From an uncultured Bacteroidales bacterium (GTDB taxonomy: Bacteria > Bacteroidota > Bacteroidia > Bacteroidales > F082): a stretch of 64,000 nucleotides of DNA. Location: positions 1 to 64,000 of the forward strand of contig CAMVCZ010000016.1 in NCBI GenBank assembly GCA_947166105.1, given 5' to 3'. The position numbers were made by a program, and so were the translations under genes. Positions 1 through 64,000 of this stretch are shown here, piece after piece (within the stretch, counting starts at the first letter, position 1; the number at the start of each line of letters is the position of its first letter). The notes beneath the pieces were generated by a model, which saw only the letters and a list, made by a program, of their open reading frames with translations, did not search any database and had not been told where the DNA came from.

Positions 1-88
1 AGTCACTTACCGCCACAAATGCTAAAAATCGGGTGTCCCATTGCGGAAAACAGGAGAATTGTGGTTTTCAAATATTAGTTATAAACGA

Positions 89-124
89 AACCAGCCGACC
101 CATGCGGGCCGGCTGGTTTTTTTG
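89..124 (+). terminator. Intrinsic terminator hairpin
   Basis: An inverted repeat (arms AACCAGCCG and CGGCTGGTT) is followed on the plus strand by eight T's. It would end plus-strand transcription entering from outside the window. It also lies just past the 3' end of the minus-strand gene at 142-2007 and could act in both directions, although the minus-strand T-run is weak. Confidence 0.75.
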
Positions 125-141
125 TGTTGGTTGGTTTGTCG

Positions 142-2007
142 TTATTCAACAGCGATTTTTTTGCTTGCCCATCGTCCGTCTTCCGTCAGGCCTTGCAGAA
201 TGTAAATCCCGGTGTTGAGTTCCTCAAGGTTCTTGTTGCTGATGGCTTGTCCATTCGCATTGTAAATCCTTAAGATTGTGACGATTTCATCATCCGCGCT
301 TTCTTCGAGGCCAGTTACTTCAACGATGATGTAATTCTCGCCGGTGGGAGTGAGGGAGTAATCCGACTCGCAATTCTCGTAAACAGCAGTGAGTTGGTAC
401 TTGTAACCGCCCATTTCCGATTCGTCGAAATAGGAGGTCTGGTCGGCACCAATTTCGATGACGATGTCTGATTTGGTGGCTATGTCCGAGCGGTAGAGGT
501 TGTAATGCAAAGGCAGTGTTTCGGGTGCTTCCCAGGTCAGATTGACGCCAAATTGTTGATCTTCCATGAAGTAGACATACTCGCCTTCAAAGTTCTCGGG
601 CGCGAGGCAGGTGATGACGGGTGGCTCGATGGGGCCAAGGGTGCCGTCGGGACCGATGTTTTGAGCATAGATGCCGCCGTCGAGGCAGTTCACCCATGCC
701 ACGATGTTTTGTCCCATGTTGAATCCAGTGCTGTTGTCGCACATTGTTCTTCTATAGGTGTTTGAACATAAGGTTTTGGTCCACAATTGGTTTCCGTCCA
801 TGTCCATGCCGATGGCCTCGATGGTGGTGAAATAGGGATTGCTGAGGCTGCTCTTCGTGTAAATCACGCTGAAACCGCTGCCGTCCTCGAAAGCATCGAC
901 CTTGATGTCGGAATAGGTTTGTCCAATGTTGTCGGCCACGAGGATGCCTTCGCCCCAAACCCTTTCGCCCGAAGGGGTGATGCGGTTCGTGTAGATGCGG
1001 CTTTGCGACTGTGTAGCGGCATCGGTTTGTTCGTAAGCGATGATGAGGTCGTGGCTCACGGGGTCGACGGTGCCGTTGGCTCCACCATAGAAATTAGACG
1101 GGTCAGCCGAATGTACGGAAATGCCGTTGGTGTCGTCGATGGTCGAGGCACCGGTCTCGTCATAGTGGAACACATATACATTAAAAACCTCGCCAATGCC
1201 TGGATGCCAGATGTAGGCATAGCCTCCGCCCAAGCCGTCAGGAACGACGTAATGGATATAGGTCGATTGGAAAGCCTGTTCAGACATTAACAGAACATCT
1301 GGACTGATTTGGACACCGTTGGTGTCGAAGCCGACGAGGTAGATTTCCTTGTTGGTGTAAAAACCGCTGCCAAGTCGTTCGTAAGTCAGGAAAACATAGT
1401 TGTTCAAACTCAATGTGATTTGGCCGAACATGCAATTGTAGCCATTGGCCGAAATGGTAGCGTAGGGGTTCAAGGTGCCGTCGGCATTGACATATTGCAG
1501 ATAGCTGTTGTTATAGTCGGCTCCCAAGGCCCAGAAGCCGCCATCGGTGCCAGCCACCAACTCGGTGCGCGAGAAGCCGAGTCCGTCAAAAAGCCTCACG
1601 CCTTGTTCGCCCCAAGCGAAAGTGCCATCGGCGTTGATTTTCACGGCGTAGGTGTAGCCATCGTAGACGGCGAAGCAACTCACCACGCCGCCGTCGGCGG
1701 TGGTGGTCATGGAAACGCCTTCCGAATAGGAGGCAAACTCCAATCCGCTGATATGAATGCCATCGTCGCCCCATTGCGGAACACCTTCAAAGTTGATTCG
1801 TTGCAGGTGAGGCGACCAGCCATTGGAACCAAATCCTTCCCATTGGACGTAGGTGTCACCCGTATTGGGGTTGGTGGCGGTGTAGAGTTCACCATCGTCA
1901 TTAGCACAGTTGACGATGAAAGTGTTAGTGGCCGGGTCATCGACCCATTGTGCTTGCAGGGCTGAAAAAGCGAATAAGCCTGCGAAGAATAGTACAGTTT
2001 TTTTCAT
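142..2007 (-). CDS. Secreted protein with T9SS type A C-terminal sorting domain
   Basis: A 621-residue protein with a clear signal peptide (about residues 1-19, ending ALQAQ). The body contains repeated short beta-strand units with tryptophan and aromatic motifs (WSPHLQRINF, QWGDDGIHI), as expected for a beta-propeller or similar surface fold. A fibronectin-type segment spans roughly 470-570 (NLTWEAPE, HYNLYR). The last 45 residues (ILRIYNANGQ, TGIYILQGL, basic tail) match T9SS type A sorting domains, so outer-membrane export and surface display or release are expected. It lies 12 bases downstream of a paralogue and is probably cotranscribed with it. The ligand or enzymatic role is not recognisable. 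Confidence 0.85.
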   Translation of the reverse strand: MKKTVLFFAGLFAFSALQAQWVDDPATNTFIVNCANDDGELYTATNPNTGDTYVQWEGFGSNGWSPHLQRINFEGVPQWGDDGIHISGLEFASYSEGVSMTTTADGGVVSCFAVYDGYTYAVKINADGTFAWGEQGVRLFDGLGFSRTELVAGTDGGFWALGADYNNSYLQYVNADGTLNPYATISANGYNCMFGQITLSLNNYVFLTYERLGSGFYTNKEIYLVGFDTNGVQISPDVLLMSEQAFQSTYIHYVVPDGLGGGYAYIWHPGIGEVFNVYVFHYDETGASTIDDTNGISVHSADPSNFYGGANGTVDPVSHDLIIAYEQTDAATQSQSRIYTNRITPSGERVWGEGILVADNIGQTYSDIKVDAFEDGSGFSVIYTKSSLSNPYFTTIEAIGMDMDGNQLWTKTLCSNTYRRTMCDNSTGFNMGQNIVAWVNCLDGGIYAQNIGPDGTLGPIEPPVITCLAPENFEGEYVYFMEDQQFGVNLTWEAPETLPLHYNLYRSDIATKSDIVIEIGADQTSYFDESEMGGYKYQLTAVYENCESDYSLTPTGENYIIVEVTGLEESADDEIVTILRIYNANGQAISNKNLEELNTGIYILQGLTEDGRWASKKIAVE

Positions 2008-2019
2008 GATGATATGATT

Positions 2020-3912
2020 TTAAAATACCTTTTGTTCATTGTTTAAAACGACCTTCTTTGTGACAAGTTTCCCTGTGGAGGTTAGTCCTTGGATGATGTA
2101 AACTCCAGAAGTCAACTCACCAAAGTTAGCATTGCGAATGATTTGGCCGCTGGCGGAATAAATCTTTAAGAGCGTTACGATTTCGGTGTCAATTTCGTTT
2201 TCAGGAATCGAGGTCACCTCTATTATAATGTAATCCAATCCATCTGGGGTTTGGGCGAATTCTGACTCAAAGTCATCGTACATGGCTGTGAGTTGGTATT
2301 TATACGTGCTGGGCGTTGTCTCGTCGAAGTAGGACGTGGCCTCGGCATCAATTTCGATGATGTCGGTTGTCCCGTCATCAAGATTTTGTCGGTAGAGGTT
2401 GTAATGCAGAACGCTGTAGGTTGGGGCGTCCCATGTGAGCATGGCACCGAATGAAGCAGTCTGTTCGTTGTACAGATAGTTACCTTCGAAGTTTTCGGGT
2501 GCATAGCAGCAAGGGACTGGCGGTTGTGGCAGGGGGCTTACCTCACCCAAAGCACCGTCCCAGCCTATATTTTGCCCATAGACGCCGCCATCATCACCGT
2601 TGACCCATGCCACAATGTTTTGCCCTTCATAAAAACCAGAGGTGTTTTCGCTGATGGTTTTGTTGTAGCCGGTCGAACTCATGGTAGTGTTCCACAGCAG
2701 GTTTCCTTCGAGGTCGTACCCCACAGCTTCAATGCTGCCCTGGCTGGTGCCGTAGGTCACAACAAATCCATCTATGGCATCGATGGCATCCACATGTATG
2801 TCGCTATAGGAACGGCCTGTGTAATCCGCTACAAGGATTCCGTCGCCCCAAGGTTTTTCGCCTGTTTCAGTGATGCGGTTGACAAAGATTCGATGTTGGG
2901 TTTGAGAGCCAGCGTCTTTTTGTAGATAAGCGATAATAAGGTCATTGCTCTTGGAATCGACGGTGGCGTAGGCATTGGTGTAATAGTTGCCGTAGTCGGG
3001 ACTATGTACAGTTATGCCGTTGGGATCGGTGATGGTGGGTGTGCCGCTCTCGTCGAAATGCGTGACGTAGGTGTTATACACGCCGCCAATGGCGTTGTGG
3101 AATTGATAGACATAGCCGCCACCTTTGTTGTCGGGAGTGGCATAATGCACATAGCTGGCACCTACAGTTTGTTGTCCGAACAAAAGCGTTTCGGGCAAAA
3201 TCTGTTCGCCGTCCTTGTTGTATCCTGCGACGTGGATTTCCTTGTTGTAATTGGTATAGCCTTGGAGGGTCTGCTTGGCATACACCACAAAGACACCGTC
3301 TTCAGCAGGAATCATTACGCCATTGGTGCATTTTTTTGCAGGGTCTTTGATGGTGGTCTTGGGGTGCAGTGTGCCATCGGCATCGATATATTGCAGGAAG
3401 GTACTATCCATGTCGGTACCCATGGCCCAAACACCGTTGTCATGGTCATAATAATAGGTTGACAACACTTCGGAGCGGCCTCCGCCTTCGCCGTCGAAGA
3501 GCATGAGGCCATGTTCGCCCCAAGGGAAGGTGCCGTCGGCGTTGATTTTGACCGCCCAGTGATGAGGACCGAGGGTGCGGAACACCGTGACCACGCCGCC
3601 ATTGACAGCGGTCATGGAATAGCCCGGCGACCATGTGGCGAAGTCGGGCGTAGTGACATGGATGCCGTCGGCAGGCCATTGCGGAACGCCATTGAAATCA
3701 AGCCGTTGCAGCCACGGCGACCAGCCATTTTCGCCTTGGTAATGCCATTGAACGTATGAGTCACCTGTAGAAACGTCAGTTGAAACATACACCTCGGCGG
3801 CAGCCTTGTTGCAATTGGCAATGCGTGTGTTGCTGTTGGGGTCGTCGACCCATTGGGCTTTCAGCGTTACTAACGAGGCTAAAGCCAAGAATAGTAAAGA
3901 TAGTTTTTTCAT
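2020..3912 (-). CDS. Secreted T9SS protein, tandem paralogue
   Basis: A 630-residue paralogue of the gene just downstream. Both start QWVDDP after the signal peptide and share WSPWLQRLDF/WSPHLQRINF, the ILVAD region, a fibronectin-like segment near 480-580, and a C-terminal T9SS type A sorting domain (LLKIYSASGQ, SGVYIIQGL). Signal peptide is about residues 1-19. The two genes are 12 bases apart and form a two-gene unit that probably arose by tandem duplication and then diverged. A secreted surface role is inferred. No catalytic motif was seen. Confidence 0.85.
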   Translation of the reverse strand: MKKLSLLFLALASLVTLKAQWVDDPNSNTRIANCNKAAAEVYVSTDVSTGDSYVQWHYQGENGWSPWLQRLDFNGVPQWPADGIHVTTPDFATWSPGYSMTAVNGGVVTVFRTLGPHHWAVKINADGTFPWGEHGLMLFDGEGGGRSEVLSTYYYDHDNGVWAMGTDMDSTFLQYIDADGTLHPKTTIKDPAKKCTNGVMIPAEDGVFVVYAKQTLQGYTNYNKEIHVAGYNKDGEQILPETLLFGQQTVGASYVHYATPDNKGGGYVYQFHNAIGGVYNTYVTHFDESGTPTITDPNGITVHSPDYGNYYTNAYATVDSKSNDLIIAYLQKDAGSQTQHRIFVNRITETGEKPWGDGILVADYTGRSYSDIHVDAIDAIDGFVVTYGTSQGSIEAVGYDLEGNLLWNTTMSSTGYNKTISENTSGFYEGQNIVAWVNGDDGGVYGQNIGWDGALGEVSPLPQPPVPCCYAPENFEGNYLYNEQTASFGAMLTWDAPTYSVLHYNLYRQNLDDGTTDIIEIDAEATSYFDETTPSTYKYQLTAMYDDFESEFAQTPDGLDYIIIEVTSIPENEIDTEIVTLLKIYSASGQIIRNANFGELTSGVYIIQGLTSTGKLVTKKVVLNNEQKVF

Positions 3913-3937
3913 ATCTACCGATTTTTTGAGACGATTA

Positions 3938-3969
3938 TTGCCGCAAAATTAGAAAAAATCGTTTCTTTG
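3938..3969 (+). promoter_or_regulatory. Bacteroidota-type promoter for the 3987 gene
   Basis: TTG at 3938-3940, 21 bases, then TTTCTTTG at 3962-3969, close to the -7 consensus TAnnTTTG. The start codon is 17 bases further on. Confidence 0.5.
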
Positions 3970-3986
3970 CAGAAAAATTTGTCATT

Positions 3987-4325
3987 ATGGATGAAAAATT
4001 TACCTCAGAAGAGAAAAATGCCGTTGCGAGTGTGCTTTACAACTTGGCCGACGCCGATTACGAAAACCACGAATCTGAGCGCGAATGTCTTGAGGTGTGC
4101 ATGAAGGAATTGGAATTTGATGCCACGGGCTTCGTCCCGATTCCGAGAAACGAGATGCAAAAACGGGCTTACGGAACCTTGAAGCGCATGACGAAAGAAA
4201 AGAAACGCACCTTTTCTCTTATGATGACACGCCTCTCGCGCTCCGATGCGCACTTCGGCCCCAGCGAGCGGGCATTCGTAAAGGAAATCTTGGTGATGTG
4301 TGACGTGCCTTTTGTGCATAGATAA
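3987..4325 (+). CDS. Hypothetical small protein, possibly TerB-like
   Basis: A 112-residue, mostly helical cytoplasmic protein without a signal peptide. The N-terminal pattern (EEKNAVASVLYNLADAD, then acidic ESERECLEVCM) recalls the helical TerB/DjlA-N fold, where an early helix ends in an acidic AD motif. That resemblance is weak and the function is unknown. The gene is transcribed divergently from the T9SS pair and is followed by a perfect 12-base hairpin. Confidence 0.6.
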   Translation: MDEKFTSEEKNAVASVLYNLADADYENHESERECLEVCMKELEFDATGFVPIPRNEMQKRAYGTLKRMTKEKKRTFSLMMTRLSRSDAHFGPSERAFVKEILVMCDVPFVHR

Positions 4326-4327
4326 TA

Positions 4328-4360
4328 ATGTAGGGCTGCTGTACCACGGCAGCCCTACAT
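4328..4360. repeat. Perfect 12-bp inverted repeat
   Basis: Arms ATGTAGGGCTGC (4328-4339) and GCAGCCCTACAT (4349-4360) around a 9-base loop, 3 bases after the preceding stop codon. No T-run follows, so it is a hairpin or intergenic repeat more than a classic terminator. Confidence 0.8.
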
Positions 4361-4387
4361 TGTGAGAATTTTCGGCTGCCGCCACCT

Positions 4388-4680
4388 GACCCCGAGGGGT
4401 TCCCTCATGCCGCCAAAGTCCTGAAAGGACGACTCTAACACAAGCAGGCGACGGCAGTCCCTGCTCACGATGTCACGATGAAATGAAAACGCGGTTGCCG
4501 CATTGCAAATGCTGATACCCACGGCTTTTGAATTACGGTTGTTCGGTGTTTTTCATTCGGCAGGGGGGTACGCCGCATTATCGGCTGGGGTTTACACCGC
4601 CTGCCTAATACCCTCTCACCCCTTTGGGGTTCCTTTGTGCCCAAACCCAAGTCACGGAGTGACGACGGATATTAGGCAGG
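4388..4680. repeat. Degenerate intergenic repeat pair with terminal inverted repeats
   Basis: The 430-base stretch 4326-4753 has no gene. Two degenerate units share GGGGTTCC, a TGCC, and a small hairpin (GTCCTGAAAGGAC at about 4420, GTCACGGAGTGAC at 4651-4663). The second unit is bounded by perfect 11-base inverted repeats CCTGCCTAATA (4600-4610) and TATTAGGCAGG (4670-4680). This looks like a non-coding, MITE-like repeat family. Confidence 0.55.
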
Positions 4681-4753
4681 GGTGAAATGTAATGCAACCC
4701 CTGCCGAAGCACCATGTCAGCCGCACACCCCAAAACAAAAAAAAGCAGAGATG

Positions 4754-5945
4754 TCAAATGTATACATGGCCTTCATTAGCAACATACCATTCATCGCTAT
4801 GATCGCCAACGAACATCCAACCGACAGGCAGCACGTTGCCATCCTCGAAGTCGGGCGAGAGGTCGGGTTGAGGGAGGGCGTGAAGTTCTTCACCTCGCCA
4901 TAGCCATAGCCACCCACATTCTTGGCATAGGCGCAATAGTAGTAGGTGGTGTCAAATGTCACACGGAAGGGGGCTGAGAAGACGCCGTCGTTCCAGTCAT
5001 TACCTACCGCATAGTTCACCTGTGTTTCATTCGGGTTGAAAAATTCCGTGCTCCAGCAGATGCCGTATTCTTCGATGCCGGTGAGGCTCTCTAATGCGCC
5101 GTAGCAATAGGCCTGACCTATCATGAATTCCGGTTCAGTGTAGTGCGGAGGGGGGGCGTGGCTACCGTGGGAGGATTCAAGGTTATGGTGGCATCGGTCA
5201 GGAAGGCGTTGGTGTAGGCCGCCGTGGGGATGCTGAACGTGCCCGTGCAGCCTGAGCAGCTGATGGTGCCATTGGTCACTGCGGCTTGGTCGCTGAGCAC
5301 CACGGCATAGCGTGTCGAGCCTGTGCCGTAGGGCACGATGTTGCCCGTCGTCGTGCCGTTGGTCACCGTGCCGCCGAAGCCGATGGTGGCCTCGGTCTTC
5401 AAGCCCGCAATCGTAATCGCGGCGTCGGTGCTCACCTCGCCCAAGTCGAACTTCACCAAGGCGCACTTGTTGCGCAGGTAGGCGGTGTAGTTCTGTTCGG
5501 TGGGGCTGAAATCCTCATTCGAAGGAGCGCACGAAATCACGGCTAAGCCATTGCTCTGGTTGCCGATGTTGAAGACACATTCGGTCGAGCTGTTCTCGGT
5601 CAAGCCGTCAATGGTTTGGCCGCCCATGAAGATGAACTGCAGCGGGGCGCCTTGGATGGCCTCGGCGTTGATGCTGCCCGTGAACATGCTGCCGTTGTAG
5701 GTCAGGTAGCCCATGTATTTGCCGTCGCTGCCCACATACACCACGTCGCCGTTGTCGTAAACCACGTTGGCCACCCCGTTTTCCTCTTCGGGATGCACCC
5801 TTTGTCCGCCGTTGTCGAGCGTCAGGGTGATGTTCACGCGGTTGCCGTTGTCGGCAGTGTTATTGTTTGTAGGTTCGTTTTTCTTGCATTGTGTCAGGCC
5901 CAGCACCATCAGGCAGGCCATGACGATTAAACTCAGTTTCTTCAT
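4754..5945 (-). pseudogene. Lipoprotein gene with two frameshifts
   Basis: The 5' part encodes a lipoprotein signal peptide with lipobox (MVLGLTQC) followed by an N/T-rich linker and a long beta-rich region. At a G7 tract (5150-5156) the frame breaks; the first frame stops at 5121. In the next frame the protein continues plausibly (EEYGICWST, then TYYYCAYAKNVGGYGYGEV), a pattern typical of Bacteroidota repeat domains. A second shift near 4865-4890 is needed to reach a sensible C-terminus (DFEDGNVLPVGWMFVGDHSD) that stops at 4754. The gene is either broken, switched by slippage in the G tract, or affected by sequencing errors. The intact product would be a surface lipoprotein of about 395 residues. 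Confidence 0.7.
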
Positions 5946-5967
5946 TTTTTCTTCTTTTTTTTGTTAC

Positions 5968-6093
5968 TTAATTCTGTTTGTTTTTCTTCGATTGGATGAA
6001 GGCATAGCCCATGCCTGCGGCAAGCAGTATGCCGATGCCGCCGCCCAAAGGAGCGCCAAACGGCTCGTTGTTAATCTGGCTTACGACGAATCT
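5968..6093 (-). pseudogene. Orphan C-terminal membrane-anchor tail
   Basis: A 41-codon open stretch starts right after an in-frame stop and has no ATG before its motif. It reads INNEPFGAPLGGGIGILLAA and then a short hydrophobic run with a lysine-rich end. The APLGxGIxxLL pattern with a basic tail is a common C-terminal anchor of small secreted Bacteroidales proteins. The N-terminal part is missing, so this is best read as the 3' remnant of an eroded gene. It ends 22 bases before the start of the lipoprotein gene. Confidence 0.55.
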
Positions 6094-6311
6094 TTACAAT
6101 TTCACATTCCGGCACAAAAAATCCAAGACAAAGCCCAATAGCCCTGCCTTTGGATAGCGGATATGCAAAAGTTTGGAGCGGAGATTTAGTCTTGCTCAAT
6201 CATTTGACAATCAACATTTTACACAGATTTTTCACAAAAATTCGGTTTGTGGCTGCACAAATTACGGAAAAAATCCTTTCGCCAACACAAATTTCCAAGA
6301 ATAAACAAACG

Positions 6312-6339
6312 AAAAAACCTCACATTAGCGAGGTTTTTT
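6312..6339 (-). terminator. Intrinsic terminator of the MFS gene
   Basis: Ten-base arms AAAAAACCTC and GAGGTTTTTT around an 8-base loop, about 70 bases past the stop of the minus-strand transporter gene. It is symmetric, so it works in both directions. Confidence 0.8.
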
Positions 6340-6350
6340 CGTTGTTCCAT

Positions 6351-6378
6351 GTGGAAACGCACCAAAGCGCGTTTCCAC
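6351..6378. repeat. 10-bp inverted repeat
   Basis: GTGGAAACGC (6351-6360) and GCGTTTCCAC (6369-6378) form a perfect hairpin between the terminator and the 3' end of the transporter gene. It may stabilise the mRNA end. Confidence 0.7.
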
Positions 6379-6408
6379 AATCTCAAATTTTGAATTTAAA
6401 ATCCTTGA

Positions 6409-8022
6409 TTACTTGATATTCGGCTCCTCAAGTCCGAGGTGCTTCTTGGCATCGACGCGCTTCAGGATGATGCCGATAATCAATGCAGCTACGCCGAGGC
6501 AGGCGAGCATGACCAACGGCCAAGTGTAGTTGAGCGCAACGGGGTCGTCAACACCGGGGTTGGTGTTTTCCAACACCTTGCCAATCAGCAGCGGGAACAG
6601 CCACAAACCGATGTTCTGGATCCAGAAAATCAGGGCGTAGGCCGAACCGATGATCTTTTCGTCCACCAACTTCGGGACGCTCGGCCACAAAGCGGCAGGC
6701 ACCAACGAGAACGAGGCACCCAACACGAGGATGGTCACATACGCCACGACCACACCGCCGACGGCATTGCCCTTGAACATGGGCAGGATGAAGGCGAAGG
6801 TGAGGTGGCAGAGGATGAGCAGCAACGAGCCAATCATCAGCATGGAAGCGGCCTTGCCCTTGTTGTCGACATAGCTGCCGAGGATGGGCGTGATGGCCAC
6901 AGCCAACAGCGGGAACACGGCGAAGATGGTTTCGGCGGTGCCGCGCATGTAGCCCATGTAGCAGTAAACCACGAGGGCGACGACGGCCACAGCCATCAAA
7001 CCGAACTTCAGGCTCTTCTTCTTCGAGAAGTTGCTGGCAAACGAGCAGATAGCCACCACAAGCATGATGATGTATTGCACGATAGTGACGGTGTCGCCGG
7101 CCCAGAACGAACCCGCTTCAGGCGAAGTGAGGGTGAGGTTGCATTGCAGCATGTTCACGGCGTACTTCTGGAACGGGAAGATGGCCGAGTAATACAGCAC
7201 GCAGAGCAAAGCCACCAACCAGAAACCGAGGCTCGACAAAATCTTGCCGATGTCGCTGACCTTGAACGGGTCGTCTTTCTCTTCGGCCTCGCCGGTTTGG
7301 GCATCCAACTTCTTGTCCATGAAGAAGTAAACCACAAACATGATGAGGGCGATGCAGAGCAACACCACGCCGAAAGCCACGGAACGGCTCACGTTGATGG
7401 TGCCACCCAAGCGGGCGAAATAGGGCGAGAAGATCATGCAGGTGGCCACGCCCAAACGGGCCAAAGCCATCTCCGAACCCATGGCCAAAGCGGTCTCGCG
7501 GCCCTTGAACCACTTCACGATACCACGGCTCACGGTGATACCTGCCATTTCAGTACCGCAACCGAAAATCATGAAGCCGAGGGCGGCCAACTTGGCCGAA
7601 GCGGGCATGCCGCGATAGAACGGCGAAACGCCCAGTTCCTCAAAACCGGGGATGTAGTTCAGGTTGTTGGTGAACCAAGTCTCGGCACCGCTGCCGTAGA
7701 ACGACTCGCTGATGGCGTAATACTTGATCAAGCCGCCGACGAGCATCACCGCGCCCGAAAGCACGGCGGTGAAACGCACACCCATCTTGTCGAGGATGAT
7801 ACCTGCGAAGATGAGGAAGAACACGAACACGTTCAGGAAAGTTTCAGCACCCTGCATGGTGCCGAAGGCGAGGCTGTCCCAGCCGCGCTCGGTCTGCATC
7901 AGATCTTTGATGGGGGACAAAATGTCCATGAAGATGTAGCTGCAAAACATGGCCAAGGCCAAGAGCAACAATGCAATCCAACGCATGGTCGGGTTGTCTC
8001 TCAATGTCAGTTTTTCTGTCAT
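6409..8022 (-). CDS. Major facilitator superfamily transporter
   Basis: A 537-residue inner-membrane protein with about 12 hydrophobic segments in two halves joined by a charged cytoplasmic loop (KKLDAQTGEAEEKDDPFKV). The first half carries an MFS-like loop after helix 2 (AGIILDKMGVRFTAVLSG), and the second half has GSYVDNKGKAA in the equivalent place. The start at 8022 (MTEKLTLRDNP) is preferred to one 30 bases upstream because the extra residues look non-coding. Substrate cannot be told. It stands alone, with a terminator behind it and a REP-like palindrome in front. Confidence 0.85.
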   Translation of the reverse strand: MTEKLTLRDNPTMRWIALLLLALAMFCSYIFMDILSPIKDLMQTERGWDSLAFGTMQGAETFLNVFVFFLIFAGIILDKMGVRFTAVLSGAVMLVGGLIKYYAISESFYGSGAETWFTNNLNYIPGFEELGVSPFYRGMPASAKLAALGFMIFGCGTEMAGITVSRGIVKWFKGRETALAMGSEMALARLGVATCMIFSPYFARLGGTINVSRSVAFGVVLLCIALIMFVVYFFMDKKLDAQTGEAEEKDDPFKVSDIGKILSSLGFWLVALLCVLYYSAIFPFQKYAVNMLQCNLTLTSPEAGSFWAGDTVTIVQYIIMLVVAICSFASNFSKKKSLKFGLMAVAVVALVVYCYMGYMRGTAETIFAVFPLLAVAITPILGSYVDNKGKAASMLMIGSLLLILCHLTFAFILPMFKGNAVGGVVVAYVTILVLGASFSLVPAALWPSVPKLVDEKIIGSAYALIFWIQNIGLWLFPLLIGKVLENTNPGVDDPVALNYTWPLVMLACLGVAALIIGIILKRVDAKKHLGLEEPNIK

Positions 8023-8073
8023 AATTATTTGATTTAAAGATTTAATATTCAATATTTTAAATTATGGTTCGAT

Positions 8074-8139
8074 GCCTTCGACAGGCTCAGGCACCGATGA
8101 CTCATGTTTAAGTGAAGGTCCCTGAGCTTGTCGAAGGGC
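8074..8139. repeat. REP-like palindromic intergenic repeat
   Basis: Left arm 8074-8095 (CCTTCGACAGGCTCAGG core) and right arm 8116-8139 (CCTGAGCTTGTCGAAGG core) pair along about 20 bases around a 20-base loop. This palindrome type is a widespread intergenic repeat in bacteria. It sits between two minus-strand genes. Confidence 0.8.
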
Positions 8140-8148
8140 CGAAATCAT

Positions 8149-10947
8149 TTATTCAGGGATTTGCACCACTTCCTTCTTGTAGCCTTTCAGTACGGCCTTC
8201 GCCATGTTGGCCACATCGTCGGCGGTGATGCCGTTGATGATGTCGTTGTAGTCCTTCATCGGGTTTTGCTTGTCGCGGTCCATGGTTTGGATGCAGTTCA
8301 TCCAGTAGCGGTTGCTTTCCATGTCTTCGCTGTGTTTTTTCACCAAGAATTCCTTCACCTTCTTGAGGTCTTCGGGGCGCGGGCCGTTGTTGGCCACGTT
8401 CTGCAACTCGGCGATGGCAATGCCCATCAGTTTCTCGTACATTTCCTTGTTGGTGTCGAAGCCGATGAGGAACATGAAGGACTCTTTCGGACGCAACATG
8501 AGGTTGCCGCTGACGCCAACGCCGTAGGTGCCGCCTTCGTCCTCGCGGATTTTCTCAGTGTAGACGATGTCCATCACGTCGCTCAAGGCCTGCATGGTCA
8601 GTTGGTTCTTGCGGGTGTATTCCATGTCGCCGTTATAGACCATGTAGCAGGTCACTTTCGGGTTTTCCATGGCCTTGGTGTAGTGGCTGTGTACGTCCTT
8701 GTCGGTGATGGCGGGCGCGTTGGCGGTCCAAGTTTCGTCGTTTTTCTTGGTCTTCAGCGAACCGATGTATTGTTCAATCAAGGGTTCAAAGGTTTCGGGG
8801 TCGATGTTGCCTACAAAGGTGAAAACGAAGTTGTTGGCATCTTTGAAGCGGTCGGCGTAGAGTTTCAGGGCCTTGGCGTAGTCAATCTTGTCGTAGTCCT
8901 CGGCTTTCATGCGCTTGATGAGCGGATGGTTGTCGTAGAGGGCAAACATGAGGTTGTCGCGGAAAGCGATGTCGGGGTTCGATTCAATGTTGGCCAACAA
9001 CGACTTGGAGCGGGTGATGTAGGATTGGAAAGCCTCCTCGTCGCTGCGGGGCGAGTTGAAATACAAATAGGTGAGTTGCAGCATGGTTTCCAAATCGCGG
9101 GCGGAGCAGTTGCCGCTCATGCCCTCGGTGAACGAACTGATGTTGGGGGTGACATTGGCTTTCTTTCCGGCCAAAACCTTCGGCAGGTCGATGGCACTGA
9201 AGTTGCCCACGCCGCCAAGCGTAGCCAAAGTGTTGATTTCCTGCAAAGTGTAGGGGTCGCTCTGGTCCATGACGGAGTAGCCGCCGAAACTGTAGGCGCT
9301 CATCAGCACCTCATCGTCCTTGAAAGTGGTGGGCTTGTAGATGACCTTCACGCCGTTCTTCAAGGTGAGGATGGTGGCATCGAAGGTGTCGTCGTGTTTC
9401 TTGCTCTCGATGCTGCCTTTCACGGGAAGGGTGGCAATCAGCGGCTCGTTGCTGACGGTTTCCTTGTAAGGCTCCACTTCCACTTGGTTGGCTTTCTTAT
9501 ACATGTCCAAAAGTTCAGCCTTGGTGGGCAGCACTTCGCCTTCCTTTTCGGGGGCGGTCAGGGTGATGACGATGTTGTCCTCGCGGATGAGTTGCTTGGC
9601 ATATTCGTTGATGCCTTCAACGGGAAGGGCGGGCAAGAATTGGCTGAGTAGCATGTATTCGTTCTCAATGCCCATCAGTGGCTCGTTGGTGAGGAAGTGG
9701 TTGAGGATGGGGTAGAGGTAGCGTCCCGTTTCTTGCTTGTCGCGTTCATCATATTGGTTCTCAATGCGTTTCATCAAGTCAGCCTTGGCGCGTTCAAACT
9801 CGGAGGCGGTGAAGCCGTATTGCTGCATACGCTTGTTTTCGGCAACGATGGCGTTCATGGCCTCGTCGATGCCGTCCTTGTCCTTGGCGTAGGCAAAGCA
9901 CGACCAAGCGTCCTTCGTGTCGCTGACGAAGAAGGTGCCGTAGTAGCCGTAGCCGAAGATGAAGGGCGGGTTGGCTTTTTGCGTCAGTTCTTCCATGCGG
10001 TTGTTGTACATGGTGGAAACGAGGTTGTCGATGTAGCCTTTCAGCCAATATTGGATGTCGCCTTTTTCCTCGTTCGGAACCACGTCGTGCTTGTAGAAAA
10101 CCGAAATGTTGTAGTTGGTTTCCTCGCGGTCGGTGCAGATGCTGACGATGGGTTCGGCGTTGTCGGCCACCTCAAAACGGGTGCGCTCGGCGGGGTTGAC
10201 GGGGGCGGGGATGTCCTCGAAGATGGCCTTCAGGCGGCCTTCAATGACATTCACATCCACATCGCCGATGATGATGATGCCTTGCAAATCAGGGCGATAC
10301 CACTTGTGGTAGTAGGCGCGAAGTGCATCGTGCTTGAAGCCGCTGATGACTTCCTCTGTGCCGATGGGCATACGGTGACCGTAGGGGCTGTTGGGGTAGA
10401 TGTCGGGCAACATCTTTTCCCACATGCGCTGCTGGGCGTCGTTGCGGTTGCGTTTTTCCTCAAGGATGACACCGCGTTCCTTGTCGATTTCGGGACCTTC
10501 CAAGGAGATGAAACTCGACCAGTCGTGAAGGATGAGGATGCACGAGTCGATGAGGTTGGGATTGGTGGTCGGCACGTTGGTCAGCATGTAGACGGTTTGC
10601 TCAATGCTGGTCCAAGCGTTCACGTTTTCGCCGAACTTCACGCCGTTGTGCTCCATGTAATTAAGGAGTGACTTGCCGGGGAAGTTGGTAGTGCCGTTGA
10701 AGGCCATGTGCTCCAAGAAATGGGCCAGGCCACGTTGGTCTTCCTCTTCGAGGATAGAGCCGACTTTCTGCGCGATGTAGAAATTGGCGCGTTGGGCGGG
10801 TTTCTCGTTGTGACGGATGTAGTAGGTCAATCCGTTTTCCAATTTGCCTCTTCTGACGTTGGGGTCGAAGGGCACGGCATACTGCTGGGCGAGCATGGTT
10901 GCGCTCAAAGCCAGCGTTGCGATTAGGGTTAGCGTTAGTTTTTTCAT
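8149..10947 (-). CDS. M16 family zinc metallopeptidase (two-domain)
   Basis: A 932-residue protein with a signal peptide (residues 1-20, ATMLAQ cleavage area). The first M16 domain holds the inverted zinc motif HFLEHMAF (HxxEH), followed by the N-rich FGENVNAWTS and the downstream glutamate region ERGVILEEKRNRND. A second, inactive-looking M16 domain follows (about 530-930). Length and order match pitrilysin/PqqL-like periplasmic peptidases that digest peptides inside a closed chamber. It starts 11 bases after the rsmG stop and is probably cotranscribed with it. Confidence 0.92.
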   Translation of the reverse strand: MKKLTLTLIATLALSATMLAQQYAVPFDPNVRRGKLENGLTYYIRHNEKPAQRANFYIAQKVGSILEEEDQRGLAHFLEHMAFNGTTNFPGKSLLNYMEHNGVKFGENVNAWTSIEQTVYMLTNVPTTNPNLIDSCILILHDWSSFISLEGPEIDKERGVILEEKRNRNDAQQRMWEKMLPDIYPNSPYGHRMPIGTEEVISGFKHDALRAYYHKWYRPDLQGIIIIGDVDVNVIEGRLKAIFEDIPAPVNPAERTRFEVADNAEPIVSICTDREETNYNISVFYKHDVVPNEEKGDIQYWLKGYIDNLVSTMYNNRMEELTQKANPPFIFGYGYYGTFFVSDTKDAWSCFAYAKDKDGIDEAMNAIVAENKRMQQYGFTASEFERAKADLMKRIENQYDERDKQETGRYLYPILNHFLTNEPLMGIENEYMLLSQFLPALPVEGINEYAKQLIREDNIVITLTAPEKEGEVLPTKAELLDMYKKANQVEVEPYKETVSNEPLIATLPVKGSIESKKHDDTFDATILTLKNGVKVIYKPTTFKDDEVLMSAYSFGGYSVMDQSDPYTLQEINTLATLGGVGNFSAIDLPKVLAGKKANVTPNISSFTEGMSGNCSARDLETMLQLTYLYFNSPRSDEEAFQSYITRSKSLLANIESNPDIAFRDNLMFALYDNHPLIKRMKAEDYDKIDYAKALKLYADRFKDANNFVFTFVGNIDPETFEPLIEQYIGSLKTKKNDETWTANAPAITDKDVHSHYTKAMENPKVTCYMVYNGDMEYTRKNQLTMQALSDVMDIVYTEKIREDEGGTYGVGVSGNLMLRPKESFMFLIGFDTNKEMYEKLMGIAIAELQNVANNGPRPEDLKKVKEFLVKKHSEDMESNRYWMNCIQTMDRDKQNPMKDYNDIINGITADDVANMAKAVLKGYKKEVVQIPE

Positions 10948-10958
10948 TTTGTTGAATT

Positions 10959-11585
10959 TTAATATAAATGTACTACAAACTTTTCTATAAAGTAGTCCTC
11001 TTTGAACCATTTGCTTATCGCCACTTGTTTGTGCCTCCAATAGCGGTTCAAGGCTTTGAATTCCTCGGTCAGGTCGCCGCCCTTCAGGTAAAGGATGCCG
11101 CCAGCCTCCATGTCGCCCCTGATTCTCAGTTTGTTGCCTGCAAGGTTGGCGATTTCGGGCAAGGTCATCACGGCGCGACCGGTAATCACATCAAATTTCT
11201 CCTTCACCTCCTCGGCGCGTTTGTGTTCGGCCACCACGTTCTCCAATTCGATGGCCTCCTTCACGGCGTTCACCACCTTGATTTTCTTGCCCGTACCATC
11301 AATGAGGTAGAAATCGGTCTGAGGAAACAGAATGGTCAAGGGAATGCCCGGAAAACCGCCGCCCGTGCCCAAGTCCATGACCTTCATGCCGGGGAGCAAC
11401 TCGAAGTATTTGGCAATGGCCAACGAGTGCAGCACATGGTGCTCATAGAAGTGCTCCATGTCCTTTCGCGAAATCACGTTGATTTTGCTGTTCCAGTCCA
11501 AGTATAAGTTTTTCAGTTGGTTATATTGCTCCTTCTGCCTCTCTGTGAGGTCGGGGAAATACTGGAAAAGGCTGTTTGTGTCCAT
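10959..11585 (-). CDS. rsmG: 16S rRNA (guanine527-N7)-methyltransferase RsmG
   Basis: A 208-residue Rossmann-fold methyltransferase that methylates G527 of 16S rRNA. The SAM-binding loop is MDLGTGGGFPGIPLTILFP and the later motif VITGRAVMTLPEI fits GidB proteins. The start at 11585 (MDTNSLFQYFP) fits family length better than an ATG eight codons upstream. It precedes the M16 peptidase gene in the same direction. Confidence 0.93.
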   Translation of the reverse strand: MDTNSLFQYFPDLTERQKEQYNQLKNLYLDWNSKINVISRKDMEHFYEHHVLHSLAIAKYFELLPGMKVMDLGTGGGFPGIPLTILFPQTDFYLIDGTGKKIKVVNAVKEAIELENVVAEHKRAEEVKEKFDVITGRAVMTLPEIANLAGNKLRIRGDMEAGGILYLKGGDLTEEFKALNRYWRHKQVAISKWFKEDYFIEKFVVHLY

Positions 11586-11686
11586 AATACCGCAAAAAAT
11601 TGGCTTCAAAATTACGGAAAAAATCGATGGAGCGGCTTTTTTATTTTGGTTTTATACGAAAATGGCCGTTTTTGAGTTGGTTTAAT

Positions 11687-12649
11687 ATGAAAAAGTTGCA
11701 CCTATTATTATTAATGTTGTTGCCGTTAGCCTTGTTTTCGCAACGCATCACGCCCGAGGAATACATCCAGACCTACAAAGACATCGCCATGCGCGAGATG
11801 CGCGAGCATAAGATTCCGGCCTCCATCACGCTTGCGCAGGGCATTCTCGAATCCGGCGCGGGCAACAGCGCCTTGGCACGCGAGGCGAAGAACCATTTCG
11901 GCATCAAGTGCCACAAAGGTTGGGACGGCAAGACCTACCACATGGACGACGACGAGAAGGACGAGTGCTTCCGCAGGTACAATAGTGCCGAGGAATCTTT
12001 TCGCGACCATTCCGAGTTTCTTTGCACGCGAGGCCGCTATTCCGCCCTTTTCGACCTCGAAATCACCGACTACCGTGGTTGGGCGAAGGGCTTGAAAGCG
12101 GCAGGTTATGCCACGAATCCCAAGTACGCCCAACTTCTCATCGACCGCATTGAACTTTATGATTTGACGAAATACGACCAAATCGCCCTCGGCCTGATGA
12201 CCGACGACAACCAACTGCCCGACATTGCCCCCGAGGACGAACTCCTTGAATTGGCCTATTCGCCCACCAACCGCGCCGCCTTTGAGTTGGTCGATATGAC
12301 CGCCGAAAAGCGTTTCATCTATGAGAACAATGGCGTGCGCTTCGTTTATGCCAAGGAGGGCGAAACGCCTGAGCAATTGGCCAAGGGATTTGGCGTGAAG
12401 TTCAAGAAATTCTGCGATTACAATTTGCTGAAACGTCCTGACGAGATGGTCTTCCATAGCGGCGATGTGGTGTATCTCTCCAAGTTGCGCAACAGCAACT
12501 GGAAAGCCAAGAAATACACCGTCGCCGAAGGCGAAACCCTCCGCGACGTGGCCTTGCGCTTCGCCGTGAAGCCCGAAAAGATCTTGAAAAAGAACGGAAT
12601 GAAGAAAGACGCCCGTATCAGCAAGGGGCAGGTGCTTTGGCTGAGGTGA
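11687..12649 (+). CDS. Glucosaminidase with two C-terminal LysM repeats
   Basis: A 320-residue secreted cell-wall hydrolase with signal peptide 1-16 (MKKLHLLLLMLLPLALFSQ). The GH73-type domain (about 25-160) has the catalytic glutamate in LAQGILESGAGNS and the downstream FGIKCHKGW, and YRGWAKGLKAAGYATNPKYA closes the domain. Two LysM repeats follow (about 225-270 and 277-319) for peptidoglycan binding. It is expected to cleave glycan strands in the periplasm. The start codon 29 residues downstream of the longest frame was chosen because the signal peptide begins there. Confidence 0.9.
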   Translation: MKKLHLLLLMLLPLALFSQRITPEEYIQTYKDIAMREMREHKIPASITLAQGILESGAGNSALAREAKNHFGIKCHKGWDGKTYHMDDDEKDECFRRYNSAEESFRDHSEFLCTRGRYSALFDLEITDYRGWAKGLKAAGYATNPKYAQLLIDRIELYDLTKYDQIALGLMTDDNQLPDIAPEDELLELAYSPTNRAAFELVDMTAEKRFIYENNGVRFVYAKEGETPEQLAKGFGVKFKKFCDYNLLKRPDEMVFHSGDVVYLSKLRNSNWKAKKYTVAEGETLRDVALRFAVKPEKILKKNGMKKDARISKGQVLWLR

Positions 12650-12670
12650 CAGAAAATTGTTTTCTTTCGC

Positions 12671-12701
12671 TTGCCGAATAACGGAAATATTCATAATTTT
12701 G
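12671..12701 (+). promoter_or_regulatory. Promoter of the palindrome-associated ATPase gene
   Basis: TTG at 12671-12673, 20 bases, then TAATTTTG at 12694-12701, a full match to TAnnTTTG. Transcription would begin within about 10 bases, at the edge of the palindromes. Confidence 0.7.
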
Positions 12702-12710
12702 CCCCGTGAA

Positions 12711-12764
12711 GTAAAATTACTCAATCCATTGAGTAATTTTACTCAATCCATTGAGTAAAATTAC
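12711..12764. promoter_or_regulatory. Two overlapping perfect 32-bp palindromes in the 5' UTR
   Basis: Palindrome 1 covers 12711-12742 and palindrome 2 covers 12733-12764. Each has 15-base arms and a CC centre, built from ACTCAATCCATTGAGT with flanks GTAAAATT or GTAATTTT. They share ten bases, so only one can form at a time. They end five bases before the ATG at 12770 and could be operators or hairpins that hide the start. Confidence 0.85.
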
Positions 12765-12769
12765 ATAAT

Positions 12770-13957
12770 ATGTTTCAAAGAGTTGATTATCAAGTGATAA
12801 AAAAACGACTTGAAGAGCCAAGAAGGTTTATTCAAGTGGTGATGGGACCTCGTCAGGTGGGAAAATCGACGGTGGTGCGGCAGGTTTTGGCCGATGTTTC
12901 GCAGCCTTATTCCATGTTTACGGCTGACGCAGTGCCAGCGGGAAACATGTTCTGGATCAGTGAATGTTGGGAGTCGGTGAGGCGCAAGATGAAGGCGGAA
13001 GGCGCAACGGAGTATATTCTCGTCGTTGATGAGGTGCAAAAGATTGACTCGTGGAGCGAGGCCGTCAAGAAAGAATGGGATGCCGACACGTTCAATGGTG
13101 TGAATATCAAGGTGGTGTTGCTTGGCTCGTCGCGGGTGATGCTCGACTATGGCTTGGCCGACAGCCTTATGGGGCGCTTCGAGCGCATTGTGATGCCGCA
13201 TTGGTCGTATCCTGAAATGCGCGAGGCGTTTGGCTTCTCTTTGGAACAATATGTGTATTTTGGTGCCTACCCGGGTGCCGCTCCTTTGGTTGGCGATGAG
13301 AATCGTTGGCTGGAATACATCATAGGTTCTATCATCGAGGCCACCATCAACAAGGATATTTTGCAAGGCGTGAAGGTGATGAAGCCCGCTTTGCTTCGGC
13401 AGGCTTTTGAATTGGCTTCGTCTTATTCAGGCATGGAACTTTCGTTGACCAAGATGATGGGGCAACTGCAGGACGCAGGGAATGTGACCACCTTGGCCGC
13501 TTATATTGACCTTTTGGGTGAGGCGGGCTTGGTACGCACCTTGGGCAAATACGCTTCAGACGGAGCGCGGAAGCGGAACAGTGTGCCGAAATTCCAAGTC
13601 TTCAACAATGCTTTGAAGAACATCTATTGCGGCAAGAGTTTTCGTGACGCAATTGCCGATTCAAGGCTATGGGGTAGGCTGTTCGAGTCGGCCATTGGTG
13701 CCTATATCGTCAATGGAGCCAACGTGGGACGCTATAAAACCTATTATTGGCGCGACAAAACCGGGCGCGAGGTGGATTATGTGCTGGAAAGGAACAGCCA
13801 GCTCCTTGCCATTGAGGTGAAAAGCAACACTGACGACAGCAATTCTGGCTTGGGCGAGTTCCGCAAGCAGTTTAAGGATGCGAAAGCCATCGTCATTGGC
13901 GATGGTGGCCTCAAGGCCGAGGAATTTCTGCAAATTAACCCGAGTGCATTGTTTTAG
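12770..13957 (+). CDS. AAA_14/DUF4143 family ATPase
   Basis: A 395-residue protein. Walker A is GPRQVGKST (residues 26-34) and Walker B is YILVVDEVQ near 85. The C-terminal DUF4143 region ends in a PD-(D/E)XK-like nuclease signature (GREVDYVLERN, LLAIEVKSN). The family (COG1373) is repeated in many copies in Bacteroidales genomes and its role is poorly known; links to mobile DNA and toxin-antitoxin-like behaviour have been suggested. The palindromes directly upstream suggest tight control, perhaps by the protein itself. The gene stands alone, with a strong terminator behind it. Confidence 0.88.
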   Translation: MFQRVDYQVIKKRLEEPRRFIQVVMGPRQVGKSTVVRQVLADVSQPYSMFTADAVPAGNMFWISECWESVRRKMKAEGATEYILVVDEVQKIDSWSEAVKKEWDADTFNGVNIKVVLLGSSRVMLDYGLADSLMGRFERIVMPHWSYPEMREAFGFSLEQYVYFGAYPGAAPLVGDENRWLEYIIGSIIEATINKDILQGVKVMKPALLRQAFELASSYSGMELSLTKMMGQLQDAGNVTTLAAYIDLLGEAGLVRTLGKYASDGARKRNSVPKFQVFNNALKNIYCGKSFRDAIADSRLWGRLFESAIGAYIVNGANVGRYKTYYWRDKTGREVDYVLERNSQLLAIEVKSNTDDSNSGLGEFRKQFKDAKAIVIGDGGLKAEEFLQINPSALF

Positions 13958-13972
13958 TGTAGTGGATATAAC

Positions 13973-14008
13973 AAAAGGCCCGCAGCGCACGCGCTGCGGG
14001 CCTTTTTT
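13973..14008. terminator. Strong bidirectional intrinsic terminator
   Basis: Twelve-base GC-rich arms GGCCCGCAGCGC and GCGCTGCGGGCC with a 2-base centre, T6 on the plus side and A4 on the minus side. It separates the convergent ATPase gene and the large T9SS protein gene. Confidence 0.9.
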
Positions 14009-14042
14009 AGGATTGCTTAATGCTTACAGCTTAATGCTGAAA

Positions 14043-17000
14043 TCATTCCACAACCACCTTCTGGACCTTGACATTGCTGCCGTTGGTCAGGCGGATCATG
14101 TAGACACCGGGGGCAGCGTCCACCTTGACGCTTGCGCTGCCGTTGATGTTCTCGCTCTTCAGGATGCGGCCCATCACGTCAACCACTTGCAGGGTGGCGT
14201 TGCCTTCGTTGCTGATGACCAAGTTGCCATTGTTGAAGAAGGCGAAGCTCTCTTCGATGCCGGTGGTGCCAAGGGCAAACACTAACTTGAAGCGGTTGGT
14301 GTAGTCGTTGGTGCGGGCGGTGAAGGTGTAGCTCGGGGTCTCAAGCAGGTCGATGTCGTCACCGGTCTTGTTGTCGATGAGGTGCAGGTAGCTGAAGTTG
14401 ACGTTCTCGCTGCTGAAATTCATCGTGTAGGTGCCGTCGTTCTCGGCCTTGAAGCTGACGGGCATCTCACCCGTGTCGTCGCTGCTCACGATGGCGTAGT
14501 CGCTGTCGTCCTTCGGGATGTAGACCTTGGTGCTGCTGCCCATTTGTAGCTTGAGCAACTGGTGGCCTTCGTCGAAGCGGACGATGGCACGGTCGATGAG
14601 GCTGCGGCCGTCGTTCAGGTTGAGGGTGAGCATCTTTAATTCGCCAGGGTCACTGCCGATAGCTCCAGAGGTAAAGAAGGTCACGGTATCATCTGCTTGT
14701 TCGGTATAGACAAAAACACCTTCAAACACTTCAAGGCTGTTGCCTTCGGCTTGTGCAATGGCATCGCCATCGCCATTGATCTTATAGTATGGGCGGTTGA
14801 CGAAGGCCATGCAGGTGAACGGGTTGCCCACGAGGTTCCAGCCAGCCCAAAGCACGTCGGGGTTGTATACCAGAGGCTCTTCAACATCCACGCTTGTCGG
14901 CAAAGTGTTGCCTGCAAAGATTCCCAACACATTCTGGGCGTTGGAATAGAGGTAACCTTTCTTGATGAAGAGGCTGTCGAAGTCATTAGCGGGATTCTTA
15001 TAGTTGATCCAAACAAGTTCTCCAACATTTTGGTCGAAATAGTAGAGGTCAACATAGCGGTAATTAGGATCGAGGGTGTCAGGAACCAAGCCTGTTGAAC
15101 TGACAGGAACACCCGGATTGACAGGAGCGGCAATCAGGCGGTATTCGCCATATTCGGGTTCGCCATCCTTGGAAGAGGTGTAGTTGGGATCGTAAGCGAG
15201 TTGCATCGTTACGGGAACTTCATTGCTGTGGTAGAGTTGGCCACCATTTTCGATGAGGATAGAAGCACCTTCTCCGAAAGTGATTGTATCGGCATAAGCA
15301 ATATAACCATCGGGGATGAGGACAGTGGTGTTCTCAGGAATGGTCACGTCTGTATACTCTTCCGGCACAGTCCAATCGTTAGGATTATTCCAAACAATGA
15401 GTTCCTGCGTAGTGAAGGTAGCTATTTCGCTCCATTCGACAATGCTGTCGCAGTCGGTACGCACTTGCCATTCGTAAGTGGTTTCGGATACAAGACCGGT
15501 GAGGTCGAGAGTGGTGGTATTGGCAGTAACTTCAGTCCAATCGCCAGAACGCAGCTCAGCCGTGCGGTACTGCACATAGTAGGTGTCGCTGTAGCCCGTC
15601 CAGCTCAGCGTGGCTTGGTTATACGACACATTGCTGCTCATCAACTCGTAAGGAACGGTGCAGGGATCCGGGGTGCAGTTCACTTCGTAGGTGAAGAAAA
15701 CACCTGCATCGGGAGCTGCTGAATTTGTGGCTTTTTCAAGGATTGTTGTGCCAAAGTGAGTAAATACATATCCACATTCTCTAGGATAACTTCCGCTCAC
15801 CCAAACGAATTGGATCTCGCGACCGTCGCAAACATTGAAGGAGCCTTCGTAAGGACCTGTGACATTAGGCATGGTCAACTCGTAAAGCACTTCTTGCGTT
15901 GTTGCATCCACAATATTAATGTATGCACCGTTCCAACTGTCATCGTATTGGTCGGTGAAGCTGTAGTAGATTGCGCATTGGTTTTCAGGCATGCAGAGGT
16001 CGGTGGTGAAGCTGACAGGATTGCTCCATTCGCTGGTGCCGTCGTCGCCACAGTCGGCTTGCACTTTCACTGCGTAAGTGGTAGCCAGTTCAAGGCTGTC
16101 CAAAACATAAGGGCTGGTGACACCTTCGGTCACTTCGCCGTTCACGTCAATGTTGTAGGTTTCGGCTTCACCTTCCCAAGTCACTTCAGCGGTGAGGCCG
16201 CCAGTGTAGTTGATGGCAAGGTTGGTAGGAGCCAGGCAGGAAGGAGCCTCAAGCACACGGAGGGTGTAGTCTTGGAAGCAGCCATAGCTGCTCGTATAGC
16301 ACGGATTGGCATTAGCCGGGTTAGAACCCAAGCCGCTGTCGGCGCTGCCGATACGCAAACGGAAGTCACCTAAAGTTTGGTCGGCGGGAATGGTGAAGTT
16401 GAGGGTCAGCGTGGTGGGGTTGGTGTTTGTGGATTCGCCGTAGCAAACAACTTCATCAGCTTCGAAGCTCAGGCTGTTGTCAAGGTCAACCCAAACGTAA
16501 GTGTTGTAAGTGTAACCCGTCTTGAAAGTAATGGCGATGGTTGCTTCCACGCCAGCCTGCACAGCACCGATTTGGCTAGTGTAGTCAGTATAGGTGGCTT
16601 TAGGCGTTTCATTGTTGACAATATAGTCGCCCATACCGAAGGTCACATTGGAGATACCGTTGCCGTCCACACTGGTAGGAGCAGGCACGCAGTAGCCGAT
16701 ATGCACGCTGGCGGGGCCGGCCCATGTGCTGTTGCCGTCTAATTCGCCGCAGTTGGCGCGCACCCAGAAGTAATAGTCGCCAAGGTCGAGGTCATTCACC
16801 GTATAAGAGGCTGTATCGACGACTGTGCCGACAATGAACTCAGCAGGGTCGGCAGTGGCATCGGTGGCGTAGGCCACTTCCCATTCGCTGGCAAAGCTTT
16901 CCCAAGTGAAGGTAGCGGTATAGGCGTTGGGGGTCACTGCAAGAGCGGTAGGAGCGGGGCAAGCGATGGTGGTGGTGAAGCTCACGGCTGTGGTCCACTC

Positions 17001-18875
17001 ACTGTAAATGCCGCTACAGTTGCTGCGCACCTTGGCGGTGTAAGTCGTTTCAGGATCGAGGTTTTCGAAGGTGTAGGTGGTTTCGTCCACATCAATCGGG
17101 TCTTCATTGTCTAATTGAACCTGCCAAGCGGTGGCATCGGAAGTCCAGCTGATGGTGGCTTCGTGGGCGGTCACGTCGGAAACGGCCAGGCCAGTAGGTT
17201 TGGCGCAAGCGGGGATGTAGTCGATGCTCACGTTGTCGATGTGCAGGTTGTTGTCAGCATTGCTCACAGTCGATTCACCATAGAAAGCAATGGCGATGCT
17301 CTGTCCGGCATAGCTGCTCAAGTCGAAGGCAACGGCCTCGCCGATAGCGGAGCAGGCGATGTTGTTTAAGACATATTGGGAGCCGGCGTTGTCCCACTGG
17401 CGCAGGATGGTCCAGGTGGCCATGTTGTCGGAGGAAATCAGCACGACGAACTTATCGTCGCTGCCGTTGGTAGCAGGAGTAGGAACATTTGTGCCGCTAT
17501 AGGCGGTCAAAGCCAGTTCGAAGGTAAGCTGCACATTGTTTTCCATCAGGAGGGTCGGGGTAACCAACCAGTATTTGCAGCTGGTGCCATAAAGGTTAAC
17601 CTTGGCATGGTTGTCGAACACACCGTTGCCAGTGCTGAAGTTCCAGCCGCTGGAGGTGGTAGTCAAAGCTGTACCACCCATTACATCGCTCAGCAGGCCA
17701 CTATATTTGGCCCAGCCAGTAGGAGCACTTGTGGTGGCGAAGGCTTCGGTCAGCGGGATGCCGGCAGCCGTGGTGAAGTTGGCCGAAACATAGTTTTCGC
17801 AGTTATAGACCTGCACATTGTAGGTGGTGAGGCCGTCAAGGTTGCTAAGGGCAAGAGTGGGTGTGCCGCTGACGGTTTCAACAATTGCGTTCTCCCAAGC
17901 GTCAGCCGACTTCTTGTATTTCACCGTCCATTCGGTCTCTTGGTAGCCGGCAGTCCAGCTCAATGTGGCCGATTCAGCCGTGATGTCAGAAACCTGCAAG
18001 TTGGTGGGAGCAGCGCAAGGATTGGCCGTGGTGAAGCTCAAAGTCTTCCAGCCGCTGGTGAGGCCGCCGTCGCACTCGCTCTGCACTCTCACTTGGTAGG
18101 CAGTGTTGCTTTCAAGGTCGTTCCAGCCATAGACGGTATCCGTATAATGAGAGATAGAAGGCTCCCAATCGCCGTTGCCTTCTTTGAGTTCGATGTTGTA
18201 AACGCCGCTGCCGCCATCAATGGAGAAGTAGAATGAAGTAGCGGTAGGCTCGTTGTAAGCAATCAAATTGTCAGGCTTGGCGCAGGTCGCACCGCCAGCA
18301 GGAGTGATTACAATCTGGATGTTCGGGCGATTGTTCGTTACAGTCGCAGGCACAGTGCTGGTATCGTAAGCATTGTTGTCGTTGGCGGAGTAGCGGGCCA
18401 TGTTAGTGGCAGAGGTGTAGTACCATGTGCTGCCGTTGTACCAGTAAACATAGCCTTTGTTGACACCAATCAAGAGGTTCGATGTCCCATCGTAGTCGAA
18501 GGGGGTATCGAGAGTGATGGTTGCCCAGCCGGATCCAGTGACGGAAAGCGTTCCGCTGAAGACCTCGTCGGCATCGGCAAGGCTGATACCTGTTGAAAGG
18601 TCTTCGGCATCAACGTTTGCCATGTACACGGTAATCGGGAAATCCTTAGCAGTTGAAACAGCATAATTGAAGCTGATACTGCTGATGGTACCTGCCGTTC
18701 CAATCTCCGTGGCTGTGTAAAGCTGCTCGGTGATGGCGTAGTTGTAGTACGTACCGATTGGAGTGTAGTAGCCCTTAGAGGTGCCGTCTCCAATCTCCAC
18801 AGTCGTCTGTGCGTTTGCTGCCCACGGCACCAACAGGGCCAAGAGCAGCGTCAAAAGTAATGACTTTTTGATCAT
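14043..18875 (-). CDS. Large adhesin-like T9SS protein with fibronectin III, GEVED and cleaved-adhesin domains
   Basis: A 1610-residue secreted protein with signal peptide 1-22. Several fibronectin-type units start with C-A/P-PTxL (CAKPDNL, CAAPTNLQVS, CAKPTGLAVS, CPAPTALAVT, CLAPTNLAIN, CTVPYELM). Between them lie a cleaved-adhesin/jelly-roll domain (about 375-560, motif NNLHIDNVSIDY) and a GEVED domain (about 735-890, YVWVDLDNSLSFEADEVV). The C-terminal 70 residues (LQVVDVMGRILKSE, PGVYMIRLTNG) are a T9SS type A sorting domain. It probably acts as a surface adhesin or scaffold. Terminators lie at both ends, so it is monocistronic. Confidence 0.9.
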   Translation of the reverse strand: MIKKSLLLTLLLALLVPWAANAQTTVEIGDGTSKGYYTPIGTYYNYAITEQLYTATEIGTAGTISSISFNYAVSTAKDFPITVYMANVDAEDLSTGISLADADEVFSGTLSVTGSGWATITLDTPFDYDGTSNLLIGVNKGYVYWYNGSTWYYTSATNMARYSANDNNAYDTSTVPATVTNNRPNIQIVITPAGGATCAKPDNLIAYNEPTATSFYFSIDGGSGVYNIELKEGNGDWEPSISHYTDTVYGWNDLESNTAYQVRVQSECDGGLTSGWKTLSFTTANPCAAPTNLQVSDITAESATLSWTAGYQETEWTVKYKKSADAWENAIVETVSGTPTLALSNLDGLTTYNVQVYNCENYVSANFTTAAGIPLTEAFATTSAPTGWAKYSGLLSDVMGGTALTTTSSGWNFSTGNGVFDNHAKVNLYGTSCKYWLVTPTLLMENNVQLTFELALTAYSGTNVPTPATNGSDDKFVVLISSDNMATWTILRQWDNAGSQYVLNNIACSAIGEAVAFDLSSYAGQSIAIAFYGESTVSNADNNLHIDNVSIDYIPACAKPTGLAVSDVTAHEATISWTSDATAWQVQLDNEDPIDVDETTYTFENLDPETTYTAKVRSNCSGIYSEWTTAVSFTTTIACPAPTALAVTPNAYTATFTWESFASEWEVAYATDATADPAEFIVGTVVDTASYTVNDLDLGDYYFWVRANCGELDGNSTWAGPASVHIGYCVPAPTSVDGNGISNVTFGMGDYIVNNETPKATYTDYTSQIGAVQAGVEATIAITFKTGYTYNTYVWVDLDNSLSFEADEVVCYGESTNTNPTTLTLNFTIPADQTLGDFRLRIGSADSGLGSNPANANPCYTSSYGCFQDYTLRVLEAPSCLAPTNLAINYTGGLTAEVTWEGEAETYNIDVNGEVTEGVTSPYVLDSLELATTYAVKVQADCGDDGTSEWSNPVSFTTDLCMPENQCAIYYSFTDQYDDSWNGAYINIVDATTQEVLYELTMPNVTGPYEGSFNVCDGREIQFVWVSGSYPRECGYVFTHFGTTILEKATNSAAPDAGVFFTYEVNCTPDPCTVPYELMSSNVSYNQATLSWTGYSDTYYVQYRTAELRSGDWTEVTANTTTLDLTGLVSETTYEWQVRTDCDSIVEWSEIATFTTQELIVWNNPNDWTVPEEYTDVTIPENTTVLIPDGYIAYADTITFGEGASILIENGGQLYHSNEVPVTMQLAYDPNYTSSKDGEPEYGEYRLIAAPVNPGVPVSSTGLVPDTLDPNYRYVDLYYFDQNVGELVWINYKNPANDFDSLFIKKGYLYSNAQNVLGIFAGNTLPTSVDVEEPLVYNPDVLWAGWNLVGNPFTCMAFVNRPYYKINGDGDAIAQAEGNSLEVFEGVFVYTEQADDTVTFFTSGAIGSDPGELKMLTLNLNDGRSLIDRAIVRFDEGHQLLKLQMGSSTKVYIPKDDSDYAIVSSDDTGEMPVSFKAENDGTYTMNFSSENVNFSYLHLIDNKTGDDIDLLETPSYTFTARTNDYTNRFKLVFALGTTGIEESFAFFNNGNLVISNEGNATLQVVDVMGRILKSENINGSASVKVDAAPGVYMIRLTNGSNVKVQKVVVE

Positions 18876-18980
18876 AATGATTTGAATTTTAGTTAATTAT
18901 AAATGGATTATTGTTTGTGTTTTCTTTTTTATTGTTTGTTTTAAGCGCGTAAAGATAGATAAAAATTCAATAAGATGTCA

Positions 18981-19019
18981 AAAAAAAACAAAAAAAGCGG
19001 TGCTTTTTGAGGCACCGCT
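18981..19019 (-). terminator. Intrinsic terminator behind the orphan tail
   Basis: GCGGTGC (18997-19003) and GCACCGC (19012-19018), extended by A/T pairs, are followed on the minus strand by long T-runs (18981-18996). It terminates transcription coming from the small remnant at 19042-19152. Confidence 0.85.
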
Positions 19020-19041
19020 TTTCTTACTTGCAGGGGGAAGA

Positions 19042-19152
19042 TTATTCCTCTCTGCGCTTCTTGCCTACCATGTAGGCTGCGCCAAGGCCGAGCAACACGG
19101 CTATGCCGCTGCCCAACGGGGCGGCGGGTTCCTGACTTCGACAATGCTTCAC
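19042..19152 (-). pseudogene. Orphan C-terminal anchor tail (second copy of the type)
   Basis: A 36-residue reading frame from a possible GTG: after SQEPAAPLGSGIAVLLGLG it ends in AAYMVGKKRREE. It is the same anchor type as the remnant at 5968-6093 (APLGxGIxxLL, basic end). No signal peptide or body precedes it, but its terminator is intact. It is probably the leftover 3' end of a deleted secreted-protein gene; a real mini-protein of about 36 residues is the alternative. Confidence 0.5.
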
Positions 19153-19482
19153 CCTATCTCTGCATATCTTATTCTATAGATTGCTAATTTGTTGTGATAT
19201 AATGTTTTATGTAATGAATAAATATAAATATCAAAAAACCGATTCACCCATTGCGCCAAAGTTATTTTCGTAAGTATCTTATTTACAGTATATTACAACT
19301 TCATCAAAATATAGCTGTCAAAGTCAGGAACATTTGTTTGATTGATATTTAAAGTTACAATAATCTATACAATTGGGCATAATACATGCTTTTTCGCGGC
19401 AAAAATAGGTTTTTTTTAATGGAAACGAAGAAAAATGGAGAAATAGTTGGATTTTTTTCCCCAATTCCAAAGCAATAAATGC
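19153..19482. other. AT-rich gene-free stretch
   Basis: These 330 bases between the orphan tail and the 3' end of uvrA contain no credible reading frame and no clear hairpin with a T-run. They are more AT-rich than their surroundings and may represent the eroded upstream part of the tail gene. Confidence 0.6.
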
Positions 19483-22317
19483 CTACAATTCTTCCCTCAA
19501 ATATTTCCCCGTATAACTTTCCTCGCACTTGGCGACTTCCTCCGGCGTGCCTTCGCAAACGATGCGTCCGCCTCGGTCGCCGCCTTCGGGACCCATGTCG
19601 ATGATCCAGTCGGCCATCTTGATGACGTCCATGTTGTGCTCGATGATGAGGACGGTGTTGCCTTTGTCGACGAGTTTGTTCAACACGCCCATCAGTACCT
19701 TGATGTCCTCGAAATGCAGACCGGTGGTGGGTTCGTCAAGGACGTAGAGCGTCTTGCCTGTGTCGCGCTTGGCGAGTTCAGCGGCCAATTTCACGCGTTG
19801 CGCCTCGCCTCCACTGATGGTAGTGGAGGCTTGGCCGAGGGTTAAGTAGCCCAATCCAACGTCTTTCAAAGTTCTGATTTTCTGAATGATGCTTGGGATG
19901 TTCTCGAAAAACTCCACTGCTTCGTTGATGGTCATGTTAAGCACATCGTTGATACTCTTGCCTTTGTAGCGCACCTCAAGCGTTTCGCGGTTGTAGCGTT
20001 TGCCTTGACATTCCTCGCACAGCACCGTCACGTCGGGCAGGAAGTTCATTTCGATGACGCGCACGCCCGCGCCTTTGCAGGCCTCGCAGCGACCGCCTTT
20101 CACATTGAACGAGAAACGCCCCGCCTTGTAATTCCTGATTTTCGACTCGGGCAATTCGCCGTAGAGTTTGCGGATGTCGTCGAAAACCTTGGTGTAAGTG
20201 GCAGGGTTCGAGCGCGGTGTGCGTCCAATCGGGGCCTGGTCGATTTGGATGATTTTGTCCAATTTCTCCAAGCCTTCGATGCTGTCGTAGGGCAGCGGCT
20301 CTTTCACGGAACGGTAGAACTTTTGGCTCAAAATGGGGGAGAGGGTCTCATTGATTAAGGTGCTCTTGCCCGATCCGCTCACGCCCGTCACGCAGACCAT
20401 CACGCCGAGGGGCAATCGCAAGTCCACGCTTTTCAGGTTGTGGCCTTTTGCGCCTTTTATGATAAGGTAGTCGCCTTCCAAGGGCTTGCGCCGCGTTTTC
20501 GGCACCTCGATTTGGCGCAGGCCGTTGAGGTAGTCGCAAGTGATGGAATGGCCGTTCTTGATTTCGGCGGGTGTGCCGGCAAAGACGACCTCGCCGCCGT
20601 GCCGTCCCGCGCCCGGGCCAATATCGACAAGGTAATCCGCATTGAGCATGGTGTCCTTGTCGTGCTCCACTACGATGACCGAGTTGCCGATGTCGCGCAG
20701 TTCCTTCAGCGACTCGATGAGTTTCTGGTTGTCGCGTTGGTGCAGCCCGATGCTGGGTTCGTCGAGAATGTACAGAACGCCAGTGAGTTGCGACCCGATT
20801 TGTGTGGCCAAGCGGATGCGTTGCGCCTCACCGCCCGAGAGCGATGCCGCCGGACGATTCATATTCAAATAGTCGATGCCGATGTCCAAAAGGAAATGCA
20901 CGCGCTTGTGGATCTCGCGCAGGATTTCCTTGGCGATACCGTTTTGTCGCTCAGTGAGTTTGGTTGGCAGCTCATCAATCCACTTGCCGAGGCTGATGGT
21001 GTCCATGTTGGCCACTTCGGCGATGTTTTTCCCGTCGATGCGGAACCATTGTGCCTCTTTTTTCAGCCTTGTGCCGCCACACACGGGGCAGGTGACGTGG
21101 TTCATGAACGAGTTGGCCCAGCGCGTGATGCTGGCGGGTGCGTCTTCGTTGTCTTGGCTCTCGATGAAGTTGACGATGCCTTCGAAGTTGATCTTAATTG
21201 TCGAGGTGACGCCAAGGGCCTCGCACTTCACGTCGAAAGTCTCGTTGGTGCCGTAGAGGATGACATCGAGGGCTTCGTCGGTGAAGTCCTTCAGCGGGGT
21301 GTCAAGGGTGAAGCCGTATTTCAGTCCGATGGCTTCCAGTTGCTTGAAAATCCAGCTGCCAGCCTTGTAGTCGCCAGCGGGCGCGAGGCCGCCCTTGCGG
21401 AGGCTCAGATTGGGGTTAGGGATGATTTTTTCCTTGTCCACCACGGCAATTTCGCCCAAGCCGCTGCACTTGGGGCAGGCGCCGAAGGGCGAGTTGAATG
21501 AGAAGGTGTTGGGCTCAGGGTCTTCGTAGGAAAGACCCGTGGTGGGGCACATCAGCAGGCGACTGAAATAGCGCAGTTCGCCGCTTTCGTTGTCCATCAC
21601 CATCAGCAATCCCTTGCCGTAGCGGAATGCAGTCTGCACCGACTTCTTGACACGGGTCAGCGAATCTTCGTGCACTTCGATGCGGTCCACCACGATTTCG
21701 ATGGTGTGGGTCTTGTAGCGGTCGAGCATCATGCCAAACTCGATTTCGCGCATCTCGCCATCGACGCGCACGCGCGTAAATCCCGCCTGACGGATATGCT
21801 CAAACAGCTCGCGGTAGTGACCCTTGCGGCCACGGATGGCTGGTGCCAGGATGTTGATGCGCTTGCCCTCGAAGCCTTTCATAATCAGGTCGGTGATTTG
21901 CTCTTCGGTGTAGCGCACCATTTTTTCGCCCGTATTGTAGGAATAGGCCTCGCCGATGCGGGCATACAAAAGGCGCAGGAAGTCATAGATTTCGGTGATG
22001 GTGCCCACCGTCGAGCGCGGGTTTTTGTTCACCGACTTCTGTTCGATGGAAATCACTGGACTAAGGCCTGTAATCTTGTCGACATCGGGGCGTTCCATGC
22101 TGCCGATGAACTGTCGCGCGTAGGCCGAGAAGCTTTCCATGTAACGGCGTTGTCCCTCGGCATAGATCGTGTCGAATGCCAACGACGACTTGCCGCTCCC
22201 GCTGATGCCCGTGACGACCACCAAGGCGTTGCGCGGAATGCTCAAGTCGATGTTTTTCAGGTTGTTTTCCCTCGCACCGAGGATTTCAAGGTATTTGTCT
22301 TCGCTGAATTCGTTCAT
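19483..22317 (-). CDS. uvrA: UvrABC excinuclease subunit A
   Basis: A 944-residue ABC-type ATPase that recognises bulky DNA lesions with UvrB. First Walker A is GISGSGKSSLAFDT, second is GVSGSGKSTLINET, and ABC signatures are LSGGEAQRIRLA and ISGGEAQRVKLA. The C-terminal zinc module is intact (CEACKGAG, CEECQGKRY). In the first zinc module the pair CPTT has lost one cysteine while CPKC is kept. The ATG at 22317 (MNEFSEDKYLEI) best fits the family; earlier ATGs at 22329 and 22344 are possible and would deepen the overlap with the upstream gene. Confidence 0.95.
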   Translation of the reverse strand: MNEFSEDKYLEILGARENNLKNIDLSIPRNALVVVTGISGSGKSSLAFDTIYAEGQRRYMESFSAYARQFIGSMERPDVDKITGLSPVISIEQKSVNKNPRSTVGTITEIYDFLRLLYARIGEAYSYNTGEKMVRYTEEQITDLIMKGFEGKRINILAPAIRGRKGHYRELFEHIRQAGFTRVRVDGEMREIEFGMMLDRYKTHTIEIVVDRIEVHEDSLTRVKKSVQTAFRYGKGLLMVMDNESGELRYFSRLLMCPTTGLSYEDPEPNTFSFNSPFGACPKCSGLGEIAVVDKEKIIPNPNLSLRKGGLAPAGDYKAGSWIFKQLEAIGLKYGFTLDTPLKDFTDEALDVILYGTNETFDVKCEALGVTSTIKINFEGIVNFIESQDNEDAPASITRWANSFMNHVTCPVCGGTRLKKEAQWFRIDGKNIAEVANMDTISLGKWIDELPTKLTERQNGIAKEILREIHKRVHFLLDIGIDYLNMNRPAASLSGGEAQRIRLATQIGSQLTGVLYILDEPSIGLHQRDNQKLIESLKELRDIGNSVIVVEHDKDTMLNADYLVDIGPGAGRHGGEVVFAGTPAEIKNGHSITCDYLNGLRQIEVPKTRRKPLEGDYLIIKGAKGHNLKSVDLRLPLGVMVCVTGVSGSGKSTLINETLSPILSQKFYRSVKEPLPYDSIEGLEKLDKIIQIDQAPIGRTPRSNPATYTKVFDDIRKLYGELPESKIRNYKAGRFSFNVKGGRCEACKGAGVRVIEMNFLPDVTVLCEECQGKRYNRETLEVRYKGKSINDVLNMTINEAVEFFENIPSIIQKIRTLKDVGLGYLTLGQASTTISGGEAQRVKLAAELAKRDTGKTLYVLDEPTTGLHFEDIKVLMGVLNKLVDKGNTVLIIEHNMDVIKMADWIIDMGPEGGDRGGRIVCEGTPEEVAKCEESYTGKYLREEL

Positions 22318-22561
22318 TTTTATCGACATCTTTATAATACCCAATCAACTCTTCCATGGTTTCAAACGGCCCTTCTTCCAAGTCAACCCATGTTTCGTTT
22401 TCAAGGCATTGCATTTTCCAACCTACCAACGTTTCATCATCCATCACAGGCACGACGCGCCGATTCACTCCAAGGCTGAAACCGCCGATGAAGTCGTTAT
22501 AAGTCGCGTTCATCTTGTCGACGATTCCGCTCAGGCTTCCTTTTATCTTCTTGGTTGTCAT
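22286..22561 (-). CDS. Hypothetical 91-residue protein overlapping uvrA
   Basis: A small acidic, soluble protein with no recognised domain (GGFSLGVNRRVVPVMDDE, then VDLEEGPFETMEELIGYY). Its 3' end overlaps the start of uvrA by at least 32 bases in another frame, and its start overlaps the stop of the transglycosylase gene by 4 bases (ATGA). The chain suggests translational coupling in one operon: transglycosylase, this gene, uvrA. Confidence 0.65.
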   Translation of the reverse strand: MTTKKIKGSLSGIVDKMNATYNDFIGGFSLGVNRRVVPVMDDETLVGWKMQCLENETWVDLEEGPFETMEELIGYYKDVDKNERIQRRQIP

Positions 22562-23550
22562 TCTGCGCTCCTCATTTTCTTATGCGTTTTCGCAAAATCC
22601 CCCGTGGGAATCTTGATCTCATAGCTGTTGCCTGGAGAAACAGTCAGTGAAGTGCTGCGTAGCCACGGGTTGAAATACTTCAGCATCTTGTAGTTTGTGC
22701 CTTGCCTGTAGGCAAAATCCACCAAGTCGGGAATGGATTGCACGACGGTGACAGTCTTGGTCTCGTAAGGCCTGTACCAACCATTGTCGCGAATCGTAAA
22801 ACCGTATTTTTCAGGGTTCTCCGTGATGAGTTTCAGTGCAAGGATACGGTAAACATAGCGTTGCGTTTCCTCGGGCAGCAGCATGTCAAAATAAGAATCC
22901 ACGCGCTGTTCTTCCATCGTCTTGGTGATGCGCCCATTGCCGCAGTTGAAGGCCGCCGCTGCCGAAATCCAACTGCCGAATTTGCGATAAGAATCTTTTA
23001 GGTACTTGCAAGCCGCAACGGTTTCTTTTTCAACATTGTAGCGCATATCGACTTGCTTGTTGATTTCGAGGCCGTATTCTTTCCCTGTGCCTTCCAAAAA
23101 CTGCCAGAAACCGACCGCTTTCGAAGGCGATATGGCGTTGGTCAGTTCGCTCTCAATCATGGCGAGATACTTGAAATCTTCGGGCAGGCCGTATTGCTCC
23201 ATGATAGGCTCCATGACTGGAAACCAGCGCGTGGTGCGCTTCAACTGCAATATGGTTGCGGAATGTCTGTATGAGTTTACCATCAGTTCCCGCTCCAACC
23301 GCTCCCTGACGAAAAACAAGTCCAACGGCACTTCCTCGCCGCAAAAAGTCATGGTTTCGGGCAACTCAATATCGTGCGTGATGTGGTCGATTTGCTCGAA
23401 AACTACAAATTCACGGTCGGTGCCTTCGTATTCTTCCAGTTGCTCCAATTGTTCGTCATTGGATTGGGCTGGCAAAAGCGTAATGGCAGCTGTCACACCT
23501 ATTAATATAATAGCTATGCCGCAGGCCAAGAGGATGTTTCTTGTTTTCAT
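22558..23550 (-). CDS. Membrane-anchored lytic transglycosylase (MltD-like)
   Basis: A 330-residue protein with an N-terminal hydrophobic anchor (residues 6-27). The SLT domain (about 110-240) has the catalytic glutamate in YLAMIESELT, then AVGFWQFLEGTGKEYGL, YLKDSYRKFG and AAAFNCGNG, all typical of family 1 transglycosylases. A possible LysM-like end lies near 275-325 (VDFAYRQGTNYKMLKYFNPW). It cleaves peptidoglycan in the periplasm. The stop codon overlaps the start of the next gene. Confidence 0.9.
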   Translation of the reverse strand: MKTRNILLACGIAIILIGVTAAITLLPAQSNDEQLEQLEEYEGTDREFVVFEQIDHITHDIELPETMTFCGEEVPLDLFFVRERLERELMVNSYRHSATILQLKRTTRWFPVMEPIMEQYGLPEDFKYLAMIESELTNAISPSKAVGFWQFLEGTGKEYGLEINKQVDMRYNVEKETVAACKYLKDSYRKFGSWISAAAAFNCGNGRITKTMEEQRVDSYFDMLLPEETQRYVYRILALKLITENPEKYGFTIRDNGWYRPYETKTVTVVQSIPDLVDFAYRQGTNYKMLKYFNPWLRSTSLTVSPGNSYEIKIPTGDFAKTHKKMRSAE

Positions 23551-23607
23551 TGGGTGATACGCTTGATGGTTTCTCGTTTCTCTAAACTCTAAACACTAAA
23601 CTCTAAA

Positions 23608-24150
23608 CTAAAATGGTGTTACAAAATCCTTGAACATCGGCGAAACCTTGTCCTTTTCCGAAAGAAGCGGGTTCTCAATGTCCCATTTGATGTTCAAGTC
23701 TGGGTCGTTCCAGCGGATGCTGCCTTCCGAGGCCTTGTTGTAGACATTGGTGCATTTGTAGGTGAACACGGAATGGTCTTCCAAACAGGCGAACCCGTGC
23801 GCGAAGCCTTCCGGAATCCAGTACATGAACTTGTTGCTCTCAGTCAAAATGACAGACTCCCACTGCCCGTAGGTCGGTGAACCTTTCCGCAAATCGACGG
23901 CCACGTCCAAGACGGCACCTTTCACCACGCGCACCAACTTGCCTTGCGCAAAAGGCGGCTTCTGGAAATGCAGCCCGCGCAACACGCCTTTCATCGATTG
24001 CGACTCGTTGTCCTGCACGAAATCCATCTCCAAGCCATGCTCGGCAAAACGCGCCTTGTTGTAACACTCAAAGAAATAGCCGCGCTCGTCAGTGAAGACG
24101 TCCGGCTTGATGACCAACAGGTCTTTTATCTTGGTTTCTATGATTTCCAT
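23608..24150 (-). CDS. rfbC: dTDP-4-dehydrorhamnose 3,5-epimerase
   Basis: A 180-residue cupin-fold enzyme of dTDP-L-rhamnose synthesis. Signature motifs are VLRGLHFQKPP, LVRVVKGAVLDVAVDLRKGS, IPEGFAHGF and the tail SIRWNDPDLNIKW. Length is normal. The other rhamnose genes (rfbA, rfbB, rfbD) are not next to it. Confidence 0.93.
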   Translation of the reverse strand: MEIIETKIKDLLVIKPDVFTDERGYFFECYNKARFAEHGLEMDFVQDNESQSMKGVLRGLHFQKPPFAQGKLVRVVKGAVLDVAVDLRKGSPTYGQWESVILTESNKFMYWIPEGFAHGFACLEDHSVFTYKCTNVYNKASEGSIRWNDPDLNIKWDIENPLLSEKDKVSPMFKDFVTPF

Positions 24151-24163
24151 GATTTCAGTTTTT

Positions 24164-24321
24164 AACTACGGATTACACGGATTTTACGAATAGCATTAAA
24201 AGATTTTGCAACTAACGTTAGCAATGGTACGAATATTATCGCATCGAGGATTAGTGAAATTGGACGCTTGCGTCCTTAAATTATTTCGTTTTAATCTGTT
24301 CAATCCGTGTAATCCGTAGTT
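24164..24321. repeat. 20-bp perfect inverted repeat flanking 118 bases
   Basis: AACTACGGATTACACGGATT at 24164-24183 and its exact reverse complement at 24302-24321 border a non-coding AT-rich stretch between rfbC and lpdA. The sequence resembles common short intergenic repeats of Bacteroidota. It may be a non-autonomous element. Confidence 0.8.
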
Positions 24322-24327
24322 TATTGA

Positions 24328-25719
24328 TTATAAATGCACACATTCATTAAACGCCGCTGCCGCCGCTTCCATAATGCCTTCCGACATAGTTGGGTGGGGG
24401 AACACGGCGTGAATAATATCCTCGCCTTTGGCACCCAGCTCGCGGCAAAGCACAGCCGAGGCCACCATCTCAGTCACATTGTCGCCGACCATGTGGCAAC
24501 CTAACCAATCGCCGGTCTTGGCATCGAAGACGACCTTGATGAAGCCGTCGCGGTTGCCGGCAGCGGTGGCCTTGCCCGAAGCGGTGAAGGGGAACTTGCC
24601 GATTTTCACCTCATAGCCTGCTGCGATGGCCTTGGCCTCGCTCAGGCCGACGGAAGCGATTTCGGGTGTGGTGTAGGTGCAGCCTGGGATGTTGGCATAG
24701 TTGAGCGGCTTGGGGTTGAGGCCGCAAATCTTTTCCACGCAGATGATGGCTTCATGGTCGGCCTTGTGCGCCAAAGCGGGACCGTGAACAATGTCGCCGA
24801 TGGCATATACGCCCGGGACATTGGTACGATACCATTCATCGACATTAACCTTTCCGCGCTCGGTGCTGATGCCGATTTCCTCAAGGCCGAGGTTGTCGAT
24901 GTTGGTCTGTACGCCCACGGCGCTGAGAACAATGTCGGCCTCCACGGTCTTCTCGCCTTTCTTCGTGGCGATGGTACACACGCACTTCTCGCCAGTGGTG
25001 TCGACGTGCGTCACCGAGGCCTCGGTCATCACGGTCATCTTCAGTTTCTTGAAAGCGCGTTCCACTTGCTTGGAAACTTCCTCGTCCTCATTCGGGACCA
25101 CATTGGGCAGGAATTCCACCAAGGTTACTTTCACTCCCATAGAGGTGAAGAAGAAAGCGAACTCCGAGCCGATGGCACCTGAGCCAACCACTACCATGCT
25201 TTCGGGCAGTTTGTCCAAAACCAATGCCTGACGGTAGCCGATGATCTTCTTGCCGTCGATGGGCAATGCGGGCAGTTCGCGTACACGGGAACCTGTGGCC
25301 AAAATAATATGGTCGGCTTCGTAAATGGTGACGTTGCCTTCGGCATCGGTCACTTCCACTTGCTTGTCGGCGGTCAGCTTGCCGTAGCCGGCAATAATTT
25401 CCACGTTGTTTTTCTTGAAGAGGTATTGCACGCCCTTGCTCATGGTGTCGGCCACGCCACGACTACGGGCCACCACGGCTTCCATGTCGGGTTTCACTTC
25501 GCCTTCCACCTTGATGCCGTAGTTCTCGGCATGATTAATATAGGTGTAAACCTGTGCGCTTTTCAGCAAAGCCTTTGTCGGGATGCAGCCCCAGTTGAGG
25601 CAGATGCCGCCCACTTCGGCCTTCTCGACCACGGCCACTTTCTTTCCAAGTTGTGATGCTCTGATGGCAGCCACATAGCCCCCGGGGCCGCTGCCGATAA
25701 CGATGATGTCGTATTTCAT
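24328..25719 (-). CDS. lpdA: Dihydrolipoyl dehydrogenase (E3)
   Basis: A 463-residue flavoprotein that reoxidises dihydrolipoamide in 2-oxoacid dehydrogenase or glycine cleavage complexes. FAD motif GSGPGGYVAAIRA, redox disulfide in GGICLNWGCIPTK, NAD motif VGSGAIGSEFAFFF, second FAD contact YAIGDI, and the C-terminal catalytic HPTMSEG are all present. The ATG at 25719 is chosen over an upstream TTG. Its start is 2 bases from the stop of a 40-residue membrane peptide gene. Confidence 0.95.
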   Translation of the reverse strand: MKYDIIVIGSGPGGYVAAIRASQLGKKVAVVEKAEVGGICLNWGCIPTKALLKSAQVYTYINHAENYGIKVEGEVKPDMEAVVARSRGVADTMSKGVQYLFKKNNVEIIAGYGKLTADKQVEVTDAEGNVTIYEADHIILATGSRVRELPALPIDGKKIIGYRQALVLDKLPESMVVVGSGAIGSEFAFFFTSMGVKVTLVEFLPNVVPNEDEEVSKQVERAFKKLKMTVMTEASVTHVDTTGEKCVCTIATKKGEKTVEADIVLSAVGVQTNIDNLGLEEIGISTERGKVNVDEWYRTNVPGVYAIGDIVHGPALAHKADHEAIICVEKICGLNPKPLNYANIPGCTYTTPEIASVGLSEAKAIAAGYEVKIGKFPFTASGKATAAGNRDGFIKVVFDAKTGDWLGCHMVGDNVTEMVASAVLCRELGAKGEDIIHAVFPHPTMSEGIMEAAAAAFNECVHL

Positions 25720-25721
25720 AT

Positions 25722-25844
25722 TCAAGTATTTTTAGATTTGTTTTTCTTCTCACTAATCCATTTAATCACCTTGAGCAAAACCGCCCACAGCGCAAAGAAC
25801 GCCACTACGCCGACGACCCAAACGACCAGTAATTCGGTAACCAT
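25722..25844 (-). CDS. 40-residue single-pass membrane peptide upstream of lpdA
   Basis: The frame from ATG 25844 reads MVTELLVVWVVGVVAFFALW, then AVLLKVIKWISEKKNKSKNT. It is one hydrophobic helix followed by a lysine-rich end, so it is probably an inner-membrane peptide. The stop (TGA 25724-25722) is two bases before the lpdA ATG, which suggests coupling. Function unknown; it is below usual gene-calling length. Confidence 0.6.
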   Translation of the reverse strand: MVTELLVVWVVGVVAFFALWAVLLKVIKWISEKKNKSKNT

Positions 25845-25944
25845 TTTGCTCAATTTTTAATTAGTTGGAATTTTCAATTTCGGGTGCAAAGGTAAGAAAC
25901 TCTTCCCGATTAGAGAGGCTATTATTAATAAAGGTGAGAAAAAA

Positions 25945-25974
25945 TTGTTGGTTTCAAAAAAAACACTACCTTTG
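25945..25974 (+). promoter_or_regulatory. Promoter of the 25999 gene
   Basis: TTG at 25945-25947, 19 bases, then TACCTTTG at 25967-25974, a full match to the Bacteroidota -7 box. Confidence 0.75.
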
Positions 25975-25998
25975 CGCCATCAATAAAACAGAAAAAAT

Positions 25999-26328
25999 AT
26001 GAATTACGACGCAAATCCAGTACATGTCCTCTACGACAACGAGTCATTGAAGCATCTCGTTCAAGTCATTGTTGAGCACAACGACGCAATATCGGGAACC
26101 ACTTTCGTCAACCTGTGTTACCAAATCAAGCAGCAGGCCATTCGCGACCGTGCCCTTACCGACCTCGAAAACACGGTTTACACCAGCGAGGAACTCGCCC
26201 CCGAAGACCAAGTTCGCGTCAGCAGGATGCTTTGGGAACTCATTTGGGAACACAAGGTCTATCTGCTTTTCGGACGCAGTCCTTTGCTCGGTTTGAGCAA
26301 TGGTGAGGACCGTTTCGTGAAATATTGA
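25999..26328 (+). CDS. Hypothetical conserved-looking 109-residue protein
   Basis: A soluble, mostly helical protein (LKHLVQVIVEHNDAISGTTF, then SRMLWELIWEHKVYLLFG). No domain recognised. It has its own promoter and terminator, so it is monocistronic. The gene sits between lpdA and the ribosomal supercluster. Confidence 0.7.
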   Translation: MNYDANPVHVLYDNESLKHLVQVIVEHNDAISGTTFVNLCYQIKQQAIRDRALTDLENTVYTSEELAPEDQVRVSRMLWELIWEHKVYLLFGRSPLLGLSNGEDRFVKY

Positions 26329-26347
26329 GACCTCTTTTTAGTCATTC

Positions 26348-26392
26348 AAGCGTCTTTTTCGGCAAAACTGAGTCGGGAAAGACGCTTTTTTT
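26348..26392 (+). terminator. Intrinsic terminator
   Basis: AAGCGTCTTT (26348-26357) and AAAGACGCTT (26378-26387) form a 10-bp stem followed by T's, 20 bases past the stop at 26328. Confidence 0.88.
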
Positions 26393-26510
26393 ATGTCGAA
26401 GAAAAGTTTTTTAATCTGTTTAATTTATTGAATAACAATGAGATAAAATCAAACTACAATATTTTTGACGAAAATTTTCAAAAAAGTGCGCGGGGTATTG
26501 AAAAATGTTG

Positions 26511-26518
26511 TACTTTTG
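26511..26518 (+). promoter_or_regulatory. -7 box of the ribosomal supercluster
   Basis: TACTTTTG, a full match to TAnnTTTG, lies about 275 bases before rpsL. No good -33 TTG stands at the expected distance, which is common for strong ribosomal promoters helped by other factors. Confidence 0.6.
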
Positions 26519-26524
26519 CACCCG

Positions 26525-26792
26525 CTGAATTGAATGAGGGCTTGCCCTTGAAAATGATATAGTTAAGGAACCTGATAAGTTAAACGTGATAGGTTTCTAC
26601 ACGGTGTGACACCAAAATCAAGCGTAAAAATCGTCGCAGCGTGGGTTTATAGACTTCTAAGCCGTACATGGCTTATTATGTTTCCCTGACTACATCTTGC
26701 AGAGAGTTGCCCTCGGCCAGTTTGGTAAGAGTTTGTAAATAATTCCTAATCAACGGATTAAATAATCAACAAATTAACCTAACAAATTAAAA
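26525..26792 (+). promoter_or_regulatory. Long leader RNA of rpsL
   Basis: About 270 bases lie between the inferred transcription start and the rpsL ATG with no reading frame of note. It has small stems, for example TAAGCC/GGCTTA at 26658-26675 with a 6-base loop, and a GGG/CCC stem near 26538. Length and structure suggest an autoregulatory ribosomal-protein leader, but no known family was recognised. Confidence 0.45.
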
Positions 26793-27182
26793 ATGCCGAC
26801 TATTCAACAATTAGTGCGCAAAGGGCGCCAGAAATTGATCGACAAGAGCAAGTCGCCTGCATTGGATTCCAGTCCGCAACGTCGCGGTGTGTGCGTGCGT
26901 GTTTACACGACGACCCCCAAGAAGCCTAACTCAGCTATGCGTAAGGTCGCGAGGGTTCGTCTGACCAACCAAAAGGAGGTCAACGCCTACATCCCCGGTG
27001 AGGGCCACAACTTGCAGGAACACAGCATTGTCATGATCAGAGGAGGTCGTGTTAAGGATTTGCCGGGTGTGCGTTATCACATCATTAGAGGTGCTTTGGA
27101 TACCTCTGGTGTTGATGGCCGCCGCCAGCGCAGGTCGAAGTACGGTGCTAAACGACCCAAACAGACAGCCGCAAAGAAATAA
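26793..27182 (+). CDS. rpsL: 30S ribosomal protein S12
   Basis: 129 residues, normal length. The decoding-site loop [11 protein letters not shown] and [13 protein letters not shown] are intact, including the lysines contacted by streptomycin. First gene of the supercluster. Confidence 0.98.
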
Positions 27183-27212
27183 CGATTAGTCAAAACAGAA
27201 AGACTTAAAGAC

Positions 27213-27680
27213 ATGAGAAAAGCTAAACCAAAGAAGAGAATTATCCTTCCCGACCCGAAGTACGGTGATGTGCAAGTCACGAAGTTCGTGAACAACATCA
27301 TGCTCAAGGGTAAGAAGAATTTGGCTTATCAGATTTTCTACGAAGCAATGGACATCGTTGAAAGTAAGCTCAACGAAAATCCAGTTGAGGTATGGAAAAA
27401 GGCCTTGGCCAACGTTACTCCTCAAGTGGAAGTAAGAAGCCGTCGTATCGGTGGTGCTACCTTCCAGATTCCTTCAGAAATCCGTCCTGCCCGTAAGCAG
27501 AGCATCGGTATGAAGAACCTGATTGGTTATGCCCGCAAACGTCACGAGAAATCGATGGCTCTGAAGCTCGCTTCGGAAATCATGGCAGCTTACAAGGAAG
27601 AAGGTTCTGCATTCAAGAAGAAAGAAGAAATCCACAGAATGGCAGATGCCAACAAGGCATTCTCGCACTTCAGATTCTAA
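27213..27680 (+). CDS. rpsG: 30S ribosomal protein S7
   Basis: 155 residues with the S7 core ([30 protein letters not shown]). It nucleates assembly of the 16S 3' major domain. 30 bases after rpsL. Confidence 0.98.
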
Positions 27681-27698
27681 TAGGAGAGATCAGGAATT

Positions 27699-29822
27699 AT
27701 GCAAAACGGACAGGAAAATATGATGAATCCGCTCAACCTCACTCGTAATATCGGCATCATGGCTCACATCGACGCCGGTAAGACGACGACGACGGAGCGT
27801 ATCCTCTATTATACTGGCCGTAGTCATAAGATAGGTGAAGTTCACGATGGCGCCGCCACCATGGACTGGATGGTTCAGGAGCAAGAGCGTGGCATCACCA
27901 TCACTTCTGCTGCAACAACGGTGTTCTGGCACCTTAATAATGAGGCTTACAAGATTAATATCATCGACACCCCCGGCCACGTTGATTTCACCGTTGAGGT
28001 GGAACGCTCGTTGCGCGTTTTGGATGGTGCTATCGCCATCTTCTGCGCCGTCGGTGGGGTGGAGCCTCAGTCGGAAACCGTGTGGCATCAAGCCAACAAA
28101 TACAATGTCCCGCGTATCTGCTACGTCAACAAGATGGACCGTGCAGGCGCCGATTTCTTTAAGGTATTGGACCAAATCCGCGAGAAGCTTCACGCTACTC
28201 CGGTCGCCGTCCAGTTGCCCATCGGTGCCGAAGACGACTTCATCGGAATCGTTGACCTGATTAGGAATAAGGCGTACGCTTGGGAAGAAACCGACAATGG
28301 CTCCGTTTACGACGAAATCGAAATCCCCGAAGACATGAAGGAAATGGTTGCGAAATACCGCACCGACCTCATTGAGGGAGCCGTCGAAGACGACGAGGCA
28401 TTGTTCGAGAAGTACATGGAAGACCCCGACAGCATCACCGCCGAGGAAATCATCGGCCAAATCCGCAAGGCAACGCTTGACCTTCGCATTTGCCCTGTGA
28501 TGTGCGGCTCGTCGTTCAAGAACAAGTGCGTGCAGCCGTTGCTTGACGCCATCGTCAACTACCTGCCCAGCCCCTTGGACATCGACCATGTGAAGGGTAT
28601 CAACCCAAAGACCGAACAAGAGGAAATCCGTAAGGCAGACCCCAAGGAGCCTTTCTGCGCCTTGGCGTTCAAGATTGCCACCGATCCTTTTGTCGGTCGT
28701 CTTTGTTTCTTCCGTGTCTATTCTGGGACTTTGAAGGCTGGTGAGATGGTTCTCAATGTGTCGACCGGCAAGCGCGAGCGCATCGCCAAAATCGTTCAAA
28801 TGCACGCCAACAAGCAGTTGCCTTTGGAAGAGATTTCGGCTGGCGACATCGGTGCCGCCGTCGGGTTCAAACTCATCCGCACGGGCGACACGCTTTGTGT
28901 TGAGAACAAGCCGCTTGTGCTCGAGAACATCAAGTTCCCCGAGCCGGTGGTCAACATTGCCATCGAGCCCAAAGTTACAGCAGATTTGGACAAATTGGAT
29001 CAGTCTTTGGCCAAATTGACCGAGGAAGATCCTACGTTGTTCGTACACACCGACGAAAATTCGGGCCAGACCATATTGGCAGGTATGGGCGAATTGCACC
29101 TTGACATTATTTTGGACCGCCTCAAGAGAGAGTTTGGCGTTGAAGTCAACTCCGGCCGTCCGCAGGTCGCGTACAAGGAAGCCTTTACTCAAACAATTCA
29201 GCATCGTGAAGTCTATAAAAAACAGACCGGTGGCAAGGGAAAGTTTGCCGATATCGAGTTCACTATGGGTCCGGCCGACGACGGCGTGCAGGGACTGCAG
29301 TTTGTCAACGAAGTGAAGGGTGGTGTCCTCACTGCCGAGTACATCCAAGCCACCGAGAGAGGCTTCAAGGGCGCCTTGTCCAACGGCGTGTTGGCAGGCT
29401 TCCCGGTCGAGAACCTCAAGGTTACGCTTACCGACGGTTCGTTCCATCCGGTGGATAGCGACGCACTTTCATTCGAGAGCGCGGCGCACATCGCCTTCAA
29501 GGAAGCAGGCCTCAAAGCTGGTGCCGTGTTGATGGAACCTATCATGAGAGTTGAAATACATTGCCCCGACGAATACATTGGTGACGTCACGGGCGATTTG
29601 AACAAAAAGAGATCAATATTGCGCGAAGTCATTGCCGACATTGGTTTCCAGACGATTAAGGCAGACGTGCCGCTGGCCGAGATGTTCGGTTACATCACCC
29701 AGTTGCGCTCGCTGTCGTCGGGTCGTGCCAACTTCAACATGGAGCTGAGCCACTATGCCCCCGTCCCCGAAGCCATTGCCGAAGTGGTGATCAAGAAGGC
29801 AAAAGGACTATTATTCATTTAA
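27699..29822 (+). CDS. fusA: Elongation factor G
   Basis: 707 residues. The GTPase motifs are all there: G1 [12 protein letters not shown], switch II region [15 protein letters not shown]. Domains II-V follow, with the domain IV loop region and C-terminus of normal length. It drives translocation on the ribosome. Its place between rpsG and rpsJ is the classic str operon position. Confidence 0.97.
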
Positions 29823-29849
29823 GCAAACAATTCAATAAAAATAATTATT

Positions 29850-30155
29850 GTGAGCCAGAGAATTAGAATTAAACTGAAGTCGCACGACCACAACTTGGTT
29901 GACAAGTCAGCCGAGAAGATCGTAAAAACCATCAAAGCGACCGGAGCAGTTGTCAGCGGTCCTATTCCGTTGCCGACTAACAAGAAGATCTACACCGTAT
30001 TGCGCTCAACCTTCGTCCACAAGAAATCGAGAGAGCAGTTCGAGCTTTCGACCTACAAGCGTTTGCTCGACATCTACAACTCGACTTCGCAGACGATTGA
30101 CGCACTGATGAAGCTGGAGCTCCCCAGTGGTGTGGAAGTAGAAATCAAATTGTAA
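29850..30155 (+). CDS. rpsJ: 30S ribosomal protein S10
   Basis: 101 residues, starts with GTG at 29850 ([18 protein letters not shown]). Core motif [20 protein letters not shown] is intact. It opens the S10 gene block. Confidence 0.97.
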
Positions 30156-30196
30156 TTAAACCTATCTAGTACAACAAATTAAAAAGCTAAAGTAGC

Positions 30197-30826
30197 ATGT
30201 CAGGATTACTAGGAAAAAAGATTGGTATGACCCACATCTATGACGAGGCCGGAAAGATGGTTCCCGTCACTGTCATCGAGGCAGGCCCTTGTGTGGTCAC
30301 CCAAGTCAGAACGATTGAGAAAGACGGTTACAGCGCTATCCAGTTGGGCTTCGACGAGAAGAAGGTGAAAAACACCTCGAAGGCCGAGCAAGGTCACTTT
30401 GCCAAGGCCGGCACGACCCCCAAGAAACTGGTGCGCGAGTTCTCGCGTTTCGAAGAAGGCCACAGAAAACAATTGGGCGAAACGCTCACCGTCGATGTGT
30501 TCATGGAAGGCGAGTTTGTTGATGTCAGCGGCATCAGCAAAGGTAAAGGCTTCCAAGGCGTAGTGAAGCGCCATCATTTCAATGGCGTAGGTCAAGCAAC
30601 TCACGGTCAACACAACCGTTTGAGAAAACCGGGTTCCATCGGTGCTTGCGCTTATCCTTCGAGAGTGTTCAAGGGATTGCGCATGGCTGGACAGATGGGC
30701 AACCATAAAGTGAAGGTGACGAACCTCATGATTGTGAAGGTCGTTCCCGAGAAGAATTTGTTAGTGGTGAAAGGCGCCGTTCCGGGCCATAATAACGGAT
30801 ATTTAATGATTGAGAGATGGAGTTAA
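30197..30826 (+). CDS. rplC: 50S ribosomal protein L3
   Basis: 209 residues ([17 protein letters not shown]; the long loop [13 protein letters not shown] reaches the peptidyl-transferase centre). Its 3' end overlaps rplD by 10 bases. Confidence 0.98.
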
Positions 30827-31452
30827 CAGTTTATAACATCAAAGGCGAAGATACTGGCCGCAAGGTTCAACTGAATGACGACATTTACGCCATCGAGCCT
30901 AACGAACATGTCATGTATCTGGCAGTGAGACAATACCTTGCCGACCAACGCCAAGGCACTCACAAGTCGAAGGAACGCAGCGAAATCGCAGGTAGCACCC
31001 GCAAGCTCTTCCGTCAGAAGGGTACGGGCGGTGCGCGCCGTGGCGACATCAATTCACCCCTGCTGAGAGGCGGTGCCCGCGTGTTTGGTCCCAAGCCGCG
31101 CGACTACAGCTTCAAACTGAACAAGAAAGTCAAGGTGCTGGCTCGTAAGTCGGCCCTGTCGAGCAAGATTACTGACGGTGCCATCCGCATTGTCGAGGAC
31201 TTCAACTTCGAAGCCATCAAGACCAAGCAGATGGTGAAGGTGCTGGACTCCTTCAAGGTGAACGGCAACCGCAACCTCTTCGTGTTTGCCGAGCCTCAGA
31301 AGAACGTGGTGCTTTCCGCAAGGAACATCCAACGCACCGAAATCATGCTGGCTCGCAACCTGAACACTTATGATATTCTGAAGGCCAAGAACATCTTCCT
31401 CACCGAGAGTGCCCTCCAGCCTATCGTGGAAGTGTTGAACAGAGAGTTTTAA
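30817..31452 (+). CDS. rplD: 50S ribosomal protein L4
   Basis: 211 residues. The tunnel loop with [16 protein letters not shown] and the globular C-terminal part are present. The start overlaps the rplC stop (ATGGAGTTAA), a sign of coupling. Confidence 0.98.
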
Positions 31453-31471
31453 CCCTTAAATTGCACAAGAG

Positions 31472-31762
31472 ATGATTATCATAAAGAAACCCGTCATTAC
31501 TGAAAAAATGACCGCTATCAGCGAGAAGCTGAACAGGTTCGCATTCATCGTCGACAAGAACAGCAACAAGTACCAAATCAAGGACGCTATCGAAAAGCTC
31601 TACGATGTGAAGGTCGTTGCCGTCAACACGATGAACTACGATGGAAAATTGAAGTCACGCTATACCAAATCCGGTGTTGTTTCCGGCAGAAGGGCTGCTT
31701 TCAAGAAAGCTATCGTGACATTGAGAGAAGGTGATACAATTGACTTTTATAGCAATATCTGA
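31472..31762 (+). CDS. rplW: 50S ribosomal protein L23
   Basis: 96 residues ([20 protein letters not shown]). At the tunnel exit it is the docking point for trigger factor and SRP. Confidence 0.97.
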
Positions 31763-31764
31763 TC

Positions 31765-32589
31765 ATGGCATTAAAGAAATATAAACCAACTACACCAGGT
31801 CAGCGCTTCAAAGTTATTAGCGCGTTTGACGAAATCACGACCGACAAACCCGAGAAGTCGTTACTGAGACCCAAGAAGAGCACGGGTGGTCGTAATTCCA
31901 GCGGTGAAATGACCGTCCGCTATCGTGGCGGTGGCCATAAGAGAATGTACAGAATCATTGACTTCAAGCGCGACAAGGATGGTATTCCGGGCGTTGTGAA
32001 GACCATTGAATACGACCCGAACCGTACCGCCCGCATCGCCCTCGTGTTCTACAAGGACGGCGAGAAGCGCTACATCATCGCTCCCGCAGGCTTGCAGGTC
32101 GGTCAGGAAATCCTCTCCGGCAAGGGCATCCAGCCCAACGTGGGCAACACCCTCTACCTGAGCGAGATCCCCTTCGGTACGATTATCCACAACATCGAGC
32201 TTCGCCCTGGCCAAGGTGCCAAGATGGCCCGCAGCGCAGGCAGCTATGCCCAACTGATGAGCCGCGACGGCAAGTACGCCATCCTGCGTATGCCCTCTGG
32301 CGAAACCCGTATGATTCTCCAAGCTTGCAAGGCCACCATCGGCAGCGTCAGCAACGCCGACCACAACCTTGAGAAGTCAGGTAAGGCTGGCCGCAGCCGT
32401 TGGCTCGGTCGTCGTCCCCACAACCGTGGCGTTGTCATGAACCCGGTCGACCACCCGATGGGCGGTGGTGAAGGTCGTGCCTCTGGCGGTCACCCGCGCT
32501 CACGCAAGGGCTTGCCGGCAAAGGGCTACAAGACCCGCTCGCCGAAGGCCGCTTCGAACAAGTACATCATCGACAGAAGAAAGAAGTAA
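31765..32589 (+). CDS. rplB: 50S ribosomal protein L2
   Basis: 274 residues. The C-terminal region with [18 protein letters not shown] includes the conserved histidine needed near the peptidyl-transferase centre. Only 2 bases after rplW. Confidence 0.98.
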
Positions 32590-32613
32590 TAATCAGGAAA
32601 ATCGCATAAAACT

Positions 32614-32892
32614 ATGAGCAGATCACTTAAGAAAGGACCGTATATCCACTACAAACTCCAAAAGAGAGTGCTGGAAAACGTCGAAAGCGGCAAGAAGACC
32701 GTTATCAAGACTTGGTCAAGAGCATCGATGATTTCTCCTGATTTCGTCGGACAGACCATCGCCGTCCACAATGGCAACAAGTTCATCCCGGTTTATGTGA
32801 CCGAGAACATGGTGGGCCACAAGTTGGGCGAGTTTGCCCCGACCCGTATCTTCAGAGGTCATGCCGGTAACAAAGATAAAGGTAACAAGTAA
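32614..32892 (+). CDS. rpsS: 30S ribosomal protein S19
   Basis: 92 residues ([38 protein letters not shown]), normal length. Confidence 0.98.
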
Positions 32893-32905
32893 TACATAGG
32901 TAACA

Positions 32906-33313
32906 ATGGGAGCAAGAAAACATAAAAGAGCAGAAGCTTTGAAAGAAGCCCGCAAGAATGTCGCTATGGCTCGTTTGAACGACCTGCCGACATCCCCGTT
33001 CAAGATGCGCCTTGTGGCCGACATGATCAGAGGCCAAAAGGTGGAGTTGGCACTGCACTCGTTGCAATACTCGACTAAAGACGCCGCCAAGCCGATTTAC
33101 AAGCTGCTCCGTTCGGCCATCGCCAACTGGGAAGCCAAGAACGAAGGCAAGCGCGTTGAAGACAGCAACCTTTACGTGAAAGAGATTTGGGTCGACGAAG
33201 GCCGTACGCTGAAGCGTATCCAAGCCGCCGATCACGGACGTGCATTCCACATCCGCAAGCGCTCGAACCACGTTACGATCATTGTGGACAGCAGAATTGC
33301 TAACGAAGAATAA
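32906..33313 (+). CDS. rplV: 50S ribosomal protein L22
   Basis: 135 residues. The tunnel hairpin region RIQAADHGRAFHIRKRSNHV is intact. Confidence 0.97.
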   Translation: MGARKHKRAEALKEARKNVAMARLNDLPTSPFKMRLVADMIRGQKVELALHSLQYSTKDAAKPIYKLLRSAIANWEAKNEGKRVEDSNLYVKEIWVDEGRTLKRIQAADHGRAFHIRKRSNHVTIIVDSRIANEE

Positions 33314-33337
33314 TTGGAGAATAAAAAGATTTGAATA

Positions 33338-34072
33338 ATGGGACAAAAAACTAATCCTATAGGTCTTAGACTGGGAGTCATCAAAGGATGGGACTCCAAT
33401 TGGTTTGGCGGAAAAGACTTTTCGGCTAAGCTCGTTGAGGACGATAAGATCCGCAAGTATCTGAACGCCCGTCTCGGCAAAGCCGGCATCTCAAAGATCG
33501 CCATCGAACGTTCCTTGAAGTATGTCACTGTCACCATCTTCACCGCTCGCCCGGGTATGATCATCGGCAAGGGTGGCGAGGAAGTCGACAAGCTGAAGAA
33601 AGAACTGGTGAAGCTCACCGGCAAGGAAATCCAAATCAACATCAACGAGATCAAGAGACCTGAGCTTGACGCTTACATCGTGGCAAGCACTATTGCCAAG
33701 CAGATTGAAGGCCGCGTGTCGTATCGCCGCGCCATCAAGACCGCTTCGTTCGGCACCATGAGAATGGGCGCTGAGGGCATCAAGATCTTGATTTCGGGTC
33801 GTGTCGGAGGTGCCGAAATCGCACGTTCCGAGTCGTACAAGGAAGGCCGTATCCCGCTGCACACGCTGCGCGCCGACATCGACTACTCCTTGGTGGAAGC
33901 CCATACCTCTTACGGCCGCCTCGGCATCAAGGTGTGGATTTGCAAAGGTGAAATTTATGGCAAGCCCGAACTGGTGCCCACCACCGTCAACGCTCCTGCG
34001 AAGAAGCAAGGTGGCGCCCCGCGTCCAGCCGGCCGTGGTCCCCGTCGTGGTGGCGAAGGCAAACGTAAATGA
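33338..34072 (+). CDS. rpsC: 30S ribosomal protein S3
   Basis: 244 residues. KH domain ([18 protein letters not shown]) and C-terminal domain are present. The last 30 residues are a basic, G/P/R-rich extension ([20 protein letters not shown]). Confidence 0.98.
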
Positions 34073-34102
34073 TCGTGTTTAATCTTTAAAAGTTGACTGA
34101 AT

Positions 34103-34522
34103 ATGTTACAACCTAAAAGACAAAAATACAGAAGGCCACAGAAAGGCAAGATGAAAGGTAACGCCCATCGCGCTCATCAACTTGCTTTCGGCTCTTTTGG
34201 AATCAAGACACTTGAAGAGGCTTTGATTACTGCTCGTCAGATTGAGGCCGCCCGTCAGGCCGTCACCCGTTACATGAAGCGTGAAGGCCAAATCTGGATC
34301 CGCATCTTCCCCGACAAACCCATCACCAAGAAGCCTTTGGATGTTCGTATGGGTAAAGGTAAGGGTGATCCTGAATACTTTGTAGCTCGTGTCACTCCGG
34401 GTCACATGCTGTTCGAAGCCGAGGGTGTGCCGTTGGCCGTCGCCAAAGAGGCTCTCCGTCTCGCCGCTCAGAAGCTTCCCGTAACCACGAAGTTTGTTGT
34501 TAGAAGAGATTATGTCGAATAA
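34103..34522 (+). CDS. rplP: 50S ribosomal protein L16
   Basis: 139 residues ([35 protein letters not shown]). The arginine at GKGDP and neighbours is the usual site of L16 modification. Confidence 0.98.
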
Positions 34523-34540
34523 TTTGGAGGATAATATACA

Positions 34541-34744
34541 ATGAAAAAGCAAGAAGCAATCAGAGAGATGAGCACCGCCGACCTGAACGACCGTTTGGAC
34601 CAGGCCCGCGAGCAGTTGGTGAAGATGAGACTGAACCATGCCGTTTCGCCGCTCGACAATCCCAATCAGATCCGTGAAACTCGCAAGAACATTGCCCGTT
34701 ATCTGACCGAATTGAGAAGACGTGAACTTGAAGGTAATAAATAA
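34541..34744 (+). CDS. rpmC: 50S ribosomal protein L29
   Basis: 67 residues, helical hairpin ([36 protein letters not shown]). Confidence 0.96.
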
Positions 34745-34761
34745 TTAAACGACGCAGAAAA

Positions 34762-35016
34762 ATGGAAAGAAACCTTAGAAAAGAAAGAATCGGCGTGGTC
34801 GTCAGCAACAAGATGCAGAAATCCATCGTCGTGGAAATCGAGCGTCGTGAGAAACACCCGATTTACGGCAAGTTTATCAAGAAGACGAACCGTTTTATGG
34901 CTCATGACGAGAAAGAAGAATGCAACATCGGCGATACCGTGCGCATCATGGAAACCCGTCCGCTGAGCAAGAGAAAACATTGGAGATTAGTAGAAATTAT
35001 CGAAAGGGCTAAGTAA
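34762..35016 (+). CDS. rpsQ: 30S ribosomal protein S17
   Basis: 84 residues ([38 protein letters not shown]). Ends one base before the next start. Confidence 0.97.
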
Positions 35017-35017
35017 A

Positions 35018-35386
35018 ATGATACAACAGGAAACCAGACTCGCAGTAGCTGACAATAGCGGTGCAAAGGAAGTCCTCTGCATCAGAGTGTTGGGCGGAAC
35101 CAAGAAGCGTTACGCCCACACGGGCGACATCATCGTCGTCACCGTGAAAAGCGCCATCCCGAGCGGTAACGTAAAGAAAGGAACCGTCTCGAAGGCAGTC
35201 GTAGTCCGCACCAAGAAGGAAACCCGTCGTGCCGACGGATCCTACATCCGCTTCGATGACAATGCTTGCGTGCTGCTGAACCAAGCCGGTGAACTCATCG
35301 GCACCCGTATCTTCGGGCCAGTGGCCAGAGAGTTGCGTGAAAAGCAGTTCATGAAAATAGTTTCGCTCGCTCCAGAAGTGCTTTAA
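35018..35386 (+). CDS. rplN: 50S ribosomal protein L14
   Basis: 122 residues ([34 protein letters not shown]). Normal length. Confidence 0.98.
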
Positions 35387-35409
35387 TCAACATTTAAAAA
35401 CTGAAAGAA

Positions 35410-35727
35410 ATGAGCAAATTACATGTTAAGAAAGGCGACCTCGTTTTGGTCCTTTCAGGCAACGACAAAGGCAAGCAAGGTAAGATCCTCAGGGTCGATG
35501 TGAAGAAGAACAGAGCTATCGTCGAAGGCGTTAGAATCATCTCCAAGCACACCCGTCCTAACGCGGAACATCCTCAAGGTGGCATCATCAAACAAGAAGC
35601 CCCTATCCACATCTCCAACCTCATGGTGGTCGACTCGACCGGCAAACCCTCGAGGATTGGGCGTAAGAAAGACGAGAACGGCAAATTGGTCCGTTATTCA
35701 AAGAAATCAGGTGAAATCATTAAGTAA
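35410..35727 (+). CDS. rplX: 50S ribosomal protein L24
   Basis: 105 residues with the KOW motif ([20 protein letters not shown]). Confidence 0.97.
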
Positions 35728-35729
35728 TC

Positions 35730-36287
35730 ATGAACTATCAACCCAGACTTAGAGGACAATACAAGAGTGAGATCGTGCCTGCATTGATGGAAGAATTCCA
35801 CTACAAGAGCGTGATGCAGGTTCCACGGCTTCTGAAAATCTCACTCAATCAGGGCATCGGCGCAGCTTTGGCCGATAAGAAACTGATCGACTACGGTGTT
35901 GAGGAGATGTCCGCCATCACCGGTCAAAAAGCCGTACCTACCATTTCCAAGCATGACGTCAGTAACTTCAAACTGCGTCGTGGCAACCCGATCGGCGTTC
36001 ACGTGACGCTGCGTGGCGACAAGATGTACGAGTTTCTCGAGCGCCTTGTCTGCGTGGCTCTCCCGCGTGTGCGTGACTTCCGGGGTATCAGCGACAAAGG
36101 CTTCGACGGCCGTGGCAACTATAGCTTCGGCATCACCGAACAAATCATCTTCCCCGAAATCGATATCGAAAAGGTCGTGAAGATGAACGGTATGAACATC
36201 ACCTTCGTCACTTCAGCCAAGACCGACCAAGAGGCATTGGCTTTGTTGAAACATTTTGGTCTTCCCTTTAAAAATCAAAACAAGTAA
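35730..36287 (+). CDS. rplE: 50S ribosomal protein L5
   Basis: 185 residues ([35 protein letters not shown]). Binds 5S rRNA. Two bases after rplX. Confidence 0.98.
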
Positions 36288-36290
36288 ACT

Positions 36291-36560
36291 ATGGCTAAAG
36301 AATCAATGAAAGCGCGTGAGCGCAAGAGAGCAAAGATGGTCGCGAAATATGCTGAGAAGCGTGCAGCCTTGAAGGCTGCCGGCGATTACGAAGGCCTGCA
36401 GAAACTGCCGAAGAACTCGTGCCCCGTCCGCCTGCACAACCGTTGCAAGCTCAGCGGTCGTCCGAAAGGCTATATGCGCCAGTTTGGCATTTCGCGTATT
36501 GATTTCCGTGAGATGGCCCTCAAAGGCCTCATCCCGGGCGTAAAGAAAGCTAGTTGGTAA
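36291..36560 (+). CDS. rpsN: 30S ribosomal protein S14, long zinc-less form
   Basis: 89 residues ([20 protein letters not shown]). It has only the scattered cysteines of [20 protein letters not shown] and no paired CxxC motifs, so it is the long C-minus form that does not bind zinc. Confidence 0.97.
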
Positions 36561-36581
36561 ACTTTAAAGATCAGAAGAAAG

Positions 36582-36986
36582 ATGAATACAGACCCTATAG
36601 CAGATTATCTGACTCGCATCCGCAATGCGAATAGTGCCAAGCATAGAATCGTTGAAATCCCCGCTTCGAACATGAAGAAAGCCATCACGAAAATCCTCTT
36701 CGAGAAGGGCTACATCCTCAACTACAAGTTCGAAGAAGGCGAAAAGAAATCGCAGAATGTCATTAAGATCGCTCTTAAGTACCATCCTGTGACCAAGCTG
36801 CCTGCCATCACGACCATCGACCGCGTTTCGCGTCCCGGCCTGAGAAGGTATGCTGACAGTGAGAACCTCCCGAGAGTGATGAATGGCCTTGGTATCGCCA
36901 TCATCTCCACCTCTCAGGGCGTTATGACCGACAAGGAAGCCCGCAAGCTCCACATCGGCGGCGAAGTGATTTGTTATGTCAGTTAA
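36582..36986 (+). CDS. rpsH: 30S ribosomal protein S8
   Basis: 134 residues ([36 protein letters not shown]). In many bacteria S8 also regulates this gene block by binding its mRNA. Confidence 0.98.
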
Positions 36987-37010
36987 ACTAAAGGATAGGA
37001 GATAGAAAAC

Positions 37011-37568
37011 ATGTCAAGAATTGGTAAATTGCCTATCGCCATCCCCGCTGGCGTAACGGTCGACATCAAAGACGGTGTCATCACGGTTAAAGGTAAGTTA
37101 GGTGAACTTTCGCAGAAGTTCGGCGACGGTGTCATCCTCGAAATGGAAGACGGCCAACTGCATGTGAAACCCAACGAGGCTACCACTATGGGCAAGCCGG
37201 GTGCCATGCACGGACTCTATCGCGCCCTCATCGCCAACATGGTCAAGGGCGTGAGCGAAGGTTTTGAAACGGTGCAGGAATTTGTCGGTGTCGGCTACAA
37301 GGCCGAGGCCAAGGGACAAATCCTCGAAATGGCTCTGGGCTTCTCCCACAACATCTTTATGGAGATGCCTCCGGAGATCAAGATTGAGACCATCAATGAA
37401 AGAGGTAAGAACCCCATTCTGAAGATGCGTTCATACGACAAACAACTTCTTGGTCAGGTGGCCGCAAAGATCCGCTCGATGCGTGAGCCTGAACCTTATA
37501 AGGGTAAGGGTATCAAGTTCGAAGGCGAAGTCCTGAGACGTAAGGCTGGTAAGTCAGCTGGTAAGTAA
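37011..37568 (+). CDS. rplF: 50S ribosomal protein L6
   Basis: 185 residues (SRIGKLPIAIPAGVTVDIKD, EPYKGKGIKFEGEVLRRKAG). Confidence 0.98.
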   Translation: MSRIGKLPIAIPAGVTVDIKDGVITVKGKLGELSQKFGDGVILEMEDGQLHVKPNEATTMGKPGAMHGLYRALIANMVKGVSEGFETVQEFVGVGYKAEAKGQILEMALGFSHNIFMEMPPEIKIETINERGKNPILKMRSYDKQLLGQVAAKIRSMREPEPYKGKGIKFEGEVLRRKAGKSAGK

Positions 37569-37598
37569 TGATTAATACCTCAGTAAAGAAAGTAAACA

Positions 37599-37955
37599 AT
37601 GGCAAAAACTAAAGAAGAGAGAAGACAGTTCATCAAGAAGAGCATCAGAAAGAAGATTTCTGGTACGGCCGATCGTCCGCGCATGTCTGTCTTCAGAAGC
37701 AACAAGCAAATCTATGTGCAGCTGATTGACGACGAGGTCGGCAAGACATTGACTGCCGCCAGTTCCCGCGAGAACGGCATCGAAAACGAAAAGATCACCA
37801 AGACCGAGCAGGCCGCCAAGGTGGGCGCCCTGATTGCTGAGAAGGCCAAGGCCGCCGGCATCGAGAAGGTCGTGTTCGACCGCAATGGTTATTTGTATCA
37901 TGGTAGAGTGAAGTCGCTGGCCGACGCAGCTCGTAATGGAGGACTTAAATTCTAA
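37599..37955 (+). CDS. rplR: 50S ribosomal protein L18
   Basis: 118 residues ([39 protein letters not shown]). Binds 5S rRNA with L5. Confidence 0.97.
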
Positions 37956-37960
37956 TTGTC

Positions 37961-38479
37961 ATGGCAGAAGTTAATGTAAAAAGAGTAAAGTCTAGCGAAA
38001 TCGAGTTCAAGGAACGTCTCGTTAGCATCAACCGCGTCACCAAGGTGACCAAAGGTGGTCGTACTTTCACTTTCGCAGCATTGGTTGTCGTTGGCAATGA
38101 GAATGGCGTGGTCGGTTACGGCCTCGGCAAAGCCAAGGAAGCCACTGCCGCCATCCAGAAGGGCGTCGACGACGCCAAGAAGAACCTCGTCAAGGTTCCC
38201 GTCCTGAACGGCACGCTGCCTCACGAACAATACGGTAAGTATAGCGGTGCTTACGTCTACATTCAGCCCGCTACCCCCGGTACCGGCGTCATCGCTGGCG
38301 GTGCCATGCGTGCCGTCCTCGAAAGCGTTGGCGTGAAGAACGTGATGGCCAAGTCGAAAGGCTCGTCCAACCCTCACTCCGTGGTGAAAGCCACTTTCGA
38401 TGCACTGACCAGAATGCGCGACGCCTACACCGTCGCTCAGTTGAGAGGTGTGGATTTGGATACTGTGTTTAACGGATAA
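37961..38479 (+). CDS. rpsE: 30S ribosomal protein S5
   Basis: 172 residues ([40 protein letters not shown]). Confidence 0.98.
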
Positions 38480-38491
38480 AACTTTTGAAAG

Positions 38492-38674
38492 ATGAAGAAA
38501 GTTAGAATCACCCAAGTCAGAAGTGGTATCGGAAGACCACAAGATCAAAAGGACACTTTGAGGTCACTCAAACTGAGAAAGATGCACCAGTCAGTAGAGG
38601 TCGACATGGACGACCCCTGCATGGCAGGCATGGTGAACAAGATCGCCCATCTCCTCAAGATCGAAGAAATCTAA
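38492..38674 (+). CDS. rpmD: 50S ribosomal protein L30
   Basis: 60 residues (KKVRITQVRSGIGRPQDQK), typical short bacterial form. Confidence 0.96.
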   Translation: MKKVRITQVRSGIGRPQDQKDTLRSLKLRKMHQSVEVDMDDPCMAGMVNKIAHLLKIEEI

Positions 38675-38702
38675 TTGTTGAACTTATCAAATCTACAGTA
38701 TC

Positions 38703-39155
38703 ATGGATTTAAGCAATCTCAAACCAGCAGAAGGTTCTACAAAGGAAAAGAAAAGATTAGGCCGTGGCCAAGGCTCTGGAAGAGGCGGCACGTCAACGCG
38801 CGGTCACAAGGGTGCTCAAGCCCGTTCCGGCGCCAAGCGTAAAGTCGGCTTCCAAGGCGGTCAGATGCCTCTCGCCCGTTTGGTTCCTAAGTTCGGTTTC
38901 AAGAACATGAACCGTGTTGAGTATACCCCTGTCAACCTCGTAACTTTGCAGAAACTTGCTGACAAAGGCATTACGGTGATCACTCCCGAAGTGCTTGTCG
39001 AAAACCGTGTCACCCACAAAAAGGAACTCGTCAAGATCCTTGGCAGGGGTGAATTGACTGCAAAAGTGGAAGTTAGGGCTCACGCTTTTTCCGCAAAGGC
39101 TAAGGAGATGATTGAAGCCGCCGGCGGAACCTGCGAAAAATACGAAACGAAATGA
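38703..39155 (+). CDS. rplO: 50S ribosomal protein L15
   Basis: 150 residues (RLGRGQGSGRGGTSTRGHKG). The stop overlaps the secY start by 4 bases (ATGA). Confidence 0.98.
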   Translation: MDLSNLKPAEGSTKEKKRLGRGQGSGRGGTSTRGHKGAQARSGAKRKVGFQGGQMPLARLVPKFGFKNMNRVEYTPVNLVTLQKLADKGITVITPEVLVENRVTHKKELVKILGRGELTAKVEVRAHAFSAKAKEMIEAAGGTCEKYETK

Positions 39156-40504
39156 ACAGACTAATTGAAACCATAAGGAATATCTTCAAGATTGAGGAGT
39201 TGCGCCAGCGCATTCTCTACACCATCCTCATCATCTTGATCTATCGCTTTGGCTCGTTCGTTGTCATTCCTGGCGTCGACCCGAACCAGTTGTCGAACCT
39301 GCAACAAAGCAGTGAAGGCGGCTTGCTCGGACTGTTGAACATGTTCTCGGGCGGTGCTTTCGGCAACGCTTCGGTCTTCGCTCTTGGTATCATGCCTTAC
39401 ATCACCGCATCCATCATCATCCAACTGCTTGGCATGGCAGTGCCTTACTTCCAGCGCTTGCAGAAGGAAGGTGAAAGCGGACGTAAGAAGCTGAACCAAA
39501 TCATGCGTTACCTCACCGTAATCATTGTCATTATCCAGGCCCCCGGCTACATCAAGAACGTGCTTGTGCAGTTGCCCAAAACCGCCGTCACTCCTTTCGA
39601 CGGCGTGAGCGACCCAAGCGCCTTCTTCTGGATTTCGTCGGTCATCCTGCTCATCGCCGGCACCTTGTTCATCATGTGGCTTGGCGAGAAGATTACGGAC
39701 AAGGGCATCGGCAATGGTATCTCCCTGATCATTATGATCGGTATCATCGCCCGTCTGCCCGGTGCCTTTGCAGCCGAGGTTGCAGCCCGCTTCAACCAAG
39801 GCGGAACCGGCCTTCTGGTTCTCGTCATCGAGTTGATTGTGCTGTTCTTCGTGATGGTGGGCACTATCGCCCTCGTGCAAGGCACGCGCAAGATTCCGGT
39901 ACAGTATGCCAAGCGCGTGGTTGGCAACCGTCAGTATGGCGGTGTGCGCCAATACATCCCGCTGAAAGTGAATGCCGCCGGCGTTATGCCTATCATCTTC
40001 GCCCAGGCCATCATGTTCCTGCCTATTACCATTGCCGGTTTCAGACAGAGTGATGCCTTGACGGGATTTGCCGCTGCGTTCACCAACATCAACGGATTCT
40101 GGTACAACCTCGTGTTCTTCCTCATGATCATCGCCTTCACCTATTTCTATACGGCTGTGACGATGAACACTAACCAAATGGCCGAAGACATCAAGAAGAA
40201 CGGTGGATTCATTCCCGGCGTGAAGCCCGGAAAGAAGACGGCTGAGTATCTCGACACCATCATGTCGCGCATCACCCTACCCGGTTCCATCTTCCTCGGT
40301 CTCGTGGCCATCATGCCTGCCATTGTGGCCTCGCTCATGAACGTCACCACGGGATTCTCCCATTTCTATGGCGGAACCTCGTTGCTGATTCTCGTGGGCG
40401 TCGTGCTCGACACCTTGCAACAAATCGAAAGCCACCTCCTGATGCACCACTACGATGGTCTCACCAAGAGTGGCCGCATCAAGGGACGCATCGGCAGGAT
40501 GTAA
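39152..40504 (+). CDS. secY: Preprotein translocase subunit SecY
   Basis: 450 residues with ten hydrophobic segments; the channel of the Sec translocon. Plug region GLLGLLNMFSGGAFGNASVF, ribosome/SecA contact loops and C-terminal GRIKGRIGRM are normal. Translation is coupled to rplO. No map or adk gene follows, unlike the usual secY-map-infA order of many Bacteroidales. Confidence 0.97.
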   Translation: MNRLIETIRNIFKIEELRQRILYTILIILIYRFGSFVVIPGVDPNQLSNLQQSSEGGLLGLLNMFSGGAFGNASVFALGIMPYITASIIIQLLGMAVPYFQRLQKEGESGRKKLNQIMRYLTVIIVIIQAPGYIKNVLVQLPKTAVTPFDGVSDPSAFFWISSVILLIAGTLFIMWLGEKITDKGIGNGISLIIMIGIIARLPGAFAAEVAARFNQGGTGLLVLVIELIVLFFVMVGTIALVQGTRKIPVQYAKRVVGNRQYGGVRQYIPLKVNAAGVMPIIFAQAIMFLPITIAGFRQSDALTGFAAAFTNINGFWYNLVFFLMIIAFTYFYTAVTMNTNQMAEDIKKNGGFIPGVKPGKKTAEYLDTIMSRITLPGSIFLGLVAIMPAIVASLMNVTTGFSHFYGGTSLLILVGVVLDTLQQIESHLLMHHYDGLTKSGRIKGRIGRM

Positions 40505-40548
40505 TCGCAAACGCCCTTTGCCCGTTGGCGCAAAGCAAGCCTGACTTT

Positions 40549-40587
40549 CGGGAAACCTTCGGAAAAACAAGTGCCGAGGGTTCCCCG
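40549..40587 (+). other. Hairpin between secY and infA
   Basis: CGGGAAACCTTCGG (40549-40562) pairs with CCGAGGGTTCCCCG (40574-40587) with one mismatch and one G-U pair around an 11-base loop. No T-run follows. It may protect the mRNA end or attenuate read-through into infA. Confidence 0.6.
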
Positions 40588-40667
40588 AAGAGAGGGCGGG
40601 ATTCTTTGATAAACAGGTGAGGATGAATAAATTTGACAAAAATGTCCTCCGTTTGGAAAAGAATTAT

Positions 40668-40675
40668 TACTTTTG
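40668..40675 (+). promoter_or_regulatory. -7 box of an internal promoter before infA
   Basis: TACTTTTG, the same box as before rpsL, with TTTGG at 40652. It would give the infA-rpmJ-rpsM-rpsK-rpsD-rpoA-rplQ block its own transcript with a leader of about 70 bases. Confidence 0.65.
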
Positions 40676-40751
40676 CAGCCCGAATTTCAGCCAAAAAAGG
40701 GCAGGGAATGAAGTAAATAACGCATTATTAAGTATTTGAAAGTAATAGAGT

Positions 40752-40973
40752 ATGGTTAAACAAATGTCGATAGAACAGGAAGGCACAGTAGTGGAAGCAT
40801 TGGGTAACGCCATGTTTCGTGTCGAGTTGGAGAACGGGTTGGTCATCATTGCCACCATCTCCGGCAAGATGCGTATGCACTATATCAAGATTCTGCCTGG
40901 CGACAAAGTCAAGTTGGAAATGTCTCCCTATGATTTGACAAAGGGCCGTATCACCTTCAGATACAAGAGTTAA
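40752..40973 (+). CDS. infA: Translation initiation factor IF-1
   Basis: 73 residues, OB fold ([38 protein letters not shown]). First gene after the 247-base gap following secY. Confidence 0.97.
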
Positions 40974-40999
40974 GCAGCAAACTACAAAAGTATATTGAA

Positions 41000-41116
41000 A
41001 TGAAAGTTCAAGCATCTGTCAAGAAAAGATCTGCCGACTGCATCATCGTGAAGCGCAAGGGCAGAGTGTATGTGATTAATAAGAAGAACCCTAAAGAGAA
41101 TCAGCGTCAGGGTTAA
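41000..41116 (+). CDS. rpmJ: 50S ribosomal protein L36, zinc-less form
   Basis: A 38-residue gene ([20 protein letters not shown], ending NPKENQRQG). It keeps one cysteine; the other zinc ligands of the CxxC...C...H form are replaced (S, N, N). It lies between infA and rpsM as expected. Confidence 0.95.
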
Positions 41117-41153
41117 ATCTTTGTCGAAAATTTAAACTAAAGAATAAGATAAT

Positions 41154-41531
41154 ATGGCAAGAATCGCTGGTGTAGATATCCCGAGCAACAAGGCCGGTGA
41201 AATCTCGTTGACCTACATTTACGGCATTGGACGTTCATTGTCCAAGGAAATCCTGAACAAAGCCGGTGTCGAACCTGCCAAGAAAGTCCAAGACTGGACC
41301 GACGACGAGCAGAAGACTGTCCGTGACATCATCGCCGAACAGTACAAGACCGAAGGTGAGCTTCGCGGTGAAGTTCAGATGAACATTAAGCGTTTGATGG
41401 ACATCGGTTGCTACAGAGGTGTCCGTCATCGTGCCGGCCTGCCCGTCCGCGGACAAAGCACGAAGAACAACGCACGTACCCGCAAGGGCCGTAAGAAGAC
41501 TGTTGCAAACAAGAAGAAAGCTACGAAGTAA
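41154..41531 (+). CDS. rpsM: 30S ribosomal protein S13
   Basis: 125 residues ([39 protein letters not shown]). Confidence 0.98.
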
Positions 41532-41576
41532 TAAGTAGTTGGATCATATCAAATTAAAAAAACCACACAATCAAAA

Positions 41577-41966
41577 ATGGCAAAAAACAACAAAGTTACA
41601 AAGAAGCGTGTTGTGAAAATCGAGGCAACGGGCATGGCTTTCGTGAAGGCTTCGTTCAACAACGTCATCGTTTCTCTGACCAACAATGAAGGACAAGTCA
41701 TTTCTTGGGCATCAGCAGGTAAGATGGGCTTTAAAGGCTCAAAGAAGAACACACCATACGCTGCTCAGATGGCTGCTGAAGACTGCGCCAAGACTGCCTA
41801 TGACTTGGGATTACGCAAAGTTAAAGTTTATGTGAAGGGACCTGGTTCAGGACGTGAATCCGCCATACGTGCCATCCACTCGATGGGCGTCGAGGTGACC
41901 GAAATCATCGACGTCACTCCGCTGCCGCACAATGGTTGCCGTCCTCCAAAACGTAGAAGAGTGTAA
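41577..41966 (+). CDS. rpsK: 30S ribosomal protein S11
   Basis: 129 residues ([36 protein letters not shown]). Confidence 0.98.
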
Positions 41967-41992
41967 AGTCGAACAATTAAAAAACTTGAATT

Positions 41993-42601
41993 ATGGCAAG
42001 ATATACAGGTCCAAAAACGAAAATCGCTCGTAAGTTCGGTGAACCCATCTTCGGTTCAGACAAGTACTTCGAAAAGAGAAATTATCCTCCTGGGATGCAC
42101 GGCGCCAACGCAAGAAGAAAGAAGGTTTCGGAATACGGCACCCAGTTGAAGGAAAAGCAAAAGGCTAAATATACCTACGGAGTTCTCGAGAGACAATTCC
42201 GCAAGACCTTCGAGCACGCCCGCCGCAAGGAAGGCGTCACCGGTCTTATCCTGATGCAACTTCTGGAATCACGCTTAGACAATGTGGTGTATCGCTTGGG
42301 CATCGCCCCCACCCGCGCCGCAGCTCGTCAGCTTGTGAACCATCGTCATATCGCCGTCAACGGCAACGTCCTCAGCATCCCGTCTTACCTTGTTAAAATA
42401 GGCGATGTTGTTGGAGTACGTGAAAAGTCAAAGAGCCTCGAAGTTGTCACCAACTCGTTGGGCGGCCGTCAGGGCAGCAACTTCGCTTGGCTTGAATGGG
42501 ATGCGGAAAAGATGTGCGGCAAGTTCATGAACTATCCGGCTCGTGAAGAGATCCCGGAGAACATCAACGAACAGCTCATCGTCGAATTGTATTCTAAGTA
42601 A
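41993..42601 (+). CDS. rpsD: 30S ribosomal protein S4
   Basis: 202 residues ([21 protein letters not shown]4 RNA-binding domain with [20 protein letters not shown]). Early assembly protein of the 30S subunit. Confidence 0.98.
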
Positions 42602-42634
42602 TTGTTCTTTGTTAACCTGGTAAAACTATTCAAC

Positions 42635-43627
42635 ATGGCAATATTAGCGTTTCAAAAACCCGATGAGGTTATAATGGTTGAAGGCTCCGACACCAAAGGC
42701 GTATTCGAGTTTCGACCTCTTGAACCAGGTTTCGGCATCACCATTGGTAATGCGCTTAGAAGAATCCTGCTGTCTTCTCTTGAAGGCTTCGCTATCACTT
42801 CTATCCACATCGATGGCGTCACCCACGAATTTGCTTCCATCGACGGCGTTATTGAGGACGTCGCCGACATGGTCTTGAATTTCAAACAAGTGCGCCTCAA
42901 ACAGCTTGTGCCTTCCGAGGTACACGAGAAGATTAGCTTCACCATCACGGGCCAAGAGCAATTCAAGGCCGGTGACATGAACAAGTATCTCTGCTCCTTC
43001 CAAGTGCTCAATCCCGACCTCGTCATTTGCAACCTCGAACCTTCCGTGAAGTTGAACATTGAACTCAACATCAACAAGGGTAGGGGATATGTGCCTGCCG
43101 ACGAGAACAAGTTGGTTGGCGCTCCGGTCGACACCATCGCCATCGACTCCATCTACACGCCCATCCGCAACGTGAGCTACAAGGTGGAAAACTGGCGCGT
43201 CGAGCAGAAGACCGACTACGAGAAGCTGGTCCTCGAAATCGACACTGATGGCTCCATCAATCCCAAAGATGCCCTTAAAGAAGCCGCAAAGATCCTCATT
43301 TTCCACTTCATGCTCTTCTCCGACGAGAACATCAACCTTGTACCCGACGAGAAGACCGTGCCCGAAGATTTCGATGAGGGTTCGTTGCATATCCGTCAGC
43401 TTCTCAAGACAAAGCTCGTCGACCTCGACTTGTCGGTCCGCGCCTTGAACTGCTTGAAAGCTGCTGAGGTTGAAACGCTTGGTGAACTTGTCGCCTTCAA
43501 CAAACAAGACCTCCTCAAGTTCCGCAACTTCGGTAAGAAGTCGCTCACAGAATTGGACGAATTGGTCAGAAGCAAAGGCCTCGAGTTCGGTATGAATGTC
43601 AGCAAATTTAAATTAGATAAGGAATAA
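42635..43627 (+). CDS. rpoA: RNA polymerase subunit alpha
   Basis: 330 residues. N-terminal assembly domain ([20 protein letters not shown]) and C-terminal UP-element/activator domain ([20 protein letters not shown]) are present. The ATG at 42635 ([12 protein letters not shown]) gives the family's normal N-terminus; an upstream ATG-like start is not needed. Confidence 0.98.
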
Positions 43628-43632
43628 TCAAG

Positions 43633-44130
43633 ATGAGACACAATAAGAAATTCAATCACTTGGGCAGAAAAAGCGCACACCGCAAGGCAATGCTTTCGAA
43701 CATGGCCACTTCGCTGATTCTCCACAAACGCATCATCACCACCACAGCCAAGGCCAAGGCCCTGCGTATGTATGTTGAACCGTTGATTACACGCTCGAAA
43801 CCCGAGAACAACACGACCACGGAGCAAGGCACCGGCAACCGCCGTTTGGTGTTCAGCTATTTGCACGACAAGTATGCCGTCACCGAGCTTTTCCGTGAAA
43901 TCGGCCCGAAGGTGGGCAACCGTCCGGGTGGCTATACGAGAATCATCCGTATGCCCGAAAACCGCAAGGGCGATGCCGCCGAGATGGCCATGATGGAACT
44001 GGTTGACTACAACGAGGTCTACACCCGCGAGGGCCAAAAGACCGCTGCCAAGGCCAAGAGCACCCGTCGTAGCAGCAAGAAGGCTGCCCCGAAGGCTGAG
44101 GCTCCTGTCGCCGAAGAGGTGAAGGAGTAA
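43633..44130 (+). CDS. rplQ: 50S ribosomal protein L17 with acidic/basic tail
   Basis: 165 residues. Core [20 protein letters not shown] is typical; residues after about 125 form a K/A/E-rich extension seen in Bacteroidota. Last gene of the supercluster, followed by a terminator. Confidence 0.97.
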
Positions 44131-44154
44131 TCCTATAACTTTCTTACAGATGAT

Positions 44155-44182
44155 AAAAGGCTGCCGCAAGGTGGCCTTTTTT
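44155..44182 (+). terminator. Terminator of the ribosomal supercluster
   Basis: AAAAGGCTGCC and GGTGGCCTTTT pair with two G-U pairs around a stable GCAA tetraloop, followed by T's, 25 bases past rplQ. The next 185 bases to the promoter at 44369 hold no gene. Confidence 0.85.
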
Positions 44183-44368
44183 CGTGCTTGGCATTGGCAT
44201 TGTCCAACGGGGGGAGTCCCGAGTGTGTACTAATAGTGGGAGTCACATAGCGAGGCCTTAAGGCTCGTTGGTCTTGGAGAAGGGCAGAACTTAACCAAAC
44301 GAGCTACGACTTTGGAAAACTACCTCATTTTCCTCATACTCGATTTATCCCTTTGGAAAATTTTTGTT

Positions 44369-44376
44369 TACCTTTG
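44369..44376 (+). promoter_or_regulatory. -7 box directly before the 44382 start
   Basis: TACCTTTG ends only 6 bases before the ATG at 44382, so the transcript would be leaderless or nearly so. No TTG at the usual -33 spacing was found. Confidence 0.5.
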
Positions 44377-44381
44377 CGCCC

Positions 44382-45671
44382 ATGAACGGAAAGGACGAAA
44401 TAATCAAAAAGCGGCTCTATTTTGAGGGGCTGAAGCAAGCCATCGAAATGCCTCTGCCAGAGGAGGCCATCCGCGATGTGGACGAGATTCTTCAGGATGA
44501 CGAAACAGAAGAAAGCATCAAGGAAACGATGAGGCTTTGGAAGGAAGTGACCGGGCCTTTTGACAACGCCATTGTCTTTGTCCACAACAACCGTTTCCTT
44601 GTGGAGGAAAAGGAAAATATCGTCAACGAAGGTGTCGAGGCCGTCTTTATGATGCCCCAAGAGATGTTTTCCGTTTTGAGGAAGTTGCTGAGAACCACGG
44701 TGATGGAGTTTCTTTCTGTCCTGCAAATTCCATCCAGCGCGAAGGCCAAACTGCTTGATTGTGTCGTGAGTGACGACGAGGACGGCTTCGTTTCGATGAT
44801 GGAACGCATCTCGTGCGACCTGACCCCATTGGCCCGATTGTGTTCCTATTGCATGGATGATTCGACCACGGGAGCCGAAATGAAGGGTGACGACCTCACC
44901 TATTATCTTGACTATATGGCAAGCCGTCTGCACGAGGAGGACGGCGCCGACAACGGGAAATTGCTGGAAGCCATAAAGCGTTGGCAACCCTCCGCTGAGG
45001 TGTTGGACGATGACGACAGCGACGAAGCCTTGGACAGATATTTCTCCGACTACCGCCATTTCTTGGAAACCGACTTGGCCACCAACCTCCATTACTATTG
45101 GGACTGGTACGACGACTTCACGCTGAAGGAACGCAACCTGATAGACCCGATTCTCGACAATCCCTTGGCCAAAGACTTGATTGACAGGATTTGGGAAGAA
45201 TACCAAAACCCCAATCCGAAGCCTTCAGAAACTTTTACGCTTCCTGATGACTTCTTCGGTTGGCAGCACAAAGCCAACAGCCCGAAAGAATACTTCTATA
45301 TGGATGATGCCTTCAAGAAGAAAGGCGTGAGAACCTTTGTGGCTTTCATCAACTGGCTTGCCGACAAGGGCTATATTGAGGACGACAACGAAGTGAAAGC
45401 CTTGTTCGCCTACCGTCTGACGGGAAGATGCCGACCAAAAGGGAAGGAACAGCCCACCATCGAATGGCGCGGCAAGAACAACAAGCCTTACGAACTGATT
45501 TACATCATCAAGAGCTTCTCCGACCGTGGCGACTACAAGAAGATGCGGCTTTTCTTCCACGGCCCCGAGTGGGTGAAAGACCGCGACAGCAGCTATGCCA
45601 ATTCTGCGGATTCGGAGTTCAAGAGGCAGGTGGAGATGTATTATCCCTCCATCTGTAAGTCCAAAAAATGA
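44382..45671 (+). CDS. Hypothetical acidic 429-residue protein
   Basis: A soluble, acidic protein with no recognised domain. The N-terminal half is helical (EEAIRDVDEILQDDETEESI). The C-terminal part (about 315-410) has VAFINWLADKGYIEDDNEVK, then FAYRLTGR and IEWRGKNNKPYELIYIIKSF. That succession (helical module, F/Y-RLTGR, WRG, L-YIIK) recalls small regulatory or mobile-element proteins of Bacteroidales, but I could not name a family. The start at 44382 follows from the adjacent -7 box. Confidence 0.7.
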   Translation: MNGKDEIIKKRLYFEGLKQAIEMPLPEEAIRDVDEILQDDETEESIKETMRLWKEVTGPFDNAIVFVHNNRFLVEEKENIVNEGVEAVFMMPQEMFSVLRKLLRTTVMEFLSVLQIPSSAKAKLLDCVVSDDEDGFVSMMERISCDLTPLARLCSYCMDDSTTGAEMKGDDLTYYLDYMASRLHEEDGADNGKLLEAIKRWQPSAEVLDDDDSDEALDRYFSDYRHFLETDLATNLHYYWDWYDDFTLKERNLIDPILDNPLAKDLIDRIWEEYQNPNPKPSETFTLPDDFFGWQHKANSPKEYFYMDDAFKKKGVRTFVAFINWLADKGYIEDDNEVKALFAYRLTGRCRPKGKEQPTIEWRGKNNKPYELIYIIKSFSDRGDYKKMRLFFHGPEWVKDRDSSYANSADSEFKRQVEMYYPSICKSKK

Positions 45672-45689
45672 CTGATGGGGGAATATTTA

Positions 45690-45735
45690 CCCTCTATTTT
45701 CTGCGGAAAGTCGAAAATTTTGGCACATTCCGCAG
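45690..45735. repeat. Palindromic direct repeat, copy A
   Basis: A 46-base sequence starting CCCTCTATTT. Its 35-base core (45701-45735) begins CTGCGGAA, has AAAATTTT at the centre and ends TTCCGCAG. It overlaps the expected -33 region of the ATPase promoter. Copy B at 47206-47251 differs by one base. Confidence 0.9.
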
Positions 45736-45754
45736 GAAATAGACATGTTTTTTG

Positions 45755-45762
45755 TATTTTTG
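45755..45762 (+). promoter_or_regulatory. -7 box of the repeat-flanked ATPase gene
   Basis: TATTTTTG, 20 bases after palindrome copy A and 20 bases before the ATG at 45783. Confidence 0.65.
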
Positions 45763-45782
45763 CGATTCAAAAACGACACATT

Positions 45783-47204
45783 ATGCTTATCGGACGAAAG
45801 AAAGAGAAAGAGCTTTTGGCAAAACTTCTGTATGAAGAAGAATCCTCGTTTGTGGCTGTTTACGGAAGACGGCGCGTAGGAAAAACCTATCTCGTCAGGA
45901 AAACTTTTGAGGACAAGTTCACTTTTTTCCATACGGGACTTGCCAATTCTCCGCTCAACAAGCAACTGGCGGCTTGGCGAACATCGTTGCGTGACTATGG
46001 AATGAATAAGGCACGGCTGCCACACACTTGGCTCGATGCTTTCGACATGCTGAAGGAATTGGTCAAAGCCTCCAACGAGCCGAAAAAACTGCTTTTTATC
46101 GATGAACTTCCTTGGATGGACACGCACAAGTCGGGTTTTTTGCCTGCCCTGGAGCATTTCTGGAACGGATGGGCCTCGGCACGGAACGATGTCGTTCTGA
46201 TAGTGTGCGGATCGGCCACCTCGTGGATCATCAACAACATCATCAAAAACCACGGCGGTTTGCACAATCGCATTACCCATAACATTCATCTTCAGCCTTT
46301 CTCTTTGCACGAATGTGAGCAATATGCCGCATCGAAGCGATTGGGCATGAACCGCCGCCAAATCATGGAGTGTTATATGGTTATGGGCGGAGTGCCTTAT
46401 TATTGGTCGAAGTTGGCGCGTGAGCGCAGCCTCGCGCAAAATGTGGATGCCTTGTTTTTCGAGCAAGATGCCGTGTTGAGGGATGAGTTCGCCAACTTGT
46501 TTGCCTCTTTGTTCAAGAAGCCGGAACCCTACATTGCCGTGGTTGGCCTGCTCGGCACGAAAAAGGCGGGCATGACACGAGAGGAACTGATTGAAACGGG
46601 CGGCCTTAGCGACAATGGCAAGTTGACGGAGGTGCTTGAGAACCTTGAAGCCTGCGGATTCATCAGGAAATACAAGTCTTTCGGGATGAAAAACAAAAAC
46701 GCTTTGTATCAATTGATCGATTCTTACACGCTGTTCTATTACCGGTTTATACAACAGAACCAGCAAGGTGATGAGCATTTTTGGTCAGCTAATATCGCTA
46801 CGCCCTTGTATTACAATTGGTGCGGACTGGCTTTTGAGCGGCTTTGTTTGTTGCACCTTCCTCAGATAAAGGAGGCCTTGGGCATCAGCGGCATGGTCAG
46901 TAACGCTTGCTCATGGGTCTCGACGCGCAAGAATGAAGATGAGAAAGGCGTGCAAATCGACCTGCTGATCGACCGCAACGATGAGGTCATCGACCTTTGC
47001 GAGATGAAATTTACGAAAGCCGCTTATTCCGTTTCCGATGAGGATGTGGAGAAAATGATGCACAGGCAGTCTGTGTTTGCCGCCGAAACTTCCACTCGCA
47101 AGGCCATACATCTCGTGTTGGTTTCGGCATCGGGCGTGGTTCGCAATGCCAATGCCAACGAGTTCCAAAACATCTTGACCGCCGAAGACCTTTTCGCGCA
47201 ATAA
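45783..47204 (+). CDS. AAA ATPase with C-terminal PD-(D/E)XK-like domain
   Basis: A 473-residue protein. It opens MLIGRKKEKELLAKLL, Walker A is GRRRVGKTYLVRK, and Walker B is KLLFIDELPWMD, as in archaeal-type ATPases (COG1672). A winged-helix-like middle part follows (GMTREELIETGGLSDNGKL). The C-terminal portion has the restriction-nuclease-like signature VQIDLLIDRNDEVIDLCEMK, with D and E-x-K. It is related in layout, but not closely in sequence, to the ATPase at 12770. The gene is exactly framed by two palindromic direct repeats. Function unknown. Confidence 0.85.
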   Translation: MLIGRKKEKELLAKLLYEEESSFVAVYGRRRVGKTYLVRKTFEDKFTFFHTGLANSPLNKQLAAWRTSLRDYGMNKARLPHTWLDAFDMLKELVKASNEPKKLLFIDELPWMDTHKSGFLPALEHFWNGWASARNDVVLIVCGSATSWIINNIIKNHGGLHNRITHNIHLQPFSLHECEQYAASKRLGMNRRQIMECYMVMGGVPYYWSKLARERSLAQNVDALFFEQDAVLRDEFANLFASLFKKPEPYIAVVGLLGTKKAGMTREELIETGGLSDNGKLTEVLENLEACGFIRKYKSFGMKNKNALYQLIDSYTLFYYRFIQQNQQGDEHFWSANIATPLYYNWCGLAFERLCLLHLPQIKEALGISGMVSNACSWVSTRKNEDEKGVQIDLLIDRNDEVIDLCEMKFTKAAYSVSDEDVEKMMHRQSVFAAETSTRKAIHLVLVSASGVVRNANANEFQNILTAEDLFAQ

Positions 47205-47205
47205 C

Positions 47206-47251
47206 CCCTCTATTTCCTGCGGAAAGTCGAAAATTTTGGCACATTCCGCAG
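47206..47251. repeat. Palindromic direct repeat, copy B
   Basis: The second copy begins two bases after the ATPase stop codon and matches copy A at 45 of 46 positions; the core is 47217-47251. It could act as an RNA hairpin at the 3' end or as the right boundary of a unit. Confidence 0.9.
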
Positions 47252-47267
47252 CGGATAGGCGTTGTTT

Positions 47268-47560
47268 TGTCATAATTTGTCTATTTTGTCCAACACTTTT
47301 GTATCTTTTCTTGGAAAAGAGTTTTGTCCAAAACCCCATCGTAAGGGACGCAACCATTTTGTCATTGTTATATATTCCGCGTCGCCTGTAACTGGCTTCG
47401 GTTTGCTTTATCTCGTCCATGTTGAATTCCAGCAACTTGCCTGAATCTGCTTGGTTGACAATCCAATCAGGATTGGAATAATTTTTCAGTTTTTCTTGCA
47501 GGTATTCAGGATTTCTTCCTATTTTTGCGGCGTAACACCCCGTTGTCCCTGCTTCGGCAC
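47268..47560 (-). pseudogene. Fragment of an Abi-like gene
   Basis: An open minus-strand frame reads plausibly as protein (GRNPEYLQEKLKNYSNPDW, then ASYRRRGIYNNDKMVASLTM, GFWTKLFSKKRYKSVGQ). The pattern NDKxVASLTxGFWxxLF resembles the middle of Abi-like abortive-infection proteins. The sense stops at palindrome copy B and there is no proper N-terminal start, so both ends are missing. It is read as a remnant cut by the ATPase unit or by a nearby deletion. Confidence 0.45.
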
Positions 47561-47671
47561 ACTTCGGGGTTAGTGTTTTTATGGAGCGGTGGTTTTAGTT
47601 GCAACATCATTTTGTTCAGAACAACAATTTGCAAAAGTAAAAAAATCATTCAAACAATCTCGGTGCTTTTG

Positions 47672-47731
47672 CTATTTTCCACTATAATTCACTACATTCC
47701 CTTGCCGTCTGGCGAAAACCCCTTACTTTCG
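47672..47731 (+). promoter_or_regulatory. Shared promoter module, copy 1
   Basis: A 29-base element (47672-47700) runs from CTATTTTCC through ACTATAATTCACTA to CATTCC. TTG follows at 47702-47704, then 19 bases and a -7 box TACTTTCG at 47724-47731. Copies 2 and 3 are at 55728 and 56690 with identical spacing. Confidence 0.75.
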
Positions 47732-47735
47732 CGCC

Positions 47736-47840
47736 ATGCAAGGCAAGAACGAGTGTATGACCAACGAGCAGTCCGCGAAAAAACAGCGGGTGTCTGTGGC
47801 GGTAAGGAAAGAATTGCTAACTTTGCATCGGCTGAACTAA
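47736..47840 (+). CDS. 34-residue reading frame behind promoter copy 1
   Basis: Starts 5 bases after the -7 box: MQGKNECMTNEQSAKKQRVS, then VAVRKELLTLHRLN. Basic, no domain. It may be a small peptide, a leader of the WYL gene, or the first codons of a lost gene. The stop is 12 bases before the WYL start. Confidence 0.35.
   Translation: MQGKNECMTNEQSAKKQRVSVAVRKELLTLHRLN
47818..47825 (+). promoter_or_regulatory. -7 box before the WYL gene
   Basis: TAACTTTG matches TAnnTTTG and lies 27 bases before the WYL start codon, inside the small upstream frame. Confidence 0.5.
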
Positions 47841-47852
47841 TCAAATTTGTTT

Positions 47853-48761
47853 ATGGATCAGGATATTCTGTCTTATACTGGTGATAAAAAGATAGTATTT
47901 GATGCTTTCTTGCAACTGCTATTGACGGGAAAAGAAATATCGAACAAAGATATTCTTGCAGCATGTAACAAGGAATTTTCGTCTGGGAAACAATCGATGG
48001 CAAACTGTAAAAAATACAGTACGATAAAGAAAGTCATACCTCAAATCTATCGTGCTTTATTGGAGAATGGCTATTTGGTGAAGCGTGTAGACGAGGGGAA
48101 GAGTGTGACTTACCAGTATTTGGATTCGGACAAGAATCTATTTGAAAAAATCAAATTCAAAGCCCTGCTTAGAAAACGTTATGACACATTAGAGGAGCAT
48201 ATTAAGTGTAAGATGGCCTGTTGTTTTGAATACAAGCCCTTTGATAAGGCAAAAATGAATTTGGTTTTTCACCCTCATATTGTGAAAGAATACAATGGTA
48301 GATTATTCTCAATAGGTGTCTCAGAAAGAGATGGTAAAAATGACCCTTTTAGGAGGTTTGTCGTTGCTGTTGATCGAATTCGAGGCGAAATAAGCACGGC
48401 AGATTTCATGTGTGATTACATACCCCCTTTGGCTGACGAATACCGCTATATATCGAATTTGGTTGGCGTTACATTGGAAGAAAACGCCGAATTGGCCACG
48501 ATAACCTTGCGAGCGCACGACAAGTATACGTTTGGAAGATTGAAGACAAAACCGATGCACAGCACCCAACGAATTGTTTGCTGGCCAAGTTTTGAAGAAG
48601 GTCGGGAAACTGGTGATTTTGAATTGACCGTTTATCCCAACAAAGAATTGGTCGGGCAGATTTTGAGTTATGGGTCTATGCTCGAAGTGATTGGACCGGT
48701 GAGTTTTAGAAGGCGTGTGAGTGAAGAACTAAACAATACCCAAAACCTTTATAAAGTGTAA
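47853..48761 (+). CDS. WYL-domain transcriptional regulator
   Basis: A 302-residue cytoplasmic protein. The N-terminal part (about 1-95) is a winged-helix-like region (KEISNKDILAACNKEF, IPQIYRALLENGYLVKR). The WYL domain follows near 125-190 (FHPHIVKEYNGRLFSIGV, then RRFVVAVDRIRGEI) and a WCX-like C-terminal part near 200-280. Proteins of this plan (BrxR, CapW) often repress phage-defence genes and sense nucleotide ligands. It is convergent with the HEPN-like/NTPase operon, so a link to that operon is only suggested by proximity. Low GC like its neighbours. Confidence 0.75.
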   Translation: MDQDILSYTGDKKIVFDAFLQLLLTGKEISNKDILAACNKEFSSGKQSMANCKKYSTIKKVIPQIYRALLENGYLVKRVDEGKSVTYQYLDSDKNLFEKIKFKALLRKRYDTLEEHIKCKMACCFEYKPFDKAKMNLVFHPHIVKEYNGRLFSIGVSERDGKNDPFRRFVVAVDRIRGEISTADFMCDYIPPLADEYRYISNLVGVTLEENAELATITLRAHDKYTFGRLKTKPMHSTQRIVCWPSFEEGRETGDFELTVYPNKELVGQILSYGSMLEVIGPVSFRRRVSEELNNTQNLYKV

Positions 48762-48835
48762 AACAGGAACCCATGCATTGACACATGCTACCTTTACCAT
48801 TATTTATCATCATAAAGAATGTTTAGATATAGATT

Positions 48836-51800
48836 TTATTCTTGTAATTGAATTTTCATTGCATAGTTGAAAGGCTTGTCTGGAACATAGCGGTCTGGTT
48901 CTGTACCAACAGTGAACAAAACTTTTGTTCCAACTTCATAATGAGAAGCACGTTTGTCCCGAATAATAAGTTGGTAAGGAGGTTCATTAAAGAACACACA
49001 CTTATATCCTTTATCATTAATGCCTATCTCTCCTTCATAAATCTTACCTACAACAAGATTGCTTCTTTTTTTTCTTTTCAGTTCTTCATATTCCAAAATG
49101 GAATTTGCCAATCCCCATGAATACCAATATATTGGTGCAAAGCGATAAAACCGCCCTTTTGTTGTTATTTTTTCTGCCATAATGCCATTGGCAAATATCA
49201 AATTTTTCAAGTCACCTGGAGTTTTTGTCACTTTACTTTCTCCTATAGTAAGAATTCTATTAAAAGTGGTATTAATCAATTCTTCAAATAATGATTCATT
49301 TAAGGCTTTGTATCTGAACTTTTCGCCGCCTGATGACCTAATAACTTCTTTGAATCTCAAGAGATCTTTACTAAATTCATCTTGAGTTAAGTCGTTAAAG
49401 TATTGTTCTGTAGTTTTTTCCCTTACTTCTTTTGAAGCATATATTGAAGGCGATATAATAACCTTTACATGAGGATCTGTTTTTTTCAAAGCTTCTACAA
49501 CTGCATTTCCATCTAAAGTATTGATGAATGGGCGGAGGCTGATTGCAGAGTTGTCAGCATTAGCCAACTCTTTGCTGAAATACTCCCATGGGTTTCCCAA
49601 GTAACTATCGCCAACTCTTACTTGCTTTCCAAAAAACGCAGAAATAATGGGGCTCATCTCCGCAATTTGCATAGACTTAAATTGGTTTTTGGGGAAGCGT
49701 TCAAAAGAGGTCTTTGTGTTTCTAATATAACTTTCATTGATTCCTATTTTTTCCGCTATAGCCCAATATGCTTCACTTGCTTTTTTATCCGAAAAAATCA
49801 ATTTGAAGAAGAATCCAAATACTTCGCCAATAGTCCATTCGATTTCGATAATATTATTGCCAAGACGAGCTGTGTTTGTCCCCTCAATTTGCTTAAACAA
49901 ATCTGTTCTAACAAAAATTTTAGGAACAATGTTTGAAAATGATTCATAGTTATTTCGCCAATAATTAATTAATGGAGAAACCGCTTTGTTCCAATGTAAA
50001 GGATTAATACCAGTATCTAATCTGTCGTACAACACAAATAGTGTTTTATTGTGTTGATTTAAATACTGATTTAATCGAATAATATCCTTTTCGATGATGA
50101 TTTGAGTGCGAATGTTTTGTTTTATCAAAGTATCAATTCTCAAGTAAGCCGTTTTTGTATTTCCATAACCACTTAATGGTAACACATATTCTTTCAATTC
50201 GCTTTCATTTTTGATACTTTCAAATTCGGGGTCAAGAAGAAGAGCATTCCATGTATAAATCTGCCAAAACACATTAAAATAATACTCTGGTTCTTCTATT
50301 TGACTATATAAAATGTTATTAAAAACCAATTCTGTATCTGTAGGAGGTAAAACATTGATAAAAATTGTATCTTTTGTATGATCTTCTTCAATGCCACCCC
50401 ATTTTTGTATATTTTCAGATATCACACTATTAGTTAGTGCCCTATAGAGATATGTTTTCCCCGTGCCTTTATAGCCTCTAATAATAAACTTTTTCACATC
50501 ATAGAGTTGCTTCATGCACTCTCTATAATAAAACTGCTCCTCTACAATATCTGTTTCTTCTGCAAAGTTTTTTACATTAGCTAATACTCTTTGCAAATGC
50601 CTTAATATGATATTTCTTAATTGCAAAGAAGTAGTTCCATAAGAATATGGTTCGTTTATTAGTTTGCAGGTTGTTGTGTCTGTTTGATTTGTACTTGAAG
50701 ATTCGATGCTTTCTTCTTCAACAATAGAATCATCCTCTTGAATAGGAAAGATTTGTTGGTCAATTTTATCAAATAATTCATTGTAATCAGGATTGTGTCT
50801 ATTTTTCACAAGATCAACAAATGCAACATCGGATCTATCATCTCCCTCGCCAATTCTTTCCAGCATGTTCATTCGTCTTAAATAAGAGAAGGAGGGATAG
50901 TCTTTTTCTTCATTACCAATGTCATCAATAAATTCTCTAATTCGTTTCGTTTTAGTTTCCAGCCATTCTTCTTCAACATGTTCAGGCAAAATTGAAAATA
51001 CTAATTGCAGATTAAACCTATTTCTTTTCTTGTAATACTCTTTCAACAAGTTAATCAAACCTGGTTCGGTTTGCCTGCTAAAGCCAAAAAAGCCAACAAC
51101 ACACGAAGACAAAAATAGGGCAGCGGTACCAAAAATGTCGTTAAAGCCTGTTCTTGAATCTAATAATATTATATCAGGCTTAATGTCTTCATTAATCTTG
51201 TTAAAGAGCAATGAAAAACAATTGACCAAATTCTGAATGTTGGATATGTTTATCTTTGCGAGACCTTCCAAATAATCATTTCTATCTGTGTCGCCACCAA
51301 ATGATGAATCTCTATATCCCTCGTTTAAGTTTCCCGCAGGAACTATCCAAATGTTTTCAAGGTTTTCATTTGCAAATTGATTGTCATTTTCTTTTCCAAC
51401 ATTTATGATATAATCATCAAGATTAAGTGTTTCAGGCTTTTTTGTAAATTGGGCATCACAAAAAAACTCAACTAATCCGTTCTTTCTTCCGCTTTTCAAT
51501 CCTTTATGTTCTTCTAAATCAAAGAAATTGAGGTATCCAGGAGCCTCAAGGTCGCAATCGATAATAACCACTCGTTTTTTCTTGTTATCATCATCATTAA
51601 CAGCAAGATGTAATGCATACGCCACCATAGTTGTCGTTCTTCCCATTCCTCCCTTGTAACTATAGAATGTAACAATTGGAGCTTTGCTAATTGATGTATT
51701 ATTAGGTATGAGTGCATGATTATCTAACAAGGAGTCAAAACGATACCGCGGTCCCCAATCAATCACTTCGCTATTTGCTGTAAAAATGTTAGAATAATAC

Positions 51801-52099
51801 GGGTCTTCTTGTGCATCTTTCTCACCAACAATAATGAATTTGATTCTATTGTCATTAGCATTAGGATAATCCATGTTGGAACTAATATCTCCGTTTTCAA
51901 TAGACAATCCAGGTGCAGCATTCTCTGTCCTCAACGTATTAAAGAATTCTTTTTCGTAGTCCATAGCTACCTCTATTCGTGAAGTGGCAATGAATACATC
52001 AATTTGAAAATTAATGCGAATATAGATCTTAAACTGTTTTTCCCCTTTGTCTTCCAAATAGGTTTTGATGCGTTTTGCGATGTCAGAAATATGTATCAT
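48836..52099 (-). CDS. Giant protein with two P-loop NTPase domains (ParA-like plus second ATPase)
   Basis: 1087 residues. Residues 1-140 are an unrecognised N-terminal module. Residues 143-350 are a ParA/MinD-like NTPase: deviant Walker A YKGGMGRTT (148-156), VVIIDCDLEAPG (about 177-188), Walker B DIILLDSRTG (309-318). An acidic, serine-rich linker (455-480) leads to a second P-loop, GYKGTGKTY (542-550), with a likely Walker B at LFVLYDRLDTG. The rest is unrecognised and ends in beta-rich sequence. KGGxGR-type NTPases fused to other P-loops occur in predicted bacterial conflict systems. The start overlaps the stop of the small upstream gene by 4 bases. The region is much more AT-rich than the housekeeping genes, a sign of transfer. 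Confidence 0.8.
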   Translation of the reverse strand: MIHISDIAKRIKTYLEDKGEKQFKIYIRINFQIDVFIATSRIEVAMDYEKEFFNTLRTENAAPGLSIENGDISSNMDYPNANDNRIKFIIVGEKDAQEDPYYSNIFTANSEVIDWGPRYRFDSLLDNHALIPNNTSISKAPIVTFYSYKGGMGRTTTMVAYALHLAVNDDDNKKKRVVIIDCDLEAPGYLNFFDLEEHKGLKSGRKNGLVEFFCDAQFTKKPETLNLDDYIINVGKENDNQFANENLENIWIVPAGNLNEGYRDSSFGGDTDRNDYLEGLAKINISNIQNLVNCFSLLFNKINEDIKPDIILLDSRTGFNDIFGTAALFLSSCVVGFFGFSRQTEPGLINLLKEYYKKRNRFNLQLVFSILPEHVEEEWLETKTKRIREFIDDIGNEEKDYPSFSYLRRMNMLERIGEGDDRSDVAFVDLVKNRHNPDYNELFDKIDQQIFPIQEDDSIVEEESIESSSTNQTDTTTCKLINEPYSYGTTSLQLRNIILRHLQRVLANVKNFAEETDIVEEQFYYRECMKQLYDVKKFIIRGYKGTGKTYLYRALTNSVISENIQKWGGIEEDHTKDTIFINVLPPTDTELVFNNILYSQIEEPEYYFNVFWQIYTWNALLLDPEFESIKNESELKEYVLPLSGYGNTKTAYLRIDTLIKQNIRTQIIIEKDIIRLNQYLNQHNKTLFVLYDRLDTGINPLHWNKAVSPLINYWRNNYESFSNIVPKIFVRTDLFKQIEGTNTARLGNNIIEIEWTIGEVFGFFFKLIFSDKKASEAYWAIAEKIGINESYIRNTKTSFERFPKNQFKSMQIAEMSPIISAFFGKQVRVGDSYLGNPWEYFSKELANADNSAISLRPFINTLDGNAVVEALKKTDPHVKVIISPSIYASKEVREKTTEQYFNDLTQDEFSKDLLRFKEVIRSSGGEKFRYKALNESLFEELINTTFNRILTIGESKVTKTPGDLKNLIFANGIMAEKITTKGRFYRFAPIYWYSWGLANSILEYEELKRKKRSNLVVGKIYEGEIGINDKGYKCVFFNEPPYQLIIRDKRASHYEVGTKVLFTVGTEPDRYVPDKPFNYAMKIQLQE

Positions 52100-52671
52100 A
52101 TAGTAGGCGTTTTTTGAATTATGTCAATACAAGTTCTTATTAGATTGTATATGTTGCTTTCGGTTAAAAGGTTGGACAAATTCTGTTTATATAGGGGTTG
52201 CGTTTTATAAGAATACCTGGTTTCTGGTTTCCATTTATTAATAAGATCTTCTGTATTTGGGTCAATTACCCCATTTCCAAAATAAGGGAAATCGTTGAAT
52301 ACTGGCTCTTTTTGTAACAGCCCTTTTACAATCTGTTCAAAACAATGGCCTTGAACTGAGTATTTTACAACGCCTGCAGCAAACACAGGTTGATTGGTTG
52401 GTTTTGACAATCTATTGTGATAAAAATCTATATTTGTTTGAAGAGTAAAACTAGTATTACAATTCTGAATATCTTGATTTACTGGCCAATTATATATCTT
52501 GTATGCGGAATATATAGTAACACCTTCAATCACATAGCCCAATAAATAGTATAAATCAAGAAAAACATCTTCTTGCACTTTGCTTGAATGATTGTTTCTA
52601 TACAATTCAAATAAGTACGCACAACTCGAGGCGTGCTTTATGGCGCAATTCAAATACTCAGGATACTTCAT
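52096..52671 (-). CDS. HEPN-like 191-residue protein
   Basis: A helical, soluble protein (YLNCAIKHASSCAYLFELY, DLYYLLGYVIEGVTIYSAYK). The YYLLGYVIEG helix and the later WKPETRYSY followed by a final helix resemble HEPN-domain proteins, many of which are RNases or partners in defence and toxin-antitoxin systems. The classic Rx4-6H motif is not evident, so catalytic activity is uncertain. First gene of a two-gene operon with the double-NTPase protein (4-base ATGA overlap). Confidence 0.55.
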   Translation of the reverse strand: MKYPEYLNCAIKHASSCAYLFELYRNNHSSKVQEDVFLDLYYLLGYVIEGVTIYSAYKIYNWPVNQDIQNCNTSFTLQTNIDFYHNRLSKPTNQPVFAAGVVKYSVQGHCFEQIVKGLLQKEPVFNDFPYFGNGVIDPNTEDLINKWKPETRYSYKTQPLYKQNLSNLLTESNIYNLIRTCIDIIQKTPTI

Positions 52672-52730
52672 AAAGATTTATCTATTTCCATCTTTGCTTT
52701 TGAACGATGATTCATTAGGGTTTTACGCTG

Positions 52731-52738
52731 CAAAGATA
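52731..52738 (-). promoter_or_regulatory. -7 box of the HEPN-like/NTPase operon
   Basis: TATCTTTG on the minus strand, a full match to TAnnTTTG, 60 bases before the ATG at 52671. No TTG was found at the usual -33 distance. Confidence 0.6.
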
Positions 52739-52845
52739 TAGTTTTTTTTCATAAACGTGAAACGATATAGACAATATTGATTCAGCAAGACAGAAATACA
52801 ATAATAAGGATTGGACATAAATTACTTAAATGCAATAAGTTAAAT

Positions 52846-52865
52846 AGTTCCCTACAATTGGAACC
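52846..52865. promoter_or_regulatory. Operator-like inverted repeat, copy 1
   Basis: AGTTCC, 8 bases, GGAACC; one base off the GGTTCC-N8-GGAACC pattern. Its end is 43 bases before the -7 box at 52909. Confidence 0.6.
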
Positions 52866-52908
52866 ATTTAATCAATCCTTACATATTTTCCAATCGAAAA
52901 AAAGGTAG

Positions 52909-52916
52909 TATTTTTG
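52909..52916 (+). promoter_or_regulatory. -7 box of the first DUF1232 gene
   Basis: TATTTTTG. The transcript would carry a leader of about 135 bases, which holds the structured element at 52965-53027. Confidence 0.65.
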
Positions 52917-52964
52917 CACCGTCATTAACGACAAAGACAATAAATAAAAAGTAAAAATGAAAAA

Positions 52965-53027
52965 CCTCCAAGTAACGTTGCCATAGGAGGGGCGGAAGGC
53001 AAAAGACCTTCTGTTAGAAATGGCAAC
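52965..53027 (+). ncRNA. Structured leader RNA, copy 1 (pseudoknot-like)
   Basis: Stem A: CCTCC (52965-52969) with GGAGG (52986-52990). Its loop contains GTTGCCAT (52977-52984), which is the exact complement of ATGGCAAC (53020-53027) further on. Between them is stem B, GAAGG/CCTTC (52995-52999 and 53007-53011) with loop CAAAAGA. The loop-to-downstream pairing makes a pseudoknot or a switch between two folds. The downstream arm ends 31 bases before the DUF1232 start. Copy 2 at 53628 has the same layout. Confidence 0.6.
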
Positions 53028-53057
53028 AAATTGTCTAACCTTTAAATCTTCTGCATT

Positions 53058-53462
53058 ATGAGAGATTATAAGGACTTTGTCGTTGATGGCACTGCTGACG
53101 GTGCTGAGTATGCTAACCCCGCCAACTACAGCGACGACGCTTTTTGGGCCAAGGTGAAACGCTTCGCCAAGAAGGCCGGAGCTAAGGTGATTTACTTCGC
53201 CTTACTGCTGTACTACGCGCTATCCTCTCCGAAGACGCCGAAGTGGGCGAAGACGGTGATCATAAGCGCCCTCGCTTATTTTATCTGCCCCATCGACCTC
53301 ATCCCCGACACCATACCCATTGTTGGGTTCACCGACGACCTTGCCGCCCTTGCTGCAGCATTGAAGGCTGTGGATACTTGCATCACTTCTGATGTCAAGG
53401 CAAACGCCAAGGCGAAGCTATGCGAGTGGTTCGGCTACGTGGACGAGGCTGAATTTGCCTAA
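53058..53462 (+). CDS. DUF1232 membrane protein (YkvA-like), first copy
   Basis: 134 residues. N-terminal polar part, then the DUF1232 signature (SSPKTPKWAKTVIISALAYF, then CPIDLIPDTIPIVGFTDDLA). One or two hydrophobic segments suggest inner-membrane location. The family is widespread and its role unknown; some members sit in stress or toxin contexts. A paralogue follows 260 bases downstream. Confidence 0.88.
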   Translation: MRDYKDFVVDGTADGAEYANPANYSDDAFWAKVKRFAKKAGAKVIYFALLLYYALSSPKTPKWAKTVIISALAYFICPIDLIPDTIPIVGFTDDLAALAAALKAVDTCITSDVKANAKAKLCEWFGYVDEAEFA

Positions 53463-53484
53463 GGACTTTGGAAGCGGTTGGGAT

Positions 53485-53504
53485 GGTTCCAGGTTATGGG
53501 AACC
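53485..53504. promoter_or_regulatory. Operator-like inverted repeat, copy 2
   Basis: GGTTCC, 8 bases, GGAACC, located 22 bases after the first DUF1232 gene. Unlike copies 1 and 3, no TAnnTTTG box stands about 43 bases downstream. Confidence 0.65.
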
Positions 53505-53627
53505 ATTCCAGCTGGCCAAAGTAGGCAACATGGCATGGTTCTTGAAAAGTCCCCAACGACATAGACACATGGTCAGCATGGAAAGCCATTTGAACGTCAC
53601 ATTATATACAAAAGTAAAAAGAAGAAT

Positions 53628-53697
53628 CGCCACCGGAAAGGTCTCCACGGTTGGCGGAGGTGGAAGGCAAAGAACTTCAACCTCAGTAGGTGAGACC
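53628..53697 (+). ncRNA. Structured leader RNA, copy 2 (pseudoknot-like)
   Basis: Stem A: CGCCACCG (53628-53635) with CGGTTGGCG (53648-53656, one bulged T). Its loop has GGTCTCCAC (53640-53648), complementary to GTGAGACC (53690-53697) except for one bulge. Stem B: GAAG/CTTC (53663-53666 and 53675-53678). The single-stranded core GGAGG, GGAAGGCAAA and the CTTC arm are shared with copy 1, while the pairing arms differ in sequence, so the pairings appear kept by compensating changes. It ends 27 bases before the next start. Confidence 0.6.
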
Positions 53698-53723
53698 AGA
53701 TGTTGGACCAAATTCTTATCACT

Positions 53724-54131
53724 ATGACGGATTTTAATTCTACTCCCCGTGACGTTAATGGCACCGCCAATGGTGCTGATTGTGAAACCTCCAGCTACAG
53801 CGAGAGCGAGCTTTTGGCCAAACTGAAGCGCTATGCCAAGAAGGCTGGCGCGAAGTTGGTCTTGCACGTCTTGAAGCTGCGTTACGCTTTCTGGTCGCCA
53901 AACACCCCTGCGTGGGCGAAGGCGATTATCGTCAGCGCGCTAGTCTACTTCATCTGCCCCGTGGATGCCATCCCCGACACCATCCCTGTCATCGGGTTCA
54001 GCGACGACCTGACAGCCGTCGCTGCCGCTGTCAATGCGGTGCGGGATAATCTCACCCCCGAGGTTGTTGCCAAGGCGAAGGCCAAGCACCGCGAGTGGTT
54101 CGGTGAGGTGGTCGACACGGAGGTGGCATGA
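53724..54131 (+). CDS. DUF1232 membrane protein (YkvA-like), second copy
   Basis: 135 residues, paralogue of 53058-53462 (SPNTPAWAKAIIVSALVYFI, then CPVDAIPDTIPVIGFSDDLT). The start at 53724 (MTDFNSTPRDVNGT) matches the other copy's N-terminus (MRDYKDFVVDGT), so an earlier in-frame start is rejected. The gene, its leader and its operator-like repeat look like one duplicated unit. Confidence 0.87.
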   Translation: MTDFNSTPRDVNGTANGADCETSSYSESELLAKLKRYAKKAGAKLVLHVLKLRYAFWSPNTPAWAKAIIVSALVYFICPVDAIPDTIPVIGFSDDLTAVAAAVNAVRDNLTPEVVAKAKAKHREWFGEVVDTEVA

Positions 54132-54150
54132 GGTTCGCAAAGGCTGGAAT

Positions 54151-54170
54151 GGTTCCTGCACATTGGAACC
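54151..54170. promoter_or_regulatory. Operator-like inverted repeat, copy 3
   Basis: GGTTCC, 8 bases, GGAACC. Its end is 42 bases before the -7 box at 54213, nearly the same spacing as copy 1 (43). Confidence 0.65.
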
Positions 54171-54212
54171 ATTTTAGCCGAGGCATCGCGAAAAAGCTAA
54201 TGTAAATTGTCC

Positions 54213-54220
54213 TACTTTTG
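54213..54220 (+). promoter_or_regulatory. -7 box before two small reading frames
   Basis: TACTTTTG matches TAnnTTTG and lies 15 bases before the ATG at 54236. Confidence 0.6.
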
Positions 54221-54235
54221 CATCGCAAAAATAAA

Positions 54236-54346
54236 ATGAATATGAAAAGAATCATCTATCGGAACGGACGCCTCGAAAGATGTGATGTGAAGCCTTGCCT
54301 TCAGTCGGAAAGCGCGACCGGTTATTGTCAAATCCTTAATTCTTAA
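54236..54346 (+). CDS. Small 36-residue reading frame
   Basis: MNMKRIIYRNGRLERCDVKP, then CLQSESATGYCQILNS. Basic N-terminus, three cysteines, no domain. Supported only by the promoter and position; 5 bases before the next small gene. It could be a peptide or just part of a leader. Confidence 0.35.
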   Translation: MNMKRIIYRNGRLERCDVKPCLQSESATGYCQILNS

Positions 54347-54351
54347 GTGGA

Positions 54352-54468
54352 ATGGATGACAGTTTTTTCAAGCACATCGGTGATGTCCTGAGAGAGGGCA
54401 AGCCCGTTGCCGTCATCGGCGTTATTGCAGTGGTTGCCATTTGGGCCATTCGCGATTTGAGCAAGTGA
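54352..54468 (+). CDS. Small 38-residue membrane peptide
   Basis: MDDSFFKHIGDVLREGKP is followed by a hydrophobic helix VAVIGVIAVVAIWAI and a short polar end. A single-pass inner-membrane peptide is likely. It has an ATG start, a good hydrophobic profile, and a hairpin downstream at 54485-54512. Confidence 0.5.
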   Translation: MDDSFFKHIGDVLREGKPVAVIGVIAVVAIWAIRDLSK

Positions 54469-54484
54469 TTGCTCTAGGAGTCTT

Positions 54485-54512
54485 GTGGTTGGGGAATCAA
54501 ATCTCCAACCAC
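54485..54512 (+). other. 11-bp hairpin after the small membrane peptide gene
   Basis: GTGGTTGGGGA and TCTCCAACCAC pair with one G-U around a 6-base loop. There is no T-run, so it may be a weak terminator or an mRNA stabiliser. Confidence 0.5.
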
Positions 54513-54559
54513 ACTAGTATCAGTCCCGCCTAAAACATACAAATAACAAAAACCTTACA

Positions 54560-54772
54560 ATGCTCAGAGGAACAACCATGTTCAGATGCACAAAGTGCAA
54601 GAATGTCTTCAAAGGCCCAGATTCCGAATGGAATGCCACGGTTTTTTCTGCGCCATGCGAATGCCCGCAATGCGAAAGCTATCGCACTATACCACTATGG
54701 GCATTTTGGCAATTACCTGTCTATAAGAAAATTTGGATCTCCATCGAAGAAGCCCAAAACCCACAGCCATGA
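54560..54772 (+). CDS. Small zinc-ribbon-like protein
   Basis: 70 residues with two cysteine pairs, CTKC (residues 10-13) and CECPQC (33-38), as in zinc ribbons. No other domain. A second ATG at 54578 (MFRCTKCKNVF) would remove six residues and may be the real start. Orphan gene in the accessory region. Confidence 0.6.
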   Translation: MLRGTTMFRCTKCKNVFKGPDSEWNATVFSAPCECPQCESYRTIPLWAFWQLPVYKKIWISIEEAQNPQP

Positions 54773-54846
54773 CTTCCTTGGACATCTCTTAATTTACAAT
54801 CAATCAAACTGCAAGTTAAAGACAACATACCAAAACGCTAACAACT

Positions 54847-55380
54847 ATGCCACATCTTCAATACATCAAAGCCCGTGAGGAGGCCATCAGTAACCTCGGA
54901 AACAATTTCATCTTTGAAGTGTCGGCTGAACCCATTGCACCGAAGGACAGATTAGAGAATTGGGAACTGAGTCGATTCTTCTTTGCAAACAATCCCTGGT
55001 GGGCTGAAACTGGCGAGCCTGAGGATGTCCCAGAAATCATCAGGGATTATGCCATCGACGAGCTGCGGAAACAACTCCCCCAAGGCTATTCCATCGAAAA
55101 CGACACCATCATCAACCCCTGCAACAACGACTACTTGAAAGAGACTGTCAAACGCCTTCAAGACCTCTTGAAGCATCCCGACAAAATCACCTCATATCCC
55201 TATCCCTTGGGCTGGTGGAAAACGGAAGTGTGCCAGTTTCACGACACGCTGGTTTGTTTCCGCAGAGACGACGACAAGGAACTATTCACCCTTCACGAGT
55301 TTCTGCTTTACATCATTCCGCATCTTGGCGAACGCTACGAGAAGCTCTATATCGGAGGGATATTCAGTTATTGCCATTGA
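54847..55380 (+). CDS. Hypothetical 177-residue protein
   Basis: A soluble protein without a recognised domain. Aromatic-rich segments (FFFANNPWWAETGEPEDVPE, YPYPLGWWKTEVCQF) and a C-terminal LHEFLLYIIPHLGERY. No signal peptide. It lacks a clear promoter of its own and may be cotranscribed with the small zinc-ribbon gene. Confidence 0.6.
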   Translation: MPHLQYIKAREEAISNLGNNFIFEVSAEPIAPKDRLENWELSRFFFANNPWWAETGEPEDVPEIIRDYAIDELRKQLPQGYSIENDTIINPCNNDYLKETVKRLQDLLKHPDKITSYPYPLGWWKTEVCQFHDTLVCFRRDDDKELFTLHEFLLYIIPHLGERYEKLYIGGIFSYCH

Positions 55381-55398
55381 TAGAAAGCAGGACAACCC

Positions 55399-55428
55399 TT
55401 GCCGTTTTCTGGAAAATGTGTATTTTTG
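55399..55428 (+). promoter_or_regulatory. Promoter of the 55453 gene
   Basis: TTG at 55399-55401, 19 bases, TATTTTTG at 55421-55428. The -33 surroundings (CCCTTGCCGT) equal those of promoter copy 1 at 47700, but the 29-base element is absent. Confidence 0.75.
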
Positions 55429-55452
55429 CAGCAAATAAAAACAGCTATCATA

Positions 55453-55665
55453 ATGGATACAGCAGTTTTGAACCCAACACAAATGCACCTGTTGAAACTC
55501 TTTGCCTTCAACAACAGCGAGGATTATGCCCGTGAGATACAGATGGTGCTCATGCGCTATTTCCAGCAGAAACTTGACGAGGAGTCAGACCGACTTTGGG
55601 AGGAAGGCGTTTTGAATCAAGAGAAGTTGGACGAAATTCGCCATCTGGATCTTCACGTTTACTAA
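55453..55665 (+). CDS. Antitoxin-like 70-residue protein
   Basis: MDTAVLNPTQMHLLKLFAFN, then a helical, acidic C-terminal part (RYFQQKLDEESDRLWEEGVL, DEIRHLDLHVY). Short proteins with this layout are frequent in Bacteroidota and often sit beside toxin-type genes. No partner gene is next to it here, so it may be an orphan. The antitoxin role is inferred. Confidence 0.5.
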   Translation: MDTAVLNPTQMHLLKLFAFNNSEDYAREIQMVLMRYFQQKLDEESDRLWEEGVLNQEKLDEIRHLDLHVY

Positions 55666-55727
55666 AGCGATGCTGTTTCGCATGTTGAAATCATCAAATT
55701 GGACGAAATCATTCGGATGATTTAATC

Positions 55728-55787
55728 CTATTTTCCACTATAATTCACTACATTCCATTGCGCATTTGCGGAGGTGCGATAGTTTTG
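55728..55787 (+). promoter_or_regulatory. Shared promoter module, copy 2
   Basis: The 29-base element at 55728-55756 is identical to copy 1. TTG at 55758-55760, 19 bases, then TAGTTTTG at 55780-55787. Drives the gene at 55816. Confidence 0.8.
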
Positions 55788-55815
55788 CAGCCGGCATCAG
55801 AAAAACATTGTTGGA

Positions 55816-56586
55816 ATGAAAAACAAACACCCCTTCTGGACAAAACTCGATTGGCGTGGCCCTCGACCGCTCACGCTCCGCGAACTCATCATGAAAAGCA
55901 ACTTCCAGACCATGATGAAGTATATCATCTCCTTTGACAAGAAGATGACCAACCAGGGCAATCACTTCTACCGTGCCTGCGAATGTATCCGAGACATGAA
56001 GGTAAAGGCGCATAGCGAGGATTACATCTTGGCAGAATATGACTCCGAGTATAATGAGCCTTACATCGGTGTTCTGGAGGGAGTGAGTTGGCACGAGTGG
56101 TTAGGCTATCCCGTGAAGAGAGCCAAAGAACTGCATTGCACTGATACAAAGCTGGCCGCCATTTGTCTTTGGCATCTTACTTTCTACGGTTTTACGCCAA
56201 AGGAGCAGAAAGAAGAAGCAGAACGCTGTTTTGAGAGGGAGGAAAGGGAACGTCGCAACGACGAGATTTACTTGGCCGACGATTTGTATGACGATGAATA
56301 CGTCAAGGAAGCGGCTTGGAGTGGCAGGACGAGGATACAGGACGAGGTTTTGCAAAGGCTGTTCACTCCAGAAGAAATCATCGAAATCAAGCGAATCCGC
56401 AAGGAAAAGCTGGATGAAGAAAACGCAAGGTATGATGCAGCGGAAGCGGAAGAAAGACAGCAGTTAGAGCAAGAAGCGGCCTTGAAATTGGAATTGAGGA
56501 AGAAGGCCGAGCAAGAGAAGCGGGAAGAATGGTATCGCAAACGCAGACAAAGCAGATGGAAGAATCGAAGAAAGAAACGCCGTTGA
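55816..56586 (+). CDS. Hypothetical 256-residue protein, DUF6557-like
   Basis: The first 130 residues (LTLRELIMKSNFQTMMKYI, SWHEWLGYPVKRAKEL, AAICLWHLTFYGFTPKEQ) resemble small Bacteroidota proteins of the DUF6557 type, function unknown. The rest is a long, highly charged helix or coiled coil (KRIRKEKLDEENARYDAAEA, then Q/E/K-rich) that ends in a very basic KNRRKKRR tail which could bind nucleic acid. Expressed from promoter module copy 2. Confidence 0.6.
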   Translation: MKNKHPFWTKLDWRGPRPLTLRELIMKSNFQTMMKYIISFDKKMTNQGNHFYRACECIRDMKVKAHSEDYILAEYDSEYNEPYIGVLEGVSWHEWLGYPVKRAKELHCTDTKLAAICLWHLTFYGFTPKEQKEEAERCFEREERERRNDEIYLADDLYDDEYVKEAAWSGRTRIQDEVLQRLFTPEEIIEIKRIRKEKLDEENARYDAAEAEERQQLEQEAALKLELRKKAEQEKREEWYRKRRQSRWKNRRKKRR

Positions 56587-56689
56587 TGATATGATTAACA
56601 CGAATGCCCATGAATTATTCACGAATTGTTCAGAAATGGTTTTTTGAAAAATTTGTGGCAAATTTCTGGCAATTCGTGTAGAAAACCTA

Positions 56690-56749
56690 CTATCTTTTAC
56701 TATAATTCACTATATTCCATGGCGCATTACAGGCGGTGCTATATTTTCG
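56690..56749 (+). promoter_or_regulatory. Shared promoter module, copy 3
   Basis: The 29-base element at 56690-56718 differs from copies 1 and 2 at a few positions (CTATCTTTT start, TATTCC end). TGG stands in place of the -33 TTG at 56720-56722; 19 bases later the -7 box is TATTTTCG (56742-56749). Confidence 0.72.
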
Positions 56750-56774
56750 CGACCGTTATCAAAAACAACGCACT

Positions 56775-56960
56775 ATGGGATGCTTCATCTTTATTGATTA
56801 TCTTATCGGATTGATTGTTCTCATCAGAATCCATGCGCCTTGGTGGGCTTGGACCCTTTATATCATCAGCGTTCTGGTGTGGCTCTTGGTTGGAATCCCA
56901 ATTGGAGGTGGTGGAGGTGGAAGTGACAACAAGACATCAGACGGGCCAACGCAGGAGTAG
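56775..56960 (+). CDS. Small 61-residue membrane protein
   Basis: Two hydrophobic segments (FIFIDYLIGLIVLIRI and TLYIISVLVWLLVGIPI) are followed by a glycine run and a polar end. Inner-membrane location is likely. No domain recognised. Expressed from promoter module copy 3. The next 213 bases to 57173 hold no gene. Confidence 0.6.
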   Translation: MGCFIFIDYLIGLIVLIRIHAPWWAWTLYIISVLVWLLVGIPIGGGGGGSDNKTSDGPTQE

Positions 56961-57173
56961 CCATGATAATCGGCTCGTGATTAAATTTGGTACACGATGC
57001 TGAGGGACGATGACTTGTGATGATGGCGGCTTCTGACCTCTGGCTTTTAGCTTCTGGCAGCATATCGAAAAGCTTAAGGGCTTAATTCTATCATCGAGCT
57101 GCCAGTGGCCAATAGCCATATTGGTCAAAAAGTCCTGCGTCCCGTGTCAAAAAACATGCAGTTTGCGGATTAT

Positions 57174-57812
57174 TTACTTTTCAAATATCACTGAACCTGC
57201 CTGAATGGGGTGGTCGTAGATAAGGATTTCTTTGGATAAGTCTTGTTTCTTGAAAGTGAGTACTTTCCAGACAATCATAATATCTCCTCCCGCCGACAAT
57301 ATCATCACAATTCCAGTCCAAAACAAGAGATGTGAACCCCATAGGATCCCAATGGCAGTGGGAAGTATTCCGAGAACAATACAGGGCATCAATGCACCTA
57401 AAATGTAGTGGTTTTTCAGGAGAGGTGTCGTGCAGGTGCAGTATGGCGTAAGATATTCTTTCATGAATCCAAACTCAATATCCTTGAAATGATGCTCGGC
57501 ATAGATGCTCCAGGTCAGCCCGTGAATGAGTTCATGCGCCACAATGAGCACGAAAAACAATACGATAAACAGAAGACTTCCATGAGGGGTGGGCGTTAGA
57601 AGTGATATAGGATTCCTCCAAGCGAAAAGAAGTACACCAATTGCCACGATCGGAATAGCAAGCAAGAATACAAATAGATTGGCTTTGACTATACCGATGG
57701 TCAGATCTGTCTTTTTATAACCCTCTCGGGAAAGCCTCTCGCAGGTCTCTTCAAAAACGTCCAGACGTTTCTGCTCTTTCGCACTTAGTTTTCTGTCTTT
57801 TTCTTCTTTCAT
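57174..57812 (-). CDS. DUF3267 family membrane metalloprotease-like protein
   Basis: 212 residues. Charged N-terminus, then several hydrophobic helices. The zinc-binding motif HELIHGL in IVAHELIHGLTWSIYAEH matches the putative zincin of DUF3267. A possible third-ligand region with PYCTCTTPLLKNHY follows. Four or five membrane segments. Substrate unknown. The start at 57812 (MKEEKDRKLSAKEQKR) is chosen because upstream codons overlap the candidate RNA terminator. Confidence 0.78.
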   Translation of the reverse strand: MKEEKDRKLSAKEQKRLDVFEETCERLSREGYKKTDLTIGIVKANLFVFLLAIPIVAIGVLLFAWRNPISLLTPTPHGSLLFIVLFFVLIVAHELIHGLTWSIYAEHHFKDIEFGFMKEYLTPYCTCTTPLLKNHYILGALMPCIVLGILPTAIGILWGSHLLFWTGIVMILSAGGDIMIVWKVLTFKKQDLSKEILIYDHPIQAGSVIFEK

Positions 57813-57902
57813 GATTTTCTGAGTATTTACCGTAGATGTATGTAAGGATATGTGTTGCGTTTTGCGGTGGTAAAAATAGGGAAAAGTTTCTTTGAATGGT
57901 AT

Positions 57903-58075
57903 AAAAAACAAAAACCCGCTGGAGTTCAGCAGGTTTCTGTGGGACGTACTGGGACAAACCCAGTAAGCATATATCTTCAACAGATTCAACACCTTACAGT
58001 TGCCTTGTGACGACCGAGGAACAAATCCGAGGAACAAATCAGCCTTTCAATGAGCGGAGTCCGTTATAATTCCGC
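57903..58075 (-). ncRNA. Candidate small RNA with promoter and terminator
   Basis: On the minus strand, TTG (58106-58108), 20 bases and CAATTTTG (58085-58078) make a near-consensus promoter. About 140 bases later a 10-bp hairpin (AAACCTGCTG and CAGCGGGTTT with loop AACTC) is followed by a long T-run. Between lie a GCGGA/TCCGC stem at the 5' end and a CTGGG/CCCAG hairpin. No reading frame there looks real. A known family (for example 6S RNA) could not be confirmed by eye. Confidence 0.4.
58014..58039. repeat. Tandem 13-bp repeat
   Basis: CCGAGGAACAAAT occurs twice in direct succession (58014-58026 and 58027-58039) inside the candidate small RNA. Confidence 0.85.
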
Positions 58076-58299
58076 TGCAAAATTGAACATAAAAACCACG
58101 TTAAGCAAGGAATTTTTGAAATATTTTTCAAATTGTTGATACATAAGTGATTATATTGTGATTTTGTAAACGCTTGTTGTTAAGGAAATGGTTTGAAAAG
58201 TAACTATTAAGCCATTTTGAGGCACAAATGTACCTTTTTTTGGTGTGCAGTGGGCGACACCTTGACACCATCAGCGGCGATGATGAGCAGACCGACAAA

Positions 58300-58337
58300 C
58301 AACCGTTGTGCAAATTGGTTGTGCAACCGTTGTGCAA
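58300..58337. repeat. 14-bp direct repeat in a gene-free region
   Basis: CAACCGTTGTGCAA at 58300-58313 and again at 58324-58337. The surrounding 58086-58572 stretch has no credible gene; it is AT-rich and may hold the element's left end or regulatory sites for the helix-turn-helix genes. Confidence 0.75.
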
Positions 58338-58572
58338 GTTTTGAAAACAAGTGTTGATTTTCAATGAGTTATGAAAAAGTAATTAGCCCTTAGTGGACTT
58401 GTACGTTTGGGAATTGAAGTTTAAAAATAGCGTAAATGATTGTGATAGAATAGATTGAATAGTTATCAACAATGGGTGTTGAAAACTTATAGAGAAAAAA
58501 AGAGAAAAACAAAAAACCAAAACAAACAGACATAACTATTGATAAGAAAAGAAACCCAAAAATTCAATTAGG

Positions 58573-58818
58573 ATGAAGGAGAAAAAAGAACAAGCAAGTA
58601 TCAGGGAATTGAAGCAAAAGGAAATTCTTTCCCTTGAAGAAGTTAGCAGACTGTATGGCTTAAGAAAAAGTTGGTTGTATTCTTTGGTGCATACCAGAAG
58701 AATACCATATTACAAGGTGCCGGGCAGCAATCTTACCTTTTTTCGGAATGATGAGGTGAGAAACTTTGTGCTGGCGGGGCGAGTGGCACCATTGACAGAA
58801 ACACAAGAACAAGAATAG
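58573..58818 (+). CDS. Helix-turn-helix DNA-binding protein (excisionase-like)
   Basis: 81 residues. A MerR/excisionase-type helix-turn-helix (ILSLEEVSRLYGLRKSWLYS, VHTRRIPYYKVPGSNLTFF, RNDEVRNFV). Likely a regulator or excisionase of the element. Its stop overlaps the Shine-Dalgarno of the next gene. Confidence 0.82.
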   Translation: MKEKKEQASIRELKQKEILSLEEVSRLYGLRKSWLYSLVHTRRIPYYKVPGSNLTFFRNDEVRNFVLAGRVAPLTETQEQE

Positions 58819-58827
58819 GAGGGAACT

Positions 58828-59118
58828 ATGGCCTACAATATAGAAGAAATGAAGCGGATGCAAACAGTGATTGCCGCAACAGGCAAAAATGTTCTTACAC
58901 CCGAGGAGGTGTGTGTGGTGTATGGCCTTACCCCTGACCAACTGGCCAACGCCGTGGAACGAATGGAGATATTGGCAAGGCGCGGCAGGGATGGCAAAGT
59001 ATATTTCAGGCGAAATGAGGTTGAAACTTACTTCACCTTAGGACACGAAATCGAGATGAAGGATGTGTCAACCATTGCAGAAATCATCAGGTCAATGGCC
59101 ACGGACCAAAAAATTTGA
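58828..59118 (+). CDS. Second small helix-turn-helix-like protein
   Basis: 96 residues (NVLTPEEVCVVYGLTPDQLA, GRDGKVYFRRNEVETYF), similar layout to the preceding protein but diverged. AGGAGGG at 58817-58823 is an unusually strong Shine-Dalgarno site for this phylum, and it overlaps the preceding stop. Confidence 0.75.
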   Translation: MAYNIEEMKRMQTVIAATGKNVLTPEEVCVVYGLTPDQLANAVERMEILARRGRDGKVYFRRNEVETYFTLGHEIEMKDVSTIAEIIRSMATDQKI

Positions 59119-59211
59119 AAAATGGAAGGGAGGGTGTGTCGTGCGGAACGGATACCGTATGTATTGCCCGGCCCCATTTTTGGGAAACGTTTTTTTCAAA
59201 GAAGAAGTAAA

Positions 59212-60648
59212 ATGTATTTGAAATTCGATATTGCTTCAGTTCGAGCAGCAAAAAAAGAAACAGCCCCCATTATAGAGGCTGTTGTAGAGGCCCAAACTCC
59301 GACGGTGGGCAAGAACTTTCAAGGCGCAAAGATACGAAATAATACGTTGAGCGCAAGCGATTTGGAGAAAAAAAGTGGCCCGATAGTGCTTGCATTGGCC
59401 ACGGCAACGACAACCGAAAAGAAACCTTTGCACAAGGAACACACCTTGCCAATATGGGGAATACCGCAAAGATGGCAGCAAATTGTTGAGGAAGTGGCAT
59501 TTTGCAAGAATGCCCCACGTGACTATTGCGTTGCGGCAATGATTGGCACGGTAGCCAGCATCTTGCGCAAGCGGGTGAAGCTCACATATAATGAGTTTGT
59601 CAACTATCCTTGCATGTGGCTTATTTTGGTCGGCAATAGCAGCAAGGGGAAAAGCCCGGTGTTGTCATGGTTTTGGCGGCCATTGAAGGATTGGTGCAAC
59701 GAGGCAAATAGAGAATATGACAGAGCCGTTGCGGAGTGGAAGAAACAAGGCGGAGAAGGGACGAGGCCAACCCCGAAAGATTTCGTGATTCAAGACATGA
59801 CGGCGGAGGCGCGTAATTACGCAATGAAGCGCAACGATGAGCAGGGTGTTGCGGTGCTTGCGGATGAGCTTGGTTCGTTTCTTGGATGCATGGCCAGGTA
59901 CAGTGGCACCACCGCCAAAGAAATTTCGGATCTCAATTCCGTGTACATCAGCAACCCAATCAAAATTGATCGTGTGGACGTGGAAAAGCGGTTGACAATC
60001 AACGAGCCTTTTTTGTCCATTACGGGCGGTGTACAGGAGGATAGGATAGGTAAGTATTTTGGCAACGAGTTAATGACAGATTCGGGGTTTGTTCACAGGT
60101 GCATGTTTGTTTTCCCCGAAGATTCGGCACGGACCAGAAACAAAGCCTCTATAAGTGAAGACGCTGAAAAAGAATGGACTGATTCTTTGGCTAATTTGTT
60201 GGCCTTGGATTGCCCTACTATTGAACTTGCACTCGATGAAGAAGCTGTGAAACTGTTTGGCGAATATTCGGATAAATTGTCTGACAAAGAAGATGCAGCA
60301 GAAAACAGCTATCTTGTATCCTTGTACAGCAAACAGCGATATTTCGCGTTGCGTTGGGCTGAAGTCGTGGCATTCATCAACAGCCGAGACCTGGACAATG
60401 ATTGCAAAGTAACTGGTGACGATATGCGCTACAGCATAGAATGTGCGGAATACTTCGAGCATTGCGCCCTGAAAGTTTATGACCTTATCCGACAGCCCGA
60501 AAAGAAGCAAGTAGTAAGTAACCCTGAACTTGTCAGGTTAATGAATGAGCGATTCAAGTTGAAAGATGGTTGCCAAAACCAACTTGCATCATGTTTCGAC
60601 AATTTGAGCCAGTCGGCTATTAGTTTGGCGTTGGCCGGAAAAAGATAG
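59212..60648 (+). CDS. DUF3987 primase/helicase-like protein
   Basis: 478 residues. P-loop GNSSKGKSPVLSWFWRPL, then the family features ADELGSFLGCMARYSG, SITGGVQEDRIGKYFGNELM, and a helical C-terminus. DUF3987 proteins act with primase-like partners in mobile-element replication. ATG 59212 (MYLKFDIASVRAAKKE) is preferred; residues from an ATG 30 codons upstream look non-coding. Followed by the TTATTACA cluster and the VirE-N-type gene. Confidence 0.85.
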   Translation: MYLKFDIASVRAAKKETAPIIEAVVEAQTPTVGKNFQGAKIRNNTLSASDLEKKSGPIVLALATATTTEKKPLHKEHTLPIWGIPQRWQQIVEEVAFCKNAPRDYCVAAMIGTVASILRKRVKLTYNEFVNYPCMWLILVGNSSKGKSPVLSWFWRPLKDWCNEANREYDRAVAEWKKQGGEGTRPTPKDFVIQDMTAEARNYAMKRNDEQGVAVLADELGSFLGCMARYSGTTAKEISDLNSVYISNPIKIDRVDVEKRLTINEPFLSITGGVQEDRIGKYFGNELMTDSGFVHRCMFVFPEDSARTRNKASISEDAEKEWTDSLANLLALDCPTIELALDEEAVKLFGEYSDKLSDKEDAAENSYLVSLYSKQRYFALRWAEVVAFINSRDLDNDCKVTGDDMRYSIECAEYFEHCALKVYDLIRQPEKKQVVSNPELVRLMNERFKLKDGCQNQLASCFDNLSQSAISLALAGKR

Positions 60649-60661
60649 GAAAAACTAACGT

Positions 60662-60808
60662 TGTAATATGTAATAATCTCATAATAAATTGAAAATCAAT
60701 GTAGTATCTTATTACATCTTATTACATGGCCAAACGGAACGGTTGTAATAACTTGTAATAAGATAACAAAAAGAGAATCAGTAAATTACAAGGTTATTAC
60801 ATATTACA
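60662..60808. repeat. Iteron-like cluster of TTATTACA motifs
   Basis: Six exact octamers TTATTACA or TGTAATAA at 60669, 60709, 60719, 60744, 60754 and 60794, plus near copies at 60662 and 60802. Two pairs are spaced exactly 10 bases apart and face each other. It lies between two replication-type genes. Confidence 0.75.
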
Positions 60809-60830
60809 TACCACATAAAACAGCGTAAAA

Positions 60831-61697
60831 ATGGACGGGAATATATTTGATAGACGGATTTCTGTTTACCGAAACAAGTGGGATACAGTCGGGGCGGTGG
60901 TGACGGTTGGGCAATTCCTTTGCTCAACGCGGCACAAAGCGGAAATAGAGCATTTGCGGAGTGTGGATGATGCGGACGAACGTAGGCGGCTGAAGGGCTT
61001 GTTGCCAGCGGCCACCATCAGCGGCGTTTTCTCAAAAAGAGGTGAAGCGGGATTGCTCAACCATTCGGGGCTTATCTGCATCGACCTTGACAGCAAGGAC
61101 AACCCCGGCATGGACGCGGAACAGACCAAACAGCGGCTTTCAGAATTTGAGGAAATAGCCTATATCGGTCTATCCGTTGGCGGCAAAGGTTTGTTTTGTG
61201 TGGTGCCTATCGCATACCCCGACAAGCACAAAGCACATTACAGGGCCTTGGAGGAAGATTTCAAGGGCTTGGGATTGGTCACGGATTCGGCATGTAAGGA
61301 TGTTTGCCGGATGCGCGTAGTGAGTTACGACCCCAACCCATATATCAACTATCAGGCGACAGAATACACCCACACCAAACAGCAGCCACCGACACCGATA
61401 CGGCATTTTTCGTATGATAACAGCGGGGAAACTGTTGCGAAGGTGTACGAGCTTTGCAGACAGATTCAGGCGGCTGGCGTTGATATTACGGACGGTTATT
61501 TGAATTGGTTTGAAGCTGGTGCCAGCCTTGCAAGTTTGGGCGAGGACGGGCGCGAGGCGTTCCACATTGTCAGCCGACAAAACGCGGCCTATGACTTTGC
61601 GGACACGGAAAAGAAATTTGACAACCTTTTGCGGACTGTGAACGGGTATTCCGTTGGCACGTTCTTTCACCTTTGCAATAATATGGGGTTGGAATGA
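60831..61697 (+). CDS. BT4734/VirE-N family primase-like protein
   Basis: 288 residues. The BT4734/BF3469 (VirE N-terminal) core reads GLICIDLDSKDNPGMDAE, AYIGLSVGGKGLFCVVPI and CRMRVVSYDPNPYINY. The C-terminal part resembles PriCT-2 (WFEAGASLASLGEDGREAF, NLLRTVNGYSVGTFFHLC). It probably works with the DUF3987 protein in element replication. Confidence 0.85.
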   Translation: MDGNIFDRRISVYRNKWDTVGAVVTVGQFLCSTRHKAEIEHLRSVDDADERRRLKGLLPAATISGVFSKRGEAGLLNHSGLICIDLDSKDNPGMDAEQTKQRLSEFEEIAYIGLSVGGKGLFCVVPIAYPDKHKAHYRALEEDFKGLGLVTDSACKDVCRMRVVSYDPNPYINYQATEYTHTKQQPPTPIRHFSYDNSGETVAKVYELCRQIQAAGVDITDGYLNWFEAGASLASLGEDGREAFHIVSRQNAAYDFADTEKKFDNLLRTVNGYSVGTFFHLCNNMGLE

Positions 61698-61749
61698 TAA
61701 TAATGTGTTATTCATCGAGGCCCCCCCCTCAAAATTCCGATACTTTGTG

Positions 61750-61864
61750 TATATTTGCACACTGTTTTTTTCGGGCGAAGCAATATCCCCAATAGAGGGT
61801 TTGTTTATGTTCGTTATAGTTCCGAGTGAGAAACCCGTTGATTTTCAGCGGGTTTCGTTTGTTT
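61750..61864 (+). ncRNA. Possible short transcript: promoter and terminator without a gene
   Basis: TATATTTG (61750-61757) matches the -7 box. About 75 bases on, GAAACCCG (61830-61837) and CGGGTTTC (61849-61856) form a hairpin followed by T-rich sequence. No reading frame in between is convincing, and the frame before 61993 has no clear start. Confidence 0.35.
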
Positions 61865-61966
61865 TATTCACTTTTTTAATGGGTGAACACGTTGAAAATG
61901 AACGTAATAGCTTGTTTAGCAGACAATTTGCGGCACAAAAACGGGGCGGTGTATTGGGAAAAAACC

Positions 61967-61974
61967 TAATTTTG
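61967..61974 (+). promoter_or_regulatory. -7 box of the 61993 gene
   Basis: TAATTTTG matches TAnnTTTG and lies 18 bases before the ATG at 61993. Confidence 0.6.
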
Positions 61975-61992
61975 CAGTCAAACGATAGGAAA

Positions 61993-62373
61993 ATGAAACA
62001 CGCATTGAAAAATGGCAACTTGCGAAACCCTGTTGGAGGGGCAATAGTGTCCGTGTTGCTCTCCCTTGTCGTGATAGCCATTTTTGTGGACTATTTTACC
62101 GGGTACGGTTTTTTGGATTCATCTGACCTGTCCTATTTGTATCTTCCATTGTTCACGATACTCACCATATTGTCAACAAATTCCTACAGGGACGAATGCG
62201 GAAAACGCAATGCGGTGTTGGTCTATCTCTACACTTTCATCATCCTTGAAACCCTGACATCCTTTGTCCTTGCCATAACCGTCGATGGGGATTTCTGGTT
62301 GACAACATTTTTGAACTTCACTGTCGTATTATATTATGTTTTCTATATGGGTTGGATTGGAAGTCGTAAGTAA
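61993..62373 (+). CDS. Hypothetical four-helix membrane protein
   Basis: 126 residues with about four hydrophobic segments (GGAIVSVLLSLVVIAIFV, LPLFTILTIL, LVYLYTFIILETLTSFVLAI, NFTVVLYYVFYMGW). No domain recognised. ATG 61993 follows a good -7 box; a longer upstream frame is rejected. A cargo gene of the element. Confidence 0.68.
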   Translation: MKHALKNGNLRNPVGGAIVSVLLSLVVIAIFVDYFTGYGFLDSSDLSYLYLPLFTILTILSTNSYRDECGKRNAVLVYLYTFIILETLTSFVLAITVDGDFWLTTFLNFTVVLYYVFYMGWIGSRK

Positions 62374-62438
62374 GACGCATTTCCTGTATGTGCCTCTCAA
62401 AGCCGTGCGGCAAACAATACAATAGTCAATGAGAAAAA

Positions 62439-62467
62439 GCCCGTCCAGCACAGCACGTTGGACGGGC
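62439..62467 (-). terminator. Intrinsic terminator of the minus-strand element genes
   Basis: GCCCGTCCA (62439-62447) and TGGACGGGC (62459-62467) pair perfectly; T5 follows on the minus strand. It ends the transcript that starts at or before the integrase gene. Confidence 0.88.
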
Positions 62468-62509
62468 TCCTCATTTATGGCAATCTATTGTTTTAGGCAC
62501 CGGGGGTTC

Positions 62510-62791
62510 TCATTGCTTTCTCGTTCTTCCGTCAAGGATGGCCAGCACTTCACTTTCCTTGTAGCGGGGCTTGCCCCCAATGTGGATTTTCTTCAAGTAG
62601 CCTTCTTTGTCCCAGTGCCAAAGCGTTGATCTATCCACTTCAAGCATGGCAGCGGCTTGGGAAATGGTGAGCAGCTTCTCTTCGTTTGGCTGTTTGAAGT
62701 ATTCAGCCATTGCCGCCAAAACTTCATCATGGATGACAGCCCGCAAGTCGTCAAGGCTAATTGCAAATAGTCTGTTTTCCATTGTTTTCAA
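62510..62791 (-). CDS. Helix-turn-helix excisionase-family protein
   Basis: 93 residues. The C-terminal half is a clear excisionase/MerR-like motif (LLTISQAAAMLEVDRSTLWH, WDKEGYLKKIHIGGKPRYKE, SEVLAILDG). Likely controls excision together with the recombinase upstream. Its start overlaps the end of the previous gene by 35 bases. Confidence 0.85.
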   Translation of the reverse strand: MKTMENRLFAISLDDLRAVIHDEVLAAMAEYFKQPNEEKLLTISQAAAMLEVDRSTLWHWDKEGYLKKIHIGGKPRYKESEVLAILDGRTRKQ

Positions 62792-63149
62792 TACTTGTTA
62801 TCGGACGGATATAGTACCAACTTGTTTTCTGGTCGTTTCCAACCCACTTGATTTCGGCACCACCGAAAAAGCAAAATCCCTCGTTAGCGTTGCGCTCTTC
62901 GTTGGTCCAATACCACCTATTGAGCCGTTCGCCCCCGGCCTCAATTAGTGCCGCGTTGATGATATCACCATAGATACACATAATTTGCGCCTGGGCTCGT
63001 GTTGGGAGTTGACCGCTATACTTCTTTGTTGCCTCGTTCCAATCCATTAAGGCCGCGTTTCTGTAAGCGATACAAAAAGCCTCGTTCTTTGTCCTGACAA
63101 TTACGCCCACCGTTGACTTGGTGACGGTTATTTGTTCTTCGTGTTTCAT
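62757..63149 (-). CDS. Hypothetical 130-residue protein
   Basis: A soluble protein (TVGVIVRTKNEAFCIAYRNA, ERLNRWYWTNEERNANEGFC, YYIRPITSI). The YW-TNEE ... YYIRP succession recalls DUF1566-like modules found in phage and Bacteroidota proteins, but the link is weak. It overlaps both neighbours, 4 bases with the upstream gene and 35 with the downstream one. Confidence 0.6.
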   Translation of the reverse strand: MKHEEQITVTKSTVGVIVRTKNEAFCIAYRNAALMDWNEATKKYSGQLPTRAQAQIMCIYGDIINAALIEAGGERLNRWYWTNEERNANEGFCFFGGAEIKWVGNDQKTSWYYIRPITSIENNGKQTICN

Positions 63150-63460
63150 GGCTTTGCCCTTTTCTTTCTCATTTCACGGTCAGGGTAGGTCAGGCGCTTC
63201 TCGCCGTTGAGCTCGTCGAACCGTTCGAGGGTGAGCGTGCCGAAATCTTCAGGAAGTTCCAGTTTCACGCTATCCTTCAGTTCGCGTATATGCCAACCGT
63301 TGCAAGATTCGGTCTTACCTTTGCAGGCATAGTGGATGGATGCCGTTCTCACACCCAGGACTTGGGCGGTGGCGGTTTGTGAGGTTAAGACCCCAATGAG
63401 TTTTTTGTTGGGAGAGAACACGGCAATTCGGCTTGGGGTGTGGCTTACTATCTTTTTCAT
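63146..63460 (-). CDS. Small protein with NUMOD-like DNA-binding module
   Basis: 104 residues. The middle (LIGVLTSQTATAQVLGVRT, IHYACKGKTESCNGWHI) resembles NUMOD1-type modular DNA-binding units. Charged C-terminus. The start is 4 bases from the integrase stop region and the stop overlaps the next gene, so it is cotranscribed with the recombinase. Confidence 0.55.
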   Translation of the reverse strand: MKKIVSHTPSRIAVFSPNKKLIGVLTSQTATAQVLGVRTASIHYACKGKTESCNGWHIRELKDSVKLELPEDFGTLTLERFDELNGEKRLTYPDREMRKKRAKP

Positions 63461-63463
63461 AAT

Positions 63464-64000
63464 TCAAATGTTTGATATGTTGAACTTCGATTTCACATTG
63501 TATCCAGTGGCAACATAGTGGTCTTCGAGCATTTTCACGCTGGTTCCGCCGTGGGAGGCGATTTCAAAATAACTTTCCTTCATTTCCTTGCAGGCCACAG
63601 TGAAAGCCGTGTGTCTGAACATGTAGAGCGTCAGCCCCTTGAACTTCAGCGGCTTTTCCATTTTGTGAAGGAAGGTGTTGATTTGCTCCATGAGCCGGTT
63701 CCATTTGCTGTAATGGCGTTTGTAACTTTCGGGGTTGGTGTAGTCCCAATCGTATTCATTCAAGGCAAACGGGAAAATATAGCCCTTTGAGGATTGGCCT
63801 TTGTATTTCCTGACAATGGCCTTCGCCTTCGCGGTCATAGGTGCTTGGACCACTTCTTTTGCATGGTAGTTCTTTTTCTTCTCCGGCACATACTCAATAA
63901 TGACTGTTCCCTGGTCGTCTACAAGGATATTGTCATATGCCAGTTTCACTGTGTCTATTGGGCGGAGCTTCATTTCGTAGAGGAAAAGCGCGAAATCTCG
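63464..64000 (-). CDS. Tyrosine recombinase, 5' end outside the window
   Basis: The visible C-terminal part covers the catalytic domain: the first catalytic arginine in LYEMKLRPIDTVKLAYD, later GLTLYMFRHTAFT (RHT motif with tyrosine in place of the usual histidine before it), then ASHGGTSVKMLEDHYV with the nucleophile tyrosine. The frame stays open through 64000 (RDFALFLYEMK), so the true start lies beyond the window. It should integrate and excise the element. Confidence 0.85.
   Translation of the reverse strand, partial: RDFALFLYEMKLRPIDTVKLAYDNILVDDQGTVIIEYVPEKKKNYHAKEVVQAPMTAKAKAIVRKYKGQSSKGYIFPFALNEYDWDYTNPESYKRHYSKWNRLMEQINTFLHKMEKPLKFKGLTLYMFRHTAFTVACKEMKESYFEIASHGGTSVKMLEDHYVATGYNVKSKFNISNI

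Follow-up and report, generated by a model that had tools for sequence, protein, structure and literature searches.

The DUF1232 locus

The genome that carries the window (the whole stretch of 64,000 nucleotides analysed here) amounts to 3.52 Mb in 100 contigs and encodes in the window a tandem pair of DUF1232 proteins that are 56% identical, both matching Pfam PF06803 above its gathering cut-off of 23. DUF1232 is the sole Pfam match of these proteins and neither has an NCBIfam or PADLOC match, such that no RNA-binding domain is seen in them. The start of copy 2 was placed at 53724 by alignment with copy 1, with an in-frame ATG also present upstream at 53700. A leader element of about 65–70 nt lies 5′ of each copy, and the features outside the leaders are as follows.

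52897–52921, forward strand: promoter-like stretch of copy 1, TAnnTTTG-type, TATTTTTGCACC (lax DNA search of congeners)
53058–53462, forward strand: DUF1232 gene, copy 1, 134 aa (PF06803, E 1.2e-14, 54.1 bits)
53484–53505, forward strand: 3′ hairpin TGGTTCC..GGAACCA after copy 1, without a T tail (pattern search; none called by a terminator scan)
53724–54131, forward strand: DUF1232 gene, copy 2 (PF06803, E 1.9e-13, 50.3 bits, read from 53700)
54150–54171, forward strand: 3′ hairpin TGGTTCC..GGAACCA after copy 2 (pattern search)

TAnnTTTG is the promoter consensus of Bacteroidota. When 99 congeners were searched at the DNA level under lax settings (E up to 10), most of the matches listed lay within 52890–52964, many of them at 52897–52921 and few in the leader, covering the TAnnTTTG-type stretch and the A-rich stretch behind it. 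A sigma-70-type scan called no promoter at this stretch. Upstream of copy 2 only a decayed remnant of a TAnnTTTG-like stretch was seen by eye and, because such letters are absent there, copy 2 may be transcribed by read-through from copy 1.

This genome contains three exact instances of the hairpin TGGTTCC..GGAACCA, of which two lie 3′ of the DUF1232 copies. By eye, a GGTTC/GAACC-type hairpin without a T tail follows five complete DUF1232 genes, with or without a knot leader, in the window and at two related loci described below (after 2768 and after 3405 in L060, below 1498 in L004). A GTTCC..GGAAC hairpin also lies 5′ of copy 1 (52806–52881) within a longer inverted repeat, AAGGATTG..CAATCCTT, and may be what remains of a lost DUF1232 gene, because a DUF1232 gene followed by such a hairpin occupies that place in L060. 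Integron attC sites are a conceivable identity of the 3′ hairpins.

The DUF1232 genes are followed at 54200–56600 by small peptides, a zinc-ribbon-like protein of 70–77 aa and a protein of 250–256 aa (DUF6557-like in the window), with the same gene order seen by eye downstream of DUF1232 in L060 (3480–4900). On the reverse strand, 48836–52099 encodes a 1087-aa protein with a KGGVGR-type AAA ATPase match (NF047398, 117 bits, cut-off 90), a Sll1717-like P-loop part below cut-off and a match to the PADLOC candidate PDC-M28B (E 1.2e-22), making it a candidate defence gene adjoining the DUF1232 cluster.

Architecture of the leaders

In both leaders a segment of the loop of hairpin P1 pairs with a downstream strand (PK), with a second hairpin, P2, between them. 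This plan, together with its coordinates, had been given in a preliminary description of the sequence and was confirmed when the pairs of both copies were verified base by base. The fold predicted from the letters is a three-stemmed H-type (HLout) pseudoknot, an arrangement present in four of the five leaders considered below, L004 being without P2. The elements are listed here, the P1 3′ strands having been placed by base-by-base pairing and by the strict descriptor described below.

52965–52969, forward strand: leader 1, P1 5′ strand CCTCC, pairing with 52986–52990 (5/5)
52977–52984, forward strand: leader 1, PK 5′ strand GTTGCCAT inside the P1 loop, pairing with 53020–53027 (8/8)
52986–52990, forward strand: leader 1, P1 3′ strand GGAGG
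52991–53015, forward strand: leader 1, P2 hairpin with loop CAAAAGA (52991–52999/53007–53015, 9/9 pairs, three of them G-U)
53020–53027, forward strand: leader 1, PK 3′ strand ATGGCAAC, ending 30 nt before the ATG
53628–53635, forward strand: leader 2, P1 5′ strand CGCCACCG, 8 pairs with 53648–53656 and one bulge
53640–53645, forward strand: leader 2, PK 5′ strand GGTCTC, 6/6 contiguous pairs with 53692–53697
53648–53656, forward strand: leader 2, P1 3′ strand CGGTTGGCG, with one bulged T
53657–53684, forward strand: leader 2, P2 hairpin (53657–53666/53675–53684, 9 pairs as 5 + 4 bp, one mismatch)
53692–53697, forward strand: leader 2, PK 3′ strand GAGACC, ending 26 nt before the ATG at 53724

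Some details of the preliminary description had to be revised. Its long-range arms hold in copy 1 (8/8), but in copy 2 the proposed arms of nine and eight letters need a bulge and run into P1, leaving six contiguous pairs. The core that it took to be single-stranded is largely helical in this model: GGAGG forms the P1 3′ strand in copy 1 (52986–52990) and the end of P1 with the P2 5′ strand in copy 2, GGAAGG is a helix strand, and GGAAGGCAAA corresponds to the P2 5′ strand plus loop. The last of these is common to both copies as claimed, but L060 has GGAGACCAAA in its place, and L086 and L004 have other letters still.

RNAfold, which handles nested folds and no pseudoknots, returned PK with P2 for copy 1 and P1 with P2 for copy 2 (z-scores -1.4 and -2.3, respectively), and nested folding by itself would not have picked out the two leaders. 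Across the five leaders the descriptor gave a P1 of 5–12 bp, a PK of 6–8 bp, an L1 of 3–7 nt and an L2 of 0–2 nt. Because L1 and L2 are short, we infer that the P1 and PK helices can lie stacked on each other in the manner of classical H-type knots. L3 ranges from 8 nt (L004) to 68 nt (L086), contains P2, a variable hairpin, in four leaders and, by eye, carries an A-rich CAAA word in all five. PK ends 30, 26, 27, 27 and 27 nt before the ATG, while L3 varies over 8–68 nt and the PK 3′ strands read ATGGCAAC, GAGACC, GGCAAC (twice) and TAGCGGA.

No expression platform common to the five leaders was found. An alternative hairpin, GGCAA-CAA-TTGTC, over the PK 3′ strand was seen by eye in copy 1, L060 and L086 only and was dropped. 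The start codon can be placed inside a hairpin of CCUU..AAGG with AAUC..GAUU in copy 1 (53039–53073), in L060 (2984–3016) and likewise in L086, and inside a different hairpin in copy 2, in all four with a stability no better than that of many shuffles; the start region of L004 has none. No tandem RNA repeats were found at the leaders and by eye no open frame through the knot is common to them, a nine-codon frame at 52957 of copy 1 being missing from L060.

Related leaders and their distribution

A scan for DUF1232 in one genome per species yielded 46 loci, the Bacteroidales loci being inspected by eye and the others via the descriptor. Three, all in related Bacteroidales bins, have a leader of the same plan: L060 in RGIG7852 (the G078 locus), L086 in RGIG7974, and L061 in RUG13948 (also listed as L004 and G028). 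Adding the pair in the window brings the total to five leaders, from four species. The L060 and L086 leaders can be aligned with copies 1 and 2, and those of copy 1, L060 and L086 are close and share the same PK letters. The L004 leader is not alignable and, as it has no P2 and is missed by the covariance model R1, it was counted on its gene, promoter-like start, topology and spacing; used as a DNA query against the 99 genomes it retrieved, besides its own locus, two short matches (23 and 24 bases). P1 and PK are kept in L060, L086 and L004 despite changed letters. The DUF1232 gene of RGIG7974 loses homology past residue 75, near the contig end (L086, 3225–3358), as though an insertion or a misjoin had broken it.

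Other DUF1232 genes are without such a leader, including the third one of this genome (L031), the close homologues L005/L062, L035 and L036 and, by eye, more distant Bacteroidales genes. A DUF1232 protein at E ≤ 1e-15 is encoded in 44 of the 99 congeners; among mobile records such a protein was found on 1 phage and 11 plasmid records, and a scan of viral contigs with the DUF1232 alignment gave no relative.

The search for further copies proposed in the preliminary description was made with R1. Among 99 congeners a match at E < 1e-10 was obtained in two, this genome and G078 (the L060 locus). In a set of 393 genomes drawn from the order, none but this one reached E ≤ 0.01; both runs used stricter filters, with 41 first-look candidates per genome for the congeners and, among the matches listed, 10 per genome for the order. 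Weaker congener matches ranged from E 0.03 to 3, with some match at E ≤ 3 in 40 of the 99 genomes. Of these weak loci 18 were re-scored together with L061, and in eight of the best ten alignments the match was clearest at a AATTGTTTAACNTTAAAT-like tail before the ATG, L133 and L140 having their clearest match outside it; none was counted. The AATTGTTTAACNTTAAAT-like tail is no stock element of this genome, with 4 matches (one being leader 1) against 11 for a reversed control pattern.

Rfam 15 gave no match in the window at gathering score, and the two matches in the window obtained at E up to 10 (E 2.6 and 9.1) do not lie on a leader. In the open-licence literature no report linking DUF1232 with a riboswitch was found, YkvA/DUF1232 papers describe no leader as judged by their titles, and, for Bacteroidota or rumen bacteria, the papers listed on RNA motifs or pseudoknotted leaders mention nothing on this element in titles or the opening lines of abstracts. 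The leader RNA is narrowly distributed and without an Rfam entry, and is of a known kind, the pseudoknotted 5′ leader.

Pair retention, covariation and controls

The alignment A4 (copy 1, copy 2, L060 and L086) was built with MAFFT without structure. In it 90.4% of the 52 P1 and PK cells are paired, a score lowered by the misalignment of copy 2 P1 by two columns, compared with 36.0–54.2% in slid controls. Four pairs, two in P1 and two in PK, are altered on both sides (3/500 shuffles as high), and the count of further pair types was unremarkable (134/500 shuffles). Between L060 and L086, P1 pairs 4, 7 and 8 differ and are all still paired, and the top pairs of P2 change from GG/CC in copy 1 to CC/GG in L060. 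Broken pairings in relatives, which the preliminary description had named as the finding that would speak against it, were looked for in L060 and L086, and each keeps all checked P1 and PK pairs (9/9 and 6/6).

When arms were swapped among the five leaders the true P1 partners were the best of 120 permutations and for PK two of 120 shared the best place, the tie being L060 and L086 with identical letters; the test is biased because the arms had been picked for pairing. When the entire loop was allowed to pair with the entire downstream tail, the true partners were equalled or bettered by 8 of 120 permutations.

For a strict descriptor (P1 ≥5 bp and no more than one bulge, L1 3–8, L2 0–3, PK at least 6 bp, L3 7–80), 200 dinucleotide shuffles were made per region, the limits having been fixed after the leaders had been seen. 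All five leaders stood at 0/200 shuffles, L004 giving 1/200 in a second run. The window supplied 52 control upstream regions besides the leaders, of which one stood at 0/200 and another at 1/200; the former is a rho-independent terminator with an A-rich loop that pairs with the T tail of the same terminator. A 279.8-kb portion of this genome comprised 100 genes with free upstream DNA, and 3 of the 98 non-leader regions stood at 0/200, with knots 53, 54 and 102 nt from the start, and a fourth region, a long inverted repeat, at 1/200 at 30 nt; in this run only regions scoring below -20 were shuffled and the gene finder used ATG 53700 for copy 2. A looser descriptor was discarded because 8 of the 52 window controls also reached ≤7/200. 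The terminator with the A-rich loop, at 18875–19055 upstream of a 1610-aa gene on the reverse strand, mimics an H-type pseudoknot and is a trap for descriptor searches.

Among ten leaderless DUF1232 upstream regions, L078 stood at 0/200 and the upstream paralogue of L060 at 1/200, their pairings sitting by eye wholly or mostly within the preceding coding sequence. A wider set of 101 DUF1232 loci was reduced by 14 without a recognised ORF (including L086, where the gene is cut) and 13 duplicates to 74 regions. Six of the 74 stood at 0/200, namely L034 (the L060 leader), L010, L027, L069, L078 and L079, with L004 and L029 at 1/200; the last five of the six were rejected as leaders, since by eye they are a terminator, coding sequence or long inverted repeats. 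A distance of 20–35 nt to the start was found for two of the six, L034 (27) and L079 (35, terminator-like).

The view in the preliminary description that structure has been under selection is supported by covariation and by the three additional leaders, homologous or similarly built, in a set of only five sequences. As a structure the leader is, on this comparative evidence, well supported.

Function of the leaders

The leaders combine possible pairings, their retention through sequence change and a near-fixed distance to the ATG, and look like a control element and not a product of chance. The knot would sit within the mRNA 5′ leader. The footprint of the 30S subunit reaches about 20 nt upstream of the start, such that a knot ending 26–30 nt before the AUG would lie just outside it, folded at the upstream edge of the bound subunit, where the ribosome, protein S1 or a cognate protein could dock on it (standby) or be blocked by it. 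The near-constant distance to the AUG, with most else variable, implicates the initiating ribosome. A protein- or ribosome-binding RNA is the preferred interpretation; metabolite sensing is unsupported. More specifically, we tentatively favour, at a little short of even confidence, a conserved, lineage-restricted, cis-acting pseudoknot leader that affects how translation of a DUF1232 membrane-protein gene is initiated. That it represents an undescribed Bacteroidales-specific class of pseudoknot leaders controlling Shine-Dalgarno (SD)-independent translation, with the knot 26–30 nt before the AUG presented to the 30S subunit or to the DUF1232 protein, is possible but rather doubtful.

Several known RNAs offer comparisons. 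The strand order of the preQ1-II riboswitch is the same as in the DUF1232 leaders, and the fold of the SAM-II riboswitch is likewise H-type. PreQ1-II (Rfam RF01054) is a 5′-leader HLout pseudoknot in which an additional hairpin, P4, lies next to the stacked helices (PMC11625349). It belongs to another phylum and another gene; the DUF1232 leaders have no Rfam match and no known ligand, and in none of the five is an SD adjoining the start used as the 3′ arm of the pseudoknot, the PK 3′ strand being no SD and ending 26–30 nt before the ATG. Since Bacteroidia ribosomes are reported not to recognise SD sequences (PMC9976891) and the PK 3′ strand is no SD either, SD masking of the preQ1-II type cannot simply apply. 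SAM-II of metA in Sinorhizobium is similar as a 5′-leader RNA acting on translation at a distance (PMC9373788) but has a known ligand and known SD sequestration, and no Rfam match links it to the DUF1232 leaders. In the tisB mRNA of E. coli a 5′-leader pseudoknot has been proposed as required for 30S and S1 binding, yet the gene is unrelated, and that knot is reported to lie near the mRNA 5′ end, with the RBS 100 nt downstream of a standby region that is single-stranded (PMC7708055). A docking or blocking element for translation is preferred because of the AUG spacing and because knots of such use are known, as in tisB; a standby-type translation element is proposed for the DUF1232 leaders from position only.

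The main rivals to docking or blocking are passive protection and autoregulation by the DUF1232 protein. A passive structural element would protect the 5′ part of the mRNA from decay or free the initiation region of upstream RNA, with no factor and no switch. Letters that are free to change so long as the fold remains, a P2 that is dispensable (L004), an L3 that can expand to 68 nt (L086) and the narrow distribution are all what it would predict; the 26–30 nt gap to the ATG and the short L1 and L2, kept in five of five leaders, would be unnecessary for mere protection, leaving this reading unlikely, if still a serious contender. Were the leader bound, and translation repressed, by its own DUF1232 protein or by another product of the cluster, the copies would have diverged with their proteins, in keeping with paralogous leaders that differ in letters and keep the plan, with the position of all five before DUF1232 genes (all found by looking there) and with the R1 search of whole genomes, which gave no other gene at E ≤ 0.01. 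Autoregulation is nevertheless improbable given proteins in which no RNA-binding domain is seen and the other DUF1232 genes examined that are without a leader.

The riboswitch-like role raised in the preliminary description gained nothing beyond the shape. An aptamer pseudoknot, as in preQ1-II or SAM-II, would fit the general topology of preQ1-II, a pseudoknot with an embedded hairpin (PMC11625349), and the CAAA word seen by eye in every L3. Against it, few unpaired bases are invariant and they form no block, and the absence of an Rfam riboswitch match up to E 10, of a common expression platform and of a ligand-linked gene, with leaders in four species only and a gene without an assigned function, renders a small-molecule riboswitch quite improbable. 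Chance, meaning ordinary leaders with accidentally strong hairpins and complementary words, could draw on the loose-descriptor scores of 8/52 controls, on the post hoc strict limits and on the existence of controls at 0/200; it is disfavoured, indeed very improbable, in the face of five of five leaders at 0/200 against 1/52 and 3/98 controls, the P1 and PK covariation and the similar ATG gap in diverged leaders. A type III toxin-antitoxin system or a frameshift pseudoknot is scarcely conceivable. ToxI is reported to be a pseudoknot RNA co-transcribed with a small gene, and here too a pseudoknot RNA lies directly 5′ of a small gene, but the leaders have no tandem pseudoknot repeats before an endoribonuclease gene, the gene is DUF1232 with no endoribonuclease or other toxin family matched, and the lack, by eye, of a shared open frame through the knot speaks against frameshifting.

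Significance

Start-site choice without SD pairing is only partly understood in Bacteroidota, and a leader with a kept fold and a kept distance to the AUG under changing letters, for which we prefer a docking or blocking role in translation, is a test object for structure-guided initiation. The leader would also offer a way into how DUF1232 genes, which form a family without an assigned function, are regulated.
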